64,000 nucleotides of DNA from Clostridiales bacterium (GTDB lineage Bacteria; Bacillota; Clostridia; Christensenellales; CAG-138), in NCBI GenBank assembly GCA_012517905.1, contig JAAYUE010000035.1:1-64000 (forward strand), written 5' to 3'. Under the pieces are notes generated by a model. That model made no database searches, had not been told where the DNA came from, and worked only from the letters and a program-made list of their open reading frames with translations. Positions 1-64,000 of this stretch are shown piece after piece; the first letter of the stretch is position 1, and each line of letters begins with the position of its first letter. A program made the translations under genes and the position numbers.

Positions 1-618
1 GATGATCTCCATGCGCTCCGCATCGGGAGCAAAGAGCTCTTCAAACGTGACGGCGCTCTTCTCCTGCAGCACCGAACGGATGCGGCCCGTCTGCGAGCGA
101 ACCGTGTATCGGTCGGGGTTGACATGCTGGGAGCGGATGACTTCCGGCGCGTCCTTCTTGCGCTCGAGCAGCTCGAGAAATGCGGCGAACAGCCCGTCCA
201 TGGTCGCGCCGTCGAGTTCGACCTCCTTCGGCGGCAGGGGCACGTCCTCCGGAAGGCGCGTATGGCTGCTTCGCGCGCTCTCAAAGAGGGACTTGAGCTG
301 CTCGCTCGCCTCTTTGAACGCCTTGTAGTCCCGCAGCTGGCGGATGAGCAGCGTCTCGGGATCTTCTTCGCCGTCGTCTTCCTTCGGCGGGCGGGGCAGG
401 AGCTGGCGGGATTTGATGTAGAGCAGCGTCGCCGCCATGGTCAGAAACTCGCTTGCGGTGTCCATATCCAACTCGTCGAGCTGATCCATATAGGAAAGAT
501 ACTGTGCGGTGATCTCGGAGACGAAGATATCCTTCACGTCCACTTCGGCTTCTTCGATCAGATGCAGCAGCAGGTCGAGCGGCCCTTCAAATTGTTGCAG
601 CTGTACCGTATACGGCAT
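1..618 (-). CDS. scpA: Segregation and condensation protein A (ScpA), truncated at window edge
   Basis: Reverse-strand reading from ATG at 618 gives MPYTVQLQQFEGPLDLLLHLIEEAEVDVKDIFVSEITAQYLSYMDQLDELDMDTASEFLTMAATLLYIKSRQLLPRPPK, a ScpA N-terminus. The stop lies outside the window. Confidence 0.93.
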   Translation of the reverse strand, partial: MPYTVQLQQFEGPLDLLLHLIEEAEVDVKDIFVSEITAQYLSYMDQLDELDMDTASEFLTMAATLLYIKSRQLLPRPPKEDDGEEDPETLLIRQLRDYKAFKEASEQLKSLFESARSSHTRLPEDVPLPPKEVELDGATMDGLFAAFLELLERKKDAPEVIRSQHVNPDRYTVRSQTGRIRSVLQEKSAVTFEELFAPDAERMEII

Positions 619-627
619 GAAACACCC

Positions 628-1317
628 TTAAAACAGATTGACAAACCACGCGGCGACCGAGAAGAAGCCGGAGGAGATGCCGGAGATGAGATAGCCGAGT
701 ACCGTGGAAACCACGCCGAGCAGCAGCAGGCCCAGCAAAATCCACTGGCCATACTGCCGTAAAAACATGAAAAAGCGCGGGATCTTGCGCACCAGCAGGC
801 TCTCGAGCACATGCGAGCCGTCGAGCGGATAGATCGGGATCAGATTGAAGATCGCCAGCGCAAGGTTGATCGTGATGATCGAACCGAAGATGTTCATAAA
901 CGCTTCGTTGGTGGCAAGGCCCCATTTGAGCACGCCGGCCACGTAGATGAACGAAAAGAGGAACGCGGTGACGAAATTCATGCCGATGCCGGCGAGCGAG
1001 ACGAGGATATCGTCCCGGCGGTAGTTTTTAAAGTTGCGCGGGTTGACCGGCACGGGCCGCGCCCAGCCGAAGCCGATGAGCAGCAGCATCAGAAAGCCGA
1101 TCGGGTCGATGTGCGCGATGGGGTTGAGCGTCATGCGGCCGAGATTGCGCGCGGTCGAGTCGCCGAGGCGGTATGCGGCGTAGGCATGCGCCCATTCGTG
1201 CACGGTCAGACCGATGAGGATCGCCGGCAGCACATACAGCAGCTGCAGCGGATTCTGAAAGAAATAAAGGATGCGTGACAAATTCGCGAACTTCCTTCCT
1301 GTAATGCGATGACACAA
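628..1317 (-). CDS. Site-2 protease (M50) family membrane metalloprotease
   Basis: HEWAHAYAAYRLGD zinc motif, multiple TM segments, NLIPIYPLDGSHVL motif. The exact start codon is uncertain. Confidence 0.88.
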   Translation of the reverse strand: MCHRITGRKFANLSRILYFFQNPLQLLYVLPAILIGLTVHEWAHAYAAYRLGDSTARNLGRMTLNPIAHIDPIGFLMLLLIGFGWARPVPVNPRNFKNYRRDDILVSLAGIGMNFVTAFLFSFIYVAGVLKWGLATNEAFMNIFGSIITINLALAIFNLIPIYPLDGSHVLESLLVRKIPRFFMFLRQYGQWILLGLLLLGVVSTVLGYLISGISSGFFSVAAWFVNLF

Positions 1318-1423
1318 TTATACTGGAACGCGCCGCCGAACGCAATCGAGCCCGAATCGAGCGCCGGATTTTCCACAGACTGTTCACAAAGACGGGGTGG
1401 GACTTGCGCGCTATGCCACGATG

Positions 1424-3127
1424 TCAGCGCTTTTCCGCGTCCATGCGCAGGGCTTTGATCAGCGCGGCGTCGGGCGTGACATAGAGCGTGCGGTTTGTGG
1501 TGTAGATCACCATGCCCGGGCGCGCGCCGGCCGGTTTTTTTACAAACTTGCGCGGCGCATAGTCCACCGGAACGCCGGAGGATGAGCGCGCCTGCGAAAA
1601 ATACGCGGCGAGAGAGGCCGCCTCGCGGAGCGTGGCTTCCGGCGGCTCGCCCTCGAAGTCCACGATCACATGCGAACCGGGGATGTTCTTTGCGTGCAGC
1701 CAGAAGTTTTCCGGCCTAGATGAATGGAGGGTGAGCGCGTCATTCTGGCGGTTGTTTTTGCCGACGTAGATCGAAACGCCGTCGCTCGAGAGAAAGCGCA
1801 TCGGCGCGGACGATTTGTTGGCAGGTTTGGATGCTTTCGCTTTTTCGGGGCGCAGATATCGCTCCCGAATCAGCTCTTCCCGGATTTCGTCGAGCTCGTA
1901 GAGCGTGTCGCACTTGTCGATGTTTTCCAACTGACCCTCGAGATAGGCGATTTCGCCCGCGAGGCCGTCGAACTGGCTTTCGGCGTAGGCTTTGCCGAGC
2001 TTTCCTTTTCGGTATTGCTTGAAGTAACGCCGCGCGTTTTCCTGCGCGCTGTAGGCGGGATCGAGCGGGATGGCGCGCTTTGCCGGCGGGTTAACAAAAT
2101 AGTCGTCCACGATGAGTTCGCTCTGTCCGGGCTTTGCCAGATGCAGGTTGGCGAGGATCAGCTCGCCGCTGATTCTGGCGGCCTCGTGCTCGTCGCCGCT
2201 CAGAATGGTCTGCAAAAACGCGGCATATTTATTCTGCGCGCGGCTCAGGGCGGTGGAGACCGTGTGGCGCAGCGCCGCGCCGTGGCGGCGGATGCGCACG
2301 AGCTGGTCGCGGTCGGCATAATAGCGATCCAGCGCCTCGCTCATGCCGGACATGGGCTCAATATGCGCGTACAGGCCGCTCGGAAGAAACGGCAGCGCGG
2401 CGGCGGGCTCGCCCGCGTCGTTGAAAGCAAGGCACGGCGCATAAGAGCCGCGCTTCATCGACTGCAGCAGCGTATGGAGCGCGTCCGCCGACGGCGCGGC
2501 GGAAACGAGCGCGGCCGCGCTCTGCCTGGACACGCCGTCGAACGCCGCGGTGATCGCGCGGGCAGGGTCGGGCGAGCGATACGCAGACGCAAAATCTTCG
2601 ACGGAGGCCAAAAACGGATCGAGCTTATTCTGCGGCGGAATCGGTTCGTAGGGAAACCCCGGCAGCAGGATGCGCGCGCCGTCGTTTGAGCCGGAGACGC
2701 GGCGCAGGCAGTCCACGATTGCGCCGGACGGTTCGAGCAGCAGCAGGTTGGCGTGCTTGCCGGTCAGTTCGACGATCAGCCGCAGGGCGACCTCGTCGAA
2801 GAGCTCGTTTCGCGCGAGCACGATGAGTTCGCAGACGCGGTCCGTGCCGAGCTGGTGGACGGAACAGATGCGTCCGCCGACGAGACGACGACGCAGCAGC
2901 ATGCAAAACGCGGGCGCGTTCAGCGGATTATCAAAAGAGCGGCCGGTCAGCTGCATGCGCCCGTTTTCGGGATGCGTGCAGACCAGCAGGCGGACGGTTC
3001 CGTTGTTTGCGCGCACAGTAAAGAGCAGCAAGTCCTTTTCGGGCTGCTGCACCTTGTCGATCTTGCCGCCGACGAGCGGCTGGCATTCGGATATGACCGC
3101 GCCGAGCGCGATGCCGTCCATGGCCAT
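1424..3127 (-). CDS. rqcH: NFACT-family protein RqcH/Rqc2 homolog (fibronectin-binding-like)
   Basis: 567 aa; MDGIALGAVISECQPLVGGKIDKVQQPEKDLLLF N-terminus and C-terminal NFACT-R-like FWLHAKNIPGSHVIV. Confidence 0.92.
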   Translation of the reverse strand: MAMDGIALGAVISECQPLVGGKIDKVQQPEKDLLLFTVRANNGTVRLLVCTHPENGRMQLTGRSFDNPLNAPAFCMLLRRRLVGGRICSVHQLGTDRVCELIVLARNELFDEVALRLIVELTGKHANLLLLEPSGAIVDCLRRVSGSNDGARILLPGFPYEPIPPQNKLDPFLASVEDFASAYRSPDPARAITAAFDGVSRQSAAALVSAAPSADALHTLLQSMKRGSYAPCLAFNDAGEPAAALPFLPSGLYAHIEPMSGMSEALDRYYADRDQLVRIRRHGAALRHTVSTALSRAQNKYAAFLQTILSGDEHEAARISGELILANLHLAKPGQSELIVDDYFVNPPAKRAIPLDPAYSAQENARRYFKQYRKGKLGKAYAESQFDGLAGEIAYLEGQLENIDKCDTLYELDEIREELIRERYLRPEKAKASKPANKSSAPMRFLSSDGVSIYVGKNNRQNDALTLHSSRPENFWLHAKNIPGSHVIVDFEGEPPEATLREAASLAAYFSQARSSSGVPVDYAPRKFVKKPAGARPGMVIYTTNRTLYVTPDAALIKALRMDAEKR

Positions 3128-3137
3128 ATGGCAGGGG

Positions 3138-3440
3138 TTACTCCGTTTCTTTCATGCGATCGAGCGCCAGCCGGTATCCGCCCGCGCCGTATTCGAGGCA
3201 GCGGTTCACGCGGCTGATGGTCGCCGTCGAGGCGTTATACCGGTGCGAAATGTTGTGATAGGTGCCGCCGGCGTCGAGCTCGCGGGCAACCTGCCAGCGC
3301 TGCGCCATCGCCTGCAACTCGTTGATGGTGCAGATATCCTCGAAAAACCGGTAGCACTCCGACACGTCGCGCAGAGAGAGAACCGCGCGGAATACGTCGT
3401 CGAGTTCCTCGCTTTTCAGCCGGGAGTCGTATGCGTCCAT
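3138..3440 (-). CDS. YerC/YecD family TrpR-related protein
   Basis: About 100 aa: DDVFRAVLSLRDVSECYRFFEDICTINELQAMAQRWQVARELDAGGTYHNISHRYNASTATISRVNRCLEYGAGGY. Internal Met chosen over the longer ORF. Confidence 0.88.
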   Translation of the reverse strand: MDAYDSRLKSEELDDVFRAVLSLRDVSECYRFFEDICTINELQAMAQRWQVARELDAGGTYHNISHRYNASTATISRVNRCLEYGAGGYRLALDRMKETE

Positions 3441-3563
3441 ACGCTGAGCGCCTTTCGTTTTTGATGCAGATTGCGCGGCGATCGCCGCAGTCGAACATCG
3501 ATTCGGGTTCATCCGATCAAGTTCATTCTAAATTTATTTTATGCGCTTTCACACTGGAAAGCA

Positions 3564-3594
3564 AGAAAAAAGGGCATACCATCGTGATATGCCC
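3564..3594 (-). terminator. Intrinsic terminator downstream of rpsT
   Basis: GGGCATA...TATGCCC stem followed by TTTTTT on the minus strand. Confidence 0.75.
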
Positions 3595-3617
3595 AAAGCT
3601 GAAAACCGAACAGGGGT

Positions 3618-3881
3618 TTACTGCGCCGCGACGCGTTTTTTGGCCAGCTGCGCCTTTTTGCGGTTGGCAGCGTTCTTGTGGATCATGCCCTTAGCGGCGG
3701 CATGGTCAACCGTGCTGACGGCCGTCAAATACGCTTTTTCCGATGCGGCAGCGTCGCCGGCCTGCAGCGCTTCGTCGAAGCGGCGGATGGTCGTCTTCAT
3801 TTCAGACTTGGCCGCGCGGTTGCGAAGGGTCTGCTTCTCGGTGGTTTTTACACGCTTGATGGCGGACTTGATGTTTGCCAA
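3618..3881 (-). CDS. rpsT: 30S ribosomal protein S20
   Basis: MANIKSAIKRVKTTEKQTLRNRAAKSEMKTTIRRF... Confidence 0.97.
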   Translation of the reverse strand: MANIKSAIKRVKTTEKQTLRNRAAKSEMKTTIRRFDEALQAGDAAASEKAYLTAVSTVDHAAAKGMIHKNAANRKKAQLAKKRVAAQ

Positions 3882-4113
3882 AACTATTCACCCCCTGTTT
3901 CAGTCTCGAATTTCACTCGAACAGATGACAGTTTAGCATACGAAGCCGGAGAATGCAAGCAAAATATTGCGCGCCTGCACGATCGGGCGGGGAGAAACGC
4001 ACGCGGGTGGGAAGAATGGTTTTTTTCATATTATATCTGTGCATCATGTGACAATGTTCCCGAAAAACTCGTCGCGGCGGGGGACATTTCACATTTTCGT
4101 TGCATTTTCAAAG

Positions 4114-4141
4114 TTGACGCGCGCGGCATTCGTGGTATAAT
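4114..4141 (+). promoter_or_regulatory. SigA-type promoter of groESL
   Basis: TTGACG (4114-4119), 16-nt spacer, TATAAT (4136-4141), immediately upstream of CIRCE. Confidence 0.85.
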
Positions 4142-4152
4142 AATTTTCGTGA

Positions 4153-4179
4153 TTAGCACTCGACAAAAAAGAGTGCTAA
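4153..4179. promoter_or_regulatory. CIRCE element (HrcA operator)
   Basis: Perfect TTAGCACTC-N9-GAGTGCTAA. Confidence 0.97.
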
Positions 4180-4220
4180 CAAGAAGAAATGCATTGAAAT
4201 ACATAGGAGGCGTAACCCGT

Positions 4221-4505
4221 ATGAAACTGAAACCTTTGGCCGATCGCGTTGTTGTCATCAGCATCGAGAACGAAGAGGTTGTCAAGGGCGGCATCGTCCT
4301 GCCGACCGCCGCGAAGGAAAAGCCGCAGATGGCGGAAGTGATCTCCGTCGGCCCCGGCGGCGTCGTGGACGGCAAGGATGTCGTCATGTATGTCAAACCC
4401 GGCGACAAGGTGATCTGCTCCAAGTATGCAGGCACCGAAGTCAAGCTGGACGACAAGGAATACCTCATCGTCCGTCAGAGCGACATTCTCGCGGTTGTGG
4501 AATAA
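4221..4505 (+). CDS. groES: Co-chaperonin GroES
   Basis: MKLKPLADRVVVISIENEEVVKGGIVLPTAAKEKPQMAEVISVGPG... with upstream RBS AGGAGG. Confidence 0.97.
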   Translation: MKLKPLADRVVVISIENEEVVKGGIVLPTAAKEKPQMAEVISVGPGGVVDGKDVVMYVKPGDKVICSKYAGTEVKLDDKEYLIVRQSDILAVVE

Positions 4506-4520
4506 TCAGGAGGGAAATGA

Positions 4521-6152
<1,632 letters not shown>

Positions 6153-6164
6153 GACTGGCAACAC

Positions 6165-6197
6165 AAAAAGAGCATCGAGAAATCGGTGCTCTTTTTT
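6165..6197. terminator. Intrinsic terminator after groEL (probably bidirectional)
   Basis: AAAAAGAGCA...TGCTCTTTTTT hairpin between convergent groEL and the vanW-like gene. Confidence 0.85.
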
Positions 6198-6228
6198 GCA
6201 GATCAGCAGCTGTTGATGAAACAAGCAA

Positions 6229-7875
6229 TCAGGGCGCAGATGAAGGCGTTGGCGTCGGCGAAGGGATCGGCGTCGGCGTTGGCATGGTGCCGACCTGTTT
6301 TCTCAGCGGGTTGCCGGGGTAGATATCCGGCCCGGGCTGCCGGTAGATCTCTTCCACCTTTTCGCCGTTGACATAGTGGTCGATATAGACATCCACGACG
6401 TACTTCTGCCGCGCAGGAGCCAAGACGTTCTCCTCTCCAACGAATAATTTCTTGGTCTCGGTGATTTCATCAGGCCCGGGCGGCTCTTCGGATACGAGTA
6501 CGGCACGGGTTTGATACACATGTCCTTCCGGTAGGGCCTGCCCATAGATCACCACCGTCAGATCCCGCTTACGGCTTTTATTCATCTTGTTTTCAGAGGA
6601 ATACGCATAGATGTACAGCTCGTGATCCGAGATGTTTTTGAACACGAAATCGATGTGGTTTGTGTCCACTGTCGCATCCAGACCCTTGTCTACATAGGTT
6701 GAGGGGTAGGAGTGATGATGGCGATCTACGATTTCGACATAGGTGTACACCTGCAACAACGCGTTATAGAGGGTTGTGCTGACCTGGCATACGCCGCCGC
6801 CGTATTGGGGCGTCGCCCGATCTCCGCCGAATATGCCCTGCGCCAGCTCCCAACCGTTCTTTTCGGTTCTGTCGCCGACGACGTCGTTAAAGCTCCAGGA
6901 CTTGCCCGGTTTAACGATCTGCTGATTGATTGCAGCTGCGGCTTTTTCCACGTTGAAAGCGCGGTTGGGGATATAGAGCGTACGCTGCTCTTCGGTATCC
7001 TCCGCCGTGCCTTTGAAGTCATACGTTGTCTTGAACGTCGCAATCTCGGAGAAGTTCGCCTGAAGATCCGAAACGGTTATCGCGGGCGGAATACTCGTCA
7101 GCGTGGGCGTCAGCGTGGTCTGATACTGTCCGGTCGCAATTGCCTGCTTGATCATATCCATGGTAGAAGCAACGTCCAGACCGAAACCGGGCGTACCTTC
7201 ATTATACTGCGGCGCAGGCTTGCCGCTGCTGGAAAAATTCATCGTTACACTGGCGTCGACAGGCGGCTTGCTGGACGTTTGGTTGACCGCATCGATACGG
7301 CTGGAAAGCGCCGTTTCGTCGATGCTGACGGTGGTGTAATAGCTCTGGTTTGCATCGCCGGCGAGCGCTTGTTCAAGGACCTCGTTGAGGTTGGTGGCAG
7401 CGTTCATGTCCGCACCGGTAATCACTGCGTTCAACTCCGCGCTGGAGAGCGTGACAGCAATCCTTTCGAGAAACGTAGCTTCATTGGATTCCAACTGCGG
7501 ACGCACTTCTTCCACGGTTTTGCCGGAGACGTCCATGCCGTTGATAGACACGCCGCCGCGGAAGGTTCCGATTTCCGGATCGACAACTGCGGGGGCGGAG
7601 CAACTTTTGACCAGCACGAGCACGGCAATAACGATGAGCGCAAGAAACGCGAGGCATATGCCTGCGAGAACCATCCTGCGTCTGCGCGCCTTGGCTTTGC
7701 GCGCGTTCGTGCGCTTACCGCTCGTTTGCGATGCGCTGCGGTTTGGCGACTGGTAATACTCCAACCGGTTGCCGGAGGCTCGCTCGGAACGGCTATCGGG
7801 TCGGTAAACCGAACGGCTGCCGTTTTGACTTGCAGATTTGGTTGTGTCGGGCAGTCCCGAATATTTTTCGTACAT
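6229..7875 (-). CDS. VanW family protein, membrane-anchored, with Pro/Thr-rich C-terminal tail
   Basis: N-terminal TM segment; WSFNDVVGDRTEKNGWELAQGIFGGDRATPQYGGGVCQVSTTLYNAL VanW signature; C-terminal PTPTPIPSPTPTPSSAP. Confidence 0.9.
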   Translation of the reverse strand: MYEKYSGLPDTTKSASQNGSRSVYRPDSRSERASGNRLEYYQSPNRSASQTSGKRTNARKAKARRRRMVLAGICLAFLALIVIAVLVLVKSCSAPAVVDPEIGTFRGGVSINGMDVSGKTVEEVRPQLESNEATFLERIAVTLSSAELNAVITGADMNAATNLNEVLEQALAGDANQSYYTTVSIDETALSSRIDAVNQTSSKPPVDASVTMNFSSSGKPAPQYNEGTPGFGLDVASTMDMIKQAIATGQYQTTLTPTLTSIPPAITVSDLQANFSEIATFKTTYDFKGTAEDTEEQRTLYIPNRAFNVEKAAAAINQQIVKPGKSWSFNDVVGDRTEKNGWELAQGIFGGDRATPQYGGGVCQVSTTLYNALLQVYTYVEIVDRHHHSYPSTYVDKGLDATVDTNHIDFVFKNISDHELYIYAYSSENKMNKSRKRDLTVVIYGQALPEGHVYQTRAVLVSEEPPGPDEITETKKLFVGEENVLAPARQKYVVDVYIDHYVNGEKVEEIYRQPGPDIYPGNPLRKQVGTMPTPTPIPSPTPTPSSAP

Positions 7876-8064
7876 GGTTGTCTTGGTTGTCCTTTACTAC
7901 AAACAATGCATTTACACAATTTTAATACGTAATCGATTATACACACCAGACGGTGTTCAAGCAACTGAATCTGCCAATTCCGGCGTCGCTATTCCAGGAA
8001 TTCGAAAGAAGCGGGAATGGTGAGCAAAATCTTTGGCGGATCAAGTATGACGAACCGGGAAGCG

Positions 8065-8091
8065 CACGGAGAAATCCGTGTACTTTTTTGA
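8065..8091 (+). terminator. Intrinsic terminator-like hairpin without a plus-strand CDS upstream
   Basis: CACGGA-GAAA-TCCGTG followed by TACTTTTTT. Confidence 0.55.
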
Positions 8092-8106
8092 TGCTTTTGC
8101 ATGGTT

Positions 8107-8919
8107 TTATTCTTCGGCTTCCCCCAAGCGCCGCAGATACCGACCGGGTTCGGAGAGAAAATCCCGCAGAAAGTTGATGTTCTCCAGCTGCTCAAAGCTG
8201 CTTTCTTTCAGCGCGCCGCTGTCGAAGGCATACAGCATTGCGCACGGATACGCCAGCAGCACGGGGGAGTGCGTGGATACGATAAACTGGCTGTCGTGTT
8301 TTGCCGCGTCGGCGATCATGTTCATCAGCACATATTGATTGTAGTAGGAAAGCGCGCCTTCGGGTTCATCCATCAGATACAACCCCTGCGGCTTCAGGCG
8401 CGCGCCGAAGAAGTCGATATATCCTTCGCCGTGGGACTGCTCGGCCAGCTCGTCCGAATACATGCTGTTCATCTCGTGCAGGCCGGACGCATGCGGCATC
8501 GCGGCGAGGCTCCTGGCATAGCCGGAACGGTTCGCATATTCGCGGTCGATGCGCTCCATCTCGGCGCGCTCTTCGCGCATCATGTCCTCGCGTGCGTCGA
8601 TATAGCGCGTAAAATCCTCGGCAAGAAAAAAGAAACTGCGCTTCGGTTTGTGCGTAAATTCCGCGCGAAACGCGCGGGATGCGGTCGAAAAGCTGCCTTG
8701 CGCGCGCCGGCTTGCGCGCGCGTCCCCGATGCGAACGGCGCCCGTCAGCGCGGCGATGAGCTCCACCAGCGTGGTCTTGCCGCTGCCGTTGTCGCCCGCA
8801 ATCAGCGTCACGGGCGCGGAGAACTCCAGCCGATCGATGGCCGCGATCTGCGGCAGGTTCAGCGGATAGCTGTCTGAGGGCTCGTGTTCGGTTTGTTTAA
8901 TTGCGCGAAGAAAGATCAT
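8107..8919 (-). CDS. AAA family / ABC-type ATPase
   Basis: GDNGSGKTTLVE Walker A, LYLMDEPEGALS Walker B region, FIVSTHSPVLLA. Confidence 0.85.
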   Translation of the reverse strand: MIFLRAIKQTEHEPSDSYPLNLPQIAAIDRLEFSAPVTLIAGDNGSGKTTLVELIAALTGAVRIGDARASRRAQGSFSTASRAFRAEFTHKPKRSFFFLAEDFTRYIDAREDMMREERAEMERIDREYANRSGYARSLAAMPHASGLHEMNSMYSDELAEQSHGEGYIDFFGARLKPQGLYLMDEPEGALSYYNQYVLMNMIADAAKHDSQFIVSTHSPVLLAYPCAMLYAFDSGALKESSFEQLENINFLRDFLSEPGRYLRRLGEAEE

Positions 8920-9025
8920 AGTGGGATTATAGCACGCCGATGCGCGCGAAAAAAAGCCGCCCGGCGGCGATGATTTTATTGAGATGCAGCTTAAAAAAAC
9001 GTCCCCAACTGTTCACAATATTGAC

Positions 9026-9055
9026 TTTGGCATTTTGCGCCGTCGATGGTATAAT
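9026..9055 (+). promoter_or_regulatory. Putative promoter of DUF512 gene
   Basis: TTTGGC (9026-9031), 18-nt spacer, TATAAT (9050-9055); the ATG lies 7 nt after the -10. Confidence 0.55.
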
Positions 9056-9061
9056 GTCAAA

Positions 9062-10375
9062 ATGGCAAATATGCGTGGCACCCAACAGACCGTCAGCGAC
9101 GTGCTCCCCGGCTCACCGGCGGAGCGCGCCGGCATACGCATCGGGGACGCGCTGCTTTCCATCGACGGAGAGCCGGTGATCGATCTCGTGGATTACGAGC
9201 ACCTCTCGGCAAACGAAATCGTGACGCTCGATATCCGCAAAGAAAACGGCGACACGGAGCGAATCACGATCGAGAAAGACGACTTCGAGCCGCTGGGGCT
9301 GTCGTTTGCCACAAGCCTCATGGACAACATGCGCACCTGCAAAAACCATTGCGTCTTTTGCTTTATCGATCAGATGCCCAGGGGCGGGCGCTCCAGTCTG
9401 CACGTCAAGGACGACGACTGGCGCATGTCGTTCATCATGGGCAACTATGTGACCCTCACCAACCTCGACGAGCGGGAACTCGAGCGCATCATCCGCCGCA
9501 GGGTGAGCCCGCTGTTTGTCTCGCTGCATGCCAGCGATCCGGACGTGCGCCGCGCAATGATGAAAAACCCGCATGCGGGCGACATCGTCGCCCAGCTCAA
9601 GCGCCTTTCCGACGCAGGGCTGCAGTTTCATCTGCAGATCGTACTCTGCCCGGGGCTCAACGACGGGGACGTGCTGCGCCGCTCCATCGACGACATGCTC
9701 GCGCTCTATCCGCATGCGCAGTCGCTTGCGATCGTTCCCGTGGGGCTGACGCGGCACCGGGACGGGCTGACGCCGCTGCGTGGTTACACGCCGATGGAGG
9801 CGGACGCGCTGATCGACGAAATCGAAACGCGGCAAACGGACCTGCTCGAGCGGTACGGCACGCGGTTTGTGTTTCTGGCGGACGAGTGGTATACGCTCTC
9901 GGGCAGGACGCTGCCGGCGTACGACGATTACGAGGGGTTTCCGCAGATTGAAAACGGCGTCGGGCTGCTCCGCCTGTTCGAGGGCGAAATGCTCGAGGCG
10001 CTGGCGGACCGTAAGCCGCTGACCTGGAACAAGCGCTTTCTCATGGCGGGCGGCGTGTCCGCGGAACCGTTTTTTCGGGAAGCGTATCGAAAGTTGATTC
10101 CTTATGGAATCGAAATCAAGACGCGCGCGATTCGAAACCGATTCTTCGGAGAGAGCGTCACCGTCGGCGGGCTTGTCACGGGCGGCGATCTGATCGAACA
10201 GCTCAAGGGCGAGGACTTCGGCCGCGCGCTGCTGATTCCGCGCGCGATGCTCAAGGCGGACGAAGAGGTATTTCTCGACGGCATGACGAAAGCGGAGGCG
10301 GAGGCCGCGCTGCATACGCGGATCATTCCCGTCGCGACGGGAGAAGACCTGATTGAGATCGTATTTTCGGAGTAA
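9062..10375 (+). CDS. PDZ-domain / radical SAM-like DUF512 family protein
   Basis: SDVLPGSPAERAGIRIGDALLSIDGEPV (PDZ-like), CKNHCVFCFIDQMPRGGRSSLHVKDDDWRMSF (Cys-rich radical SAM-like), DUF512 C-terminus. Confidence 0.88.
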   Translation: MANMRGTQQTVSDVLPGSPAERAGIRIGDALLSIDGEPVIDLVDYEHLSANEIVTLDIRKENGDTERITIEKDDFEPLGLSFATSLMDNMRTCKNHCVFCFIDQMPRGGRSSLHVKDDDWRMSFIMGNYVTLTNLDERELERIIRRRVSPLFVSLHASDPDVRRAMMKNPHAGDIVAQLKRLSDAGLQFHLQIVLCPGLNDGDVLRRSIDDMLALYPHAQSLAIVPVGLTRHRDGLTPLRGYTPMEADALIDEIETRQTDLLERYGTRFVFLADEWYTLSGRTLPAYDDYEGFPQIENGVGLLRLFEGEMLEALADRKPLTWNKRFLMAGGVSAEPFFREAYRKLIPYGIEIKTRAIRNRFFGESVTVGGLVTGGDLIEQLKGEDFGRALLIPRAMLKADEEVFLDGMTKAEAEAALHTRIIPVATGEDLIEIVFSE

Positions 10376-10451
10376 AACAACCGCGCGGGACAATGAACCC
10401 GCGCGCGGCCATCGATAGAAACACGCCGCCCAGGCGGCAGCGGGGGAGAAC

Positions 10452-11780
10452 ATGAAAAAACCTTTGGTAGCGATCGTCGGACGCCCGAACGTCGGCAAAT
10501 CGACGCTCTTTAACCGTCTCATTGGGCGGCGCGTCGCGATCGTGGAAGATACGCCGGGCGTGACGCGGGACCGCATCTATCAGGATGCGGAGTGGCTCAA
10601 CTACGCCTTTACGCTCATCGATACGGGCGGCATCGAGCCTGCGAGCGAGGACATCATCGCCCAACAGATGCGGCGGCAGGCGCAGCTTGCCATCGACACG
10701 GCGGACGTGATCCTGTTCCTCGTGGACGGCAGGGAGGGCATGACCAGCGCGGATATGGACGTTGCGGAGATGCTGCGCCGATCCAACAAGCCCGTCGTGC
10801 TCGCGGTCAACAAGGTGGACGCGCCGAAGTTTGAAGATTCGATGTATGAGTTCTATTCGCTTGGCCTCGGCGATCCGTACACCATCTCGTCTTCGCAGGG
10901 GCTGGGGCTTGGCGACCTACTGGACGCGGTCGTGCAGGACTTCCCCAAGGATCTGGAAGAGGAAGAGACGGAGCGTATCAACATCGCCGTGGTCGGCAAG
11001 CCGAACGTCGGCAAATCCAGCCTCGTCAACGCGCTGCTGGGAGAGGAGCGCACCATCGTCAGCGACATCCCGGGCACCACGCGGGATTCCATCGACACGC
11101 AGTTTTCACAAAACGGCCGGGAGTATACGCTTGTAGACACCGCGGGGATTCGCAGAAAGCGCAGCGTCGAGGATGAGTCCATCGAGCGTTACAGCGTCAT
11201 CCGCTCTCTTGCGGCGATTCGCCGGGCGGACGTCGTTCTCATCGTTTGCGACGCGAGCCAGGGACTGAGCGAACAGGACGTCCGCATCGCGGGCTATGCG
11301 CACGAGGAGGGCAAGGCCAGCGTGCTCATCGTGAACAAATGGGACCTCATCGAGAAGGACACCCACACGATGAACGAGTTCAAAAAAAGCCTTGGCGCGG
11401 ACCTGGCGTTTATGAGCTATATCCAGATGCTCTTTATCTCCGCCAAAAACGGGCAGCGCGTAAACAAGGTGCTCGAGGCGGTGGACAGCGCGTTTGAGCA
11501 AAGCCGCCGCCGCATCACGACCGGCCAGCTCAACGACACCGTGAGCGAGGCGGTCATGATGAACGAACCGCCGAGCGATAAGGGCCGCACGCTGAAGATT
11601 TATTACGCCACGCAGGCGTCCGTCCAACCGCCGACGTTTATCGTGTTTGTCAACGACACGGAGATCGTGCATTTTTCCTACGAGCGGTATCTGGAAAACT
11701 TTTTCCGAAAGACGTTCGGATTTGAAGGAACGCCGATTCGGATTTTCTTCCGCAGCAAGAAAAAAGAAGCCGAATCCTGA
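10452..11780 (+). CDS. der: Ribosome biogenesis GTPase Der (EngA)
   Basis: Two tandem GTPase domains ([48 protein letters not shown]). Confidence 0.97.
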
Positions 11781-11875
11781 CCCATAAAAAAGAGAAAGCA
11801 ACAAGCAAGTGGATCGATTTTCGAAAGAATTCCGGTTCGGATTTTCGTTCGAATTGATCTGAGGGAGTCCAAAAC

Positions 11876-12505
11876 ATGACATTTTTCAACGGTATCTTTA
11901 CGCTCTGTCTCTGGACGGGGCTTGTCTGCATACTCATCGGTTACCTGCTGGGCAATATCCAGACAGCGATCATCGTCAGCCGCGCGTATTATCACGACGA
12001 CGTGCGAAACCACGGCAGCGGCAACGCGGGCAGCACCAATATGGTGCGCGTCTACGGCTACGGCCCGGGCGCCATTACGTTTGCGGGCGATTCGCTCAAG
12101 GCGCTGCTCGGCGTTCTGATCGGTCAGCTTGTCTGCGGAACGGTCGGCGGATATCTCGCAGGGCTGTTCGTCGTCGTCGGTCACTGCTGGCCGGTGTTCG
12201 ACGGGTTTCGCGGCGGCAAGGGCGTCGCGTCGTCCTACAGCATCGCCATCATCACGTTTCCGCTCGGCGCGCTCGGCGCCATCGCCATCGGCGGCGCGAT
12301 CCTTCTGATCAACAAAAAAATGTCGATCATGTCGCTTGCCGCGATGCTGCTGTTTTTCGTTGCGGAGCTGATCTTCCGGCTGAACGACGTTCCGCTGGTC
12401 GTGCTCGCGGGCGCGCTCGCCGTCGTCGTGTTTGTGCGGCACACCGACAACATCCGCCGCCTGATCCACGGGGAAGAGCAGAGACTGCGCAAAGAAGGGC
12501 TCTAG
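11876..12505 (+). CDS. plsY: Glycerol-3-phosphate acyltransferase PlsY
   Basis: GSGNAGSTNMVRVYG, FRGGKGVASSYSI, polytopic membrane protein. Confidence 0.9.
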   Translation: MTFFNGIFTLCLWTGLVCILIGYLLGNIQTAIIVSRAYYHDDVRNHGSGNAGSTNMVRVYGYGPGAITFAGDSLKALLGVLIGQLVCGTVGGYLAGLFVVVGHCWPVFDGFRGGKGVASSYSIAIITFPLGALGAIAIGGAILLINKKMSIMSLAAMLLFFVAELIFRLNDVPLVVLAGALAVVVFVRHTDNIRRLIHGEEQRLRKEGL

Positions 12506-12520
12506 AAGCTCGACAGGCAA

Positions 12521-12548
12521 AAAAAGCGCTTCCGTTGGGAAGCGCTTT
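12521..12548. terminator. Bidirectional intrinsic terminator between plsY and dapB
   Basis: AAAAGCGCTTCC-GTTG-GGAAGCGCTTTT, 12-bp perfect stem. Confidence 0.85.
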
Positions 12549-12579
12549 TGTGCGTTGCACATATTGATTCGAGTATGGG

Positions 12580-13806
12580 TCAGCCGATCGAAAACCGCTG
12601 GCGAATCGCGTCCGCCGCGCGGACGGCGTGCACGGTGTCCACGCAGAACTCAATGCGCGTTTCACTCGTGGTGATCAGCCAGATGTGGATGTTCTCCTTG
12701 CGCAGCGTGGAGAAGAGCTGGGAAGCGACGCCGTGCTGAAGTGCCATGCCCGTGCCTTCCAGCGTGAGCTTGGTCAGGTCTCCGCGGGTGCGGATTGTGT
12801 AGCCGTAGCCGTTTCTCGTCAGCTCGTTGATGGCGTTGAGCGCTTCGGAAAGCGACGATTCGTTCAGGGAAAAGCCGATGCTGAGGCTCTGCTCGTCCGG
12901 CTCGGAGCAGGCGATCATGTCCACGAATACCCCGTGCTCGGCGATGACGTCGAAGACCCGCGAGGCGAAGGCATCCTCTTTGGCAAACGAGCGGATGATG
13001 ACCGCCGCCTGCTCGTCCAGCGAGAAGAGCCGGGATGCCGCGTCGTGTTCGGTCACGACGTTTTTCATGTTGTAAAGGCCGCTCTCTTTGGCGACGAGGA
13101 ATTTCGCCGCGCGGAGCGCCCCCTGCGCGAACACGGCCTTGCTGAACGCCCGATGCGAAACCTCAATGATCTCGTCGTTTCCGATGAACTGCACCTGATG
13201 CTCGCCGACCACCGTTCCGCCGCGGACGGAATGGATGCCGATTTCGCGGTCGGAGCGGCGCTTGTTCTTCTCATGCCGCCCGAAAACGAATTCTTCGTCC
13301 TCCGGCGAGATGGAGGCGATCGCGTTTGCCAGCATCAGCGCGGTGCCGCTCGGGCTGTCCACTTTTTTTCGATGGTGCGTCTCGATGATCTCCACGTCGA
13401 AATTTCCGCCGAGCGTGGCGGCGGCGAGCTGCACGAGCTCGAGCTGGAGATTGACGCCGAGGGACATGTTGCCCGTTTGAAACACCGGGATGGCGTCCGA
13501 AGCGGAGCGGATGAGCTTGAGCTCCCGCTCGCCAAGTCCGGTCGTGCCGATGACGACGGGGATTTTTTGCTCCAGCGCATAGCGAAGGATGTCCGGCGTG
13601 GTTGCGGGAACGGAAAAGTCGATGATGACGTCCGCCTTTTCCTGCACCTCGTCGAGACTCTTGTAAACCGGGCAGCTGTAGGATGCGCTGCAGTCGAAGG
13701 GATCGACGCCGGCGACGGCGGAAAAAGCGCCGCTCTGCGCTTGGATAGCTGCATAAACGGCGCGTCCCATCTGACCGCAGATTCCGTTGATCAGAACAGA
13801 GATCAT
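12580..13806 (-). CDS. dapB: 4-hydroxy-tetrahydrodipicolinate reductase (DapB) with C-terminal tandem ACT (aspartokinase-like) extension
   Basis: DapB core MISVLINGICGQMGRAVY...VIGTTGLGE...EIIETHHRKKVDSPSGTALMLA...GALRAAKFLVAKESGLYNMKNVV, followed by about 157 aa ending LTLEGTGMALQHGVASQLFSTLRKENIHIWLITTSETRIEFCVDTVHAVRAADAIRQRF, which resembles aspartokinase ACT domains. Confidence 0.93.
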   Translation of the reverse strand: MISVLINGICGQMGRAVYAAIQAQSGAFSAVAGVDPFDCSASYSCPVYKSLDEVQEKADVIIDFSVPATTPDILRYALEQKIPVVIGTTGLGERELKLIRSASDAIPVFQTGNMSLGVNLQLELVQLAAATLGGNFDVEIIETHHRKKVDSPSGTALMLANAIASISPEDEEFVFGRHEKNKRRSDREIGIHSVRGGTVVGEHQVQFIGNDEIIEVSHRAFSKAVFAQGALRAAKFLVAKESGLYNMKNVVTEHDAASRLFSLDEQAAVIIRSFAKEDAFASRVFDVIAEHGVFVDMIACSEPDEQSLSIGFSLNESSLSEALNAINELTRNGYGYTIRTRGDLTKLTLEGTGMALQHGVASQLFSTLRKENIHIWLITTSETRIEFCVDTVHAVRAADAIRQRFSIG

Positions 13807-13830
13807 AAGTCCTCCAGAGAAGGTTGGATG

Positions 13831-14706
13831 CTAGATGAGCTGAAAGCTCTTGAGCGTGTCCTCGATCAGGCGCATGCTGGCGGCCGCGGGCGGAACGAGA
13901 GGGAGCCTTACATCCGGCTCGCAGAGCTGCATGAGGCCCATCATGGCCTTGAGCGGGATGGGGTTGACCTCGCAGAACGCGGCCTTCCAGATCGGGATCA
14001 GCTGCAGCTGCAGCTCGCGCGCAAGCTGGAGGTCGCCCTTGAAAAACGCCTCGCAGAGCGCGTGCATTTCGCCCGGCACGATGTTGGCGATGGTGGAGAT
14101 GACGCCCTTGCCGCCGACGCTGAGCACGGGCAGCACATGGTCGTCGTTGCCGGAATAGATGTCGCACTGCGGACAGAGCGCGGCGATATTGACGATCTGC
14201 TCGATGTTGCCGCTGGCCTCTTTGGTGCCGACGATGTTCTCGTGCGTGCAGAGCTCCGCCATGGTCTGGGCCTGGATGTTCAACCCCGTGCGCGAGGGCA
14301 CGTTGTAGACGATGATGGGCGTTTCCACCGCGTCCGCCACCGTGAAGTAATGGCGGATGAGTCCCTGCTGCGTGGTCTTGTTGTAGTAAGGGGTGACGAT
14401 GAGCAGCCCGTCGACGCCGATCGCCTCGGCGGACTTGCTGTTGACGATGACCTCTTCGGTGTTGTTGCCGCCGGTGCTGGCGATGACCGGAACGCGGCCG
14501 TTGACGCGCTCCACGACGAACTGGATGATGCTCAGCCGTTCGTCGAGCGAAAGCGTCGCGCTTTCGCCGGTGGTCGCGACGCAGACGATCGCATCCGTGC
14601 GGTTGGCAATCTGCAGCTCGATGAGCCTTGTAAATGCCGTAAAGTCAATCGAGCCGTTTTGAAACGGCGTTACGATTGCTACGGCGCTTCCGCGAAAAAT
14701 AGACAT
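13831..14706 (-). CDS. dapA: 4-hydroxy-tetrahydrodipicolinate synthase
   Basis: MSIFRGSAVAIVTPFQNGSIDFTAFTRLIELQI...VATTGESATLSLDERL...VYNVPSRTGLNI. Confidence 0.96.
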   Translation of the reverse strand: MSIFRGSAVAIVTPFQNGSIDFTAFTRLIELQIANRTDAIVCVATTGESATLSLDERLSIIQFVVERVNGRVPVIASTGGNNTEEVIVNSKSAEAIGVDGLLIVTPYYNKTTQQGLIRHYFTVADAVETPIIVYNVPSRTGLNIQAQTMAELCTHENIVGTKEASGNIEQIVNIAALCPQCDIYSGNDDHVLPVLSVGGKGVISTIANIVPGEMHALCEAFFKGDLQLARELQLQLIPIWKAAFCEVNPIPLKAMMGLMQLCEPDVRLPLVPPAAASMRLIEDTLKSFQLI

Positions 14707-14712
14707 GTGTTT

Positions 14713-15717
14713 TTACGCCTCCCACTGACGAATGAGTTCCTGCGCAATCTGCACGGCGTTGGTCGCCGCGCCCTTGCGGATGTTGTCCGCAACGCACCAG
14801 AAGTTGATTCCGTTTTCCACGGAGAAGTCGCGGCGCAGCCGGCCGACGTAGACGGGATCGGTGTCCGCTGCGTAAAGCGGCATGGGGTAGATGCCCTTAG
14901 CCGTGTCGTCCTGAACGATGAGGCCCGGAGTCGCCTCCCAGAGCGCGCGGATGTCCGCCAGCTCAAACGACTTTTCCAGCTCGACGTTAATGCTCTCGCT
15001 GTGGCCGTGGAACACCGGCACGCGGACGGTGGTCGCCGTGACGCGAAGCTGCGGCAGGCCGAGGATTTTGCGCGTTTCGTCGACCATCTTCTGCTCTTCC
15101 TTGGTGTAGCCGTTTTCGAGGAAAACGTCGATCTGCGGCAGAACGTTTCCCGCGATGGGATACGGGAATTTCTTCGGCGCCTCGCCTTTGAGCCCGTTTT
15201 CCAGATCGCTGTAACCGCCCATGCCCGCGCCGGACACCGCCTGATAGGTCGAGTAGATCACGCGCTTGAGGCCATATTTTTTGAGCGGCTCGAGGGCGAC
15301 CATCGCCTGAATGGTCGAGCAGTTCGGGTTTGCGATGATGCCCTTGTTTTGATACTGCGGGATGTCGCCGGCGTTTACTTCGGGGACGACGAGCGGCACG
15401 TCCGGATCCATCCGCCAGCAGCTTGAATTGTCGATGACCACCGCGCCGGAAGCGGCGACGATGGGGGCGAACGTTTTCGAGGTGCCCGCACCGGCGGAAA
15501 AGAGCGCAATATCTACGCCAAGATCTTTGAATGCATCCTCGGTCAGTTCGCGGACGGTGTGTTTTTTGCCCATGAACTCGACGGTAGTGCCCGCGCTGCG
15601 TGCGGACGCAAAGAGGAAATACTCCGATGCCGGGAGCTTGCGCTCTTCCAGTACGCGGAGGAACATTCTGCCGACCATGCCTGTGGCGCCGACAACTGCG
15701 ATCTTGTACTGTCTCAT
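14713..15717 (-). CDS. asd: Aspartate-semialdehyde dehydrogenase
   Basis: KIAVVGATGMVGRMFLRVLEERKLPASEYFLFASARSAGTTVEF, NPNCSTIQAMVAL. Confidence 0.96.
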   Translation of the reverse strand: MRQYKIAVVGATGMVGRMFLRVLEERKLPASEYFLFASARSAGTTVEFMGKKHTVRELTEDAFKDLGVDIALFSAGAGTSKTFAPIVAASGAVVIDNSSCWRMDPDVPLVVPEVNAGDIPQYQNKGIIANPNCSTIQAMVALEPLKKYGLKRVIYSTYQAVSGAGMGGYSDLENGLKGEAPKKFPYPIAGNVLPQIDVFLENGYTKEEQKMVDETRKILGLPQLRVTATTVRVPVFHGHSESINVELEKSFELADIRALWEATPGLIVQDDTAKGIYPMPLYAADTDPVYVGRLRRDFSVENGINFWCVADNIRKGAATNAVQIAQELIRQWEA

Positions 15718-15730
15718 GTGAAGCCGTGTT

Positions 15731-15763
15731 CGCGTTCCGGATAGATATAGATTCAGGAACGCG
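15731..15763 (-). promoter_or_regulatory. Stem-loop in predicted asd-dapA-dapB leader
   Basis: 8-bp perfect inverted repeat CGCGTTCC/GGAACGCG with a 17-nt loop between the predicted promoter and asd. Confidence 0.5.
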
Positions 15764-15783
15764 CCTTTCTTATAGTTAGACTG

Positions 15784-15812
15784 ATTTTAATAAATATTCA
15801 CTGGTTTGTCAA
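15784..15812 (-). promoter_or_regulatory. SigA-type promoter of asd-dapA-dapB
   Basis: Minus strand TTGACA (15807-15812), 17-nt spacer, TAAAAT (15784-15789). Confidence 0.75.
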
Positions 15813-15962
15813 ATAAGATCAACGATCTTTCGGGAGAACCATTTGCGGGAATGCCGTTTCTGATGTACAATAAAAAATCGAACACGCAGTTGCGCTGGCG
15901 GCCGATCCAGCCGCGCTTTTGCGTGGCGAACCGGAACGAAAAGCGGGGAAGGACGGCCCGGC

Positions 15963-16751
15963 ATGGCGCATGCATACGAAGAATTTGCGGCTGTGTACGA
16001 CCTGCTCATGGCGGACGTGGATTACGACGCCTGGGCGGAATATCTTTCCGCGCTGCTCCGCCGCGGCGGCGCGCTGCCCGGGGACGCGGTGATCGACTGC
16101 GCCTGCGGTACCGGCGAAATCACGCTGCGCCTGGGCAGGGAAGGCTATCGCATGACCGGCGCGGACCGCTCCGGGCGCATGCTGGAAATCGCCCAGCAAA
16201 AGGCGCGAAAGGCGGGGCAAAAAATCCCGTTTGTGTGCCAGGACATGCGCTCGCTTTCCGTGCACAGACCCGTCGGCGCCGTCACCTGCGCCTGCGACGG
16301 GGTGAACTACCTGCTCTCGGACGCGGACGTCGATTCGTTTTTTTCGAGCGCAAACCGCGCGCTGAAGGCTGGCGGGTTGCTGCTGTTCGACGTTTCCAGC
16401 GCATATAAGCTGGAGCATGTGCTCGGCGGTCAGACGTTTGGGGAGGACACGAAGGACTGCACCTACCTCTGGCAGAACTGCTTTGACCCCGGGACGCGCC
16501 TTCTGGAGATGCGGCTGGCGTTCTTTCGTCCGAACGGAAAGAATGCGTACGAGCGCTTTGACGAGCGGCACGTGCAGCGAGCGCATGAAAACGACGATCT
16601 GGCGTCGGCGCTGGACAAGGCGGGGTTCGACCTGCTCGGCGTTTACGACGCGTTTACGATGGAGTCGCCGAAACCGGAGAGCGAGCGGATTCAGTTCGTC
16701 GCGAGAAAACGCGAAAGTGGAACTGGTGATTTTATCGGAAACAGAAAGTGA
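15963..16751 (+). CDS. Class I SAM-dependent methyltransferase
   Basis: AVIDCACGTGEITLRLGREGYRMTGADRSGRMLEIA (motif I and post-I). Confidence 0.85.
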   Translation: MAHAYEEFAAVYDLLMADVDYDAWAEYLSALLRRGGALPGDAVIDCACGTGEITLRLGREGYRMTGADRSGRMLEIAQQKARKAGQKIPFVCQDMRSLSVHRPVGAVTCACDGVNYLLSDADVDSFFSSANRALKAGGLLLFDVSSAYKLEHVLGGQTFGEDTKDCTYLWQNCFDPGTRLLEMRLAFFRPNGKNAYERFDERHVQRAHENDDLASALDKAGFDLLGVYDAFTMESPKPESERIQFVARKRESGTGDFIGNRK

Positions 16752-16765
16752 AACAGGATATCGAC

Positions 16766-17704
16766 ATGAAGGACAACATTTTAACATATACGCCGAGGCG
16801 AAACGACCGACTGATCCAATGCGTGGCGGCGGACGGCATGGTTCGCGTTGCGTTGATCGACGGAACCGAGCTCGTGCGCGAGGCGCGGCGGGTGCACGGC
16901 CTCTCCCGCGTGGCGACGGCGGCGCTGGGCAGGCAGCTGATGATGACCGCCATCATGGCCGCGGATCTCAAGGGCGAACACGACCTCGTTTCGACCATCA
17001 TCAAAGGCGACGGCCCTGCGGGCAGCATGATCTGCACCGGCAACAGCCACATTGAGGTGAAGGGCTCCGTGACAAACGGGGACGTGGAGCTGCCGCCGAA
17101 CGAACAGGGAAAGCTGAATGTTTCCGGCTTTGTCGGCCATGAAGGCAAGCTTTCGGTGGTCAGCGACCTCGGGCTCAAAGAGCCGTATGTGGGCCTATGC
17201 AACCTTGTTTCCGGCGAGATTGCGATCGACTTTGCCAACTACTATGCCGCGAGCCTGCAGCGGCCCGCGCTCGTCTATCTCGGCGTGCGGGAGCGCGCGG
17301 AGAGCGGCGAGGTGCGCGCGGCCGTCGGCGTGTTTGCCGAACCGCTGCCCGGGTGTCCGGACGAGGTGATCGACCGCCTGCAGGCAAAAAGCGGCGAGAT
17401 TTCGCGTTTTTCCGAGCGGCTGGACGCGGGCGAGCTGCCTGAAGACCTGCTTGAAAGCGTGTTTGGCGAGTTTGGGCTGACCATCGTCGGCGAGCGGGAG
17501 CCGCTCTACCGCTGTGATTGCTCGCGCGAACGCATCGAGCGCGCGCTGCTTTCGACGGGACGCGCCGAACTGACCGGCATGATCGAGGAGGATCACGGCG
17601 CGGAGGTCACCTGCCGGTTCTGCGACAAACTGTACCAATTCAGCGAAGAAGACCTTCGCGCGCTGATCGACGCGGCGACTGCGGGTGAAGATGAAGACGA
17701 ATAA
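16766..17704 (+). CDS. hslO: Hsp33 redox chaperone HslO
   Basis: LGRQLMMTAIMAADLKGEHDLVSTIIKGDGPAG; C-terminal CDCSRERIERAL ... CRFC zinc cysteines. Confidence 0.95.
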   Translation: MKDNILTYTPRRNDRLIQCVAADGMVRVALIDGTELVREARRVHGLSRVATAALGRQLMMTAIMAADLKGEHDLVSTIIKGDGPAGSMICTGNSHIEVKGSVTNGDVELPPNEQGKLNVSGFVGHEGKLSVVSDLGLKEPYVGLCNLVSGEIAIDFANYYAASLQRPALVYLGVRERAESGEVRAAVGVFAEPLPGCPDEVIDRLQAKSGEISRFSERLDAGELPEDLLESVFGEFGLTIVGEREPLYRCDCSRERIERALLSTGRAELTGMIEEDHGAEVTCRFCDKLYQFSEEDLRALIDAATAGEDEDE

Positions 17705-19412
17705 AACAGGGAAAGTGATACCGTTTTCCCAGAACGCCACGTTTTATATGAAGCGCGGCGCGAAGGAACTCGAAAAGAACGATTTGATCGCGGCGATTGC
17801 AAAGTACCGCGAGGCATATGAGCGCGCGCCGGAGGACCCGGAGATCGCCATTGCGCTGGCGGAGATTCTCAGCCAGATGCAGCGGTTTGAGGAGAGCAAC
17901 CGCATCCTCTTTCAACTCATGGCGGACAGCTGGGAAACCCCGCCGGAGTGCCATTTCGGGCTTGCCTGCAACTACTTTGGCCTGCAGGACTACGACAGCG
18001 CGGCGGACAGCCTGGAGGATTATCTCGAGGCGGAGCCGGACGGGGTGTTTGCCGCGGACGCGGAGGATTTTCTCGATCTGATCGACGACGACGCGGCGAT
18101 GTTTGAAACAACCGGGCTCAAGACGGACGACGACTATGAGGACAACGCCGTCTGCCATTTCGCCCGCTCGCTGCTTGCCAGCGGGGACGTCGACTATGCC
18201 GTGGAAGAGCTGGAGCACCGGCAATCGGAAGCGCCGAAATCCGTCAAGATCCGCGAGCAGCTCGCAATCGCCTATTTTGTCGCAAACAAGCGCGACGAGG
18301 CGAAGCAAATCGCAAATGCAATTCTGAGCGAAGACCCGGCGAACGTGCTGGCCAGCAGCACGCTCGCGCTGGCGGAGATCGAGGAAGGCAATCGCCTCGC
18401 GGCGAACGCGCGGCTGGACGAGATGATGAAGCTGCGCTCGCTCGAGGCGGAAGAACTGCACAGCCTCGCGGTGCTGCAGCTCGACCTCGACCGCTTTTCC
18501 GACGCGGAAAAGACGCTTTCGCAGCTGCTGCGCATTCTGCCGTATGACGAAAACGTGCTGCATAAATCCGGCTATGCGCGGTTTATGCAGGGCGATTCGG
18601 ATGGCGCGAAAGCGTTTTATCAGAAGCTTCTTCGCATCGATCCGCACGACACGGTGGCGAAATATTACCTGAACCAGTGCCGGCACGCGGACGCGGCGGC
18701 CAAGCGCTCGAGCGCAAAATGGATCATTCCGTATCAGGTTCCGTTTGGCGAAGCGTTTCGGCGGCTCAACCACATCAACCGCATGCTTGCGCAGCCGCAC
18801 GAGGAGCTATACCGCGTCTGGACGGAGGACGGGGCGTTTCGCGACCAGATCGTCTGGGCGACGACGCTTTCGGATCTGCGCGTGAAAAAGAGCATGCTCT
18901 CGCTCGTGTTCACGTTTGGGGACGAGTATGCCGAGCGCATCCTGCGCGACTATCTGCTGCGCACCGACCAGCCGGACGAGCTTAAGCGCGCGGTGTTCGG
19001 CATGCTCAAGCACCTCGGGGCAGCGGAGCCCTTCATGGCGTATCTCAACGGCCGCTGGATCAAGGGGCGCGTGAGCCTGCTCGAGCTGGATTATAAAATG
19101 CCGCCTTCCTACGAAGGCGTCATGCAGCTGCTCATGCAGTATATGCTCGGCAACTGCCGCGAGGAGTGCGCGACCGAGGCCGCGAATATCTTCCGCCGCT
19201 ATGTCGAGAGCCTGAAGCAGAAGTTTCCGCGCATCTCCGCCGCGCAGGAGATTTCGTTTGCCGCGGCGCTGGAATACCTCGGCAGGCTTGCCTGCGGGGA
19301 GACCGTGACGGAAGAGGAGATCGGCGAGATCTACCGCGTGACGAAACTGCGCCTGCGAAACGCGGTGCTCAAGCTCAAGCCCTTTGCCACCGCGCCGGAG
19401 GAACCGACATGA
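17685..19412 (+). CDS. Tetratricopeptide repeat protein (GTG start)
   Basis: 575 aa with repeated TPR-like helices (DLIAAIAKYREAYERAPEDPEIAIALAEILSQMQRFEES). Confidence 0.8.
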   Translation: MKMKTNKTGKVIPFSQNATFYMKRGAKELEKNDLIAAIAKYREAYERAPEDPEIAIALAEILSQMQRFEESNRILFQLMADSWETPPECHFGLACNYFGLQDYDSAADSLEDYLEAEPDGVFAADAEDFLDLIDDDAAMFETTGLKTDDDYEDNAVCHFARSLLASGDVDYAVEELEHRQSEAPKSVKIREQLAIAYFVANKRDEAKQIANAILSEDPANVLASSTLALAEIEEGNRLAANARLDEMMKLRSLEAEELHSLAVLQLDLDRFSDAEKTLSQLLRILPYDENVLHKSGYARFMQGDSDGAKAFYQKLLRIDPHDTVAKYYLNQCRHADAAAKRSSAKWIIPYQVPFGEAFRRLNHINRMLAQPHEELYRVWTEDGAFRDQIVWATTLSDLRVKKSMLSLVFTFGDEYAERILRDYLLRTDQPDELKRAVFGMLKHLGAAEPFMAYLNGRWIKGRVSLLELDYKMPPSYEGVMQLLMQYMLGNCREECATEAANIFRRYVESLKQKFPRISAAQEISFAAALEYLGRLACGETVTEEEIGEIYRVTKLRLRNAVLKLKPFATAPEEPT

Positions 19413-20521
19413 AGTTTATCGCGACCTGTAAGCTGGGGCTGGAATCGCTCGTGACGCGGCAGCTTCGGGACATGGAGATCGAAGTGCTCGAGACGGTGGA
19501 CGCCCGCGTGACGTTTTCCGGCGGCGCGGAGGCGATGGCGAAGGCGCTGCTTTGGCTGCGCACCGCCGAGCGTGTGCTGCTTGTGGTGGAGGAGTTCGAC
19601 GCGGAGACGTTCGACGAGCTTTTCGAGCGGACGAAGGCCGTGCGGTGGAAACAGTATCTGAAACCCGAAACCAATATCCACGTGACGGGCAAGTCCGCCA
19701 AGAGCACGCTCTTTTCGGTCAGCGACTGCCAGAGCATCGTGAAGAAAGCCATCGTGGAAAGCCTCAGGACGGCGTATCGAACGACGAACATCCCCGAGGG
19801 AGGGAACGAGATCATCGTTGAGGTCGGCATCCTCAGAAACCGCGTGTCGCTCTGCCTGGACTGCTGCGGCGCGGGGCTTTCGCGCAGAGGATACCGCACC
19901 TATAATGTCGCGGCGCCGCTTTCGGAAACGCTTGGCGCGGCGATCGTGCTGCTCTCGCGCTATCGCGCGGGGGTGCCGCTGGTCGATCCCATGTGCGGCT
20001 CCGGTACCATGCCGATCGAGGCCGCCATGATCGCGCAAAACATCGCGCCGGGGCTGAATCGCTCGTTTGCCGCGGAGAGCTGGTGGTTTCTCGATAAGGG
20101 CGTCTGGACGCGGGAGCGGCAGAACGCCGCGGACGCGCGGACGAACGTGAAAATCGACGTGAGCGGATTCGACATCGACGCGCGCAGCATCGACCTGTGC
20201 AAAAAACACGCGAAGAAGGCGGGCGTCTTCTGCGACTGGCGCGTGCAGGACATCAAGGATTTTTCCGTGGCCGAGCCAAGCGGGATCATCGTCTGCAATC
20301 CGCCTTATGGCGAACGGATGCTGGAGAAAGAGGACGTCAAGTCGCTCTACCGGACCATGCGGCGCGTGTTTTCGCCGTATCCGGGCTGGAGCGTCAGCAT
20401 GTTTTCCGGGATGCGAGAGTTTGAGCAGGTCTACGGAAAACGCGCGGACAAGCGCAGAAAGCTCACCAACGGCGGCATGCCCTGCACGCTGTATCAATAC
20501 TTTGGAGTAAGGGACGTATGA
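19409..20521 (+). CDS. THUMP-domain rRNA large-subunit methyltransferase (RlmL/YcbY N-terminal-like)
   Basis: MKFIATCKLGLESLVTRQLRDMEIE, DPMCGSGTMPIEAAMIAQNIAPG, IIVCNPPYGERM; ATGA overlap with the upstream gene. Confidence 0.9.
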   Translation: MKFIATCKLGLESLVTRQLRDMEIEVLETVDARVTFSGGAEAMAKALLWLRTAERVLLVVEEFDAETFDELFERTKAVRWKQYLKPETNIHVTGKSAKSTLFSVSDCQSIVKKAIVESLRTAYRTTNIPEGGNEIIVEVGILRNRVSLCLDCCGAGLSRRGYRTYNVAAPLSETLGAAIVLLSRYRAGVPLVDPMCGSGTMPIEAAMIAQNIAPGLNRSFAAESWWFLDKGVWTRERQNAADARTNVKIDVSGFDIDARSIDLCKKHAKKAGVFCDWRVQDIKDFSVAEPSGIIVCNPPYGERMLEKEDVKSLYRTMRRVFSPYPGWSVSMFSGMREFEQVYGKRADKRRKLTNGGMPCTLYQYFGVRDV

Positions 20522-21729
20522 AACTTGCGGTAATCCTGGGAGACGGCATGGCCGACTGGCCGGTCGAGGCGCTCGGCGGCAAGACGCCGCTCGACGTGGC
20601 GAACCATCCGATGATGGACAAACTCGCTCAAGCCGGCGAGTTCGGCCTTGTGAAGACCGTACCGGACGGCATGACGCCCGGCAGCGACACAGCGAACCTG
20701 ACCGTGTTTGGCTACGATCCGCTGCGCTACTATTCCGGCCGTTCGCCGCTGGAGGCCGCAAGCCTCGGCATCCCGCTGACGGAGCGGGACGTGACCTATC
20801 GCTGCAACCTCGTGACGCTCTCTCAGGAGACCGACATTGCAAACGCGACCATGGTCGACTACAGCGCGGGCGAGATTTCGACCGAAGAAGCGCGCGAATT
20901 GATCACCTTTCTGGACAAGGCGCTTTCCAGCGAGGGCGTGCGCCTTTATCCGGGATTTTCGTACCGGCACTGCCTCGTGCTCAACGACGCGCAGACGGGC
21001 GCCAATCTGACACCGCCGCATGATTTTACGGGAAAGCCCGTTTCCGGAAGGCTTCCTTCGGGCACGAACGCCGAAGTGCTGATGCGCTGGATGAACGAGG
21101 CGTATCGGCTGCTTTCGGATCATCCCGTCAATCGGGCGAGGCGGCACGCGGGTAAAAACCCCGCCAACGCCATCTGGTTTTGGGGCGAGGGACGAAAGCC
21201 CGCGCTCACGTCGTTTTTTGAGAAGACGGGGCTGCACGGCGCGGTGATCTCCGCGGTGGATCTGATTCAGGGTATCGGACGCTGCGCCGGGATGGAGGTC
21301 GTCAAGGTCGAGGGTGCGACGGGGACTTATGAGACGAACTTCGCCGGAAAGGCTGCTGCGGCAGTCGACGTGCTCGCGCGCGGCGCGGATTTTGTCTACA
21401 TCCACGTCGAGGCGGCGGACGAATGCGGACACCACGGGCAGCTGAAGGAGAAGATCTATTCCATCGAGCAGATCGACGCGCAGATTCTCGGGCCAGTGTA
21501 CGCGTATATGGAGCGCTGCGGCGAGGAGTATGCCATCCTCGTGCTGCCGGATCACCCGACGCCGCTGAGCATCCGTACGCATTCCGCCGATCCGGTGCCC
21601 TACGCGCTGTATCGAAAAGGCGACGCGGCGGGGAAACGGATTCGGTATACCGAGAGCGACGCAAAGTCGACCGGACGGTATATCGGCGAGGGATTTCGCC
21701 TGATCGACCGCATGATCGGCAGGGGGTAG
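20518..21729 (+). CDS. apgM: 2,3-bisphosphoglycerate-independent phosphoglycerate mutase (ApgM-type)
   Basis: MKLAVILGDGMADWPVEALGGKTPLDVANHPMMDKLA...TPGSDTANLTVFGYDP; VLPDHPTPLSIRTHSADPVPYAL. Confidence 0.88.
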   Translation: MKLAVILGDGMADWPVEALGGKTPLDVANHPMMDKLAQAGEFGLVKTVPDGMTPGSDTANLTVFGYDPLRYYSGRSPLEAASLGIPLTERDVTYRCNLVTLSQETDIANATMVDYSAGEISTEEARELITFLDKALSSEGVRLYPGFSYRHCLVLNDAQTGANLTPPHDFTGKPVSGRLPSGTNAEVLMRWMNEAYRLLSDHPVNRARRHAGKNPANAIWFWGEGRKPALTSFFEKTGLHGAVISAVDLIQGIGRCAGMEVVKVEGATGTYETNFAGKAAAAVDVLARGADFVYIHVEAADECGHHGQLKEKIYSIEQIDAQILGPVYAYMERCGEEYAILVLPDHPTPLSIRTHSADPVPYALYRKGDAAGKRIRYTESDAKSTGRYIGEGFRLIDRMIGRG

Positions 21730-21847
21730 CAACTGCGCTTTTTATCACCGCCACGGCGGGAAATCGGTCGGCTGAAACTCGCGAAAAGGGCTTGCAAAAT
21801 CGGGCGCATTCGTGTATGATACACATTGCGTCCGAGAAAAAAGCCGT

Positions 21848-21939
21848 GGAGAGATGGCTGAGCTGGTCGAAAGCGCACGACTGGAAATCGTGTTTACCCC
21901 TCAAAGGTAACGTGGGTTCGAATCCCACTCTCTCCGCCA
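21848..21939 (+). tRNA. tRNA-Ser(GGA), CCA encoded
   Basis: GGAGAGATGGCTGAGCTGGTCGAAAGCGCACGACTGGAAATCGTG...GGGTTCGAATCCCACTCTCTCCGCCA; acceptor GGAGAGA/TCTCTCC, long variable arm, anticodon GGA at 21883-21885. Confidence 0.95.
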
Positions 21940-21943
21940 AAAA

Positions 21944-21976
21944 CAAAGAGCACCAAAAACGGTGCTCTTTGTTTTT
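21944..21976. terminator. Intrinsic terminator after tRNA-Ser
   Basis: ACAAAGAGCACC-AAAAAC-GGTGCTCTTTGTTTTT. Confidence 0.85.
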
Positions 21977-22022
21977 GTATTGGGATGTAGGGGTTCGAAA
22001 AGCATTAAGAGCAATTTGTCGT

Positions 22023-23903
22023 TTAATCAATGCCACTTAATATCTCGTTCAATACGCCCGAGAACATCTCGGGAAACAGAGCATCCTCCTGTGCAAAGTA
22101 GTCCTCATAAAACAGGATTTCTTCCCGGTCAGTCGGCTGCATTCGTTGGTACACGAAAAAAGTATAGCCATTGCCCATGTCAAACTGTGTGATCTCGGCG
22201 AAATGCTTTTGCGGGATCTCGCTTAAAAACGCGCTATTATATTTTTCAGCGATGCTGGTGTTGCAAAACGGTTCGCAGGTCAGCACGTACTTCGCCAGCA
22301 GCAACCCGGACGGAAAGTAATGCGTTCCAAGTATCGCCGACCCATATGGCAAACGCGAGATTATCGACCAGCTGGGCAAATTGTATGAGCGAAATACATC
22401 AGGATTGTATGGATAGCCATGTGGAATCATATAGGCAAACTCGGATTCAGTACAGTTCTCAATCAACCAGTTATTCACGGCTTTGACCTGCTCAAGATCA
22501 TTTCGCCTTGGTAACTGGAGTGGTACTTTTGAAAACCAGACAGGAATATTAGCACTGCTCGTGGCACCACAAACGGCTGCGTTCGATACACTGACGCCAA
22601 GAACAATCGCAGCCGAAAGCTGAAAGACATGTTTCTTTTCGAGACGACTTATGCCTGCAAGACAGATTAGCATGAGAAGCAGATAAGCCGGCACAAGTAT
22701 CAATGTGTGATGGATTCCCATATTCTGGATACGAGTAAATAGCAATATTGTAAACAGCCCGTCAGCCACGGCCAATAGGCTGAATCCCCGTGTCTGCTTC
22801 CGGAAAAACGCCCAGAGAAAGCCTGCAAGCAGTATCAGCAGAATCCCGATCCCCAGATATCGCGCTTGCCTTGTCAATTCAACAGGAAACCCACCGACAT
22901 TATAATAACTGTAATGTTTTGCGTAATCTGTTCGCAGAACTTTCAGAATCATTGGGAACAGAACCACGGCTATACTGGCAGCGGCAGACAGACAGAATAA
23001 AATCATACGCTTCAGGTTGTCCCAGCGTTTGTCCCGCAATATACGCATTGTCACAGCCAAGCCGTAACAGGCGTAATATGCGACCAGCCAATACATATAC
23101 CAGCGCCGGGATGCGCAAGTCATAATCGTCAAAACAATAATAAGCAGATACCGCTTGCGCTCTGTCTTTGCAAAATCATGTTGCATGGTGAGCGCAATGA
23201 TTAAAAAAGCAAAAATCAAGCCGAACAGATCCGGCTGACCATACAGTAAGGCTCTGTGGATCACCGGAAAGCTGGCGGCAAGCACCATCCCTCCGATAAA
23301 AAAGAATTCTCTTCTCCCGGGCTGCAGCATTTTTTCCACAAGCTTGATAAAAATGGCGACCACCCAGTAAAGCATTGGCAGGATTGCAACAGCACAAGTA
23401 GCGACAAACCAATTCGCCGTTTCCGGCGTAAACGTAAATGGAGCGGCAAGAAAGATGCTGATGAACAGGGAATAATCCTGATACCAGATGCTTTTGATCA
23501 CGGCGACCAGTGAAACGAGAAATCCCGAGTGCTGAAAATCGTATTTCAGACCAAGTTGCGTGCGATAATAAAGCGCATAATCCCAATAATAGATAAATTG
23601 CCGTGTCAATAAGCTGTAAGCGTAATAGGCTAAGACACTCGCCAGTACAATTGCAATGACGATCTTGTTCTGTCGTGTGAAATGGATCTCTGCAATTAAC
23701 TGCACTTCTTGAACGATCCATACGAGAAAAAACCAAGCCCAAACACTGAAAATGAATAGGCAAAGGTTTTGTCCGCATATGGTTGCTTTGAAAAATGCGC
23801 CGTCCGGTTGAAAACTGGAAATGATGACGATTACTGAAACGACAATCGTAAATATCTCCAGAACCCAGGTGAATAAACGCTTTTTGCTTTTTTGCTGCTT
23901 CAT
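22023..23903 (-). CDS. Polytopic membrane protein, possible GT-C-type glycosyltransferase
   Basis: 626 aa, many predicted TM segments and a C-terminal soluble part; low GC relative to flanks. Family not firmly recognised. Confidence 0.6.
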   Translation of the reverse strand: MKQQKSKKRLFTWVLEIFTIVVSVIVIISSFQPDGAFFKATICGQNLCLFIFSVWAWFFLVWIVQEVQLIAEIHFTRQNKIVIAIVLASVLAYYAYSLLTRQFIYYWDYALYYRTQLGLKYDFQHSGFLVSLVAVIKSIWYQDYSLFISIFLAAPFTFTPETANWFVATCAVAILPMLYWVVAIFIKLVEKMLQPGRREFFFIGGMVLAASFPVIHRALLYGQPDLFGLIFAFLIIALTMQHDFAKTERKRYLLIIVLTIMTCASRRWYMYWLVAYYACYGLAVTMRILRDKRWDNLKRMILFCLSAAASIAVVLFPMILKVLRTDYAKHYSYYNVGGFPVELTRQARYLGIGILLILLAGFLWAFFRKQTRGFSLLAVADGLFTILLFTRIQNMGIHHTLILVPAYLLLMLICLAGISRLEKKHVFQLSAAIVLGVSVSNAAVCGATSSANIPVWFSKVPLQLPRRNDLEQVKAVNNWLIENCTESEFAYMIPHGYPYNPDVFRSYNLPSWSIISRLPYGSAILGTHYFPSGLLLAKYVLTCEPFCNTSIAEKYNSAFLSEIPQKHFAEITQFDMGNGYTFFVYQRMQPTDREEILFYEDYFAQEDALFPEMFSGVLNEILSGID

Positions 23904-24157
23904 TTTTCTTTTCCAATCATGTCAATCGTAATAATAAGCATAAGCGATTTATCTTTTTTTCTGTTACTTTTTAGTATTCTATACCATCAATCATGTAAAG
24001 TCTATGGACGCTCTTAAAGCTCAATGTCAAAGCACATATTGCACCGCTCTTCTTTGATTCTGTTTCTCGCAAAGAGAACGACACCCTGCCAAAACCGCTT
24101 TTTCCCCATAATATAACGCGGAGAATCTTTTTTGGTTCCGCCCGCGACAAGCGCAGA

Positions 24158-25576
24158 TCAGAACTGAAAATAGATGAATGCGGTGTCGCCCGCATAGAAA
24201 AACATCAGCGTCAGCAGGATAACGAGCAGAATCAAAACCTTGGAATAAAACTTACTGAAGTCAAGGAGCGGATAGAACCCGTTTCCGTTGTTCCGCAAGG
24301 CGCCAACGGCAAATGCAGCGGCGATGATCGCGCCATAGATGAAAGTAAACACATAATAATAATGTACGCCGCCCGCGTTCGTCAGGATTCGCGTGATCAT
24401 TGTGATGGCGACGGAAAACGACGATGCGCGAAAGAAAATCCAGCACAGGCAGACAAACAAATACATTCCGACGGCGGAAGCCACCGAGGCGATTGTTTTG
24501 AGCACGCTGCTCTTCAAGGTGAACCCATGTTTGTCACATTGCTCGCGAAATGTCTTGTGCAAGATCAGCGCTCCGCCGTGCAGCGCGCCCCAGAACACCA
24601 TTTGCCAATTGGCTCCGTGCCACAGGCCGCCAAGCAGCATCGTCAGCATAAGGTTGATGTTTGTGCGGGCTTTCCCCTTGCGATTTCCGCCAAGCGGGAT
24701 GTAGAGATAGTCCCGCAGCCACGAGGAAAGACTGATGTGCCATCGTTTCCAGAACTCGGACGGATTCTTCGACAGGTATGGCATATTAAAGTTTTTGCAG
24801 AGATCGTATCCGAGCGTTTTTGCCACCCCGATTGCCATATCGGAATAACCGGAAAAATCACAGTAGATCTGAATGGAGTATGCGACGACCGCGAAAAAAA
24901 TGGAGAGGCCGCTGTAGCTGACGGGAGAAGCAAACACTGCGTCCACGCAGACCGCCAAGCGATCGGCAATGACGATTTTCTTGATCAGCCCAAACAAGAA
25001 AATCTGCAGTCCTTCGACCAGATTTGTCCTGTTCATCACGCGTTCTTCGTCAAGCTGCGGCAGAAAATCGCTCGCCCGAACAATCGGTCCGGCCACCAGC
25101 TGCGGGAAAAACGATATATATAACGAAATTTTGATAAATTTATCGCATGCCTGAAGCTTTCCTCGGTAGACGTCGATTAAGTAGCTGAGCGCCTGAAACG
25201 TGTAAAACGAGATGCCGACCGGAAGGATGATGTTCAGCGCGCCCGAATGGTCGATGCCAAACAAGCGGGAAAAGGACTCGATGAAAAAGTTAAAATATTT
25301 GAAAAAGCCCAGGATCGCGAGCGAAGCGGACACCCCCAGAATCAGGAAACGTTTTGCCTGATCCTTTGTGGCCGATCGCTGGATTTTTCTCGCCAGAAAA
25401 TAACTGATGTATGTCTGAACGATAAGCAGCGCCAGAAACCTTGCATCCCAGTACGCGTAAAATACATAGCTTGCGGCCAGAAGTACGATATGCTTTTGCT
25501 CTTTGTTCTTGCAGAGCTTGCAAGCAAAATATGTTGCGACAAAGAGCAGCGCAAATGCCAGAGAGACAAAAGACAT
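24158..25576 (-). CDS. MBOAT family membrane-bound O-acyltransferase (AlgI/DltB-like)
   Basis: DFSGYSDMAIGVAKTLGYDLCKNFNMPYLSKNPSEFWKRWHISLSSWLRDYLYIPLGGNRKG...LLGGLWHGANWQMVFWGALHG. Confidence 0.95.
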   Translation of the reverse strand: MSFVSLAFALLFVATYFACKLCKNKEQKHIVLLAASYVFYAYWDARFLALLIVQTYISYFLARKIQRSATKDQAKRFLILGVSASLAILGFFKYFNFFIESFSRLFGIDHSGALNIILPVGISFYTFQALSYLIDVYRGKLQACDKFIKISLYISFFPQLVAGPIVRASDFLPQLDEERVMNRTNLVEGLQIFLFGLIKKIVIADRLAVCVDAVFASPVSYSGLSIFFAVVAYSIQIYCDFSGYSDMAIGVAKTLGYDLCKNFNMPYLSKNPSEFWKRWHISLSSWLRDYLYIPLGGNRKGKARTNINLMLTMLLGGLWHGANWQMVFWGALHGGALILHKTFREQCDKHGFTLKSSVLKTIASVASAVGMYLFVCLCWIFFRASSFSVAITMITRILTNAGGVHYYYVFTFIYGAIIAAAFAVGALRNNGNGFYPLLDFSKFYSKVLILLVILLTLMFFYAGDTAFIYFQF

Positions 25577-26697
25577 TATTGTTTCTCCTTGCTTTGAATT
25601 TGCTGCAGCGCTTTGTAGAGTTCTTCGGCGACGATTCGGTGTCCCGTTTGATTCAGATGGCCGCTTCCCATCGTTGTATTATTGAACCCGTATGGCAGAG
25701 AGTAGTCGCTCTCATAGGCCCGTAAAAACGCATCCCCGACATCCAGAAAGTAAATGTCGTTGTTCTCGCAGGCGCTCAGATAATCGTCATAGTATTGCTT
25801 GTCCCGGCTGATTTTTGCGGTTCCGTCAGTCTGAAGCAGGACGCGCGGATGGTATAAAAGGATGATCGGGTTGTGATACTCGGCGCGCAACAAAGCAAAA
25901 GCCTGATCCAGCGCTTCAAAAAACGCTTGCGGATTGACGACGGCGTCGTCAGCGGGCCCGTCACCAAAAGCGTCGTCACTCTCGTTTTCATCATAAATCC
26001 GCACATCGTTTGCATGATCGGACACCGTCGCTTGAATGCCGAACGCGCCCTGAAACCCGAAATAGATGGACTCGAATTGCTGCCGTAAAAGTGAAATGAC
26101 GGGGAGTATGCTCAACGTATCGTTTCTCAGACGGCGCGATGTGCCGAGCGCCTGAACGAGGTGATCGCCCGAATCGGCTGGGTCATAGTGCGTCTGAACG
26201 AGCGCCTGTTGGATCTCGTCGCTGTCATACGCCATTTGGGACAGCTCGATGACAATCGCCGACGAGTCCGGGAATTCTTCGATGCCCGCCTGAAACCCCT
26301 CTATGATCAGAGGCAGGTCATACCCCGCGGTCCCCATGTTGTATACGGTTCTTGCATGCGTGTCGATCATGTTGTTGAGGAGCGTTACCATATTCTGATC
26401 CTGCATGACCTGCAGCCCTTCCAGATGGGAAGAGCCCATAAACAGGATATAGTCGTCACGCAGCGGCAGGCTGTCGGAATTCATGTATCCGTTTTTATCG
26501 GCGTAATTGATGCCATAGCCTTCCGAACCGCGCACGATTCTGCTCCCCGGCGTACGAATATTGTTCGAAAAGGCATTCGTTCTGGGGATGGAGCCTGCAC
26601 CGCTGCGATAGAATAAACTGATAAGATTTGCGAGGGAGATTGCAATGATAAAAGCAAGACCCCACGAAAGGAGCGCTTTGCAAGTCTTACCAAACAA
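25576..26697 (-). CDS. SGNH/AlgJ-like hydrolase-fold membrane-anchored protein, probable MBOAT partner
   Basis: N-terminal TM; YILFMGSSHLEG (GxSH block); GSGHLNQTGHRIVAEELYKAL C-terminal catalytic block; adjacent to the MBOAT gene. Confidence 0.75.
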   Translation of the reverse strand: MFGKTCKALLSWGLAFIIAISLANLISLFYRSGAGSIPRTNAFSNNIRTPGSRIVRGSEGYGINYADKNGYMNSDSLPLRDDYILFMGSSHLEGLQVMQDQNMVTLLNNMIDTHARTVYNMGTAGYDLPLIIEGFQAGIEEFPDSSAIVIELSQMAYDSDEIQQALVQTHYDPADSGDHLVQALGTSRRLRNDTLSILPVISLLRQQFESIYFGFQGAFGIQATVSDHANDVRIYDENESDDAFGDGPADDAVVNPQAFFEALDQAFALLRAEYHNPIILLYHPRVLLQTDGTAKISRDKQYYDDYLSACENNDIYFLDVGDAFLRAYESDYSLPYGFNNTTMGSGHLNQTGHRIVAEELYKALQQIQSKEKQ

Positions 26698-27045
26698 GGA
26701 AGTAACCTCCGTTTATGATGCGTCGATGCGGTTTTCGTTTTGTGGCCGCGCACGGCTGCTGTGCCTGTTTTCTGAAAACTGGGGGTCATATCGGCTTGAC
26801 GGTACGCCGGTTTGGGAATCAGGTTTTTCTTCGGAATCCCGGCCGGCGAAAACAGAATGCGACCTCGTCTGATTGTAGTAGCGAAACCACCGCTGCGTCA
26901 ATACCCTGTCGGCCGCTTTTCCATGTGTTGCGGTTTGGTGAACAGTTACGAATATTTGTTGTAAAGAAACAAAATGTGGGATAATATGTCAATGTAAGAT
27001 CAATAGGGCGATGCGCTTGTCTTGCAAATCAATTCATGAAGTGGC

Positions 27046-27885
27046 GTGAGTTATTTGGATGAAAAGCTTTGGGAACTTGTTGTTGAGGTTGCACGCTCGT
27101 ATTCTGTCGATCTCTCGGTTTTTGACGGAGAATTTCTCGCAAAATCTTTGGCCAGAAAATGCGATGCGTTGGGTATGAAAAACCCATTGCACTATTGCGA
27201 ATACCTGAAAGAAGACGCACGTGAGGCAGAGTCTTACTTTCGTTCCCTGTATATCACGTATACCCAGTTTTTCCGGGAACCGTTTCTATTCGCATATCTG
27301 GAGCACCGAATCATCCCCAATTTAATCCATCATGCTCCTGAAGGCAGCGAAATCCGCGTTTGGTCTGCCGGGTGTTCCTCCGGTCAGGAAGCGTATTCCC
27401 TGGCGATGCTGATCGACGAGCAATTAAAGTCGACGGCAAAGCAATTGCGGTTTCGGATTTTTGCCACGGATATCTCCAGAGAGGCGCTTTTTATCGCCGA
27501 GACGGGCGTTTATCCGGCGGCTGAAATGCTCAATGTGAGACTAAAGCACATGCAGGCGTATTTTTCAGAAACGAACGGGAGTTATACGGTTTCCCGGCGC
27601 TTGAAGGACCAGATCAGTTTTTCTTATTATGATCTGCTGGATGCGACCTCGGCGAATCCTCCGGACAGTATATTCGGCAATTTTGATATCGTGTGCTGCA
27701 ATAACCTTCTGATGTACTACAGCAAGGATGTCAGGCTGTCGATTTTAAAGAAAATAGAAGGGGCATTGGCCCAGTCGGGATTTCTGGCGGTCAGCGAGGC
27801 GGAGAGGGCGTTTGTAAAAAACTATACCGCGTTTCTCCCGACCTTTATCCCGGTTGCCGTCTTCCGTCGATCCGGCGACGCATAA
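27046..27885 (+). CDS. CheR-type protein-glutamate O-methyltransferase
   Basis: ITYTQFFREPFLFAYLEHRIIP, RVWSAGCSSGQEAYSLAMLIDE, RIFATDISREAL, FDIVCCNNLLMYYSKDVR; GTG start. Confidence 0.9.
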   Translation: MSYLDEKLWELVVEVARSYSVDLSVFDGEFLAKSLARKCDALGMKNPLHYCEYLKEDAREAESYFRSLYITYTQFFREPFLFAYLEHRIIPNLIHHAPEGSEIRVWSAGCSSGQEAYSLAMLIDEQLKSTAKQLRFRIFATDISREALFIAETGVYPAAEMLNVRLKHMQAYFSETNGSYTVSRRLKDQISFSYYDLLDATSANPPDSIFGNFDIVCCNNLLMYYSKDVRLSILKKIEGALAQSGFLAVSEAERAFVKNYTAFLPTFIPVAVFRRSGDA

Positions 27886-27984
27886 CCGGCCCGGTCGGGT
27901 GATCCATAGCCGCATCGGCCCGGTCGGGAGTTCACTTGCCAGTCGTTTCAGAATTGTCCTGTCGCAGATGAGGGGGGAGCCTTT

Positions 27985-30900
27985 GTGAAAAAGAAAAATC
28001 TGACAATTGGCGCACAATTGCTGATCGGATTTTCGTTTGTATTGGCATTTGTCATCGTATTGGGCGTGGTTTCGTCGATACAGACAAATCGGCTTTACCA
28101 GCGGGAAAAAACGCTGTACGAGCATCCGCTGCAGGTGAAGGAAGCGATTGACGAAATCAAAAACGATATTCAGGAATCGCGCATCGCAATCAGAGATTTT
28201 ATTCTTTTTGACGACGAAAACAAGCAGCAAGCGGCGCAGCAGGCCGTGCAATTGTCCTTCAGCGACATCGAAAAACAGTTTGACGTGCTCTATGCACTCT
28301 ATCTGGGGCCGATGTCGGACGTAGACAACGCGTATTCCTCCTTTGAAGCATGGCGGTTTGCCACGCAAAACAGGATGGACATGGCGGAGGCGGGAGATTT
28401 TGAGCGCATCATCGACAGCCTCGGCGACCAGGGAGACGTCGGCAACCTGAGAATCGAGCTGATGTCCGATATCTCGGTTATCGACGATTTTGCGAGCAAT
28501 AAGGCGAACGAATTGAACACGAGCTTCGCCGAGTATTACCAATCCCTGACGACGAGCCAGGCGCTGCTCATTTCCGCCATTTTGATCCTTTCGGCGTTGA
28601 TCAGCATCTATCTGACCCAGATGATTCGAAAGCCGCTGTCGGAGCTGACTCTTCAGATCGGCCGTTTCAGGGAAGGGGAGTTAACCGCCAGAAGCCATTA
28701 TTCCAAGGGCAACGAGTTTGGGACACTATCCGCTTCGTTTAACTCCATGGCAAATGCCATTCAGGCGGATTTGGAGCTGAGCGAAAAAACCTCCCATATC
28801 TCCGACGTGATGCTGAGACACGAGGAGCTGAAAGGGTTTTTCCGCAGCATGCTCGAAGAACTGGCAAAGCAATTCAGCGCGAATACCGCCGCGGTGTATT
28901 TGCTGAGCGACGACAAGAAAAAATATGTGTGCTACGATTCCATCGGTCTGAGCGGAAAAGCGAGGGGATCGTTTGACGCGCAAACGCCGGAAGGCGAATT
29001 CGGCATGGTGCTGACCACGCGAAGACCGCAATTCATCTGCAGAATGCAGGAGGACGAAACGCTGCGCTTCCCCATATCGAGCGGGGAGCTCTCACCGCGG
29101 GAAATCATAACGATACCGATTGTCTCCGGCGACACCGTCATAGCGGTGATATCGATGACCTGCATCAACCGGTTCTTTGAACATTCGGATAAGCTGATCG
29201 AAAACGTGACGGCGACGATGAGCGCGCGGATCGAGGGCGTTCTCGCCTTCCAGACGATCAAGGACATCCTCCAGAAGATGGAGCTGCAGAATCGTGAGCT
29301 GGACGCCCAGAAGAACGAGCTGACCGCGCAGGCGGACGAGCTTATGCAGCAGAATGCGGAGCTCGATATGCAGAGCAACCAGCTTGCGGAGGCGAGCCGG
29401 CTGAAAACCACGTTCCTGTCCAATATGAGCCATGAGTTGCGCACGCCGCTCAACTCCATTATCGCGCTGTCCGGCGTGCTGACGAGACGCCTCACCAACC
29501 AGATACCGGAAGAAGAGATCAGTTACCTTGAGATCGTGGAGCGAAACGGGCGGCATTTGCTGTCTCTCATCAACGATATACTCGATATCTCGCGCATTGA
29601 AGCGGGGCGGGAAGAGATTGAACTAACGGAGTTTGGGATTGCGGGAATTCTTGCCGACATAAAGGAGATGCTCGATCCGATTGCCGCGCAAAAGGGGATT
29701 GAGCTCGTCTACCAGGCGCCCGAAAACGACATTTACCTGAGCAGCGACGAGCGAAAATGCAGACATATCCTGCAGAACATCATTGGAAACGCCGTCAAGT
29801 TTACGGAAACCGGTTCGGTGAAAGTGACCACGCGCGCGGAGGGGGACTTTGTTAAAATCACGGTGAAGGATACCGGCATCGGCATCGCGAAGGAGCATCT
29901 CGCGAGTATTTTCGACGAGTTTCAGCAGGCGGACGGCAGTACGTCGCGCAAGTATGGCGGCAGCGGGCTTGGACTGGCGATTGCGAGAAAGTACGCGGAG
30001 TTGCTGGACGGCTCCATCTCCGTAAAGAGCGCGCTGGGCGTGGGCTCCGAATTTGTGATTTCGCTCCCGATCGCTTATGGCAACGAAATCGTCGGCATGA
30101 AGCCGGCGCAAGCGGCCAGAGACGTTCGGCCCGCCGTTGCGGAGCGGCCCGCGCCGCAGGGGACGGGGAGCACGGGCAAGACCTTGCTGATCGTCGAGGA
30201 CAGCGAACCCGCCATCATACAGATCAAGGATCTGATCGAACGGACCGGACATAAGATTTTGATCGCCCGCAGCGCCGTTGAAGCGTATCGTATCGTAGAC
30301 GAGGTGATCCCGGACGCAATCATACTGGACCTGATGATGCCGGAAATCGACGGTTTCGAGACGCTGAATGCCTTGCGCGCCTCCGAAAAGACAGCAAACG
30401 TGCCGGTTTTGATTTTGACGGCAAAGCACATCACGAACGAGGAATTGGGTCAACTGAAGCGGAACCATATTTCACAGGTCGTTCAAAAGGGCGGGATCAA
30501 CGGCAGCGACTTTATTGCCGCCGTTACAAATATGTTTCAAAAAAACTCGGGTCCGGTAAAAGAAGCGTTCGCCGTTTCGAATACGGACCAAACGGCGCGG
30601 AGCGACGAACAGGCTCAGCGGAAAGAGGGAAAGCCGCTCGTACTGGTCGTTGAGGACAACATGGACAACCGAACGACCGTAAGAGCGCTGCTGATGGATG
30701 CGTTTTGCGTGATCGATGCCGAAAACGGCGAACAGGGAATTGAACTTGCGAAAACAAAAAAACCGGATTTGATTCTGATGGATATCGCGCTTGGCTCCGG
30801 AATCAGCGGAATCGACGCTTTCCACGCCATCCGCAATGCCCCGGCGACCTGCCGCATCCCGATCATCGCGTTAACCGCCAGTGCAATGGTGCAAGAGCGG

Positions 30901-30999
30901 TCCAGCATACTGGCGCACGGATTCGAAGCGTTCGTCGCAAAGCCGATACAGCTCGATGAACTGTTGAAGGCGATCCAAGAGGTGCTGTATGATCGATAA
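27985..30999 (+). CDS. Hybrid sensor histidine kinase (4HB-like sensor, HAMP, GAF, HisKA, HATPase_c, REC, REC)
   Basis: Two TM helices; FLSNMSHELRTPLNSIIALSG (H-box); GSGLGLAIARKYAELLDG; receiver domains with IILDLMMPEIDGFE and LILMDIALGSGISGID. Confidence 0.93.
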   Translation: MKKKNLTIGAQLLIGFSFVLAFVIVLGVVSSIQTNRLYQREKTLYEHPLQVKEAIDEIKNDIQESRIAIRDFILFDDENKQQAAQQAVQLSFSDIEKQFDVLYALYLGPMSDVDNAYSSFEAWRFATQNRMDMAEAGDFERIIDSLGDQGDVGNLRIELMSDISVIDDFASNKANELNTSFAEYYQSLTTSQALLISAILILSALISIYLTQMIRKPLSELTLQIGRFREGELTARSHYSKGNEFGTLSASFNSMANAIQADLELSEKTSHISDVMLRHEELKGFFRSMLEELAKQFSANTAAVYLLSDDKKKYVCYDSIGLSGKARGSFDAQTPEGEFGMVLTTRRPQFICRMQEDETLRFPISSGELSPREIITIPIVSGDTVIAVISMTCINRFFEHSDKLIENVTATMSARIEGVLAFQTIKDILQKMELQNRELDAQKNELTAQADELMQQNAELDMQSNQLAEASRLKTTFLSNMSHELRTPLNSIIALSGVLTRRLTNQIPEEEISYLEIVERNGRHLLSLINDILDISRIEAGREEIELTEFGIAGILADIKEMLDPIAAQKGIELVYQAPENDIYLSSDERKCRHILQNIIGNAVKFTETGSVKVTTRAEGDFVKITVKDTGIGIAKEHLASIFDEFQQADGSTSRKYGGSGLGLAIARKYAELLDGSISVKSALGVGSEFVISLPIAYGNEIVGMKPAQAARDVRPAVAERPAPQGTGSTGKTLLIVEDSEPAIIQIKDLIERTGHKILIARSAVEAYRIVDEVIPDAIILDLMMPEIDGFETLNALRASEKTANVPVLILTAKHITNEELGQLKRNHISQVVQKGGINGSDFIAAVTNMFQKNSGPVKEAFAVSNTDQTARSDEQAQRKEGKPLVLVVEDNMDNRTTVRALLMDAFCVIDAENGEQGIELAKTKKPDLILMDIALGSGISGIDAFHAIRNAPATCRIPIIALTASAMVQERSSILAHGFEAFVAKPIQLDELLKAIQEVLYDR

Positions 31000-32950
31000 A
31001 CGCGTGACCGTTCTGGCAGTTGACGACAATCCGGATAATCTTGTCACCATCAAGGCCCTGATCAGGGAGTCGTTTCCCAATGCAAACGTACTGACCGCTT
31101 TATCGGGCCAAAGGGGGCTCGATTTGGCGATTGAACACGATCCGGACGTCATACTTCTCGATATCGTGATGCCGGGCATGAGCGGATTTGAAGTGTGTCG
31201 CTCGCTGAAATCAAACAACCTGTACAGCGACATCCCGATCGTGTTCATTACGGCCCTGAAGGGAGATAAGGACAGCCGCATCAAGGCGCTGGAATGCGGC
31301 GCGGAGGCGTTTCTTGCCAAGCCGATCGACGAGTATGAGCTGATTGCGCAGATTCGCGCCATGGTGAAGATAAAAAGTGCGAATCTGGCGAAGCGGGACG
31401 AGAAGCAGCGGCTTACGATGCTCGTTGAGGAACGGACGCAGCAGCTGAAGCAGGAGCACGTAAAAGCGCTGTCCCTGGTGAAAGCGCTGGAGGAAGAGAA
31501 CGCGATCAGAAAGCAGAGCGAGGCGGCGCTTCGGGAAGCGAAAGATTATTTCGAACTCGTCTTTAATACCAGCCCGGATGCGGCTTACATAGCGCGTCTG
31601 GATGACGGAGTGATCCTGAACGCAAATGAAGGTTTTACAAACCTCTTCGGGTATTCAAAGGATTCGACGCTGGGAAAAGACGGTATGGAACTGACGCTGT
31701 TCCAGAAACTATCGGACCGGGCGGTGATCGAGCGAAAGCTGATGGAGGACGGATACATCGACGCGGTGGAAGTCGATCTGATGCGGGCGGACGGCAGTTC
31801 GTTTATCGGCCTTTTGTCCGCAAAACTGATTGTGCTCGAAGGCAAAGCCCACGTCTCGACCAATGTCCACAATATTACCGAACGCAAGAAAATGGAAGAT
31901 AATCTGTACTATCTGAGCCATCATGATTTTCTCACGGGACTGAACAACCGAAGATTTTTCGAACAAAAGCTGAAAACGCTCGACTCGCCCGATCTGCTGC
32001 CGCTTTCCATCATCAGCGGGGATATCAACGGGGTAAAGCTCATCAACGACGCGTTCGGACACGAAAAAGGCGATCGTCTGATTGTTGAAACGGCCAAGGC
32101 GATGCAGGGCTGCTGCCGGGAAGGGGATATTCTCGCCAGAACGGGCGGCGACGAGTTTGTATTGCTCATGCCAAAAACGGATGCGCCAACCGCGCTGGCG
32201 GTGCTGCAGGCGATCCAGCTGGTCTGCGAGCAGATCAATCAACGCTCGTCGAAAGAGACCTTCCACATCAGCATTGCGCTCGGCTCCGGAACGAAGACGG
32301 ACCCCGACCAGCCGATCGAGACCGTGTTGCGGATTGCGGAAAAATACATGTATCAGCGGAAAGTACTGGAAAGCAAGAGCATGCACAGCGCGGTGCTGAC
32401 CTCCATTCGGGCCACGTTGTTTGAAAAAAACGAGGAGACGGAGGAGCATTGCGAAAGGCTGATCATGCTCTCCAAGATGGTCGGCAGGAGGCTCAATCTG
32501 TCGCAGAAAGAGCTGGACGAACTCGAACTGCTCTCGACGCTGCATGATATCGGGAAAATAGGCATTCCGGAGCAAATATTGAACAAACCGGGAAAATTGA
32601 CGGACGAAGAGTGGATTGAGATGAAAAAACATCCGCAAATCGGCTACCGGATTGCGAATGCGTCGCTGGAACTTGCACCCATTGCGGAGTATATCCTCTG
32701 CCATCACGAGCGCTGGGACGGGATGGGATATCCGCAAAAACTGAAGGAACGGCAGATTCCGCTGCTTTCCCGAATCATCTCAATTGTCGATGCCTACGAT
32801 GCGATGACGCAGGATAGGGCGTATCGCAAAAAGATGGATTCCGCAGAGGCCGTAATCGAAATCAGAAATAACGCGGGGACGCAGTTCGATCCGGAGATCG
32901 CATCGATCTTTCTGGATGAACTGGCGGTCAATCAGGTAAACGCGGGATGA
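30989..32950 (+). CDS. Response regulator with REC-PAS-GGDEF-HD-GYP domains
   Basis: VILLDIVMPGMSGFEV (REC); PAS region; REGDILARTGGDEFVLLMP (I-site RxxD plus GGDEF); LHDIGKIGIPEQIL ... HHERWDGMGYP (HD-GYP). Confidence 0.95.
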   Translation: MIDKRVTVLAVDDNPDNLVTIKALIRESFPNANVLTALSGQRGLDLAIEHDPDVILLDIVMPGMSGFEVCRSLKSNNLYSDIPIVFITALKGDKDSRIKALECGAEAFLAKPIDEYELIAQIRAMVKIKSANLAKRDEKQRLTMLVEERTQQLKQEHVKALSLVKALEEENAIRKQSEAALREAKDYFELVFNTSPDAAYIARLDDGVILNANEGFTNLFGYSKDSTLGKDGMELTLFQKLSDRAVIERKLMEDGYIDAVEVDLMRADGSSFIGLLSAKLIVLEGKAHVSTNVHNITERKKMEDNLYYLSHHDFLTGLNNRRFFEQKLKTLDSPDLLPLSIISGDINGVKLINDAFGHEKGDRLIVETAKAMQGCCREGDILARTGGDEFVLLMPKTDAPTALAVLQAIQLVCEQINQRSSKETFHISIALGSGTKTDPDQPIETVLRIAEKYMYQRKVLESKSMHSAVLTSIRATLFEKNEETEEHCERLIMLSKMVGRRLNLSQKELDELELLSTLHDIGKIGIPEQILNKPGKLTDEEWIEMKKHPQIGYRIANASLELAPIAEYILCHHERWDGMGYPQKLKERQIPLLSRIISIVDAYDAMTQDRAYRKKMDSAEAVIEIRNNAGTQFDPEIASIFLDELAVNQVNAG

Positions 32951-33017
32951 AATGCTATCGGATGCAGAGATCGGGATTCCTCTTGCGATAGAATCGAACC
33001 GCCCCTGAATGCAAACA

Positions 33018-33044
33018 AAGAACCGCCCTGTCCGGGCGGTTCTT
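33018..33044. terminator. Hairpin between convergent response-regulator and VOC genes
   Basis: AAGAACCGCCC-TGTCC-GGGCGGTTCTT, 11-bp perfect stem. Confidence 0.65.
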
Positions 33045-33052
33045 GATCGATT

Positions 33053-33937
33053 TTATTTTCCGAGCCTTGCTTTTTCCAGCTCGGCGATGTCCAGTTTTTT
33101 CATGCCCAGAAACGCCTGCGTGATGCGATGCGCTTCTTCCGGCGACGACGACGCGAGCAACCGGCTCAGATGTTCGGGAACGATTTGCCAGGAAACCCCG
33201 AACCGATCCTTCAGCCAGCCGCACTGCTCCGCTTCCGGAACGGCGGAGAGCTTCTGCCAGTAATCATCGATTTCCGCCTGATCCTTGCAGAGCACCATGA
33301 GCGAGAACGCTTCGTTGAACGCCTCGGTTCCGCCCGCGCCGTGATCCATTGCGACAAGCTGCAGACCGAGCAGCGTCGTTTCCGCATAGTTGATCCTGGC
33401 GCGCGGGTCCTTCGCCTCGCCTGGCTGATAGCGGTTGATATATCCGGGATTCGTGTCGAGGAACACGCTGCGGTAAAACGCGAGCGCCTCTTCGGTTTTG
33501 CCGCAGGCATCGCCCGCGAAGAGAAAGCTCGGGCGGATCTTTTGCGTGATTTCGTCGGTTTCGAAGTAAGTCAGTTGCCAGTTGAGTCCGTATTTGTCCG
33601 CCAGCCAGACATACCGTTTGCTGAACGGATACTCGCCAAGGGGCATCAGCACCTCGGAACCCTCTTTCAGCCCCTCATACAGCCGGTCGACTTCCTCCGC
33701 GCTGCGGCAGGTGACCATGAGCGAGATCGAGGGGTTCAGCTGAAAATAGGGGCCTGCGCTGATGGCGGAAAAGCTGACGCCGTCCAGCTCGAAGTCCACC
33801 GTATCCACGTCTCCCGAGGGCGTTTCGTGCAGTTGCGAAATGCTGTTGATGCGGGAGTTTTCAAACAGGGAAACATATAGCTTCGCGGCTTCCACCGCCT
33901 GCGTGTCAAACCAAAGATGGGGGATGATCTTTTGCAT
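33053..33937 (-). CDS. Tandem VOC / PhnB-like domain protein
   Basis: MQKIIPHLWFDTQAVEAAKLYVSLFENSRI...VDFELDGVSFSAISAGPYFQLNPSISLMV, followed by a second similar repeat. Confidence 0.88.
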   Translation of the reverse strand: MQKIIPHLWFDTQAVEAAKLYVSLFENSRINSISQLHETPSGDVDTVDFELDGVSFSAISAGPYFQLNPSISLMVTCRSAEEVDRLYEGLKEGSEVLMPLGEYPFSKRYVWLADKYGLNWQLTYFETDEITQKIRPSFLFAGDACGKTEEALAFYRSVFLDTNPGYINRYQPGEAKDPRARINYAETTLLGLQLVAMDHGAGGTEAFNEAFSLMVLCKDQAEIDDYWQKLSAVPEAEQCGWLKDRFGVSWQIVPEHLSRLLASSSPEEAHRITQAFLGMKKLDIAELEKARLGK

Positions 33938-34105
33938 TGAGCGATCCTCCTGATCGTTTTTCTTATTTATACGACATTGCGTTTCAGCTGTCTGTGAGAA
34001 TAGTCCCAAGCGGAAAGCATGCGCAACGCACAGTTTGTCGTAAAGGCGGGGGCGACTCTGTCAGCGTGACGTTTCGTGTGACGGAATAATCGCATGCAAT
34101 CCAAG

Positions 34106-34132
34106 AACGCCGCGCAAAACGGCGTTTTTTTT
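34106..34132 (+). terminator. Intrinsic terminator-like hairpin in intergenic region
   Basis: AACGCCG-CGCAAAA-CGGCGTT followed by TTTTTT. Confidence 0.6.
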
Positions 34133-34168
34133 GCTTACGGAATACATGGCGCTATATAAAAAATCCTA

Positions 34169-34197
34169 TTGACAGAAACGCTTTTGAAGAATAACAT
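34169..34197 (+). promoter_or_regulatory. Putative promoter of antiporter gene
   Basis: TTGACA (34169-34174), 17-nt spacer, TAACAT (34192-34197). Confidence 0.55.
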
Positions 34198-34490
34198 ATT
34201 GTCCGTTTGGAAAAAATGTTCAAACAAGCGAACGGAGCCGTTTTCGTTGACTGCCGACCGAAAGCGGGCGATATCACGGCCATCCGAAATCGCGTGAGAA
34301 CTGCGTATAGATCCATTGCCGTCTGCCCGCGGGCTGTCCTTACCGATGCGATTCGGTAAAGAGCATCCCTTTGGTCGAACGACAAGAGAACGGCGATATC
34401 GGCACAAAAAACGAAAATCATCAATGAAGATGTAAGCGTTGGTTGCGGTTCCTGGTAAGCGCGGCCAACGCTCAATTAATGGGAGATATT

Positions 34491-35726
34491 ATGGAGTATT
34501 ATCTGGTGTTACTGCCGGCGGCGCTGCTGCTGCTGATTTCGAAATTGCTGATGAAACTTTGCGAAAGGATCAATCTTCCGTCCGTGGTCGGCCTTCTGGT
34601 GGCGGGCCTGGTCGTCGGATTGATCAACTATATTCCCGGACAGGATATTTTGACCGACGCCAGTCTGGAAGGCATCGGCTATTTCGCGCAGATCGGCGTC
34701 ATCCTGATTATGTTCTCCGTTGGTCTGGAAACAAAAGTGCAGCAGATCAAGGAGATCGGCGGCCCGGCGATCATCGTGACGCTGGCCGGCGTCATCGTTC
34801 CGATGGGCCTTGGGTTTCTGGTTGCCGTCTGGTGCACCGGCGGCTTTGCTGAACTGACGCAGGACAAGCTGCTGGCCGCAATCTTTTACGGCACCATTTC
34901 GACGGCGACCTCCGTCAGCGTCAGCGTTGCAACGCTGAAAGAACTCGGCAAGCTGAACACGAAGGTCGGCAACACCATCGTTGCCGCCGCCATCCTCGAC
35001 GACATCGTCGGCATCATCGTGCTTTCCATCGTGCTTGCGCTCAAAAACGGCAACTCGGTGGAGGTGGCGAATCCCTGGATCGTTATCCTGAAAATGGTCG
35101 CGTTCTTCGTGATCGTCGCGCTGCTTGCTTCCTTCATCTCCAAGGGATTCCACAAGCTGGACCTGCGGTTTCCGCATCATCGGCTGATTCCGATCATCAG
35201 CCTGTCGCTCTGCTTCATCGTCGCCTATGTCAGCGAACGGTATTTCGGCATTGCCGACATCACGGGCGCGTACATCGTCGGCCTGATTCTGTCCACGAAT
35301 CCGGATTGCCAGTATATCGGCCGCAAAACCGAAATTCTCGGCTACATGATTTTCGTGCCGCTGTTTTTCGGCAACATCGGCATCACGACGCAGTTTACCA
35401 ACTTTAATATGAACATGCTGCTCTTCGGCGTCCTGTTCATCGTCTCGGGTATGCTTGGTAAAATCATCGGATGCGGCGGCGCGGCGTTGGCCTGCCGGTA
35501 CTCCCTCAAAGACTCCTTCAAGGTGGGCATCGGCATGATGGCCCGCGCGGAGGTTGCGCTGGTCACGGCGCAAAAGGGCGTGGAATACGGAATCATCGAT
35601 ACTTCCATCATGCCCTTCATCGTCCTCATGATCATCATCACGAGCTTCGTGACGCCGATCATGCTCCATAAGGCCTATCACAAGGAGAAGCACATGGCGA
35701 CGGAAGCGCCGGCCTGCGTGGGCTGA
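34491..35726 (+). CDS. Cation:proton antiporter (CPA2 family)
   Basis: About 411 aa, repeated TM helices; LMKLCERINLPSVVGLLVAGLVVGLINYIPGQD; GTISTATSVSVSVATLKELGKLNTKVGNTIVAAAILDDIVGIIVLS. Confidence 0.9.
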   Translation: MEYYLVLLPAALLLLISKLLMKLCERINLPSVVGLLVAGLVVGLINYIPGQDILTDASLEGIGYFAQIGVILIMFSVGLETKVQQIKEIGGPAIIVTLAGVIVPMGLGFLVAVWCTGGFAELTQDKLLAAIFYGTISTATSVSVSVATLKELGKLNTKVGNTIVAAAILDDIVGIIVLSIVLALKNGNSVEVANPWIVILKMVAFFVIVALLASFISKGFHKLDLRFPHHRLIPIISLSLCFIVAYVSERYFGIADITGAYIVGLILSTNPDCQYIGRKTEILGYMIFVPLFFGNIGITTQFTNFNMNMLLFGVLFIVSGMLGKIIGCGGAALACRYSLKDSFKVGIGMMARAEVALVTAQKGVEYGIIDTSIMPFIVLMIIITSFVTPIMLHKAYHKEKHMATEAPACVG

Positions 35727-35752
35727 TTCCGGCAAACAACGAATCGTCTAAG

Positions 35753-35787
35753 AAAAAAGAGCCGTGCGTTTGTACGCACGGCTCTTT
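35753..35787. terminator. Bidirectional intrinsic terminator
   Basis: AAAGAGCCGTGCG-TTTGTA-CGCACGGCTCTTT between convergent genes. Confidence 0.85.
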
Positions 35788-35800
35788 GCATTGAGCGGGA

Positions 35801-37045
35801 TCAGAGCTTTCTGACAAAGATGTCGCTTTGCTCCAGCAGGCTTTCGACCGTGTCGAGCTCGAGCTGATGTAAAAGCGCGATGACATACGGATTGTCGATC
35901 GGCGTTTCATAGCTTGCCTCGGCGCCGTAGCGGACGACGCTTTTCCGCCCGTCTTCGCGGGAGACGATCGCCTTCGGCCCGCCGACGCAGCCGCCGACAC
36001 AGCCCATGCCCTCAAAAAAGTTTGCGTTGCCCTGTCCCGCGAGGATATCGTTGAGCATCTGCCTGCAGGCTGGCACGCCGTCCGCATGGCGGGTTCGGAC
36101 CGCGATCGGCTTGTCCGGGTTGATCCGCTCCACCGTTGCGCGGACGGCCTCGCTGACGCCGCCGGCGCCCGCGTAGATGCGGCCGGCGCGGGAGGAGTGG
36201 TCGCGGTCGTCCTCGCTCAGCTCCGCGGGGCGGATGCCTGCATAGTCAAATACGTCCTGAATCTCCTGAAAGGTCAGCACAAAGTCGGTCGAGTCGGAGA
36301 CGTCCGCTTCGCGCGCTTCGGCTTTTTTCGCCATGCAGGGGCCGATGAACACCGTGACCGCGCCGGGGTGGATCTTCTTGATCGAGCGCCCGCAGGCGAC
36401 CATGGGCGAAACGGCGGCGGGGACATGGGGGATGAGCTGGCTGTAGACTTTTTTGATCATGCCGATCCACATCGGGCAGCAACAGCTGGTGAGCTGAAAA
36501 TCTTCTTCGGTCTGAATGTTCCGGTCGAACTCCAGCGCTTCCTTCAGCGTGAGGATGTCCGCAAACAGCGCGACCTCGACCATGCCGGCAAAGCCGATCT
36601 TCTTAAACGCAGTGCGCAGTTTGCCGGGCGTTACGGATTCGGAGTATTGGTTGATGAACGCAGGGGCGATCATGGCGTATACCGGCGCTTCGGCGGTTCG
36701 GAGCGCCTGCAGCGCGGGCAATACGTCCCGGCTCTCCGTGAGTTTACCGGCGTCGCAATTGCGAACGCAGTCCCCGCAGCCGACGCAAGCGGCCGGATCG
36801 ACCGCCACGCCGCCGTCCTGAATGAAGAGCGCGTCGAAATAACAGCGCGCGCGGCATCGCTCCTGCTGCTCGTCGTCACACCCGCAGGAGCCCGTACGGA
36901 CGATCACGGGGTGTTTTTCGGGGTTGAGCAGACAGGAAAGCTGGTGCGGGTCATACCCCTCCCGGCGCGCCAGATCGAGCGCCTGCGGGAGCGTTCCGCC
37001 GACTGCGTTTTGCAGCAAATGGTTGTACAGCTCTTCGAATGTCAT
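35801..37045 (-). CDS. [FeFe]-hydrogenase H-cluster-domain protein (monomeric, atypical/group D-like)
   Basis: Ferredoxin-like CVGCGDCVRNC; L1 TSCCCPMW; L2 IGPCMAKKAEA; L3 FFEGMGCVGGCVGGPKA. Confidence 0.88.
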   Translation of the reverse strand: MTFEELYNHLLQNAVGGTLPQALDLARREGYDPHQLSCLLNPEKHPVIVRTGSCGCDDEQQERCRARCYFDALFIQDGGVAVDPAACVGCGDCVRNCDAGKLTESRDVLPALQALRTAEAPVYAMIAPAFINQYSESVTPGKLRTAFKKIGFAGMVEVALFADILTLKEALEFDRNIQTEEDFQLTSCCCPMWIGMIKKVYSQLIPHVPAAVSPMVACGRSIKKIHPGAVTVFIGPCMAKKAEAREADVSDSTDFVLTFQEIQDVFDYAGIRPAELSEDDRDHSSRAGRIYAGAGGVSEAVRATVERINPDKPIAVRTRHADGVPACRQMLNDILAGQGNANFFEGMGCVGGCVGGPKAIVSREDGRKSVVRYGAEASYETPIDNPYVIALLHQLELDTVESLLEQSDIFVRKL

Positions 37046-37116
37046 CTTGGAACCCTTTTCTTCTTATCATATCATGCGCCCGCCGGATCGGCAATGCGCA
37101 ATGGATGAACGGACAG

Positions 37117-37152
37117 GAAAACGCCCGGCGGGTTGAGACGCCGGACGTTTTC
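37117..37152 (-). terminator. Intrinsic terminator-like hairpin downstream of amt-PII
   Basis: GAAAACGCCCGGCG...CGCCGGACGTTTTC imperfect inverted repeat. Confidence 0.6.
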
Positions 37153-37195
37153 GCAGGGGATAGGGGTTTTAGGGTATATGGGTGTCGGGGAAACG

Positions 37196-38920
37196 TTATT
37201 CGTAGTCCTCGTCCTGCAGCGCGTCGTAGCCTTCTTCGCCGGTGCGCACTTTGATGACGTTTTCCACGTTGTAGATGAAGATCTTGCCGTCGCCGATGTT
37301 GCCGGTGTAGAGCGCTTCCTTGATCGTCTTGACCATCGTGTCGACGGGAATCTTGGTGATGACGATGTCGACCTGCACCTTCGGCAGCAGCTTGGTTTCC
37401 ACGGGAACGCCGCGGTACATCTGGGTGTTGCCCTTCTGCATGCCGTAGCCGAGGACGTTCGTCACCGTGATGCCGGTCACGCCGATGCCGTCCAGCGCCT
37501 TCTGCAGACCCGCAAACTTGCTCTGGCTGGTCACGACGGTGACCTTCGTGAGCTTCGCGCCGGGGTGAGAGCTGTCCTGAACCGGGATGGCCACATGCTC
37601 CGGAACGGGGAGGATCGGCCTTGTCGTGGAAACTTCGCCGATGTCGACCGCGGGAACGGTGATCATGAAGTCCGCATAGCTGCTCGCCAGACCGTGTTCC
37701 TTGAGATCAAGGCCCTGAATTTCTTCTTCGGTGGAAACGCGGAGGCCATTGACCTTTTTGATGAGGAAGAAGATGGCGGTCATCGTGACGATGGTCCAGG
37801 CCGCGATGGCGACCGCGCCAAGTGCCTGAATGCCGAGCTGGGTGAAGCCGCCGCCGTAGAAGAGACCCTTCACGCTTGCGTCGGGGGCTTTGTCCGTTGC
37901 AAAGAGACCGACGGCGAGCGCGCCCCAGAGGCCGTTGACGCCGTGTACGGCGACCGCGCCGACGGGATCGTCAACATGCAGCTTCAGGTCGATGAACTCG
38001 ACCGCAACCACGACGAGGATGCCGGCGACCGCTCCGATGATGCTTGCGCCGAGCGCATCCACGTTTGCGCAGGGGGCCGTGATGGCCACAAGGCCGGCCA
38101 GCGCGCCGTTGAGGGACATGGATACGTCGGGTTTACCGTTCTTGATCCAGGTGAACAGCATCGTAACGACCGTTGCAACGCCGGGGGCCACCGTGGTGGT
38201 CAGGAAGATGGAACCGAGCTGACCGACGCTGAGGGCGGCGGCGCCGTTGAAGCCATACCAGCCAAACCAGAGGATGAACACGCCGAGCGCGCCGAGCGTG
38301 ATGGAGTGGCCGGGAATCGCGCGGGACGTCTTTTTGCCGGTCTTGGCGTCTTTGACGTATTTGCCGATGCGCGGGCCGAGGATCGCGGCGCCGATGAAGG
38401 CGGTGATGCCGCCGACCATGTGGATGGCCGAGGAACCGGCGAAATCGATGTAACCGAGGTTGAAGAGCCAGCCTTGCGGGTTCCAGACCCAGCCGGCTTC
38501 AACAGGGTAGATCACAAGGCTGATGATCGCGCTGTAGATGCAATACGCCGAGAACTTTGTGCGCTCCGCCATCGCGCCGGAGACGATTGTCGCCGCGGTT
38601 GCGCAGAACACGAGGTTGAAGACGAAGCTGGAGTAGTTGAATTCCGCAAAGTTCGTGAAGATCTGGAAGTCCGGCAGGCCGATGACGCCGAAGAAGTAGT
38701 TTTCGGACATCATGAAGCTGAAGCCGAGCAGAACGAACACGACCGTGCCGATGCAGAAGTCCATGAGGTTCTTCATGATGATGTTGCCGGCGTTCTTTGC
38801 GCGGGTGAACCCGGTCTCCACCATCGCGAAGCCGCCCTGCATGAAGAAGACGAGCGCGGCGCCAATCAAAAACCAAACTGGAAATACGACGCCATTTACT
38901 GCATCCAGAATTTCTGACAT
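37196..38920 (-). CDS. amt: Ammonium transporter fused to C-terminal P-II regulatory domain (Amt-PII)
   Basis: Amt core (NLVFCATAATIVSGAMAERTKF, HMVGGITAFIGAAILGPRIGKY, NPQGWLF) followed by a PII domain (GITVTNVLGYGMQKGNTQMYRGVPVETKLLPKVQVDIVI...GNIGDGKIFIYNVENVIKVRTGEEGYDAL). Confidence 0.95.
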   Translation of the reverse strand: MSEILDAVNGVVFPVWFLIGAALVFFMQGGFAMVETGFTRAKNAGNIIMKNLMDFCIGTVVFVLLGFSFMMSENYFFGVIGLPDFQIFTNFAEFNYSSFVFNLVFCATAATIVSGAMAERTKFSAYCIYSAIISLVIYPVEAGWVWNPQGWLFNLGYIDFAGSSAIHMVGGITAFIGAAILGPRIGKYVKDAKTGKKTSRAIPGHSITLGALGVFILWFGWYGFNGAAALSVGQLGSIFLTTTVAPGVATVVTMLFTWIKNGKPDVSMSLNGALAGLVAITAPCANVDALGASIIGAVAGILVVVAVEFIDLKLHVDDPVGAVAVHGVNGLWGALAVGLFATDKAPDASVKGLFYGGGFTQLGIQALGAVAIAAWTIVTMTAIFFLIKKVNGLRVSTEEEIQGLDLKEHGLASSYADFMITVPAVDIGEVSTTRPILPVPEHVAIPVQDSSHPGAKLTKVTVVTSQSKFAGLQKALDGIGVTGITVTNVLGYGMQKGNTQMYRGVPVETKLLPKVQVDIVITKIPVDTMVKTIKEALYTGNIGDGKIFIYNVENVIKVRTGEEGYDALQDEDYE

Positions 38921-38939
38921 GACAAATACCTCCCAAAAC

Positions 38940-38992
38940 AAAAAATAAATCAAGAGGCGCCGCCTGTATAACAGACAGCGCCCTTGCTTGAT
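38940..38992 (-). terminator. Intrinsic terminator hairpin in the amt-PII 5' leader
   Basis: Minus strand ATCAAGCAAGGGCGCTGTCTGTTATACAGGCGGCGCCTCTTGAT followed by TTATTTTT. Lies between the predicted promoter and the RBS. Confidence 0.75.
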
Positions 38993-39001
38993 CTTGGGTG
39001 T

Positions 39002-39030
39002 ACTATAAGGGATGTGAAACAAAAAAGCAA
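39002..39030 (-). promoter_or_regulatory. Predicted amt-PII promoter
   Basis: Minus strand TTGCTT (39025-39030), 17-nt spacer, TATAGT (39002-39007). Confidence 0.65.
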
Positions 39031-39137
39031 TAGAAAAATTCAAAAAAAAGTAAAAATAATATACAATTTACGGAATTTCGCAGGATATTTTACAAAATGT
39101 CGTTGAAAAACATCCATATTTTCGTCAAAAAGCGGAG

Positions 39138-39176
39138 TTGACAAAATAGTTACTACTGAATATAATCTAATAGTAG
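39138..39176 (+). promoter_or_regulatory. padR promoter with overlapping dyad operator
   Basis: TTGACA (39138-39143), 17 nt, TATAAT (39161-39166); CTACT (39153-39157)...AGTAG (39172-39176) dyad flanks the -10. Confidence 0.75.
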
Positions 39177-39215
39177 ACGATGACCTGTATGCCGAACTGC
39201 GGCTGGAGGAGAACG

Positions 39216-39533
39216 ATGAACATACAGTATAAAAAAGGGGTGCTCGAGCTTTGCGTGCTCTCGCTGCTGTTTCGGCGGGACTGCTACGGCTATGAGATCT
39301 CCGAATCCCTCTCAAAACGGATCGACATTGCGGACGGCACGGTGTATCCGATTTTGCGAAAGCTCAAAAGCGACGGGCTCGTAACGACGTATCTTTCCGA
39401 AGAGAGCGGCGGTCCGCCGCGCAAGTATTACTCGCTGACCGAACTGGGACGGCGGACGTATCTGGCCGACCGGACGGATTATCTGAACTTTGCATCGACC
39501 GTGGAATCCATATTGGAGGATGAAACAACATGA
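39216..39533 (+). CDS. PadR family transcriptional regulator
   Basis: [78 protein letters not shown]. Confidence 0.95.
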
Positions 39534-40246
39534 CGAAACTGGAATATTTGACCGCGCTGAAAAACGAACTGCGCGACAGCGGCGTCGCGGACGTCGAAGA
39601 GATTGCCGCCGAATACGAGCAGCACTTTCTCTTCAAGCTTGCGGACGGGTTTTCCGAAGAGGAGATCGCCGCAAAACTCGGCGCGCCGGAGCAGATTGCC
39701 GCGCAGTTTGCCGGCATCCGCGGCGAAACGAAACGCAGAAGCGGAAAGAGGCTGTTTCTGACCGTCTGGCTGACGCTGCTCGGCATACTGGAAGGGCTGC
39801 TGTATCTGACGTTTTTCGGATTTGTGCTCGCGCTGTTCGGCGCGGCGCTGGGCAGCGCGGCGATCGGAATCGAGTACATCGCGCAGCTCAACGTCGCCGG
39901 GCTGCTGCCGCCGATGCCGTACGGCGGCGCGCTGGTGTTCGGCGTATGCCTGCTGTCGCTGGCGGTGCTTCTGTGCGTTGCCGCGCTGTACTGCCTCGCC
40001 TATCTGCGGCAGATGGTCCGCGCGAGCCTCCGCTGGCGGAAAAATCTGCTGCAGGACGCGGCGCTGCCGCCGCTTCCGCTCGGCCCGCAGGTTTCGCCGA
40101 AAGCGCGCAGGACGATTCGCGGCGTGTTCCAGTGGGCGCTGCTCGCGTTCGGGATCACGTTTGTGCTTGGCTATGCGATTCTCGGCCTTGCCACGCACGC
40201 CTGGGGATTCTGGCATGCGCTCGGCTGGTTCGGATATGTGGCGTAA
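39530..40246 (+). CDS. DUF1700 / HAAS-domain membrane protein
   Basis: [60 protein letters not shown] plus TM helices; translationally coupled to padR. Confidence 0.85.
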
Positions 40247-40270
40247 ATCGGATAGATAAGGAGAACTCAC

Positions 40271-41149
40271 ATGAAATACGCCGTGATTACGGGCGCGAGC
40301 TCCGGCATCGGGCTGGCAGCCTCGGTGGAACTTGCGCAAAAAGGATACGCCGTCATAGGCGTCGGCCGCGACGAAGCGCGCTGCGAGCAGGCGGCGCTGC
40401 AGATCCGCGCGGCGGCGCCGGATGCGAATATCCGGTTTTTGTGTGCGGATCTGATGCAGCAGCGGGAAGTGGCCCGCGTTGCGCACGAGATAACGGAAAT
40501 CCTTTTGCAGGAACACGAGGGCAAACTTGACGCGCTGATCAACAACGCGGGCTGCGTGCGAAGCTGGTATACGACCACCGAGGAAGGATACGAGCAGCAG
40601 TTTGCGCTCAATCATCTCGCGGGGTTTCTGCTGACCTGGTTTCTTTTGTCGCAGCTCGGGCGCGCGGGCGGCAGGGTGCTCATGACGGGGAGCGAATCGC
40701 ACAAGCAGTTTCGCATGCGCTGGCACGACGTGATGTTTTCGCGCGGATACAATCCGCTGGCGGCGTACAAGCAGTCCAAGCTGAGCAACATTCTCTTTGC
40801 CAGAGGGTTGAACGACCGTTATCAAAAAGACGGCGTTCGCGCGTACGTAGTCGATCCGGGGCTTGTCTGCACGGAGATCGGCTGCAAAAACACGGGCGGG
40901 CTTGTGAACTGGATCTGGAACATGCGAAAAAAGCACGGCGCGCAGCCGGAGGTGCCGGCGGGAACGTACGGATATCTCTGCGAAACGGAACCCGCGCCGG
41001 AGGAGCTTTACTATTATCGATGCAAACCGAACCGGTACAGCAAACAGGTGACGCGAGAAAACGCCGACCGGCTGTTTGCGCTGAGCGAGCGCCTCTGCGG
41101 CGTCGAGTATCCGAGTGCGATCGTAACGGAGAAGGAGAAGACGATATGA
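40271..41149 (+). CDS. Short-chain dehydrogenase/reductase
   Basis: YAVITGASSGIGLAASVELAQKG; LINNAG; YKQSKLSN. Confidence 0.88.
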   Translation: MKYAVITGASSGIGLAASVELAQKGYAVIGVGRDEARCEQAALQIRAAAPDANIRFLCADLMQQREVARVAHEITEILLQEHEGKLDALINNAGCVRSWYTTTEEGYEQQFALNHLAGFLLTWFLLSQLGRAGGRVLMTGSESHKQFRMRWHDVMFSRGYNPLAAYKQSKLSNILFARGLNDRYQKDGVRAYVVDPGLVCTEIGCKNTGGLVNWIWNMRKKHGAQPEVPAGTYGYLCETEPAPEELYYYRCKPNRYSKQVTRENADRLFALSERLCGVEYPSAIVTEKEKTI

Positions 41150-41961
41150 ATGTCATGATCACGGGCGCAAGCGGCGGCCTTGGCCGCGCGCTGGCGAACG
41201 AATGCGGGCGGCGCGGCTACAATCTGTTTCTGACAGACATCGACGCGCGCGGCCTGAAGTCGATCCAACGCGGGGTGGAGCGGCAGTTTAACGTGACCGT
41301 CACCACGGCGGCATGCGATTTGACCAGCGACGAAAGCGTGGACGAACTGGTGCGAAGCATCGATTCGCTCGGCATCCGCTTCGACATGCTGCTCAACGTC
41401 GCCGGCGTGGACTATGAAGGCGGCTTTCTCGAGCGCAGCGGGCGGGATATCGTTCGCATCATCTCGCTCAACAACGAGGCGACGCTGCGCATCACGCACG
41501 CGCTGCTGAACCGGCGCAGGGAGGGCCTGCCGTTTTATCTGTTGTTTACCTCAAGCCTCGCGAGCATGTATCCCATGCCGCTCAAGGCGACATACGCCGC
41601 TTCCAAGCGCTTTCTGCTCGACCTTGCGGTCGCGCTGCGCGAAGAACTGCGGGACAAGCGCGTCAATGTGCTCGCGCTCTGCCCGGGCGGACTGGCGACC
41701 ACGCGCGAAGCGATGCGCGGCATTGCGGCGCAGGGCTTTTGGGGCAGCGCGACGACAAATCCGCTGGAGGTCGTCTCCAGGAAGACGATCGACCGGCTGG
41801 AAGCGCGCGGCGGCATCTATATCCCCGGCGCGCTGAACCGGGTACTGACGTTCTTTGGCAAGCTGCTGCCGCGCCGCTGGGTTGCCGCCGCGATCTATCG
41901 CCGCTGGCAAAAGGCGCAGGAGCATTGGAAGCCGGCGGAGCTTTCGGCGGAGAAACTCTGA
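41146..41961 (+). CDS. Short-chain dehydrogenase/reductase
   Basis: MNVMITGASGGLGRALANECGRRG; LLNVAGVDYEG; YAASKRFLLDLAVAL. Confidence 0.88.
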   Translation: MNVMITGASGGLGRALANECGRRGYNLFLTDIDARGLKSIQRGVERQFNVTVTTAACDLTSDESVDELVRSIDSLGIRFDMLLNVAGVDYEGGFLERSGRDIVRIISLNNEATLRITHALLNRRREGLPFYLLFTSSLASMYPMPLKATYAASKRFLLDLAVALREELRDKRVNVLALCPGGLATTREAMRGIAAQGFWGSATTNPLEVVSRKTIDRLEARGGIYIPGALNRVLTFFGKLLPRRWVAAAIYRRWQKAQEHWKPAELSAEKL

Positions 41962-42023
41962 AGGATGGATTCAATTGGGATGGTTTGAAGCGCTTATTCC
42001 GCGAGGAATCCTGCCGAGAACGG

Positions 42024-42980
42024 TCAGTCCGGCAGCACGACTATTTTCCGCAGCAGCGTTCGATATAAATCGGGGTCATATGCTTTCAATACGATGAGCC
42101 CGCGCAGCGTATTCATCGCGCCTGCGCGGGTCGTTTCATAGCGAAAGTGCTCCCGGCCGGGGTAGGCGGCGCCGCGCAGCAGATAGCCGCGCCTGAATTT
42201 TGAGGAAAGCAATTCCATGGCCTCGTCCATGCGCTTGTCATAGACTGCGCCGCTTTCGGCGAAATACAGCAGCGCGCGCAGAACGTCGTATTTCCAACGC
42301 GTCGGAAAATGAAACGTCTGAATGTCCGGCAGGATCAGTTTGCCGTTTGTCACGCGGCGCATCAATCTGCGCCGGAGCAGATACTCGCGTCCGGCGAAGA
42401 TCGCTTCGTGCACGGCGTCCGCCTGTTGCGGGCTGCCCTCGCCGCCGATTGCGCCGCTTTCCAGCAGGCGCAGAAAAGCGGAAAGCGCTTCGAGCACGGA
42501 AAGCGTCGTATGGATGGAGGCGTTTGGGCATTCGTATTTTTGATAGCTGCAGTTCCAGCCGCCGTCCGGCAGTCGGTGGGACAAAAGGTAGCCGGCGATT
42601 TCGTGCGCCTCGCGTTCGTAAAGCCGAGCGTACAGCAGCATGTCCAGCAGCATGGCGGCGATGCACAGGTCCTGATCTGGATGACTCGCGGGCTTCCACA
42701 TGCGCCGCACCAACGTGTCCAGCCCCAGGCGGACATCGGGATGCGCGGGATCGACCTCAAACGAAATCAGATCGCGCAGGGTATAAAACGTCGACACCCA
42801 CTTGGGGCTGTAGACCCCGTTTCCCCAGAGGCCGGTGTCCTTGTCGAAGCGATCGAGCAGTGCTCCGATCCAGCCGTCCCGCACATAGGGGCGCGTCTCG
42901 TCGAGCAGGCGGGTTTGCGCGAGCCTCGCGATGCAAGGGTCGGAGGCGAGGAACCAGTCGAGCAGTTTTACGGATTGCAT
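42024..42980 (-). CDS. Prenyltransferase/squalene-cyclase-repeat-like protein
   Basis: LPDGGWNCSYQKYECPNASIHTTLSVLEALSAFL (QW-like alpha/alpha-barrel repeat); MWKPASHPDQDLCIAAMLLDMLLYA. Confidence 0.6.
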   Translation of the reverse strand: MQSVKLLDWFLASDPCIARLAQTRLLDETRPYVRDGWIGALLDRFDKDTGLWGNGVYSPKWVSTFYTLRDLISFEVDPAHPDVRLGLDTLVRRMWKPASHPDQDLCIAAMLLDMLLYARLYEREAHEIAGYLLSHRLPDGGWNCSYQKYECPNASIHTTLSVLEALSAFLRLLESGAIGGEGSPQQADAVHEAIFAGREYLLRRRLMRRVTNGKLILPDIQTFHFPTRWKYDVLRALLYFAESGAVYDKRMDEAMELLSSKFRRGYLLRGAAYPGREHFRYETTRAGAMNTLRGLIVLKAYDPDLYRTLLRKIVVLPD

Positions 42981-43111
42981 GCGCGTCACCTCCACGGCAG
43001 ATGTTCAGCTCATCCTATCATTTACAACGCCGTAGCGTCAAATGCCGAAAATGCGCCGGCATTGCAACGGCGCTGTTGCGTTTCCATGCCGCGTCGGGTA
43101 GAATACTCCTT

Positions 43112-43987
43112 ATGAAACTGCAAGCCGAATGCGTGACCTGCATCATCGCGCAGGTCAAAAACGTCACAGCCATGCTGAACCTCTCCGACCTGGAGCGAGA
43201 AGCCGCGATGCAGGATACCCTGAACTACCTGAGCGGGGCGAACTATGAAGGCTGTACGCCCGAATCCATGGGGGATCTCTGGCAGATATTGCTCGGCCAC
43301 ATCGGGCAGAACGACCCGTATGCGGATATCAAGTCCCTCTGCAACCGCGAGGCGATGAAGATGCTCCCCGCCACGCGCGAAAAGGTTGCGCGCGCGGAGG
43401 ACCCGTTCTCCGTTGCGTTGAAATACGCCATCGCCGGCAACCTGATCGATTACGGGCTGGAACATCCCGTTTCGCTTGACGAGCAGAATGCGCAGATCGA
43501 CGCGATTGCAAACACGCCGTTTTCCCGGGACGACAGCGCAGAGCTGCGCGAAGCGCTCGGCAGGGCAAAGCGCATGCTGTACCTCGGCGACAACGCGGGG
43601 GAGATCGTGTTTGACCGGCTGTTCATCGAGCGGATACGGGCGGAGTTTCCGCAGATGGAGATTTCGGTTGTCGTGAAGGGCTCCGCGGTGCTCAACGACG
43701 TGACCTGTGCGGATGCGCTCGAGGTCGGCATGGACGAACTGGCGCGCGTCATCGACAACGGCGACGGTTCGCCGGGCACGGTGCTGCCGCGCACGAGCGC
43801 GGCGTTTCGGCAGGCGTTTGCCGAGGCGGACGTCGTGCTCTCCAAAGGACAGGGAAATTTCGAGAGCCTCAGCGAGACGACGAAGGACCAGCTGTACTTT
43901 CTCTTTACCGCAAAGTGCGACTCGGTCTGCGCCGAAGCCGGCGTGCCGAAATTTTCCATCGTGTGCATGAAAAACGGCGCGCTATAA
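43112..43987 (+). CDS. DUF89/ARMT1-type damage-control phosphatase-like protein
   Basis: MKLQAECVTCIIAQVKNV (N-terminal Cys motif); MLYLGDNAGEIVFDRLFIERI; DVVLSKGQGNFESLSE. Confidence 0.9.
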   Translation: MKLQAECVTCIIAQVKNVTAMLNLSDLEREAAMQDTLNYLSGANYEGCTPESMGDLWQILLGHIGQNDPYADIKSLCNREAMKMLPATREKVARAEDPFSVALKYAIAGNLIDYGLEHPVSLDEQNAQIDAIANTPFSRDDSAELREALGRAKRMLYLGDNAGEIVFDRLFIERIRAEFPQMEISVVVKGSAVLNDVTCADALEVGMDELARVIDNGDGSPGTVLPRTSAAFRQAFAEADVVLSKGQGNFESLSETTKDQLYFLFTAKCDSVCAEAGVPKFSIVCMKNGAL

Positions 43988-44112
43988 CAGAATATAACAT
44001 CAGAATTGTTAAAATCGGCGTTCCGTATCGCAACGGAACGCCGGTTTTTGATCGCCGAATGTAAAATGATAAACAAATCGATCGAAATAATCAGATTAAC
44101 TTGGGTTCCTTC

Positions 44113-44142
44113 TTGACAGTTCCACCAAGCGTGTTATAAAAT
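44113..44142 (+). promoter_or_regulatory. Promoter of 2-oxoacid dehydrogenase operon
   Basis: TTGACA (44113-44118) with TATAAA/TAAAAT 16-18 nt downstream. Confidence 0.65.
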
Positions 44143-44195
44143 AACGTCGTCAAGATAATATTTAACAAATCTCTGGGAATCAAAGGAGGCAACAT

Positions 44196-45491
44196 ATGGC
44201 AACACCGGTCATCATGCCGCGCCAGGGGCAGTCGGTCGAAAGCTGCATCATCACCGAATGGAAGAAAAAGGTAGGGGACGAAGTCCACGTCGGCGACGTG
44301 CTCTTTTCCTATGAAACGGACAAATCCACGTTTGAAGAGCAGGCAAAAGTGGACGGCACGCTGCTCGCCGTGTTTTATAACGCGGATGACGACGTTCCCG
44401 TCCTATTGAACGTTGCGGTCATCGGCAATCCCGGCGAGTCGTTTGCGGAGTTTGCGCCCGACGGCGCGGCGCCGGCTTCGGCGCCTGCCGCCGAGGCTTC
44501 CGTGCAGGCGGCGCCCGCTGCCGAACCCGCACCCGCCTCGCAGCCGACCGTCGCGCGGGCGGAGGGCGTTTCCCCGCGCGCGAAAAACACCGCCGAACGC
44601 CTCGGCGTCGATCCGGCGCAGGCGGCGCCGACCGGCCCGTATGGTCGCGTGATCGAGCGGGATGTGATCGCTCTGGCGGCCGAAGGACGCATTGGCAGCG
44701 GCCTCGGCGGACGCACGACCGCCGCGGACGAACCTGCGCCTGCCGCAGCGGCGCCCGCCGCCGCGCAGCCCGCCGCACCCGCCGCGGCCGACGCGCTGGC
44801 ATACGACGAGCTCAAGCTGCCGAACCTCCGCCGCATGATCGCCAAGACCATGCACGACAGCCTCGCCGAAATGGCGCAACTGACGCACAACACCACCTTT
44901 GACGCGACGAAAATCCTCGCGTTCCGCGAGAGCCTCAAGGCCGCGCCGTTGGGGATGGATCTGCCGAAAGTCACGATCAACGACATCATCCTCTTTGCAG
45001 TTTCGCGCGTGCTGACCAGACACGAGGGCCTCAACGCGCATATGCTCGGGGATAAGATCCGCTATTTCAAGCACGTCAATCTCGGCATCGCGGTGGATAC
45101 GCCGCGCGGCCTTCTGGTGCCGACGCTGTTTGCCGCCGAGACGAAGACGCTCGGGCAGATCGCGGCGGAGTCGAAGATGCTTGCCAAGTCCGCTGTGGAC
45201 GGCAGCGTCAACCCAGACCTTTTGCAGGGCGGCACGTTCACCATCAGCAACCTCGGCCTATATGGCATCGAGAGCTTTACGCCCGTGATCAATCCTCCGC
45301 AGGTCGCGCTGCTCGGCGTATGCAGTATCACGGAGCGCATCCGCACCGTGGACGGCCAGATCACGGCGTATCCCGCGATGGGACTGTCGCTGACGTACGA
45401 CCACCGCGCGGTGGACGGCGCGCCGGCGAGCCGCTTCCTGAAAGATCTGGTCACCGCGCTGGAGCACTTCGACATGCTTCTGATCGACTGA
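44196..45491 (+). CDS. 2-oxoacid dehydrogenase E2 (dihydrolipoamide acyltransferase)
   Basis: N-terminal lipoyl domain (LFSYETDKSTFEEQAKVDG), peripheral subunit-binding domain (SPRAKNTAERLGVDPAQAAPTGPYGRVIERDV), catalytic LTYDHRAVDGAPASRFL; Ala/Pro-rich linkers. Confidence 0.95.
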   Translation: MATPVIMPRQGQSVESCIITEWKKKVGDEVHVGDVLFSYETDKSTFEEQAKVDGTLLAVFYNADDDVPVLLNVAVIGNPGESFAEFAPDGAAPASAPAAEASVQAAPAAEPAPASQPTVARAEGVSPRAKNTAERLGVDPAQAAPTGPYGRVIERDVIALAAEGRIGSGLGGRTTAADEPAPAAAAPAAAQPAAPAAADALAYDELKLPNLRRMIAKTMHDSLAEMAQLTHNTTFDATKILAFRESLKAAPLGMDLPKVTINDIILFAVSRVLTRHEGLNAHMLGDKIRYFKHVNLGIAVDTPRGLLVPTLFAAETKTLGQIAAESKMLAKSAVDGSVNPDLLQGGTFTISNLGLYGIESFTPVINPPQVALLGVCSITERIRTVDGQITAYPAMGLSLTYDHRAVDGAPASRFLKDLVTALEHFDMLLID

Positions 45492-45504
45492 GGAGGGCAA
45501 CGGA

Positions 45505-46869
45505 ATGACTCATGATTTAATCGTTCTCGGCGGCGGCCCCGCCGGTTATCTGGCCAGCGAGCGCGCGGGCCATGCGGGGCTGAGCGTGCTCTGTATCGAG
45601 GAACGCAGTCTCGGCGGCGTCTGCCTGAACGAAGGCTGTATTCCCACAAAGACGCTGCTCTACTCCGCTAAGGTCTACGACAGCGCGGCGCACGGCGAAA
45701 AATACGGCGTGTCCGCCGAGGGATTGACCATCGACCACGCGAAGGTCGTCGCCCGCAAGGACAAGGTCGTCAAGACGCTGGTCGCGGGCGTGTCGTCCGC
45801 GCTGAAGGCAAACCATGTGACGCTTATCAATGCGCGCGGCGTGATCACCGGAAAATCCGACGAAGGGTATACGGTCGAAGCGGGTGGGGAGACCCACACC
45901 GGCAAACGGCTCTTGATCGCGACCGGATCGTCTCCCGCAGTCCCGCCGATTCCCGGACTCAAAGAGGGGCTTGCCGGCGGATTCGTCTGCACCAACCGCG
46001 AAATCCTCGCGCTCAAAGAAAAACCGGAGCATCTCGTGGTCATCGGCGGCGGCGTGATCGGGCTGGAGCTGGCGAGCTATTTCACCTCCATCGGGTCCAA
46101 GGTGACCGTGATCGAAATGCTCGACCATATCGCGGGCGAAAACGACGCGGAGCTGGTCGCCATTCTCAAGAAGGGTTTTGAAAAGCGCGGCGTAACCTTC
46201 CACCTTTCGGCAAAGGTGACCGAGGTGACGGCGGGCGGCGTGAAATATGAAAAAGACGGTGTGGTGAGCGAGGCTGCCTGCGACAAGGTGCTGCTCTCCA
46301 TCGGACGGCGCGCCAATACGAAGGACGTCGGCCTCGAGAGCATCCATGTGCTCACCGAGCGCGGCGCGATCGTGACCGACGCGCACATGAAGACGAACCA
46401 GCCGGAAGTCTACGCGGCGGGGGACGTCAACGGAAAATCCATGCTGGCGCACACGGCTTACCGTGAGGCGGAGGTCGCCGTCAACACCATGCTCGGCAAA
46501 AAGGATACCATGCGGTATGAGGCCGTCCCGGGCGTGCTCTATACCAACCCGGAACTTTCCGCCGTCGGCGAGACGGAGGCGAGCGCGAAAGCGAAGGGCT
46601 TCGACGCGACCTGCGTGAAGATTCCGATGCGCTTCTCCGGCCGGTATCTGGCGGAGAACGAAGGCGGCGACGGGATGATGAAACTCGTGGTCAACAACGC
46701 CACGCGGCAGGTGCTCGGCGCGCAGGCGCTGAGCAACTACTCCAGCGAATTCATCGTTACGGTCGGCACGTTCATTGAACTGGGGCTGACCATCGACGAG
46801 ATCAAGGAGATCGTATTCCCGCATCCGACGGTATCCGAGATCATCCGCGAAGCCGTATTCCAGTATTGA
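45505..46869 (+). CDS. lpdA: Dihydrolipoyl dehydrogenase (E3)
   Basis: DLIVLGGGPAGYLASERAGHAGL; GGVCLNEGCIPTKTLLYSAKV; HPTVSEIIREAVFQY. Confidence 0.96.
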   Translation: MTHDLIVLGGGPAGYLASERAGHAGLSVLCIEERSLGGVCLNEGCIPTKTLLYSAKVYDSAAHGEKYGVSAEGLTIDHAKVVARKDKVVKTLVAGVSSALKANHVTLINARGVITGKSDEGYTVEAGGETHTGKRLLIATGSSPAVPPIPGLKEGLAGGFVCTNREILALKEKPEHLVVIGGGVIGLELASYFTSIGSKVTVIEMLDHIAGENDAELVAILKKGFEKRGVTFHLSAKVTEVTAGGVKYEKDGVVSEAACDKVLLSIGRRANTKDVGLESIHVLTERGAIVTDAHMKTNQPEVYAAGDVNGKSMLAHTAYREAEVAVNTMLGKKDTMRYEAVPGVLYTNPELSAVGETEASAKAKGFDATCVKIPMRFSGRYLAENEGGDGMMKLVVNNATRQVLGAQALSNYSSEFIVTVGTFIELGLTIDEIKEIVFPHPTVSEIIREAVFQY

Positions 46870-46905
46870 ATCGATTTGGTTTAGAATAGAGAAGGAGAAA
46901 AATTC

Positions 46906-49371
46906 ATGTCCAAGCAGCTATACGTCGACCCGAACGTGGTCAGAAAACCCGAAACGCTGTTGTTCCCGCCGATTCCGGTGAATCAGTATCAAAAGACGGT
47001 CAAGGACGAAAAGAAGAACTTCACGAAAGAGGAGTTCCTGAATATTTACCGCGACATGGCCTACATCCGCGAGTTTGAGACCATGCTCAACCTGATCAAG
47101 ACCACCAACGAATATTGCGGCGTGCAGTATAACCACCCCGGCCCGGCGCACCTCGGCATCGGACAGGAGGCGGCGTATGTCGGCGCGGCATACGAGCTCA
47201 CGCTGGACGACTATACGTTCGGCTCCCACAGAAGCCACGGTGAAATCCTCGCCAAGGGGCTGCGCTCCATTCAGATTCTCGAGGACGCAAAGCTGCTCGA
47301 AATCATGGAGAATTTCTTCGGCGGACGTACGTTTTCGGTGATCAAGGACAGCGGAAAGAGCGTGAAGGAAATCGCGATCAACTTCCTGCTGTACGGCATG
47401 ATGTGCGAAACGTTTGCGCGCAAAAACGGTTTTAACCAGGGACTTGGCGGCTCGATGCACGCGTTTTTCACGCCGTTCGGCATCTATCCGAACAACGCCA
47501 TCGTCGGCGGCAGCGGCAGCATCGCCCCGGGCGCGGCGCTCTTTAAACTGAGCAACAAAAAGCCGGGCATCGTCGTCTGCAACATTGGCGACGGCTCCAT
47601 CGCCTGCGGACCCGTCTGGGAAGGGCTCATGATCTCCGCGATGGATCAGGTCCGCACACTCTGGGGCGAAAACGGCGGCGGCATGCCGATCATCTTCAAC
47701 ATCAACGACAACTTCTATGGCATGGGCGGCCAGACCCGCGGTGAAACGATGGGCTACGACATGGTCGCGCGCATCGCGGCGGGCGTCATGCCGTCCGCCA
47801 TGCACGCCGAGCGCGTGGACGGCTTTAACCCGCTGGCGGTCATCGACGCGTACCGCAGGAAGATTCCTGTCGCCAAGGCGGAAGGGCCGGTGCTGCTGGA
47901 TCTCGTGACCTACCGGTTCAGCGGGCACAGCCCGTCGGACTCGAGCACCTACCGTACCAAGGAAGAGATCGAAGCCTGGGAAGCGCAGGATTCCATCGCG
48001 ACGTTCGGAAAGCAGATGATCGAGGCAAAGATCGCAACACAGGACGAGCTGGACGCCGTCTGGGCGGCGATCAAGGACAATATGCTGCGCAATATGAAGC
48101 TCGCCATCGACGAGGCAGTTTCGCCGCGCATCGACGTATTCGGCGCGGAGAGCGACTATATCGGAAACCTTATGTTCTCCGATCAGACCGTGCGCTCATT
48201 TGATATGAGCCGCAAGCCGGACGTGCTGCTGCCGCGCGAGGAATGCCCGCGCATCCAGCTGCTCTCCAAAAGAGCGCGTTTCGGGCTGGAGGCGGACGGG
48301 AAACCCGTCAGTAAAAACCGCGTCTATCAGCTGCGCGACGGCATTGCCGAACCCATCATCAACAAGTTCTACGAGGACCCGACGCTCGTCGCGTTCGGCG
48401 AGGACGTTCGCGACTGGGGCGGCGCGTTTGCGGTATACCGCGGTATGACGGAAGCGATTCCGTATCATCGCCTGTTCAACACGCCCATCTCCGAGGCGGG
48501 CATCGTCGGCGCCGCCATCGGCTATGCCATGAGCGGCGGGCGCGCGGTCGCCGAGCTTATGTACTGCGATTTTCTGGGCAGGGCGGGTGACGAAATCTTC
48601 AACCAGCTCTGCAAGTGGCAGTCCATGAGCGCGGGCATGCTCAAGATGCCGGTCGTGCTGCGCATGAGCGTCGGCTCTAAATACGGCGCGCAGCATTCGC
48701 AGGACTGGAGCGCGCTGGTCGCGCACATCCCCGGCCTCAAGGTCGTGTTTCCGGCGACGCCGTATGACGCGAAGGGACTCATGCAGTCCGCGCTCAACGG
48801 CACAGACCCGGTCATCTTCCTCGAAAGCCAGCGCATCTACGACGTTGCGGAGCTCTTCCATACGGAGGGCGTGCCGGAGCAGGAGTATGAAATTCCGTTC
48901 GGCGAGCCGGATGTGAAGCGCGTCGGCAAGGACGTGACCATCCTCTCCATCGGCGCGACGCTCTACCGCGTGACCAAGGCCGCGGACATGCTGCAGGAGC
49001 AGTATGGCATTTCGGCGGAGATCATCGACGCGCGCTCGCTCGTTCCGTTCAACTACGAACCCGTGATCGAGAGCGTCAAAAAGACCGGGCGCATCGTCGT
49101 CACCGGCGACGCCTGCGAACGCAACAGCTTCATGCGCAACCTCGCGAGCAACATCGCCGAGCTGGCGTTCGATTATCTCGACGCGCCGCCCGTCGTCGTT
49201 GGCGCGAAAAACTGGATTACGCCCGCGCACGAGATGGAAAATGCGTTCTTCCCGCAGCCGGAGTGGATTGTAGACGCGATTTCGGAGCGCATCCTGCCGC
49301 TGAAAGGACATGTCTGCAAGCATAACTTTACCCAGCTCGAGCAGATTCGCGAGAACAAGCGCGGCATCTGA
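46906..49371 (+). CDS. 2-oxoacid dehydrogenase E1, alpha and beta subunits fused
   Basis: 821 aa: E1-alpha half (HLGIGQEAAYVGA; CNIGDGSIACGPVWEGLMIS) joined to E1-beta half (TLVAFGEDVRDWGGAFAVYRGMTE...NTPISEAGIVGAAIGYAMSGGRAVAELMYCDF). Confidence 0.95.
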   Translation: MSKQLYVDPNVVRKPETLLFPPIPVNQYQKTVKDEKKNFTKEEFLNIYRDMAYIREFETMLNLIKTTNEYCGVQYNHPGPAHLGIGQEAAYVGAAYELTLDDYTFGSHRSHGEILAKGLRSIQILEDAKLLEIMENFFGGRTFSVIKDSGKSVKEIAINFLLYGMMCETFARKNGFNQGLGGSMHAFFTPFGIYPNNAIVGGSGSIAPGAALFKLSNKKPGIVVCNIGDGSIACGPVWEGLMISAMDQVRTLWGENGGGMPIIFNINDNFYGMGGQTRGETMGYDMVARIAAGVMPSAMHAERVDGFNPLAVIDAYRRKIPVAKAEGPVLLDLVTYRFSGHSPSDSSTYRTKEEIEAWEAQDSIATFGKQMIEAKIATQDELDAVWAAIKDNMLRNMKLAIDEAVSPRIDVFGAESDYIGNLMFSDQTVRSFDMSRKPDVLLPREECPRIQLLSKRARFGLEADGKPVSKNRVYQLRDGIAEPIINKFYEDPTLVAFGEDVRDWGGAFAVYRGMTEAIPYHRLFNTPISEAGIVGAAIGYAMSGGRAVAELMYCDFLGRAGDEIFNQLCKWQSMSAGMLKMPVVLRMSVGSKYGAQHSQDWSALVAHIPGLKVVFPATPYDAKGLMQSALNGTDPVIFLESQRIYDVAELFHTEGVPEQEYEIPFGEPDVKRVGKDVTILSIGATLYRVTKAADMLQEQYGISAEIIDARSLVPFNYEPVIESVKKTGRIVVTGDACERNSFMRNLASNIAELAFDYLDAPPVVVGAKNWITPAHEMENAFFPQPEWIVDAISERILPLKGHVCKHNFTQLEQIRENKRGI

Positions 49372-49400
49372 CGGATTTTACGTCAAACTGGCGGCGGATA

Positions 49401-49409
49401 TGATATAAT
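49401..49409 (+). promoter_or_regulatory. Extended -10 promoter of tkt
   Basis: TGATATAAT; weak -35. Confidence 0.5.
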
Positions 49410-49547
49410 ATTCGTCGCCATACTTTTGTATTGCCGAAAAGCGCGTCTTCGGACCAATCAGTCGGGTGATATGCACTCTGCCGATCCGGTCAGGGTCGTG
49501 CGGACCGACCGGAATCATGGATGTACATCGAAAAAGGAGATAGATAG

Positions 49548-51530
49548 ATGAAACAGATCGAACAGAAAGCGATTACCACAATCCGTTTCCTCGCAGCGGA
49601 GGCCGTTCAAAAGGCGAACAGCGGCCATCCGGGCCTGCCCATCGGTTCCGCGCCGATGGCGTTTACGCTCTGGAAGCAGATGCGACACGATCCGAAGGAC
49701 ACCAAGTGGGCCGGACGGGACCGCTTCGTGCTCTCCGCCGGACACGCGTCCATGCTTGAATACTCGCTGCTGCATCTCTTTGGCTACGGCCTGCCGCTGG
49801 AAGAGCTGGAGCGCTTCCGCCAGTGGGGCAGCAAAACGCCCGGGCATCCGGAGTTTGGCCACACCGTCGGGGTGGAGACCACCACCGGTCCGCTGGGACA
49901 GGGCATTGCCAACGCGGTCGGCATGGCGATGGCCGAGGCGCGGCTTGCGGCGGAATTCAACCGCGAGGGGTATCCGGTTGTCGATAACTACACCTATGCG
50001 CTGACCGGCGACGGCTGCCTGATGGAGGGCGTCGCATCGGAGGCCGCGTCGCTCGCTGGCCATCTCGGTCTTGGAAAACTGATTTTGCTCTACGACCGCA
50101 ACGAGATCACGATCGAGGGCGGCACGAGCCTTGCGTTCACCGAGGATGTCGGCAAGCGCTTCGAAGCCTACGGCTGGACGGTACAGCACGTTGCCGACGG
50201 CGAGGATACGGAAGCGATCGCCAAAGCGATCGACGCCGCAAAAGCGGACAGGACGCATCCTTCGCTGATCATCGTCCGCACCGAAATCGCGCACGGCACG
50301 CCGAAGGCGAACTCCGCCAGCGCGCACGGCGAGCCGCTCGGCGAAGAGGCGATCAAGGCCATGCGCGCGTATTATCACTGGGACGAGGAGCCGTTCGCGG
50401 TTCCCGAGGACGTGCGCGCCTATTTCGCAGAGCTCCAGACGGGCTACAGCAAGCAGCATGCGGACTACGACGCGATGTTCGAAGGCTATCAAAAAGCATA
50501 TCCCGACCTCTATGAAAAGTGGGTCGCCTGGCACGAAACCAAGTTGCCGGAGGCGCTGAAGCAGGACCCGCGGCTATGGGGCGCATCCGGCTCGAAAGCC
50601 ACCCGCGCGGTCAGTGGCGAAATCCTCAACATCTTTGCGGAATATATGCCGAACCTGTTCGGCGGCAGCGCGGACCTTGCGCCGTCCAACAAGACGGAAC
50701 TCAAGGGCAAGGGGTTCTACGGCGCGGAAAACCGCCTCGGCGCAAATGTCCACTTCGGCATCCGCGAGTTTGCCATGGCGGCGATTTCCAACGGCATCCA
50801 GCTTTACGGCGGATTCCATGCGTTCTGCGCGACCTTCCTCGTGTTTACGGACTATCTCAAGCCCGCGCTGCGCCTTTCGGCCATCATGCACCAGCCCGTG
50901 GTCTATGTCATGACGCACGACAGCATCGGCGTCGGCGAGGACGGCCCGACGCATCAGCCGGTCGAGCACCTCGCGGCGCTTCGCGCAACGCCCGGCACGC
51001 TCGTCTTCCGCCCGGCGGATGCGAAAGAGACCGCCTGCAGCTACATCATGGCGTTTGAGGCGGACAAGCCCTCCGTGCTTGCGCTGACAAGGCAAAATCT
51101 GCCGCAGTACGCCGAAACGGGCGAGGGCGCTTACCGCGGCGGCTATGTTCTGCGCGACGCAAAGAACGGCAGGCCGGACGTCATCCTCATGGCGAGCGGC
51201 AGCGAGGTGGAGCTTCTCTACAAGGCCGCCGATCTGCTGGAAGCGGACGGGATTTCCAGCCGCCTTGTCTCCATGCCCTGTCTGGACCTCTTCGACGAGC
51301 AGGACGCGGCCTATCGGGAGAGCGTGCTGCCGAACGGCGTGCGCGCGCGCGTCGCGGTCGAAGCGGCGTCCGCCTACAGCTGGGATCGCTACGTCGGGCT
51401 CGACGGCGAGACCGTCTGCCTCGATCACTTCGGCGCTTCTGCGCCGGCGGGCATCCTCTTCAAAGAGTTCGGCTTTACGGCGGAGAACGTCGCAAGCGCC
51501 GCGAAGAAGAGCATCGCCAAGGCGAAGTAA
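49548..51530 (+). CDS. tkt: Transketolase
   Basis: [84 protein letters not shown]. Confidence 0.97.
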
Positions 51531-51588
51531 AAATGCGAACGGACGGACCCGGTTGCGGGTCCGTTTCGTAAAAAAGGAGCGACTGCGA

Positions 51589-52557
51589 TTGAATCGGTTT
51601 CTGATGACGGACGGCACGGACCCCTATGAAAACCTCGCGCTGGAAGAGCTGCTCTTTGAGACGCAGGGGACGGGCGCGACCTTCTACCTCTGGCAAAACG
51701 AACGCACGGTCGTCATCGGCCGGAACCAGAACGCTTGGCACGAATGCCGGGTCGAACTGCTCGAGAGCGAGGGCGGCAAGCTCGCCCGCCGCTCGTCCGG
51801 CGGCGGCGCGGTGTTTCACGACCTCGGCAACCTGAACTTTACGTTTCTGCTGCCGCGGGAAAACTACGACCTCGCGCGCCAGCTCGGCGTGATTCAAAAG
51901 GCCGCGGCGAAGTTCGGCATAGACACCTCGTTCACCGGCCGAAACGATCTCGTGCTGACGGAGACGGGCGCGAAGTTCTCCGGCAACGCGTTCCGCTTTT
52001 CAAACAGCGTCGCGCTGCATCACGGCACGATTCTGATTTCGGCGGACTTTGCCAACCTTGGCCGGTATCTCGCGCCCTCCAAGATGAAGCTGGAGGCGAA
52101 GGGCGTCAAGAGCGTGGTCAGCCGTGTGGCCAACCTCGGCGAGCAGAACCCCGCGCTGACCGTGGCGTCGATGAAGCTAGCGCTTATGGAAGCGTTTGAG
52201 GCCGAGTATGGCCCATACGAACCGCACAGCTGGGAACTGATCGACAAAGAAGCGCTGGAAGCAAAGCGGCGGACCTACGCCTCCTGGGAATGGAAGTTCG
52301 GCACGACGCCCGCGTTCAACGTGTCGCTTGAAAACCGCTTCGACTTCGGCTGCGTGGAGCTGCTGCTCAACGTGCAAAACGGCGTGGTCAAATCCGCCGT
52401 GTGCTACACGGATGCGATGGACGACACGCTGGCGAAGCGCGTCGAAGGGCTTGTGACCGGCTGCGCCTATGGCAGCGGCGCGCTCTGCGCGCGCCTTGGC
52501 GGCGGCGGCGCGCAAGAGGCGGCGATCGCCGACTTTCTGGCGAAGCAGACGTTCTGA
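51589..52557 (+). CDS. lplA: Lipoate-protein ligase A
   Basis: DPYENLALEELLFE; VVIGRNQNAWHECRVELLESEGGKLARRSSGGGAVFHDLGNLNFTFL; probable TTG start with an upstream AAAAAGGAG. Confidence 0.92.
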   Translation: MNRFLMTDGTDPYENLALEELLFETQGTGATFYLWQNERTVVIGRNQNAWHECRVELLESEGGKLARRSSGGGAVFHDLGNLNFTFLLPRENYDLARQLGVIQKAAAKFGIDTSFTGRNDLVLTETGAKFSGNAFRFSNSVALHHGTILISADFANLGRYLAPSKMKLEAKGVKSVVSRVANLGEQNPALTVASMKLALMEAFEAEYGPYEPHSWELIDKEALEAKRRTYASWEWKFGTTPAFNVSLENRFDFGCVELLLNVQNGVVKSAVCYTDAMDDTLAKRVEGLVTGCAYGSGALCARLGGGGAQEAAIADFLAKQTF

Positions 52558-52626
52558 ATTGCACTACTGAAACGGACATGACAAAGAGGCGGGGAAATCC
52601 CCGCCTCTGTTGCGTTACGTTTGCGA

Positions 52627-53472
52627 TTATTGACCCAGTCCGATGTCCACGAGCGTGTCGCTGCCGCTGGTGACCTTGGGCAGCTGGCCGTCCCATTTCT
52701 GCAGCGTTTCATAGCGCAGCAGCATGTCGTTGAGCGACTCTGCGATGGTTCGGTTGCTTTCCGCGGTCGCGTCCGCGAGCAGCTTGATCTTGTCCGCCTC
52801 CGCCTGCGCGGCGATGACCTGCTTCTGCGCTTCGGTGTTGGCGATGACGAGCGCCTGCTCCTGCTCGGTGCGCGTCTTGATCAGGTTCTGTTCGGCGACC
52901 TGCTTGGCCTCGATGGCGCTGATGTACTCCTCGGTGAAGTCCCAGTTGATGATGTTGAGATCGTCCACATAGATGCCGTATTCGTTCAGCTTCGTGTTGA
53001 GGTTTTCATCGAGCAGCACGCTGACCTCGCCGCGCGTGCTGACGAGCTGCTGCGCGGTGTAGTTCGCCGTGACGGCCTTGAGCACTTCGTTGATCGCGGG
53101 GACGACGAGCACGTCGTCATATCCCAGGCCGACTTGCTTGTAGATCTCCGCGCTCGAGGATTTGTTGATGTGGTAGTTGACCGCGATGACCGTTGAAACC
53201 GTCTGCAAATCCTTGCTGAAGGCTTCGGTCGTGACTTCGGTCTTCACGATTCGGTTGTTGATGGCGATCACCCGCTGCGCAAACGGCACCTTGAGATGGA
53301 TGCCCTCCTGCAGCACGGCGGGGCTGACGCGGCCGAACGTGAGCACGACGCCCGTCTGTCCCGCTTCGACGACGACGATGCTGCCGCCGAGCACGGCAAT
53401 GATCACGACGAGCAGTATGATGGCGACGGTGATTTTGCCGACAGCCAGATTTCCAGCCTTATCTCTGAACAT
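52627..53472 (-). CDS. SPFH/Band 7 (prohibitin/stomatin-like) protein
   Basis: TM then VVVEAGQTGVVLTFGRVSPAVLQEGIHLKVPFAQRVIAINNRIVKTEV...; AEAEADKIK-like coiled coil. AAGGAG RBS before MFRDKAG. Confidence 0.9.
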   Translation of the reverse strand: MFRDKAGNLAVGKITVAIILLVVIIAVLGGSIVVVEAGQTGVVLTFGRVSPAVLQEGIHLKVPFAQRVIAINNRIVKTEVTTEAFSKDLQTVSTVIAVNYHINKSSSAEIYKQVGLGYDDVLVVPAINEVLKAVTANYTAQQLVSTRGEVSVLLDENLNTKLNEYGIYVDDLNIINWDFTEEYISAIEAKQVAEQNLIKTRTEQEQALVIANTEAQKQVIAAQAEADKIKLLADATAESNRTIAESLNDMLLRYETLQKWDGQLPKVTSGSDTLVDIGLGQ

Positions 53473-53699
53473 AAAACACTCCTTTTCTGTCATCTGTCCC
53501 TTAGTATAACATATGTGCCGGCCGGATTGAATGCCGGCGCGCAGACCAAAAGCGAACGTGCTGTGAAATCGCTCCCGTTCGCCGCAAACAGGCAAAACGG
53601 CGGGGGGCACCCGCCGTTTCGTATGGAGGAATCAACAGACCGGATCGTCCGGCCGCCGTCGGGTTTCGATCACAAACCGCGCGGCGCCGAACCGAGGAC

Positions 53700-56264
53700 T
53701 TACTTTTTGCTGTAAGGCGTGTTTTCCAGCGGGAGTCTGGTGCGGAATACGCCGTCCCGGTTGTAGTATGCGTTCTGCACGGCGGGGGCGGTCGGAATCG
53801 AGCAGATTTCGCCGACGCCCTTCGCGCCGCAGGCAAGCCCGTCCTTTGTCGCCTTGCCGACGATGATGGGCCTGAGTTCCGGCGTCATGCTCGATTTGAA
53901 GAGGCCGAGCGTACCGAACTTTCGCATCGGCTTGCCGTTTTCCAGCGGGAAATCCTCCGTGAGCGCATAACCGAGGCTCATGACCACGCCGCCCTCGATC
54001 TGTCCTTCGAGCGCGACCGGGTTGACCGCGCGGCCGACGTCGTGCGCCGCCGTGACGCACGAAACGCGTCCGTCGTCGTCGAGCTCGACAACGTGCGTCG
54101 CGTAGCCGTAGGCGATGTGCGACGTCGGGTTCGGCTTATCCGAACCCATGGGGTCGGTCACGCCCTCGTATTCGCCGAGGAAACTCTGTCCCTCGAGCGC
54201 ATCCAGCGAACCTGCGCCGTCCAGAGCGGCCTTGACGAGCTTTGCCGCGCGCACGGCGGCCTCGCCCGTAAAGAGCGTCTGCCGCGAGGCGGTGGTGTTG
54301 CCCGCGTTCGGCGCGTTGGAAGTATCCGGCACGTGATAGACGATCTTTTCGAGCGGAAGGCCGGTGATCTCTTTGACAAACTGGGTCTGGACGGTGCCCA
54401 TGCCCTGACCGATGCAGGCGGCGGAGGAGTGCAGATGCAGCTTGCCGCCGAGCACCTCGATCCGGCAGCGGCCGACGTCCGGCACGCCTACGCCGAGGCC
54501 GCTGTTTTTCATTGCGCAGGCGATGCCCGCTTTGGGGTTGCGCTCGAGAATCGGGCGCACTGCGTCGAGCGTTTCCACCAGCGCGGTGGTTTCGTCCGCA
54601 AACTGTCCGTTTGGCAGCACCTGACCCGGACGGATGGCGTTTTTATAGCGAAACTCAAACGGCGTCATGCCGACGAGATCCGCGAGCTGGTTGAGATTGC
54701 ACTCCGTGGCAAAGCAGCTCTGCGTGACGCCGAATCCGCGAAACGCGCCGCCCGGCGGGTTGTTGGTGTAGTAGGCGTAGCCCTCGATGTCCACGTCCTG
54801 ATAGTCGTAGGGACCGGCCGCGTGGGTACAGGCGCGCTGGAGCACCGGTCCGCCGAGAGAGGCGTACGCACCGCTGTCGGCTATGATGCGCGCGCGCATG
54901 GCGGTGAGCTTGCCCGTTTCGTCGCAGGCGGTGGTGAAGTCCATCTCCATCGCGTGGCGCTTGGGATGGATGAGCAGGCTGTCCGTGCGCGTGAAGCGCA
55001 CCTTGACCGGACGCTGGAGCAGATAGCAGGCAAGCGCCGCGTGGTGCTGAACGCTCATGTCCTCCTTGCCGCCAAAACCGCCGCCGATCATCATGGCCGT
55101 GACGCGCACCTGCTCCGGCGGGAGGCCGAGCAGCGCCGCGCATTCCTTGCGCGTTTGATACACGCCCTGGTCGCCGCTGAAGATATGCACGCCGTCGCCT
55201 TCCGGCTCGGCAACCGCGCATTCCGGCTCCAGAAACGCATGGTCGGTAAACGGCACGCTGTAGTGGTTTGTCACCACATGCGCGCTGTTTTGAATGACTT
55301 CGTCCGCGTTTCCGCGCTTGACAAACTGATAGGACAGCAGATTGTCCTGCCGATCCGAGTGCACGAGCAGCGCGCCGTCCTTTCGCGCGGCGTCCGCCGA
55401 GAGAACAGGGGTAAGCGGCTCGTATTCCACCGAAACGGCGGCTTTGCCCGCGTCGAGCGCAGCGGGGGATTCCGCGACGACGAGCGCGACGGCGTCGCCC
55501 AGAAAGTGCGTGACGGCGCCGACGGGGATCATGACGTCGTAGTCCTGCACGAGATGGCCGATCTTTTTTGCGCCGGGCACGTCGTCCGCCGTGAAGACGG
55601 CGACCACGCCGGGCACTTCCTTCGCCGCGGCGGTGTCGATGGAGCGCACCCTGGCGCGCGGATGCGCGCTGCGCACCGCGGAGGCGATCAGCATGCCGGG
55701 CAGGTGGATGTCGTCGGCATACATCGCGGTTCCGAGCGTCTTATCGACGACTTCGATGCGGCGGATGCTGTCGCCGACCGTGCCGGGCAGCTCGCCGGAG
55801 GGGACCGCAGTATGTTCACGAAAGAGTTTCGCGGCGAGCAGAATCGCTTCTTCGATCTTCTTATAGCCCGTGCAGCGACAGATGTTGTTTTTGATCGCAT
55901 CCTTGACCTCGGCGGGCGTGGGATCGGGATTGCGGTCGATCAGCCCTTTGGCGCTGATGACCATGCCGGGCGTGCAAAAGCCGCACTGCACCGCGCCGCA
56001 GGAGGAGAACGCATAGGCATACACATCCCGTTCGCGTGCGGAAAGACCCTCGACGGTAACGATGGATTTTCCGTCGAGCCGATCCGTCTGCTGGACGCAC
56101 GCTTTCGTCGGCTTGCCGTCGATGAGCACCATGCAGGTTCCGCAGGCGCCCTCCGAGCAGCCGTTTTTCACGCTGGTGAGCAGCAGGGTGTCCCGCAGGA
56201 ACGGGAGCAGTTTTTGATTCTGGTCAACGGCGATGGGTTGCCCGTTGACGGTGAGCATTGCCAT
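53700..56264 (-). CDS. xdh: Molybdenum hydroxylase, xanthine dehydrogenase family (fused 2Fe-2S and Mo-binding domains; selenium-dependent type suggested by context)
   Basis: NGCSEGACGTCMVLIDGKPTKAC and CGFCTPGMVISAKGL...NICRCTGYKKIEEAI (2Fe-2S pair); MIGGGFGGKED and PPGGAFRGFGVTQ (Mo domain); GAKGVGE C-terminal motif; adjacent ygfK and ssnA. Confidence 0.92.
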   Translation of the reverse strand: MAMLTVNGQPIAVDQNQKLLPFLRDTLLLTSVKNGCSEGACGTCMVLIDGKPTKACVQQTDRLDGKSIVTVEGLSARERDVYAYAFSSCGAVQCGFCTPGMVISAKGLIDRNPDPTPAEVKDAIKNNICRCTGYKKIEEAILLAAKLFREHTAVPSGELPGTVGDSIRRIEVVDKTLGTAMYADDIHLPGMLIASAVRSAHPRARVRSIDTAAAKEVPGVVAVFTADDVPGAKKIGHLVQDYDVMIPVGAVTHFLGDAVALVVAESPAALDAGKAAVSVEYEPLTPVLSADAARKDGALLVHSDRQDNLLSYQFVKRGNADEVIQNSAHVVTNHYSVPFTDHAFLEPECAVAEPEGDGVHIFSGDQGVYQTRKECAALLGLPPEQVRVTAMMIGGGFGGKEDMSVQHHAALACYLLQRPVKVRFTRTDSLLIHPKRHAMEMDFTTACDETGKLTAMRARIIADSGAYASLGGPVLQRACTHAAGPYDYQDVDIEGYAYYTNNPPGGAFRGFGVTQSCFATECNLNQLADLVGMTPFEFRYKNAIRPGQVLPNGQFADETTALVETLDAVRPILERNPKAGIACAMKNSGLGVGVPDVGRCRIEVLGGKLHLHSSAACIGQGMGTVQTQFVKEITGLPLEKIVYHVPDTSNAPNAGNTTASRQTLFTGEAAVRAAKLVKAALDGAGSLDALEGQSFLGEYEGVTDPMGSDKPNPTSHIAYGYATHVVELDDDGRVSCVTAAHDVGRAVNPVALEGQIEGGVVMSLGYALTEDFPLENGKPMRKFGTLGLFKSSMTPELRPIIVGKATKDGLACGAKGVGEICSIPTAPAVQNAYYNRDGVFRTRLPLENTPYSKK

Positions 56265-56330
56265 GAAATCTCCCCCTTGAAGACTGGTTCCGAATCCGTT
56301 TGGGTCGGCCGATGCGGCTTTCAGAACGAA

Positions 56331-59300
56331 TCAGAACAGATAGCTGTAGTCCCAGATGACCGCGTTGATGATCTTTTCGATATCCGGGTCGATCGCGTTG
56401 GCGCCGAGCCTGATGGTGGACACCTCGTCGAGACGGAGTTTAATCCTGCCGCCGCCGAGCACGAAGAACCCTTTGTTCTCGCTCTCGTCGAACTCCTTCT
56501 CGGTGGAGAAGAAGGTGAATTTTTCCTTGTAAGGCGCGCTGTCGTAGGGGCAGAACACCGTGCAGTTGCCGCACTCGTTGCACATGCGGTCCACATGGAT
56601 GATCTGCGGCATGTCCATGCCGTCCACGTCGATGGCGATGTTCGCGCGGTTCGGGCAGACTTGCACGCAGCACTCGCAGATGGTGGAGCACGCGAGGCAA
56701 CGCTCGGTCTCCTTGCCCGCGCTGTCGTAGACCGCGAGGGAACCCTGCTTGGCAAGGCAGTTCCCCTGGCAGGCCTTCGCCTCTTCGGGGACGGTGACGG
56801 CGTATTCGCCCACGATCGCGTCGGCGACCCTGCGCGCGTCCGCAATCGCCTCCACGACGGTTGCGGGGCCGCGGTTTGCGTCTCCGATGACGAAGACGTT
56901 CGGCTCGCTCGTTTCAAGCGTGTCGGCGTTGACGGCGACCTTTCCGCGCTCGGTGAGCGCGATGCCGTTGTCCGCAAAGTCCTTCGCCACGACTTTTTCG
57001 CCGATGGCGGAGACAAGCAGGGAGCAGGGGATGGAGACCAGCTCTTCCGTTTCGACGGAGGCGGGTCTGCCGCTGGCGTCCGGCTTGCCGAGCACGCACT
57101 TTTTGCACACGAGCATGCCGTCCCTGAGCGCAACGGGGTTGAGCAGCTCTTTGAATTCCACGCCTTCTTCGACGGCGAGCTGAAGCTCTTCTTCGTCCGC
57201 TGGCATATAGCGCTGCGAGCGGCGGTAGACGATGCTCGCGCTGGCGACGCCCTTGATGCGCTTTGCCGCGCGCGCCGCGTCCATGGCGGTGTTGCCGCCG
57301 CCGACGATGACGACATGCTCGCCGACGTCCTTGAGGGTCTCGCACTTATATTGTTCGAGGAAGTCGAGCACGTTTATGCTCTCGCCTTCCTGCAGCTTCA
57401 GCTCGCCGTGCGCCCACGCGCCCGTGGCGAAGACCACGTGCGTAAAGCCGCTCTTTTTCAGCTCCGCAACGCTCGGCGCGGTGGTGTTCGTCTTTATCTG
57501 CGCGCCCATGGCTTTGAGCAGATCGACGTCGCGATCCATCCCATAATCTCCGATGCGGAAGCCGGGAATGACATACCGCACGATGCCGCCAAGCTCGGCG
57601 CGCTTTTCAAACACGGTGACTTCGGCGCCCTGCCGGCCGAGCAGATAGCCGACCGCCATGCCCGCGGGGCCGCCGCCGACGACGGCGACGTTCGCGTCGG
57701 ACTTGCCCGTGGGCTTGAGCGAGCCGATAATGCTGTCGAAGCCTTCGCGCGCGGCGAGCAGCTTCGCGTCCCGGATGTGCACGCTCTCTTCATAAAACCC
57801 GCGCGTGCATTTATCCATGCAACGGTGCGAACAGATGCGCCCGGTGATGAACGGCAGCGGGTTGCGCTCGAGGATGAGCCTGAGTGCTTCGCCATACTTT
57901 TTGTCGCCGACGAGGCGGACGTATTCGGGAATGTCCTGATGGATCGGACAGCCGTGTTCGCAGGGTGCGATAAAGCAGTTTGTCAGCGGGACCTTGTCCC
58001 TGATTTTACGGACGGGCAGGGGCTTGACGGGCTTGACGTGCCGCTCGTCGGTGCGGGCGGCGCGCGCCAGATACGCGACCTTGCCGACAGACACGCCCTC
58101 GAACGGGCCGTAGTCTTCTTTTGCAAGCTTTTCGGCGATCTGCTTGGCGCGCTGATAACCGCCGGGCTTGAGCAGCGTGGTCGCCAGCGTGACGGGCCAG
58201 ATGCCCGCGTCGAACAGATCGGCGATGTTGTAAAAGTCTGCGCCGCCGGAGAAGGAGAGGCGCATCCTGCCATCGAATTCCCGGCTGATGCGGTGCGCCA
58301 GCTCGATGGTCAGCGGATAGAGCGAACGGCCGCTCATGTACATCTCGCTGCCGGGCAGTTCGCTTCTCGCGATGCCGACGGGGAATGTGTTGGTCAGCTT
58401 GAGGCCGAACTGCACGCCGTTTTCGCAGGCAAGATCCAGAAGGCGCTTGAACATCGGCACCGCGTCGCGATACTGCAGATCGTCGTTGAAATGAAAGTCG
58501 TCGAACACGAGATAATCGTATCCCATGTCGTCCATGGTCTTTCGCGCGAACTGGTACCCCAGCAGCGTGGGGTTGCATTTGACGAACGTATTGAGCCCCT
58601 TCTTGCCGATGAGGTAGCTTGCGATGCGCTCGATCTCCTGCGGCGGGCAGCCGTGGAGCGTGGAGAGCGTGATGGAAGAGCAGATGTTGGGCGACACGGC
58701 GTCGATGTATTTCGCGTCCACCTTCGTAAAGCGCGCGAGGTTTTCTTTTGCCCAGGCGCGGCATTCTTCCCAGATCGGCGTGCCAGAGGCGTTTTTCAGA
58801 CCCTCGATGAAGCGATCGATCTTCTCGCTCGTGATGCCCTCAAAATTGTAACCGACGCTCATGTTGAACATGAAGCCGTCCGGTTGACCGAGGTCGAACT
58901 CCCAGCTGAGCAGTTTGAGCGCGAACCATGCCTTGACGTATTCGTCGAACGCCTCGGGCACGCGAAGCTCGGTCGACCATTCGACGTTATAGCACTCGTC
59001 CTCCGCCAGAATACAGGGCTTGGAAACGGGAAGGTCCTCGCCGTCGAGCGTCTGCACGGTCTTGAGCTCGAAGAAGCGGCAGCCCGCGTAGTAGGCCGCG
59101 ACGATATTCTGCGAAAGCTGCGTATGCGGACCCGCGGCGGGACCGAAGGGCGTCTCGAGGTGCTCGCCGAACAGGTCAAGCATCTTGCCTTTTGGCGCGA
59201 CATACGGGCGGCGGATGCCGAACACGCTGCCCTGACTGCGCTCTTCGAGAATCCAATTCATCAATTCCGCAAAGGGAATGGGGGTCATTCGGTCGGACAT
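56331..59300 (-). CDS. ygfK: YgfK-family putative selenate reductase / iron-sulfur flavoprotein
   Basis: 989 aa; N-terminal MSDRMTPIPFAELMNWILEERSQGSVFGIRRPYV; NVAVVGGGPAGMAVGYLLGRQGAEVTVFEK; C-terminal CLACSTICECCVQVCPNRANIAI and CNECGNCTVFCPYDSAPYK. Confidence 0.93.
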   Translation of the reverse strand: MSDRMTPIPFAELMNWILEERSQGSVFGIRRPYVAPKGKMLDLFGEHLETPFGPAAGPHTQLSQNIVAAYYAGCRFFELKTVQTLDGEDLPVSKPCILAEDECYNVEWSTELRVPEAFDEYVKAWFALKLLSWEFDLGQPDGFMFNMSVGYNFEGITSEKIDRFIEGLKNASGTPIWEECRAWAKENLARFTKVDAKYIDAVSPNICSSITLSTLHGCPPQEIERIASYLIGKKGLNTFVKCNPTLLGYQFARKTMDDMGYDYLVFDDFHFNDDLQYRDAVPMFKRLLDLACENGVQFGLKLTNTFPVGIARSELPGSEMYMSGRSLYPLTIELAHRISREFDGRMRLSFSGGADFYNIADLFDAGIWPVTLATTLLKPGGYQRAKQIAEKLAKEDYGPFEGVSVGKVAYLARAARTDERHVKPVKPLPVRKIRDKVPLTNCFIAPCEHGCPIHQDIPEYVRLVGDKKYGEALRLILERNPLPFITGRICSHRCMDKCTRGFYEESVHIRDAKLLAAREGFDSIIGSLKPTGKSDANVAVVGGGPAGMAVGYLLGRQGAEVTVFEKRAELGGIVRYVIPGFRIGDYGMDRDVDLLKAMGAQIKTNTTAPSVAELKKSGFTHVVFATGAWAHGELKLQEGESINVLDFLEQYKCETLKDVGEHVVIVGGGNTAMDAARAAKRIKGVASASIVYRRSQRYMPADEEELQLAVEEGVEFKELLNPVALRDGMLVCKKCVLGKPDASGRPASVETEELVSIPCSLLVSAIGEKVVAKDFADNGIALTERGKVAVNADTLETSEPNVFVIGDANRGPATVVEAIADARRVADAIVGEYAVTVPEEAKACQGNCLAKQGSLAVYDSAGKETERCLACSTICECCVQVCPNRANIAIDVDGMDMPQIIHVDRMCNECGNCTVFCPYDSAPYKEKFTFFSTEKEFDESENKGFFVLGGGRIKLRLDEVSTIRLGANAIDPDIEKIINAVIWDYSYLF

Positions 59301-59394
59301 GGGAGGCCTCCTTATTCCTATATCTTATCGTGTTGCTGTCGGTCGGTTGTGCCTGCAACGGTTTTTTTTCGCGTAGTGCCGACTTGGCGGCGTT

Positions 59395-60723
59395 TCAGCC
59401 GTTGATGGTCTGCCAGAGCCTGGCGGAGCTCTCGCGGCAGGCCTGCATGACGGCCTTTTCATCCGCGACGAGCACTTTGCGGTCCTTCATAAGAACCTTG
59501 CCGTTGCAGACGGTGGTGACCACGCTGCGTCCGTTCATGCCAAAGAGGATATGGCCGTTGACGTTGCCGCCGTCCATCGGCGTGAGCGGGTCGTAGTCGG
59601 TGACGATCACGTCCGCATACGCGCCCGCTTTGAGCACGCCGAGCGGGCGGTTGAAGAAACGGCCCGCGATGCGGGGGTTGTTCTCAAACAGCATGGCCGG
59701 AATCTCCGCCCACGCGACGGTCGGGTCGCAGAGGTTGTGCTTGTGGATGATGTTGCCGACCTTGTAGCTCTCGATCATGTCGTTCGTGTAGCCGTCGGTG
59801 CCGAGGCCGAGCAGAATGCCCTCGGCAAAGAGGCGGATGACGGGACCGCAGCCGACCGCATTGCCCATGTTGGACTCGGGGTTGTGCACGACCATCGTGT
59901 CCGTCTCCCTGAGCAGCGCCATCTCGGCGGGGCTGACGTGCACGCAGTGGATGGCCAGCGTTTTCTCGCCGAGCACGCCGGTTTCAAACAGGCGTTCCAC
60001 GATGCGCTTGCCGTACTTTTTAAGAGAATCGATCTGGTCGCCGGGGCCTTCCGCAACGTGGACGTGGAAACCGGTGGTGGAAGGGACGTGCTTTTTGCAC
60101 AGCGCGAGCGTTTCGTCCGAGAGCGTGAACGCGGCGTGCAGGCCCATCATGCCCTTGAGCATGTCGCTCTCGTCCGTCGCGGCGCGCTGAATCATGCGCG
60201 CGTTTTCGAGGACGGCCTGCTGCATCTTTTCGGCGCCGTCGCGATCGGAGACCTCATAGCAAAGGCTCGTGCGAACGCCGAGCTCTTTTGCCGCGTCCGC
60301 CAGCGTGTCGAGGCTACCGGGGATGTCGTAATAGCTCGCGTGATGGTCGAAGACCGTGGTCACGCCGTTTTTGATGCAGTCGATATAGACGGCATAGGCG
60401 GAAAGGCGGTCGTTTTCCTTCGTGAGCAGGCGGTCGATCTTCCACCACATGCCCTCGAGGATGTCGTTGAAATCGTGGGGGTTGTATCCCTTGATGGAAA
60501 GTCCGCGCGCAAACGCACTGTAGATATGGTTGTGCGTATTGACCAGCCCGGGCATGATCACGCCGCCGTCGGCGTCGATCCACTCCGCCTTCGGATAGCT
60601 CCTTTTCAGTTCGCTTGTGGTCCCTGTTTCTACGATGAGGTTGCCTTCGATGGCGACCGCGCCGTTTTCAATATACCTGCCGTTGTCTCTCGTGACGAGT
60701 CTGCCGTTTCCGATGAGCAGCAT
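59395..60723 (-). CDS. ssnA: SsnA-type putative aminohydrolase (amidohydrolase superfamily)
   Basis: VIMPGLVNTHNHIYSAFARGLSIKGYNPHDFNDILEGMWWKIDRLLT; MVVHNPESNMGNAVG; GLGTDGYTNDMIESYKVGN. Confidence 0.93.
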   Translation of the reverse strand: MLLIGNGRLVTRDNGRYIENGAVAIEGNLIVETGTTSELKRSYPKAEWIDADGGVIMPGLVNTHNHIYSAFARGLSIKGYNPHDFNDILEGMWWKIDRLLTKENDRLSAYAVYIDCIKNGVTTVFDHHASYYDIPGSLDTLADAAKELGVRTSLCYEVSDRDGAEKMQQAVLENARMIQRAATDESDMLKGMMGLHAAFTLSDETLALCKKHVPSTTGFHVHVAEGPGDQIDSLKKYGKRIVERLFETGVLGEKTLAIHCVHVSPAEMALLRETDTMVVHNPESNMGNAVGCGPVIRLFAEGILLGLGTDGYTNDMIESYKVGNIIHKHNLCDPTVAWAEIPAMLFENNPRIAGRFFNRPLGVLKAGAYADVIVTDYDPLTPMDGGNVNGHILFGMNGRSVVTTVCNGKVLMKDRKVLVADEKAVMQACRESSARLWQTING

Positions 60724-60899
60724 GGGCTTGTTCTCCCTTCCAGATATGCAGTTAAGTGGAATAAAACTTGCAGAATGACAAGATTATTATACTATACCGT
60801 TTTCGCGCGGCGCAATACGACAGGCTCATAATATACAAAAATATTTCGGGCACAATAATTTTGTTCAGCGCTATTTTTTACTGTACATTTTCAGATTTT

Positions 60900-60936
60900 A
60901 ACGATATGATGAGTTGTATCCTCGTTTGATATCGTT
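60900..60936. promoter_or_regulatory. Dyad AACGATAT-N21-ATATCGTT, candidate operator
   Basis: Perfect 8-bp inverted repeat in the divergent ssnA / threonine-synthase-like intergenic region. Confidence 0.45.
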
Positions 60937-60974
60937 TTGAGGAAATTTATCAAATGTAAAATTGGAGTGTTCTG

Positions 60975-62210
60975 ATGAAGCGCGTTGCAGGTTATCGCTG
61001 TACCATCTGCAAAAAGGAATATCCGTTTGGTCCGGAGCTGATGACCTGTCCGTCCTGCGGAGAAAAGGGTATTCTGGACATCGTATACGACTATTCCGAG
61101 ATCAAATCCGTTTTTTCAAAAGAGACGCTCAAACACGATCACGACAACAGCATGTGGCGCTATCGCGCCCTGATGCCGATCAAAGGCGAAGGACTCGGCG
61201 ACTTTCTGCGCATCGGCTGGACGCCGCTGTACCGCTCGCTGCGCCTTTGCCACCAGATTGGCCTGGATACGCTGTATATCAAAGACGACGGACTGAACCC
61301 CACCGGCTCGCTCAAGGATCGCGCCAGCGGCGTCGCCGTCGCAAAAGCCATCGAGCTGGGGTACGACACCATCAGCTGCTCCTCGACCGGCAACGCGGCG
61401 AGCTCCTGCGCGGGCAACGCGGCGCGCATGGGGCTCAAGACCGTAATCTTCGTGCCGGAGCGGGCGCCCATCGGCAAGGTCGCGCAGCTTCTCATCTTCG
61501 GCGCGAACGTCGTCTCCGTCAAGGGCGACTATCGCCAGACGTTTGAATTGAGCAAGGCCGCCATCGAAAAGTGGGGCTTTTATAACCGCAACGCCGGCAT
61601 CAACCCCGTGATGACGGAAGGGAAGAAGACCGTCGCGCTGGAGATCGCCGAGCAGCTCAACTGGAATCCGACGGACTGGGTCGCAATCTCCGTTGGGGAC
61701 GGCTGCACGATCGGCGGCGTATACAACGGCTTTTACGATTTGCTCAGGCTTGGCATGATCGAGCGCATTCCGAAGATCCTCGGCGTACAGTCCACGGGCT
61801 GCTGCCCGTTTGTGGACGCGGATGCGCGGGGCGGAGAGCTGGTGCCGACGCCGGAAAACACGCTGGCGGACAGCATCGCCGTCGGCGTTCCGCGAAACCC
61901 GATCAAGGCGCAGCGTGCGGTCAAAGAAAGCGGCGGCGCCTGGATCGCCGTTTCAGACGAGGAGATTTTGGACGCGATGCGCCTGCTCGGACGAACCGAG
62001 GGCGTGTTCGGCGAACCCGCGGGGGTCACCGCAACGGCGGGCGTCAAAGCGGCGGTCGCCGGCGGCTTGATCCAATCGCACGAGAGCGTGACGGTCGTCT
62101 CGACCGGAAGCGGGCTCAAGGATGTGAAAAACGCCATGCTCGCGGCGGGCGAACCATTCAAATGCGAGCCGGACATCGCGGCGCTGGAGGCCAGCGGGCG
62201 CATCCGCTGA
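60975..62210 (+). CDS. Threonine synthase-like PLP-dependent lyase with N-terminal zinc ribbon
   Basis: YRCTICKKEYPFGPELMTCPSCGEKG; DDGLNPTGSLKDRASGVAVAKAIELG (PLP Lys); CSSTGNAASSCAGNAAR. Confidence 0.88.
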   Translation: MKRVAGYRCTICKKEYPFGPELMTCPSCGEKGILDIVYDYSEIKSVFSKETLKHDHDNSMWRYRALMPIKGEGLGDFLRIGWTPLYRSLRLCHQIGLDTLYIKDDGLNPTGSLKDRASGVAVAKAIELGYDTISCSSTGNAASSCAGNAARMGLKTVIFVPERAPIGKVAQLLIFGANVVSVKGDYRQTFELSKAAIEKWGFYNRNAGINPVMTEGKKTVALEIAEQLNWNPTDWVAISVGDGCTIGGVYNGFYDLLRLGMIERIPKILGVQSTGCCPFVDADARGGELVPTPENTLADSIAVGVPRNPIKAQRAVKESGGAWIAVSDEEILDAMRLLGRTEGVFGEPAGVTATAGVKAAVAGGLIQSHESVTVVSTGSGLKDVKNAMLAAGEPFKCEPDIAALEASGRIR

Positions 62211-62361
62211 GCGCGCTTTTCTTCGCCGAACGGCCGCGCCGCGTGGTATTGCACGCGCTGTTACAACTGAATCAACGAAATTCCGGATTCTCCGCTAAAC
62301 GATCTTACGGCCGCGATATTGCATGAATTTACGCGAAAAAGTGGCTTGCAGGCACAATATC

Positions 62362-62370
62362 TGGTATAAT
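62362..62370 (+). promoter_or_regulatory. Extended -10 promoter of BMP lipoprotein gene
   Basis: TGGTATAAT about 100 nt upstream of the ATG. Confidence 0.6.
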
Positions 62371-62473
62371 ACCCTTTGTTTTTGAAATATTAATCGGTAT
62401 TTAAGCCTATAAAACGGTTGTGCCACCGGTTGACTGGTGTTACAATAAATCAAACTTTAGTAGGAGGAAAACC

Positions 62474-63748
62474 ATGAAAAAGTTCATTGCTCTTCTGGCA
62501 GTCCTGGCAATGGTATTCTCGCTGGCCGCTTGCGCGACATCCGCACCCGCAGCCGCAACGGAAACCACAACCGAGGAAGCGACTGCGGCCGTTGAAGCAA
62601 CGGAAGCCCCCGCCGCTGAGGAAGTTGCGGAAGCCCCCGCTGTCAAAATCGGCGTAATCCTCGTACACGACGAAAACACCGGCTACGACGCCGCGCACAT
62701 CGACGGCATCAAGGCCGGCGCGGCTGCCGCCGGCATCTCGGAAGACAGCATCATCTGGAAGTACAACATCTCCGAAGATGAAACCTGCTACGATACGGCG
62801 ATCGACCTCGTCGAGCAGGGCTGCAACTACATCTTCTCCGACAGCTATGGTCATCAGTCCTACATGCAGCAGGCCGCGTCCGAGAACCCGGACGTCACCT
62901 TCGTCTCCATGACGGGCGACATGGCTGCTCTGAGCGGTCTGGCGAACTTCAAAAACGCGTTCCCGCATACCTTTGAGTCCCGCTACGTGTCCGGCGTCGT
63001 TGCCGGCATGAAGCTCAAAGAGCTCATGGATGCAGGCACCGTAACCGATCCGTACATCGGTTATGTCGGTGCGTATCCGTATGCCGAAGTGGTCAGCGGT
63101 TACACCGCGTTCTTCCTTGGCGTACAGAGCCAGGTTCCGGATGCCCACATGGACGTCATCTATACGAACTCCTGGTATGATCCGACTGCTGAAGCCGAGG
63201 CCGCGAATGCCCTGATGGCCAAAGGCGCGCACATCATCAGCCAGCACGCCGACTCCACCGGCGCGCCGTCCGCCGTCCAGACCGCTCTGGATGCGGGCAG
63301 CGTCGTATACTGCGTCGGCTACAACATCGACATGCTCAGCGTTGCTCCCACGGCGGCTCTGACCTCCGCGCAGAACAACTGGGGCGTCTATTACACCTAT
63401 GCCTTCAAAGCGGCGATGGCCGGTGAAGACATCATGACCGACTGGTCCGAAGGCTATGCCGCCGGCGCGAACATGATCTCCGCCCTCGGCGAGAGCTGCG
63501 CAGCCGGCACCGCCGAGAAGGTTGCCGAAGTGGAAGCGGCCATCAAGGACGGCACGCTGAACGTTTTTGACTGCTCCAAGTTCACCGTTGGCGGCCAGAC
63601 CGTCACCTCCTACCTCGCCATCGACACCGACGGCGACTGTGTCGGCGACACCGGCGAAGCCATCGAGAACGGCATCTTCTACGAGTCCAAGCTCCGCAGC
63701 GCGCCGTACTTCGGCCTCCGCATCGACGGCATCACCGAGTTGAGCTAA
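62474..63748 (+). CDS. BMP-family ABC transporter substrate-binding lipoprotein
   Basis: Lipoprotein signal MKKFIALLAVLAMVFSLAACATS; KIGVILVHDENTGYDAAHIDGIKAGAAAAG...ENPDVTFVSMTGD...FKNAFPHTFESRYVSGVVAGMKL. Confidence 0.92.
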   Translation: MKKFIALLAVLAMVFSLAACATSAPAAATETTTEEATAAVEATEAPAAEEVAEAPAVKIGVILVHDENTGYDAAHIDGIKAGAAAAGISEDSIIWKYNISEDETCYDTAIDLVEQGCNYIFSDSYGHQSYMQQAASENPDVTFVSMTGDMAALSGLANFKNAFPHTFESRYVSGVVAGMKLKELMDAGTVTDPYIGYVGAYPYAEVVSGYTAFFLGVQSQVPDAHMDVIYTNSWYDPTAEAEAANALMAKGAHIISQHADSTGAPSAVQTALDAGSVVYCVGYNIDMLSVAPTAALTSAQNNWGVYYTYAFKAAMAGEDIMTDWSEGYAAGANMISALGESCAAGTAEKVAEVEAAIKDGTLNVFDCSKFTVGGQTVTSYLAIDTDGDCVGDTGEAIENGIFYESKLRSAPYFGLRIDGITELS

Positions 63749-63772
63749 GGCTGAACCGGTAAGAAGACAATC

Positions 63773-63805
63773 GAAAGGGGAGACGGTTCTCCGTTTCCCC
63801 TTTCC
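63773..63805 (+). terminator. Hairpin downstream of BMP gene
   Basis: GAAAGGGG...CCCCTTTC with inner ACGG/CCGT. Confidence 0.6.
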
Positions 63806-63823
63806 GTATTTTGGCTCAAAGGA

Positions 63824-63845
63824 GAGCGGGATTCCGCTCTTTTTT
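63824..63845 (+). terminator. Second intrinsic terminator-like hairpin
   Basis: GAGCGG-GATT-CCGCTC followed by TTTTTT. Confidence 0.7.
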
Positions 63846-63968
63846 GCTGTTTTACAGGCGATATTTTATTATTTCGGCCGGATGGTTACGTTTTTGTTTA
63901 CATCGTGTTCACCGATATGCTAAAATATTTTCAGCAAGTCTGAATCTAATATAGAAGGGGTCAAGCAT

Positions 63969-64000
63969 GTGGAGAGTTCAATAGCGATCCGAATGGTCAA
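63969..64000 (+). CDS. Start of a downstream gene, probably the BMP-ABC transporter ATP-binding subunit (truncated by window edge)
   Basis: GTG start after GAAGGGG: (M)ESSIAIRMV..., resembling the N-terminus of nucleoside ABC ATPases; only about 10 codons visible. Confidence 0.4.
   Translation, partial: MESSIAIRMV

Follow-up and report, generated by a model that had tools for sequence, protein, structure and literature searches.

In a 64,000-nucleotide stretch of DNA from a Clostridiales bacterium (hereafter the window), we characterized a 408-aa protein in which a complete DapB (4-hydroxy-tetrahydrodipicolinate reductase) is followed by two ACT domains in tandem, a module of the kind found in LysC beta subunits. 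Its gene (dapB-ACT; 12580..13806, minus strand) starts with ATG and contains no internal stops. The catalytic core, with its NAD(P)-binding and C-terminal domains, occupies residues 1-251 (13054..13806, minus strand), and this region matches TIGR00036 at 204.9 bits (cut-off, 122) over positions 1-269 of the 270 in the model, in agreement with an earlier note, made from the letters of this DNA, that the core is complete to about residue 251. The DapB_N and DapB_C profiles each exceeded their cut-offs as well, and the core contains the HHxxKxDxPSGTA substrate motif and the GxxGxMG nucleotide loop, both of which are conserved across the alignment of homologues. Moreover, the best Foldseek matches of the whole-chain AlphaFold model (pLDDT 91.8) were all DapB structures. 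Canonical DapB is 240-270 aa long and is devoid of ACT domains. As represented by TIGR00036 and by the E. coli, S. aureus and M. tuberculosis structures, it shares the core, the substrate motif and the usual C-terminus with the window's protein, which differs in carrying 157 extra residues that constitute the ACT module.

These extra residues (252-408; 12583..13053, minus strand) comprise a linker and the tandem module, with the module proper spanning approximately residues 262-406. When the tail was scanned alone, ACT_9 matched in two stretches with 73.0 bits (cut-off, 27), and the ACT and ACT_7 profiles marginally exceeded their cut-offs. The tail also matched LysC-type aspartate kinases over their regulatory half (1.9e-24) and a PDB aspartokinase, 3l76 (1.5e-22). 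Its AlphaFold model (pLDDT 91.5) gave Foldseek TM scores of ~0.83-0.87 to the aspartokinase regulatory subunits 2zho, 2dt9, 3aaw, 4go7 and 2dtj, and the structural matches come from Thermus, Corynebacterium, Pseudomonas and Mycobacterium. The ACT_9 stretches, the model and the Foldseek matches describe two ACT repeats of beta-alpha-beta-beta-alpha-beta fold. ACT1 (12823..12969, minus strand) coincides exactly with a weak ACT_9 match and has a conserved D-M-I motif, of which D296 and I298 are invariant in 23 homologues, while ACT2 (12592..12765, minus strand; ACT_9, 53.9 bits) contains the conserved columns K346, E350, G-M354, G359 and TTSE (379-382). Since profiles, AlphaFold and Foldseek agree, the identity of the domains and their fold are clear, and the two aspartokinase-like halves that the earlier note had read by eye, and had proposed to check by domain scan and structural model, are borne out by both. 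LysC beta subunits of known structure (C. glutamicum 2dtj/3aaw, Thermus 2dt9/2zho, M. tuberculosis 4go5/4go7 and P. aeruginosa 5yei) have the same tandem fold (TM ~0.83-0.87) and order of elements, and share the D-M-I, K, G-M, G-V-A and TSE positions with the DapB module. Unlike them, the module is attached to, or encoded beside, DapB rather than an aspartokinase catalytic domain, and the DapB modules form tree groups of their own with specific residues at positions 350, 383 and 384.

We mapped the residues around the putative effector pocket to the numbering of C. glutamicum LysC. D294, K346, M354, G359, A361, T379, T380, S381 and E382 are common to most modules, be they from LysC, fused or stand-alone; the same is largely true of Q298, which the window's genus replaces with Cys. 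Work on feedback resistance of the C. glutamicum enzyme lists mutations at S381, E382, T361, A279 and Q298, among other positions, with E382A apparently lacking a strong effect as far as its entry is legible (PMC10464499). The ACT1 loop that reads D-K-P-G in C. glutamicum is degenerate in the DapB-linked modules, and equally so in Clostridial LysC. Two positions distinguish the subfamilies. At position 350, 98% of fused modules have Glu, LysC has Val or Ile and most stand-alone modules have Tyr, Ser or Phe, and position 384 is Lys or Arg in most LysC and fused modules vs. Asp or Glu in 95% of stand-alone ones. These subfamily marks argue for specialised, still constrained, putative pockets, and the Glu at position 350 of nearly all fused modules, where LysC has Val or Ile, implies that the ligand may differ.

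An asd-dapA-dapB operon occupies this part of the minus strand, and dapB-ACT is its final gene. Directly upstream lies dapA (13831..14706; 291 aa; DHDPS, 290.9 bits), preceded by the operon's first gene, asd (14713..15717), which encodes a 334-aa aspartate-semialdehyde dehydrogenase with Semialdhyde_dh and Semialdhyde_dhC domains. A promoter-like site upstream of asd (TTGACA-17-TAAAAT; 15784..15812, minus strand) agrees with the consensus at 11 of 12 positions, and is so named on the consensus match alone. Past dapB-ACT, direct reading of the sequence revealed an inverted repeat, AAAAGCGCTTCC...GGAAGCGCTTTT, followed by T's (approximately 12519..12550, minus strand), which is a probable intrinsic terminator; a pattern scan did not report a terminator after dapB-ACT. 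An Rfam scan of the window found no riboswitch. Elsewhere in the window's genome (G000) there is a second, plain DapB of 262 aa (TIGR00036, 188.5 bits) without ACT, encoded upstream of thrS (L042:4777-5562; contig C32, ~8576-9361). Similar second copies occur in the congeners G001-G004 and G006 and in G023 and G025, and the plain protein could be an unregulated isozyme beside a regulated DapB-ACT.

The same 408-aa protein was found in six other genomes of the genus at 83-90% identity. Within the genus, dN of the ACT tail is 0.04-0.12 while dS is ~0.8 or more, with the core in the same range, and the low dN relative to dS indicates strong purifying selection on the tail. Its presence in six congeners, together with this selection, shows that the fusion is not an accident of assembly. 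Full-length DapB-ACT occurs in 58 of 297 genomes sampled from the window's order by manual tally of the search listing, in 17 families and including single-contig genomes; the remaining genomes of the order have mostly plain DapB. Outside the order, fusions were found at 11 loci of the class (292 class genomes surveyed). One full DapB-ACT fusion is encoded on L046 (PGXR01000100.1), a contig that binning assigned to a Spirochaetae MAG, and because its core groups with Clostridia, either transfer or mis-binning would account for it. Another genome (G052) encodes a 398-aa DapB (L041:1501-2694) whose C-terminal extension matches no ACT family, and is possibly a decaying ACT module.

A second state of the same two parts exists among relatives, in which dapB ends normally and is immediately followed by a tandem-ACT ORF of 150-165 aa. 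The search of named relatives returned mostly plain DapB, with counts per named taxon to be read as "at least", and among the matches listed the separate-gene form was present at L051, L052, L055, L059, L072, L077, L078, L093 and L095. At L093 and L072, the ATG of the ACT ORF overlaps the stop codon of dapB. When 292 genomes of the class were surveyed with a profile of the tail and checked locus by locus, 44 of the 46 stand-alone modules examined adjoined dapB, directly downstream of it; besides stand-alone modules, the survey found fusions in 14 genomes. In total, at least 58 of the 292 genomes, from 22 families, possess a DapB-linked module, a lower bound that leaves weaker matches outside the count. 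The exceptions among the 46 are L232, where dapB is absent from the 3.6 kb read, and L238, where the module follows lysC. The latter ORF (L238:2529-3017) lies directly 3′ of lysC and is placed by the tree with the neighbouring LysC, which suggests a local duplication of the LysC regulatory half. In four genomes outside the class (L210-L213; G865, G745, G771 and G795), dapB and the ACT ORF are in frame with one TGA between them, such that a single stop-codon change would join the two. An annotated public example is Monoglobus pectinilyticus, where asd-dapA-dapB is followed after a 42 bp gap by WP_102365209.1, an "ACT domain-containing protein"; the NCBI annotation of the stand-alone gene gives this generic name only. 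That the two parts are fused in some genomes and neighbours in others is a classic sign of joint function. Thus, the DapB-ACT architecture that the earlier note had suggested looking for is widespread in Clostridia, either as a fusion or as a dapB-adjacent gene.

In a phylogeny of 99 ACT modules, the labels fused, stand-alone and LysC required four changes vs. ~42 when shuffled; many forks of this tree are weak and it has no fixed root, so it does not tell whether fusion or fission came first. The fused and the adjacent forms likewise cluster in a phylogeny of 188 DapB cores, requiring 8 and 11 changes, respectively, vs. ~48 when shuffled, and all of the Lachnospiraceae sampled have plain DapB. 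At L062, and similarly in some other Clostridia, lysC itself resides in the dapB operon (asd-dapA-dapB-dapD-type gene-lysC), and the regulatory half of the L062 LysC matches the DapB-tail profile with a score on a par with those of many DapB tails. Given this arrangement and score, we infer that the ACT module of DapB probably came from a neighbouring lysC.

The aspartokinases encoded in the same genomes bear on what the module does. The window genome's only aspartokinase belongs to the YclM/PRK09034 class and has an intact ACT region; no LysC-type aspartokinase was found in this genome. Across 80 genomes of the order, nearly all have one YclM-class aspartokinase of ~440 aa, whether or not their DapB has ACT. 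Among genomes with a stand-alone module, some have both types of aspartokinase, and 13 have a single one with an open frame of YclM-class length (450-477 aa); a LysC-type enzyme (~410 aa) was not found in these 13. The earlier note had envisaged that control was moved to DapB from an aspartokinase shorn of its ACT domains, and this finds no support, since the sole aspartokinase is of another class, keeps its own ACT domains and belongs to the class that is usual in the order with or without ACT on DapB. Within the order, we rejected a simple swap, with LysC lost and its ACT moved to DapB, for the genomes with plain DapB also have only YclM-type aspartokinase; it is further contradicted by genomes of the class such as G353, G392 and G463, which contain a full LysC-length protein together with a DapB-linked module. 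The note's other suggestion was that the module pairs in trans with an aspartokinase; it would then be a beta subunit for which DapB is no more than a carrier, or would tether DapB to the aspartokinase. Its LysC beta-like sequence and fold would suit such a role, as would the one stand-alone copy after lysC, but nearly all other stand-alone copies adjoin dapB, the window genome's YclM-class enzyme already has an in-chain ACT region, and the 13 genomes lacking a LysC-type kinase offer it no LysC whose beta subunit it could be. Judged by gene content, namely the missing LysC-type partner and the linkage to dapB, the module does not belong with LysC beta subunits, and we regard an in-trans function as very unlikely. 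We give least credence of all to the idea that the tail is a structural or degenerate appendage that has lost ligand binding and serves only to stabilise the oligomer. In its favor are the degenerate effector loop of ACT1, the loss of the ACT label many times on the DapB tree and the no longer ACT-like extension at L041, so decay does occur. Against it, the dN/dS of the tail in the window's genus (~0.04-0.14) equals that of the core, residues of the pocket region are conserved across classes, and the separate-gene form persists beside dapB in many families.

Several observations link the module to lysine. In 15 of 39 DapB-ACT genomes, the operon is headed by a lysine riboswitch, which lies 1.0-2.2 kb upstream of dapB-ACT and on its strand, and one precedes asd at L045, L051, L055, L072, L077, L078 and L093. 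About 35 of the 39 have a lysA match better than 1e-65. The window genome (94% complete) showed no lysine riboswitch and only a weak lysA match (4e-14), whereas both are present in the congeners G002, G003 and G007; the window genome may have lost the last step of lysine synthesis, or the absence may be an assembly gap. Two explanations of DapB-ACT were discarded on these data: loss of LysA, since lysA is usually present, and replacement of the lysine riboswitch by ACT, since both co-occur on the same operons. It is conceivable, though on balance doubtful, that the module regulates DapB in response to an effector other than lysine, which may be an activator: meso-diaminopimelate, threonine, methionine or some further amino acid. 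The subfamily-specific changes by the pocket at positions 350 and 384 would fit this, as would the binding of Thr, besides Lys, by LysC-type ACT pairs (PDB titles 3aaw, 3ab2 and 4go7), the pathway's supply of cell-wall precursors and the want of a convincing lysA in a few DapB-ACT genomes; the lysine riboswitches on the same operons point instead to lysine.

Taken together, we consider it reasonably likely that the ACT module is an ancient regulatory module of DapB. According to this proposal, the module descends from a LysC-type aspartokinase, of which it was the regulatory half, its linkage to dapB arose early in Clostridia, and it would be retained in some lineages as a separate, often closely coupled gene (dapB-act) and in others, including the window's, as a fusion. 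ACT modules of neighbouring chains would pair as they do in aspartokinase, and an end-product amino acid would bind at the ACT1/ACT2 interface and make the DapB tetramer more or less active. L-lysine is the likeliest ligand because of the ancestry of the module and the riboswitches, and inhibition the likeliest effect because it is the usual sign. Feedback would then act at the fourth step from aspartate (AK, Asd, DapA, DapB), and not at the third as the earlier note had counted, alongside transcriptional control by lysine riboswitches on many operons. Of that note's inference, allosteric control at DapB thus stands as the most likely meaning of the fusion, whereas its transfer from an ACT-less aspartokinase is unsupported. 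Counting against a regulatory module are the plain DapB of many relatives, including all sampled Lachnospiraceae, the degenerate ACT1 loop, the Cys at position 298 in the genus and the want of a riboswitch or convincing lysA in the window genome.

Attached or separate ACT parts that confer end-product control are known from 3-phosphoglycerate dehydrogenase, prephenate dehydratase and acetohydroxyacid synthase (AHAS) with IlvN/H, and the fused and separate forms described here resemble AHAS-type systems. None of these acts on DapB, and the module of DapB would come from the family of the same pathway's first enzyme. No control by lysine is known for canonical DapB, and textbooks treat its step as unregulated. 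A literature search, whose reach ended at subscription papers, found no description of DapB-ACT; as far as found, therefore, ACT regulation is known and DapB as its target is new. A regulatory module would have moved between enzymes of one pathway, with the separate and fused states both extant.

A DapB with a fused or adjacent aspartokinase regulatory half suggests an undescribed feedback point in many Clostridia. Whether Clostridial DapB is in general a two-part allosteric enzyme, with an ACT subunit that gives feedback by lysine (or DAP) at the HTPA branch point, is in our judgement an even call. In spore formers, DapB competes with dipicolinate synthesis for substrate, and control of DapB could therefore set the split between lysine and cell wall on one side and dipicolinate on the other. 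DapB is also a target of drug design. If the proposal is true, a function would be at hand for small genes annotated only as "ACT domain-containing protein", and lysine-producing strains could be given a natural switch. Models of the control of lysine and cell-wall precursors would change for Clostridia, including gut and rumen anaerobes, by a regulatory layer that is absent from textbook models of the pathway.
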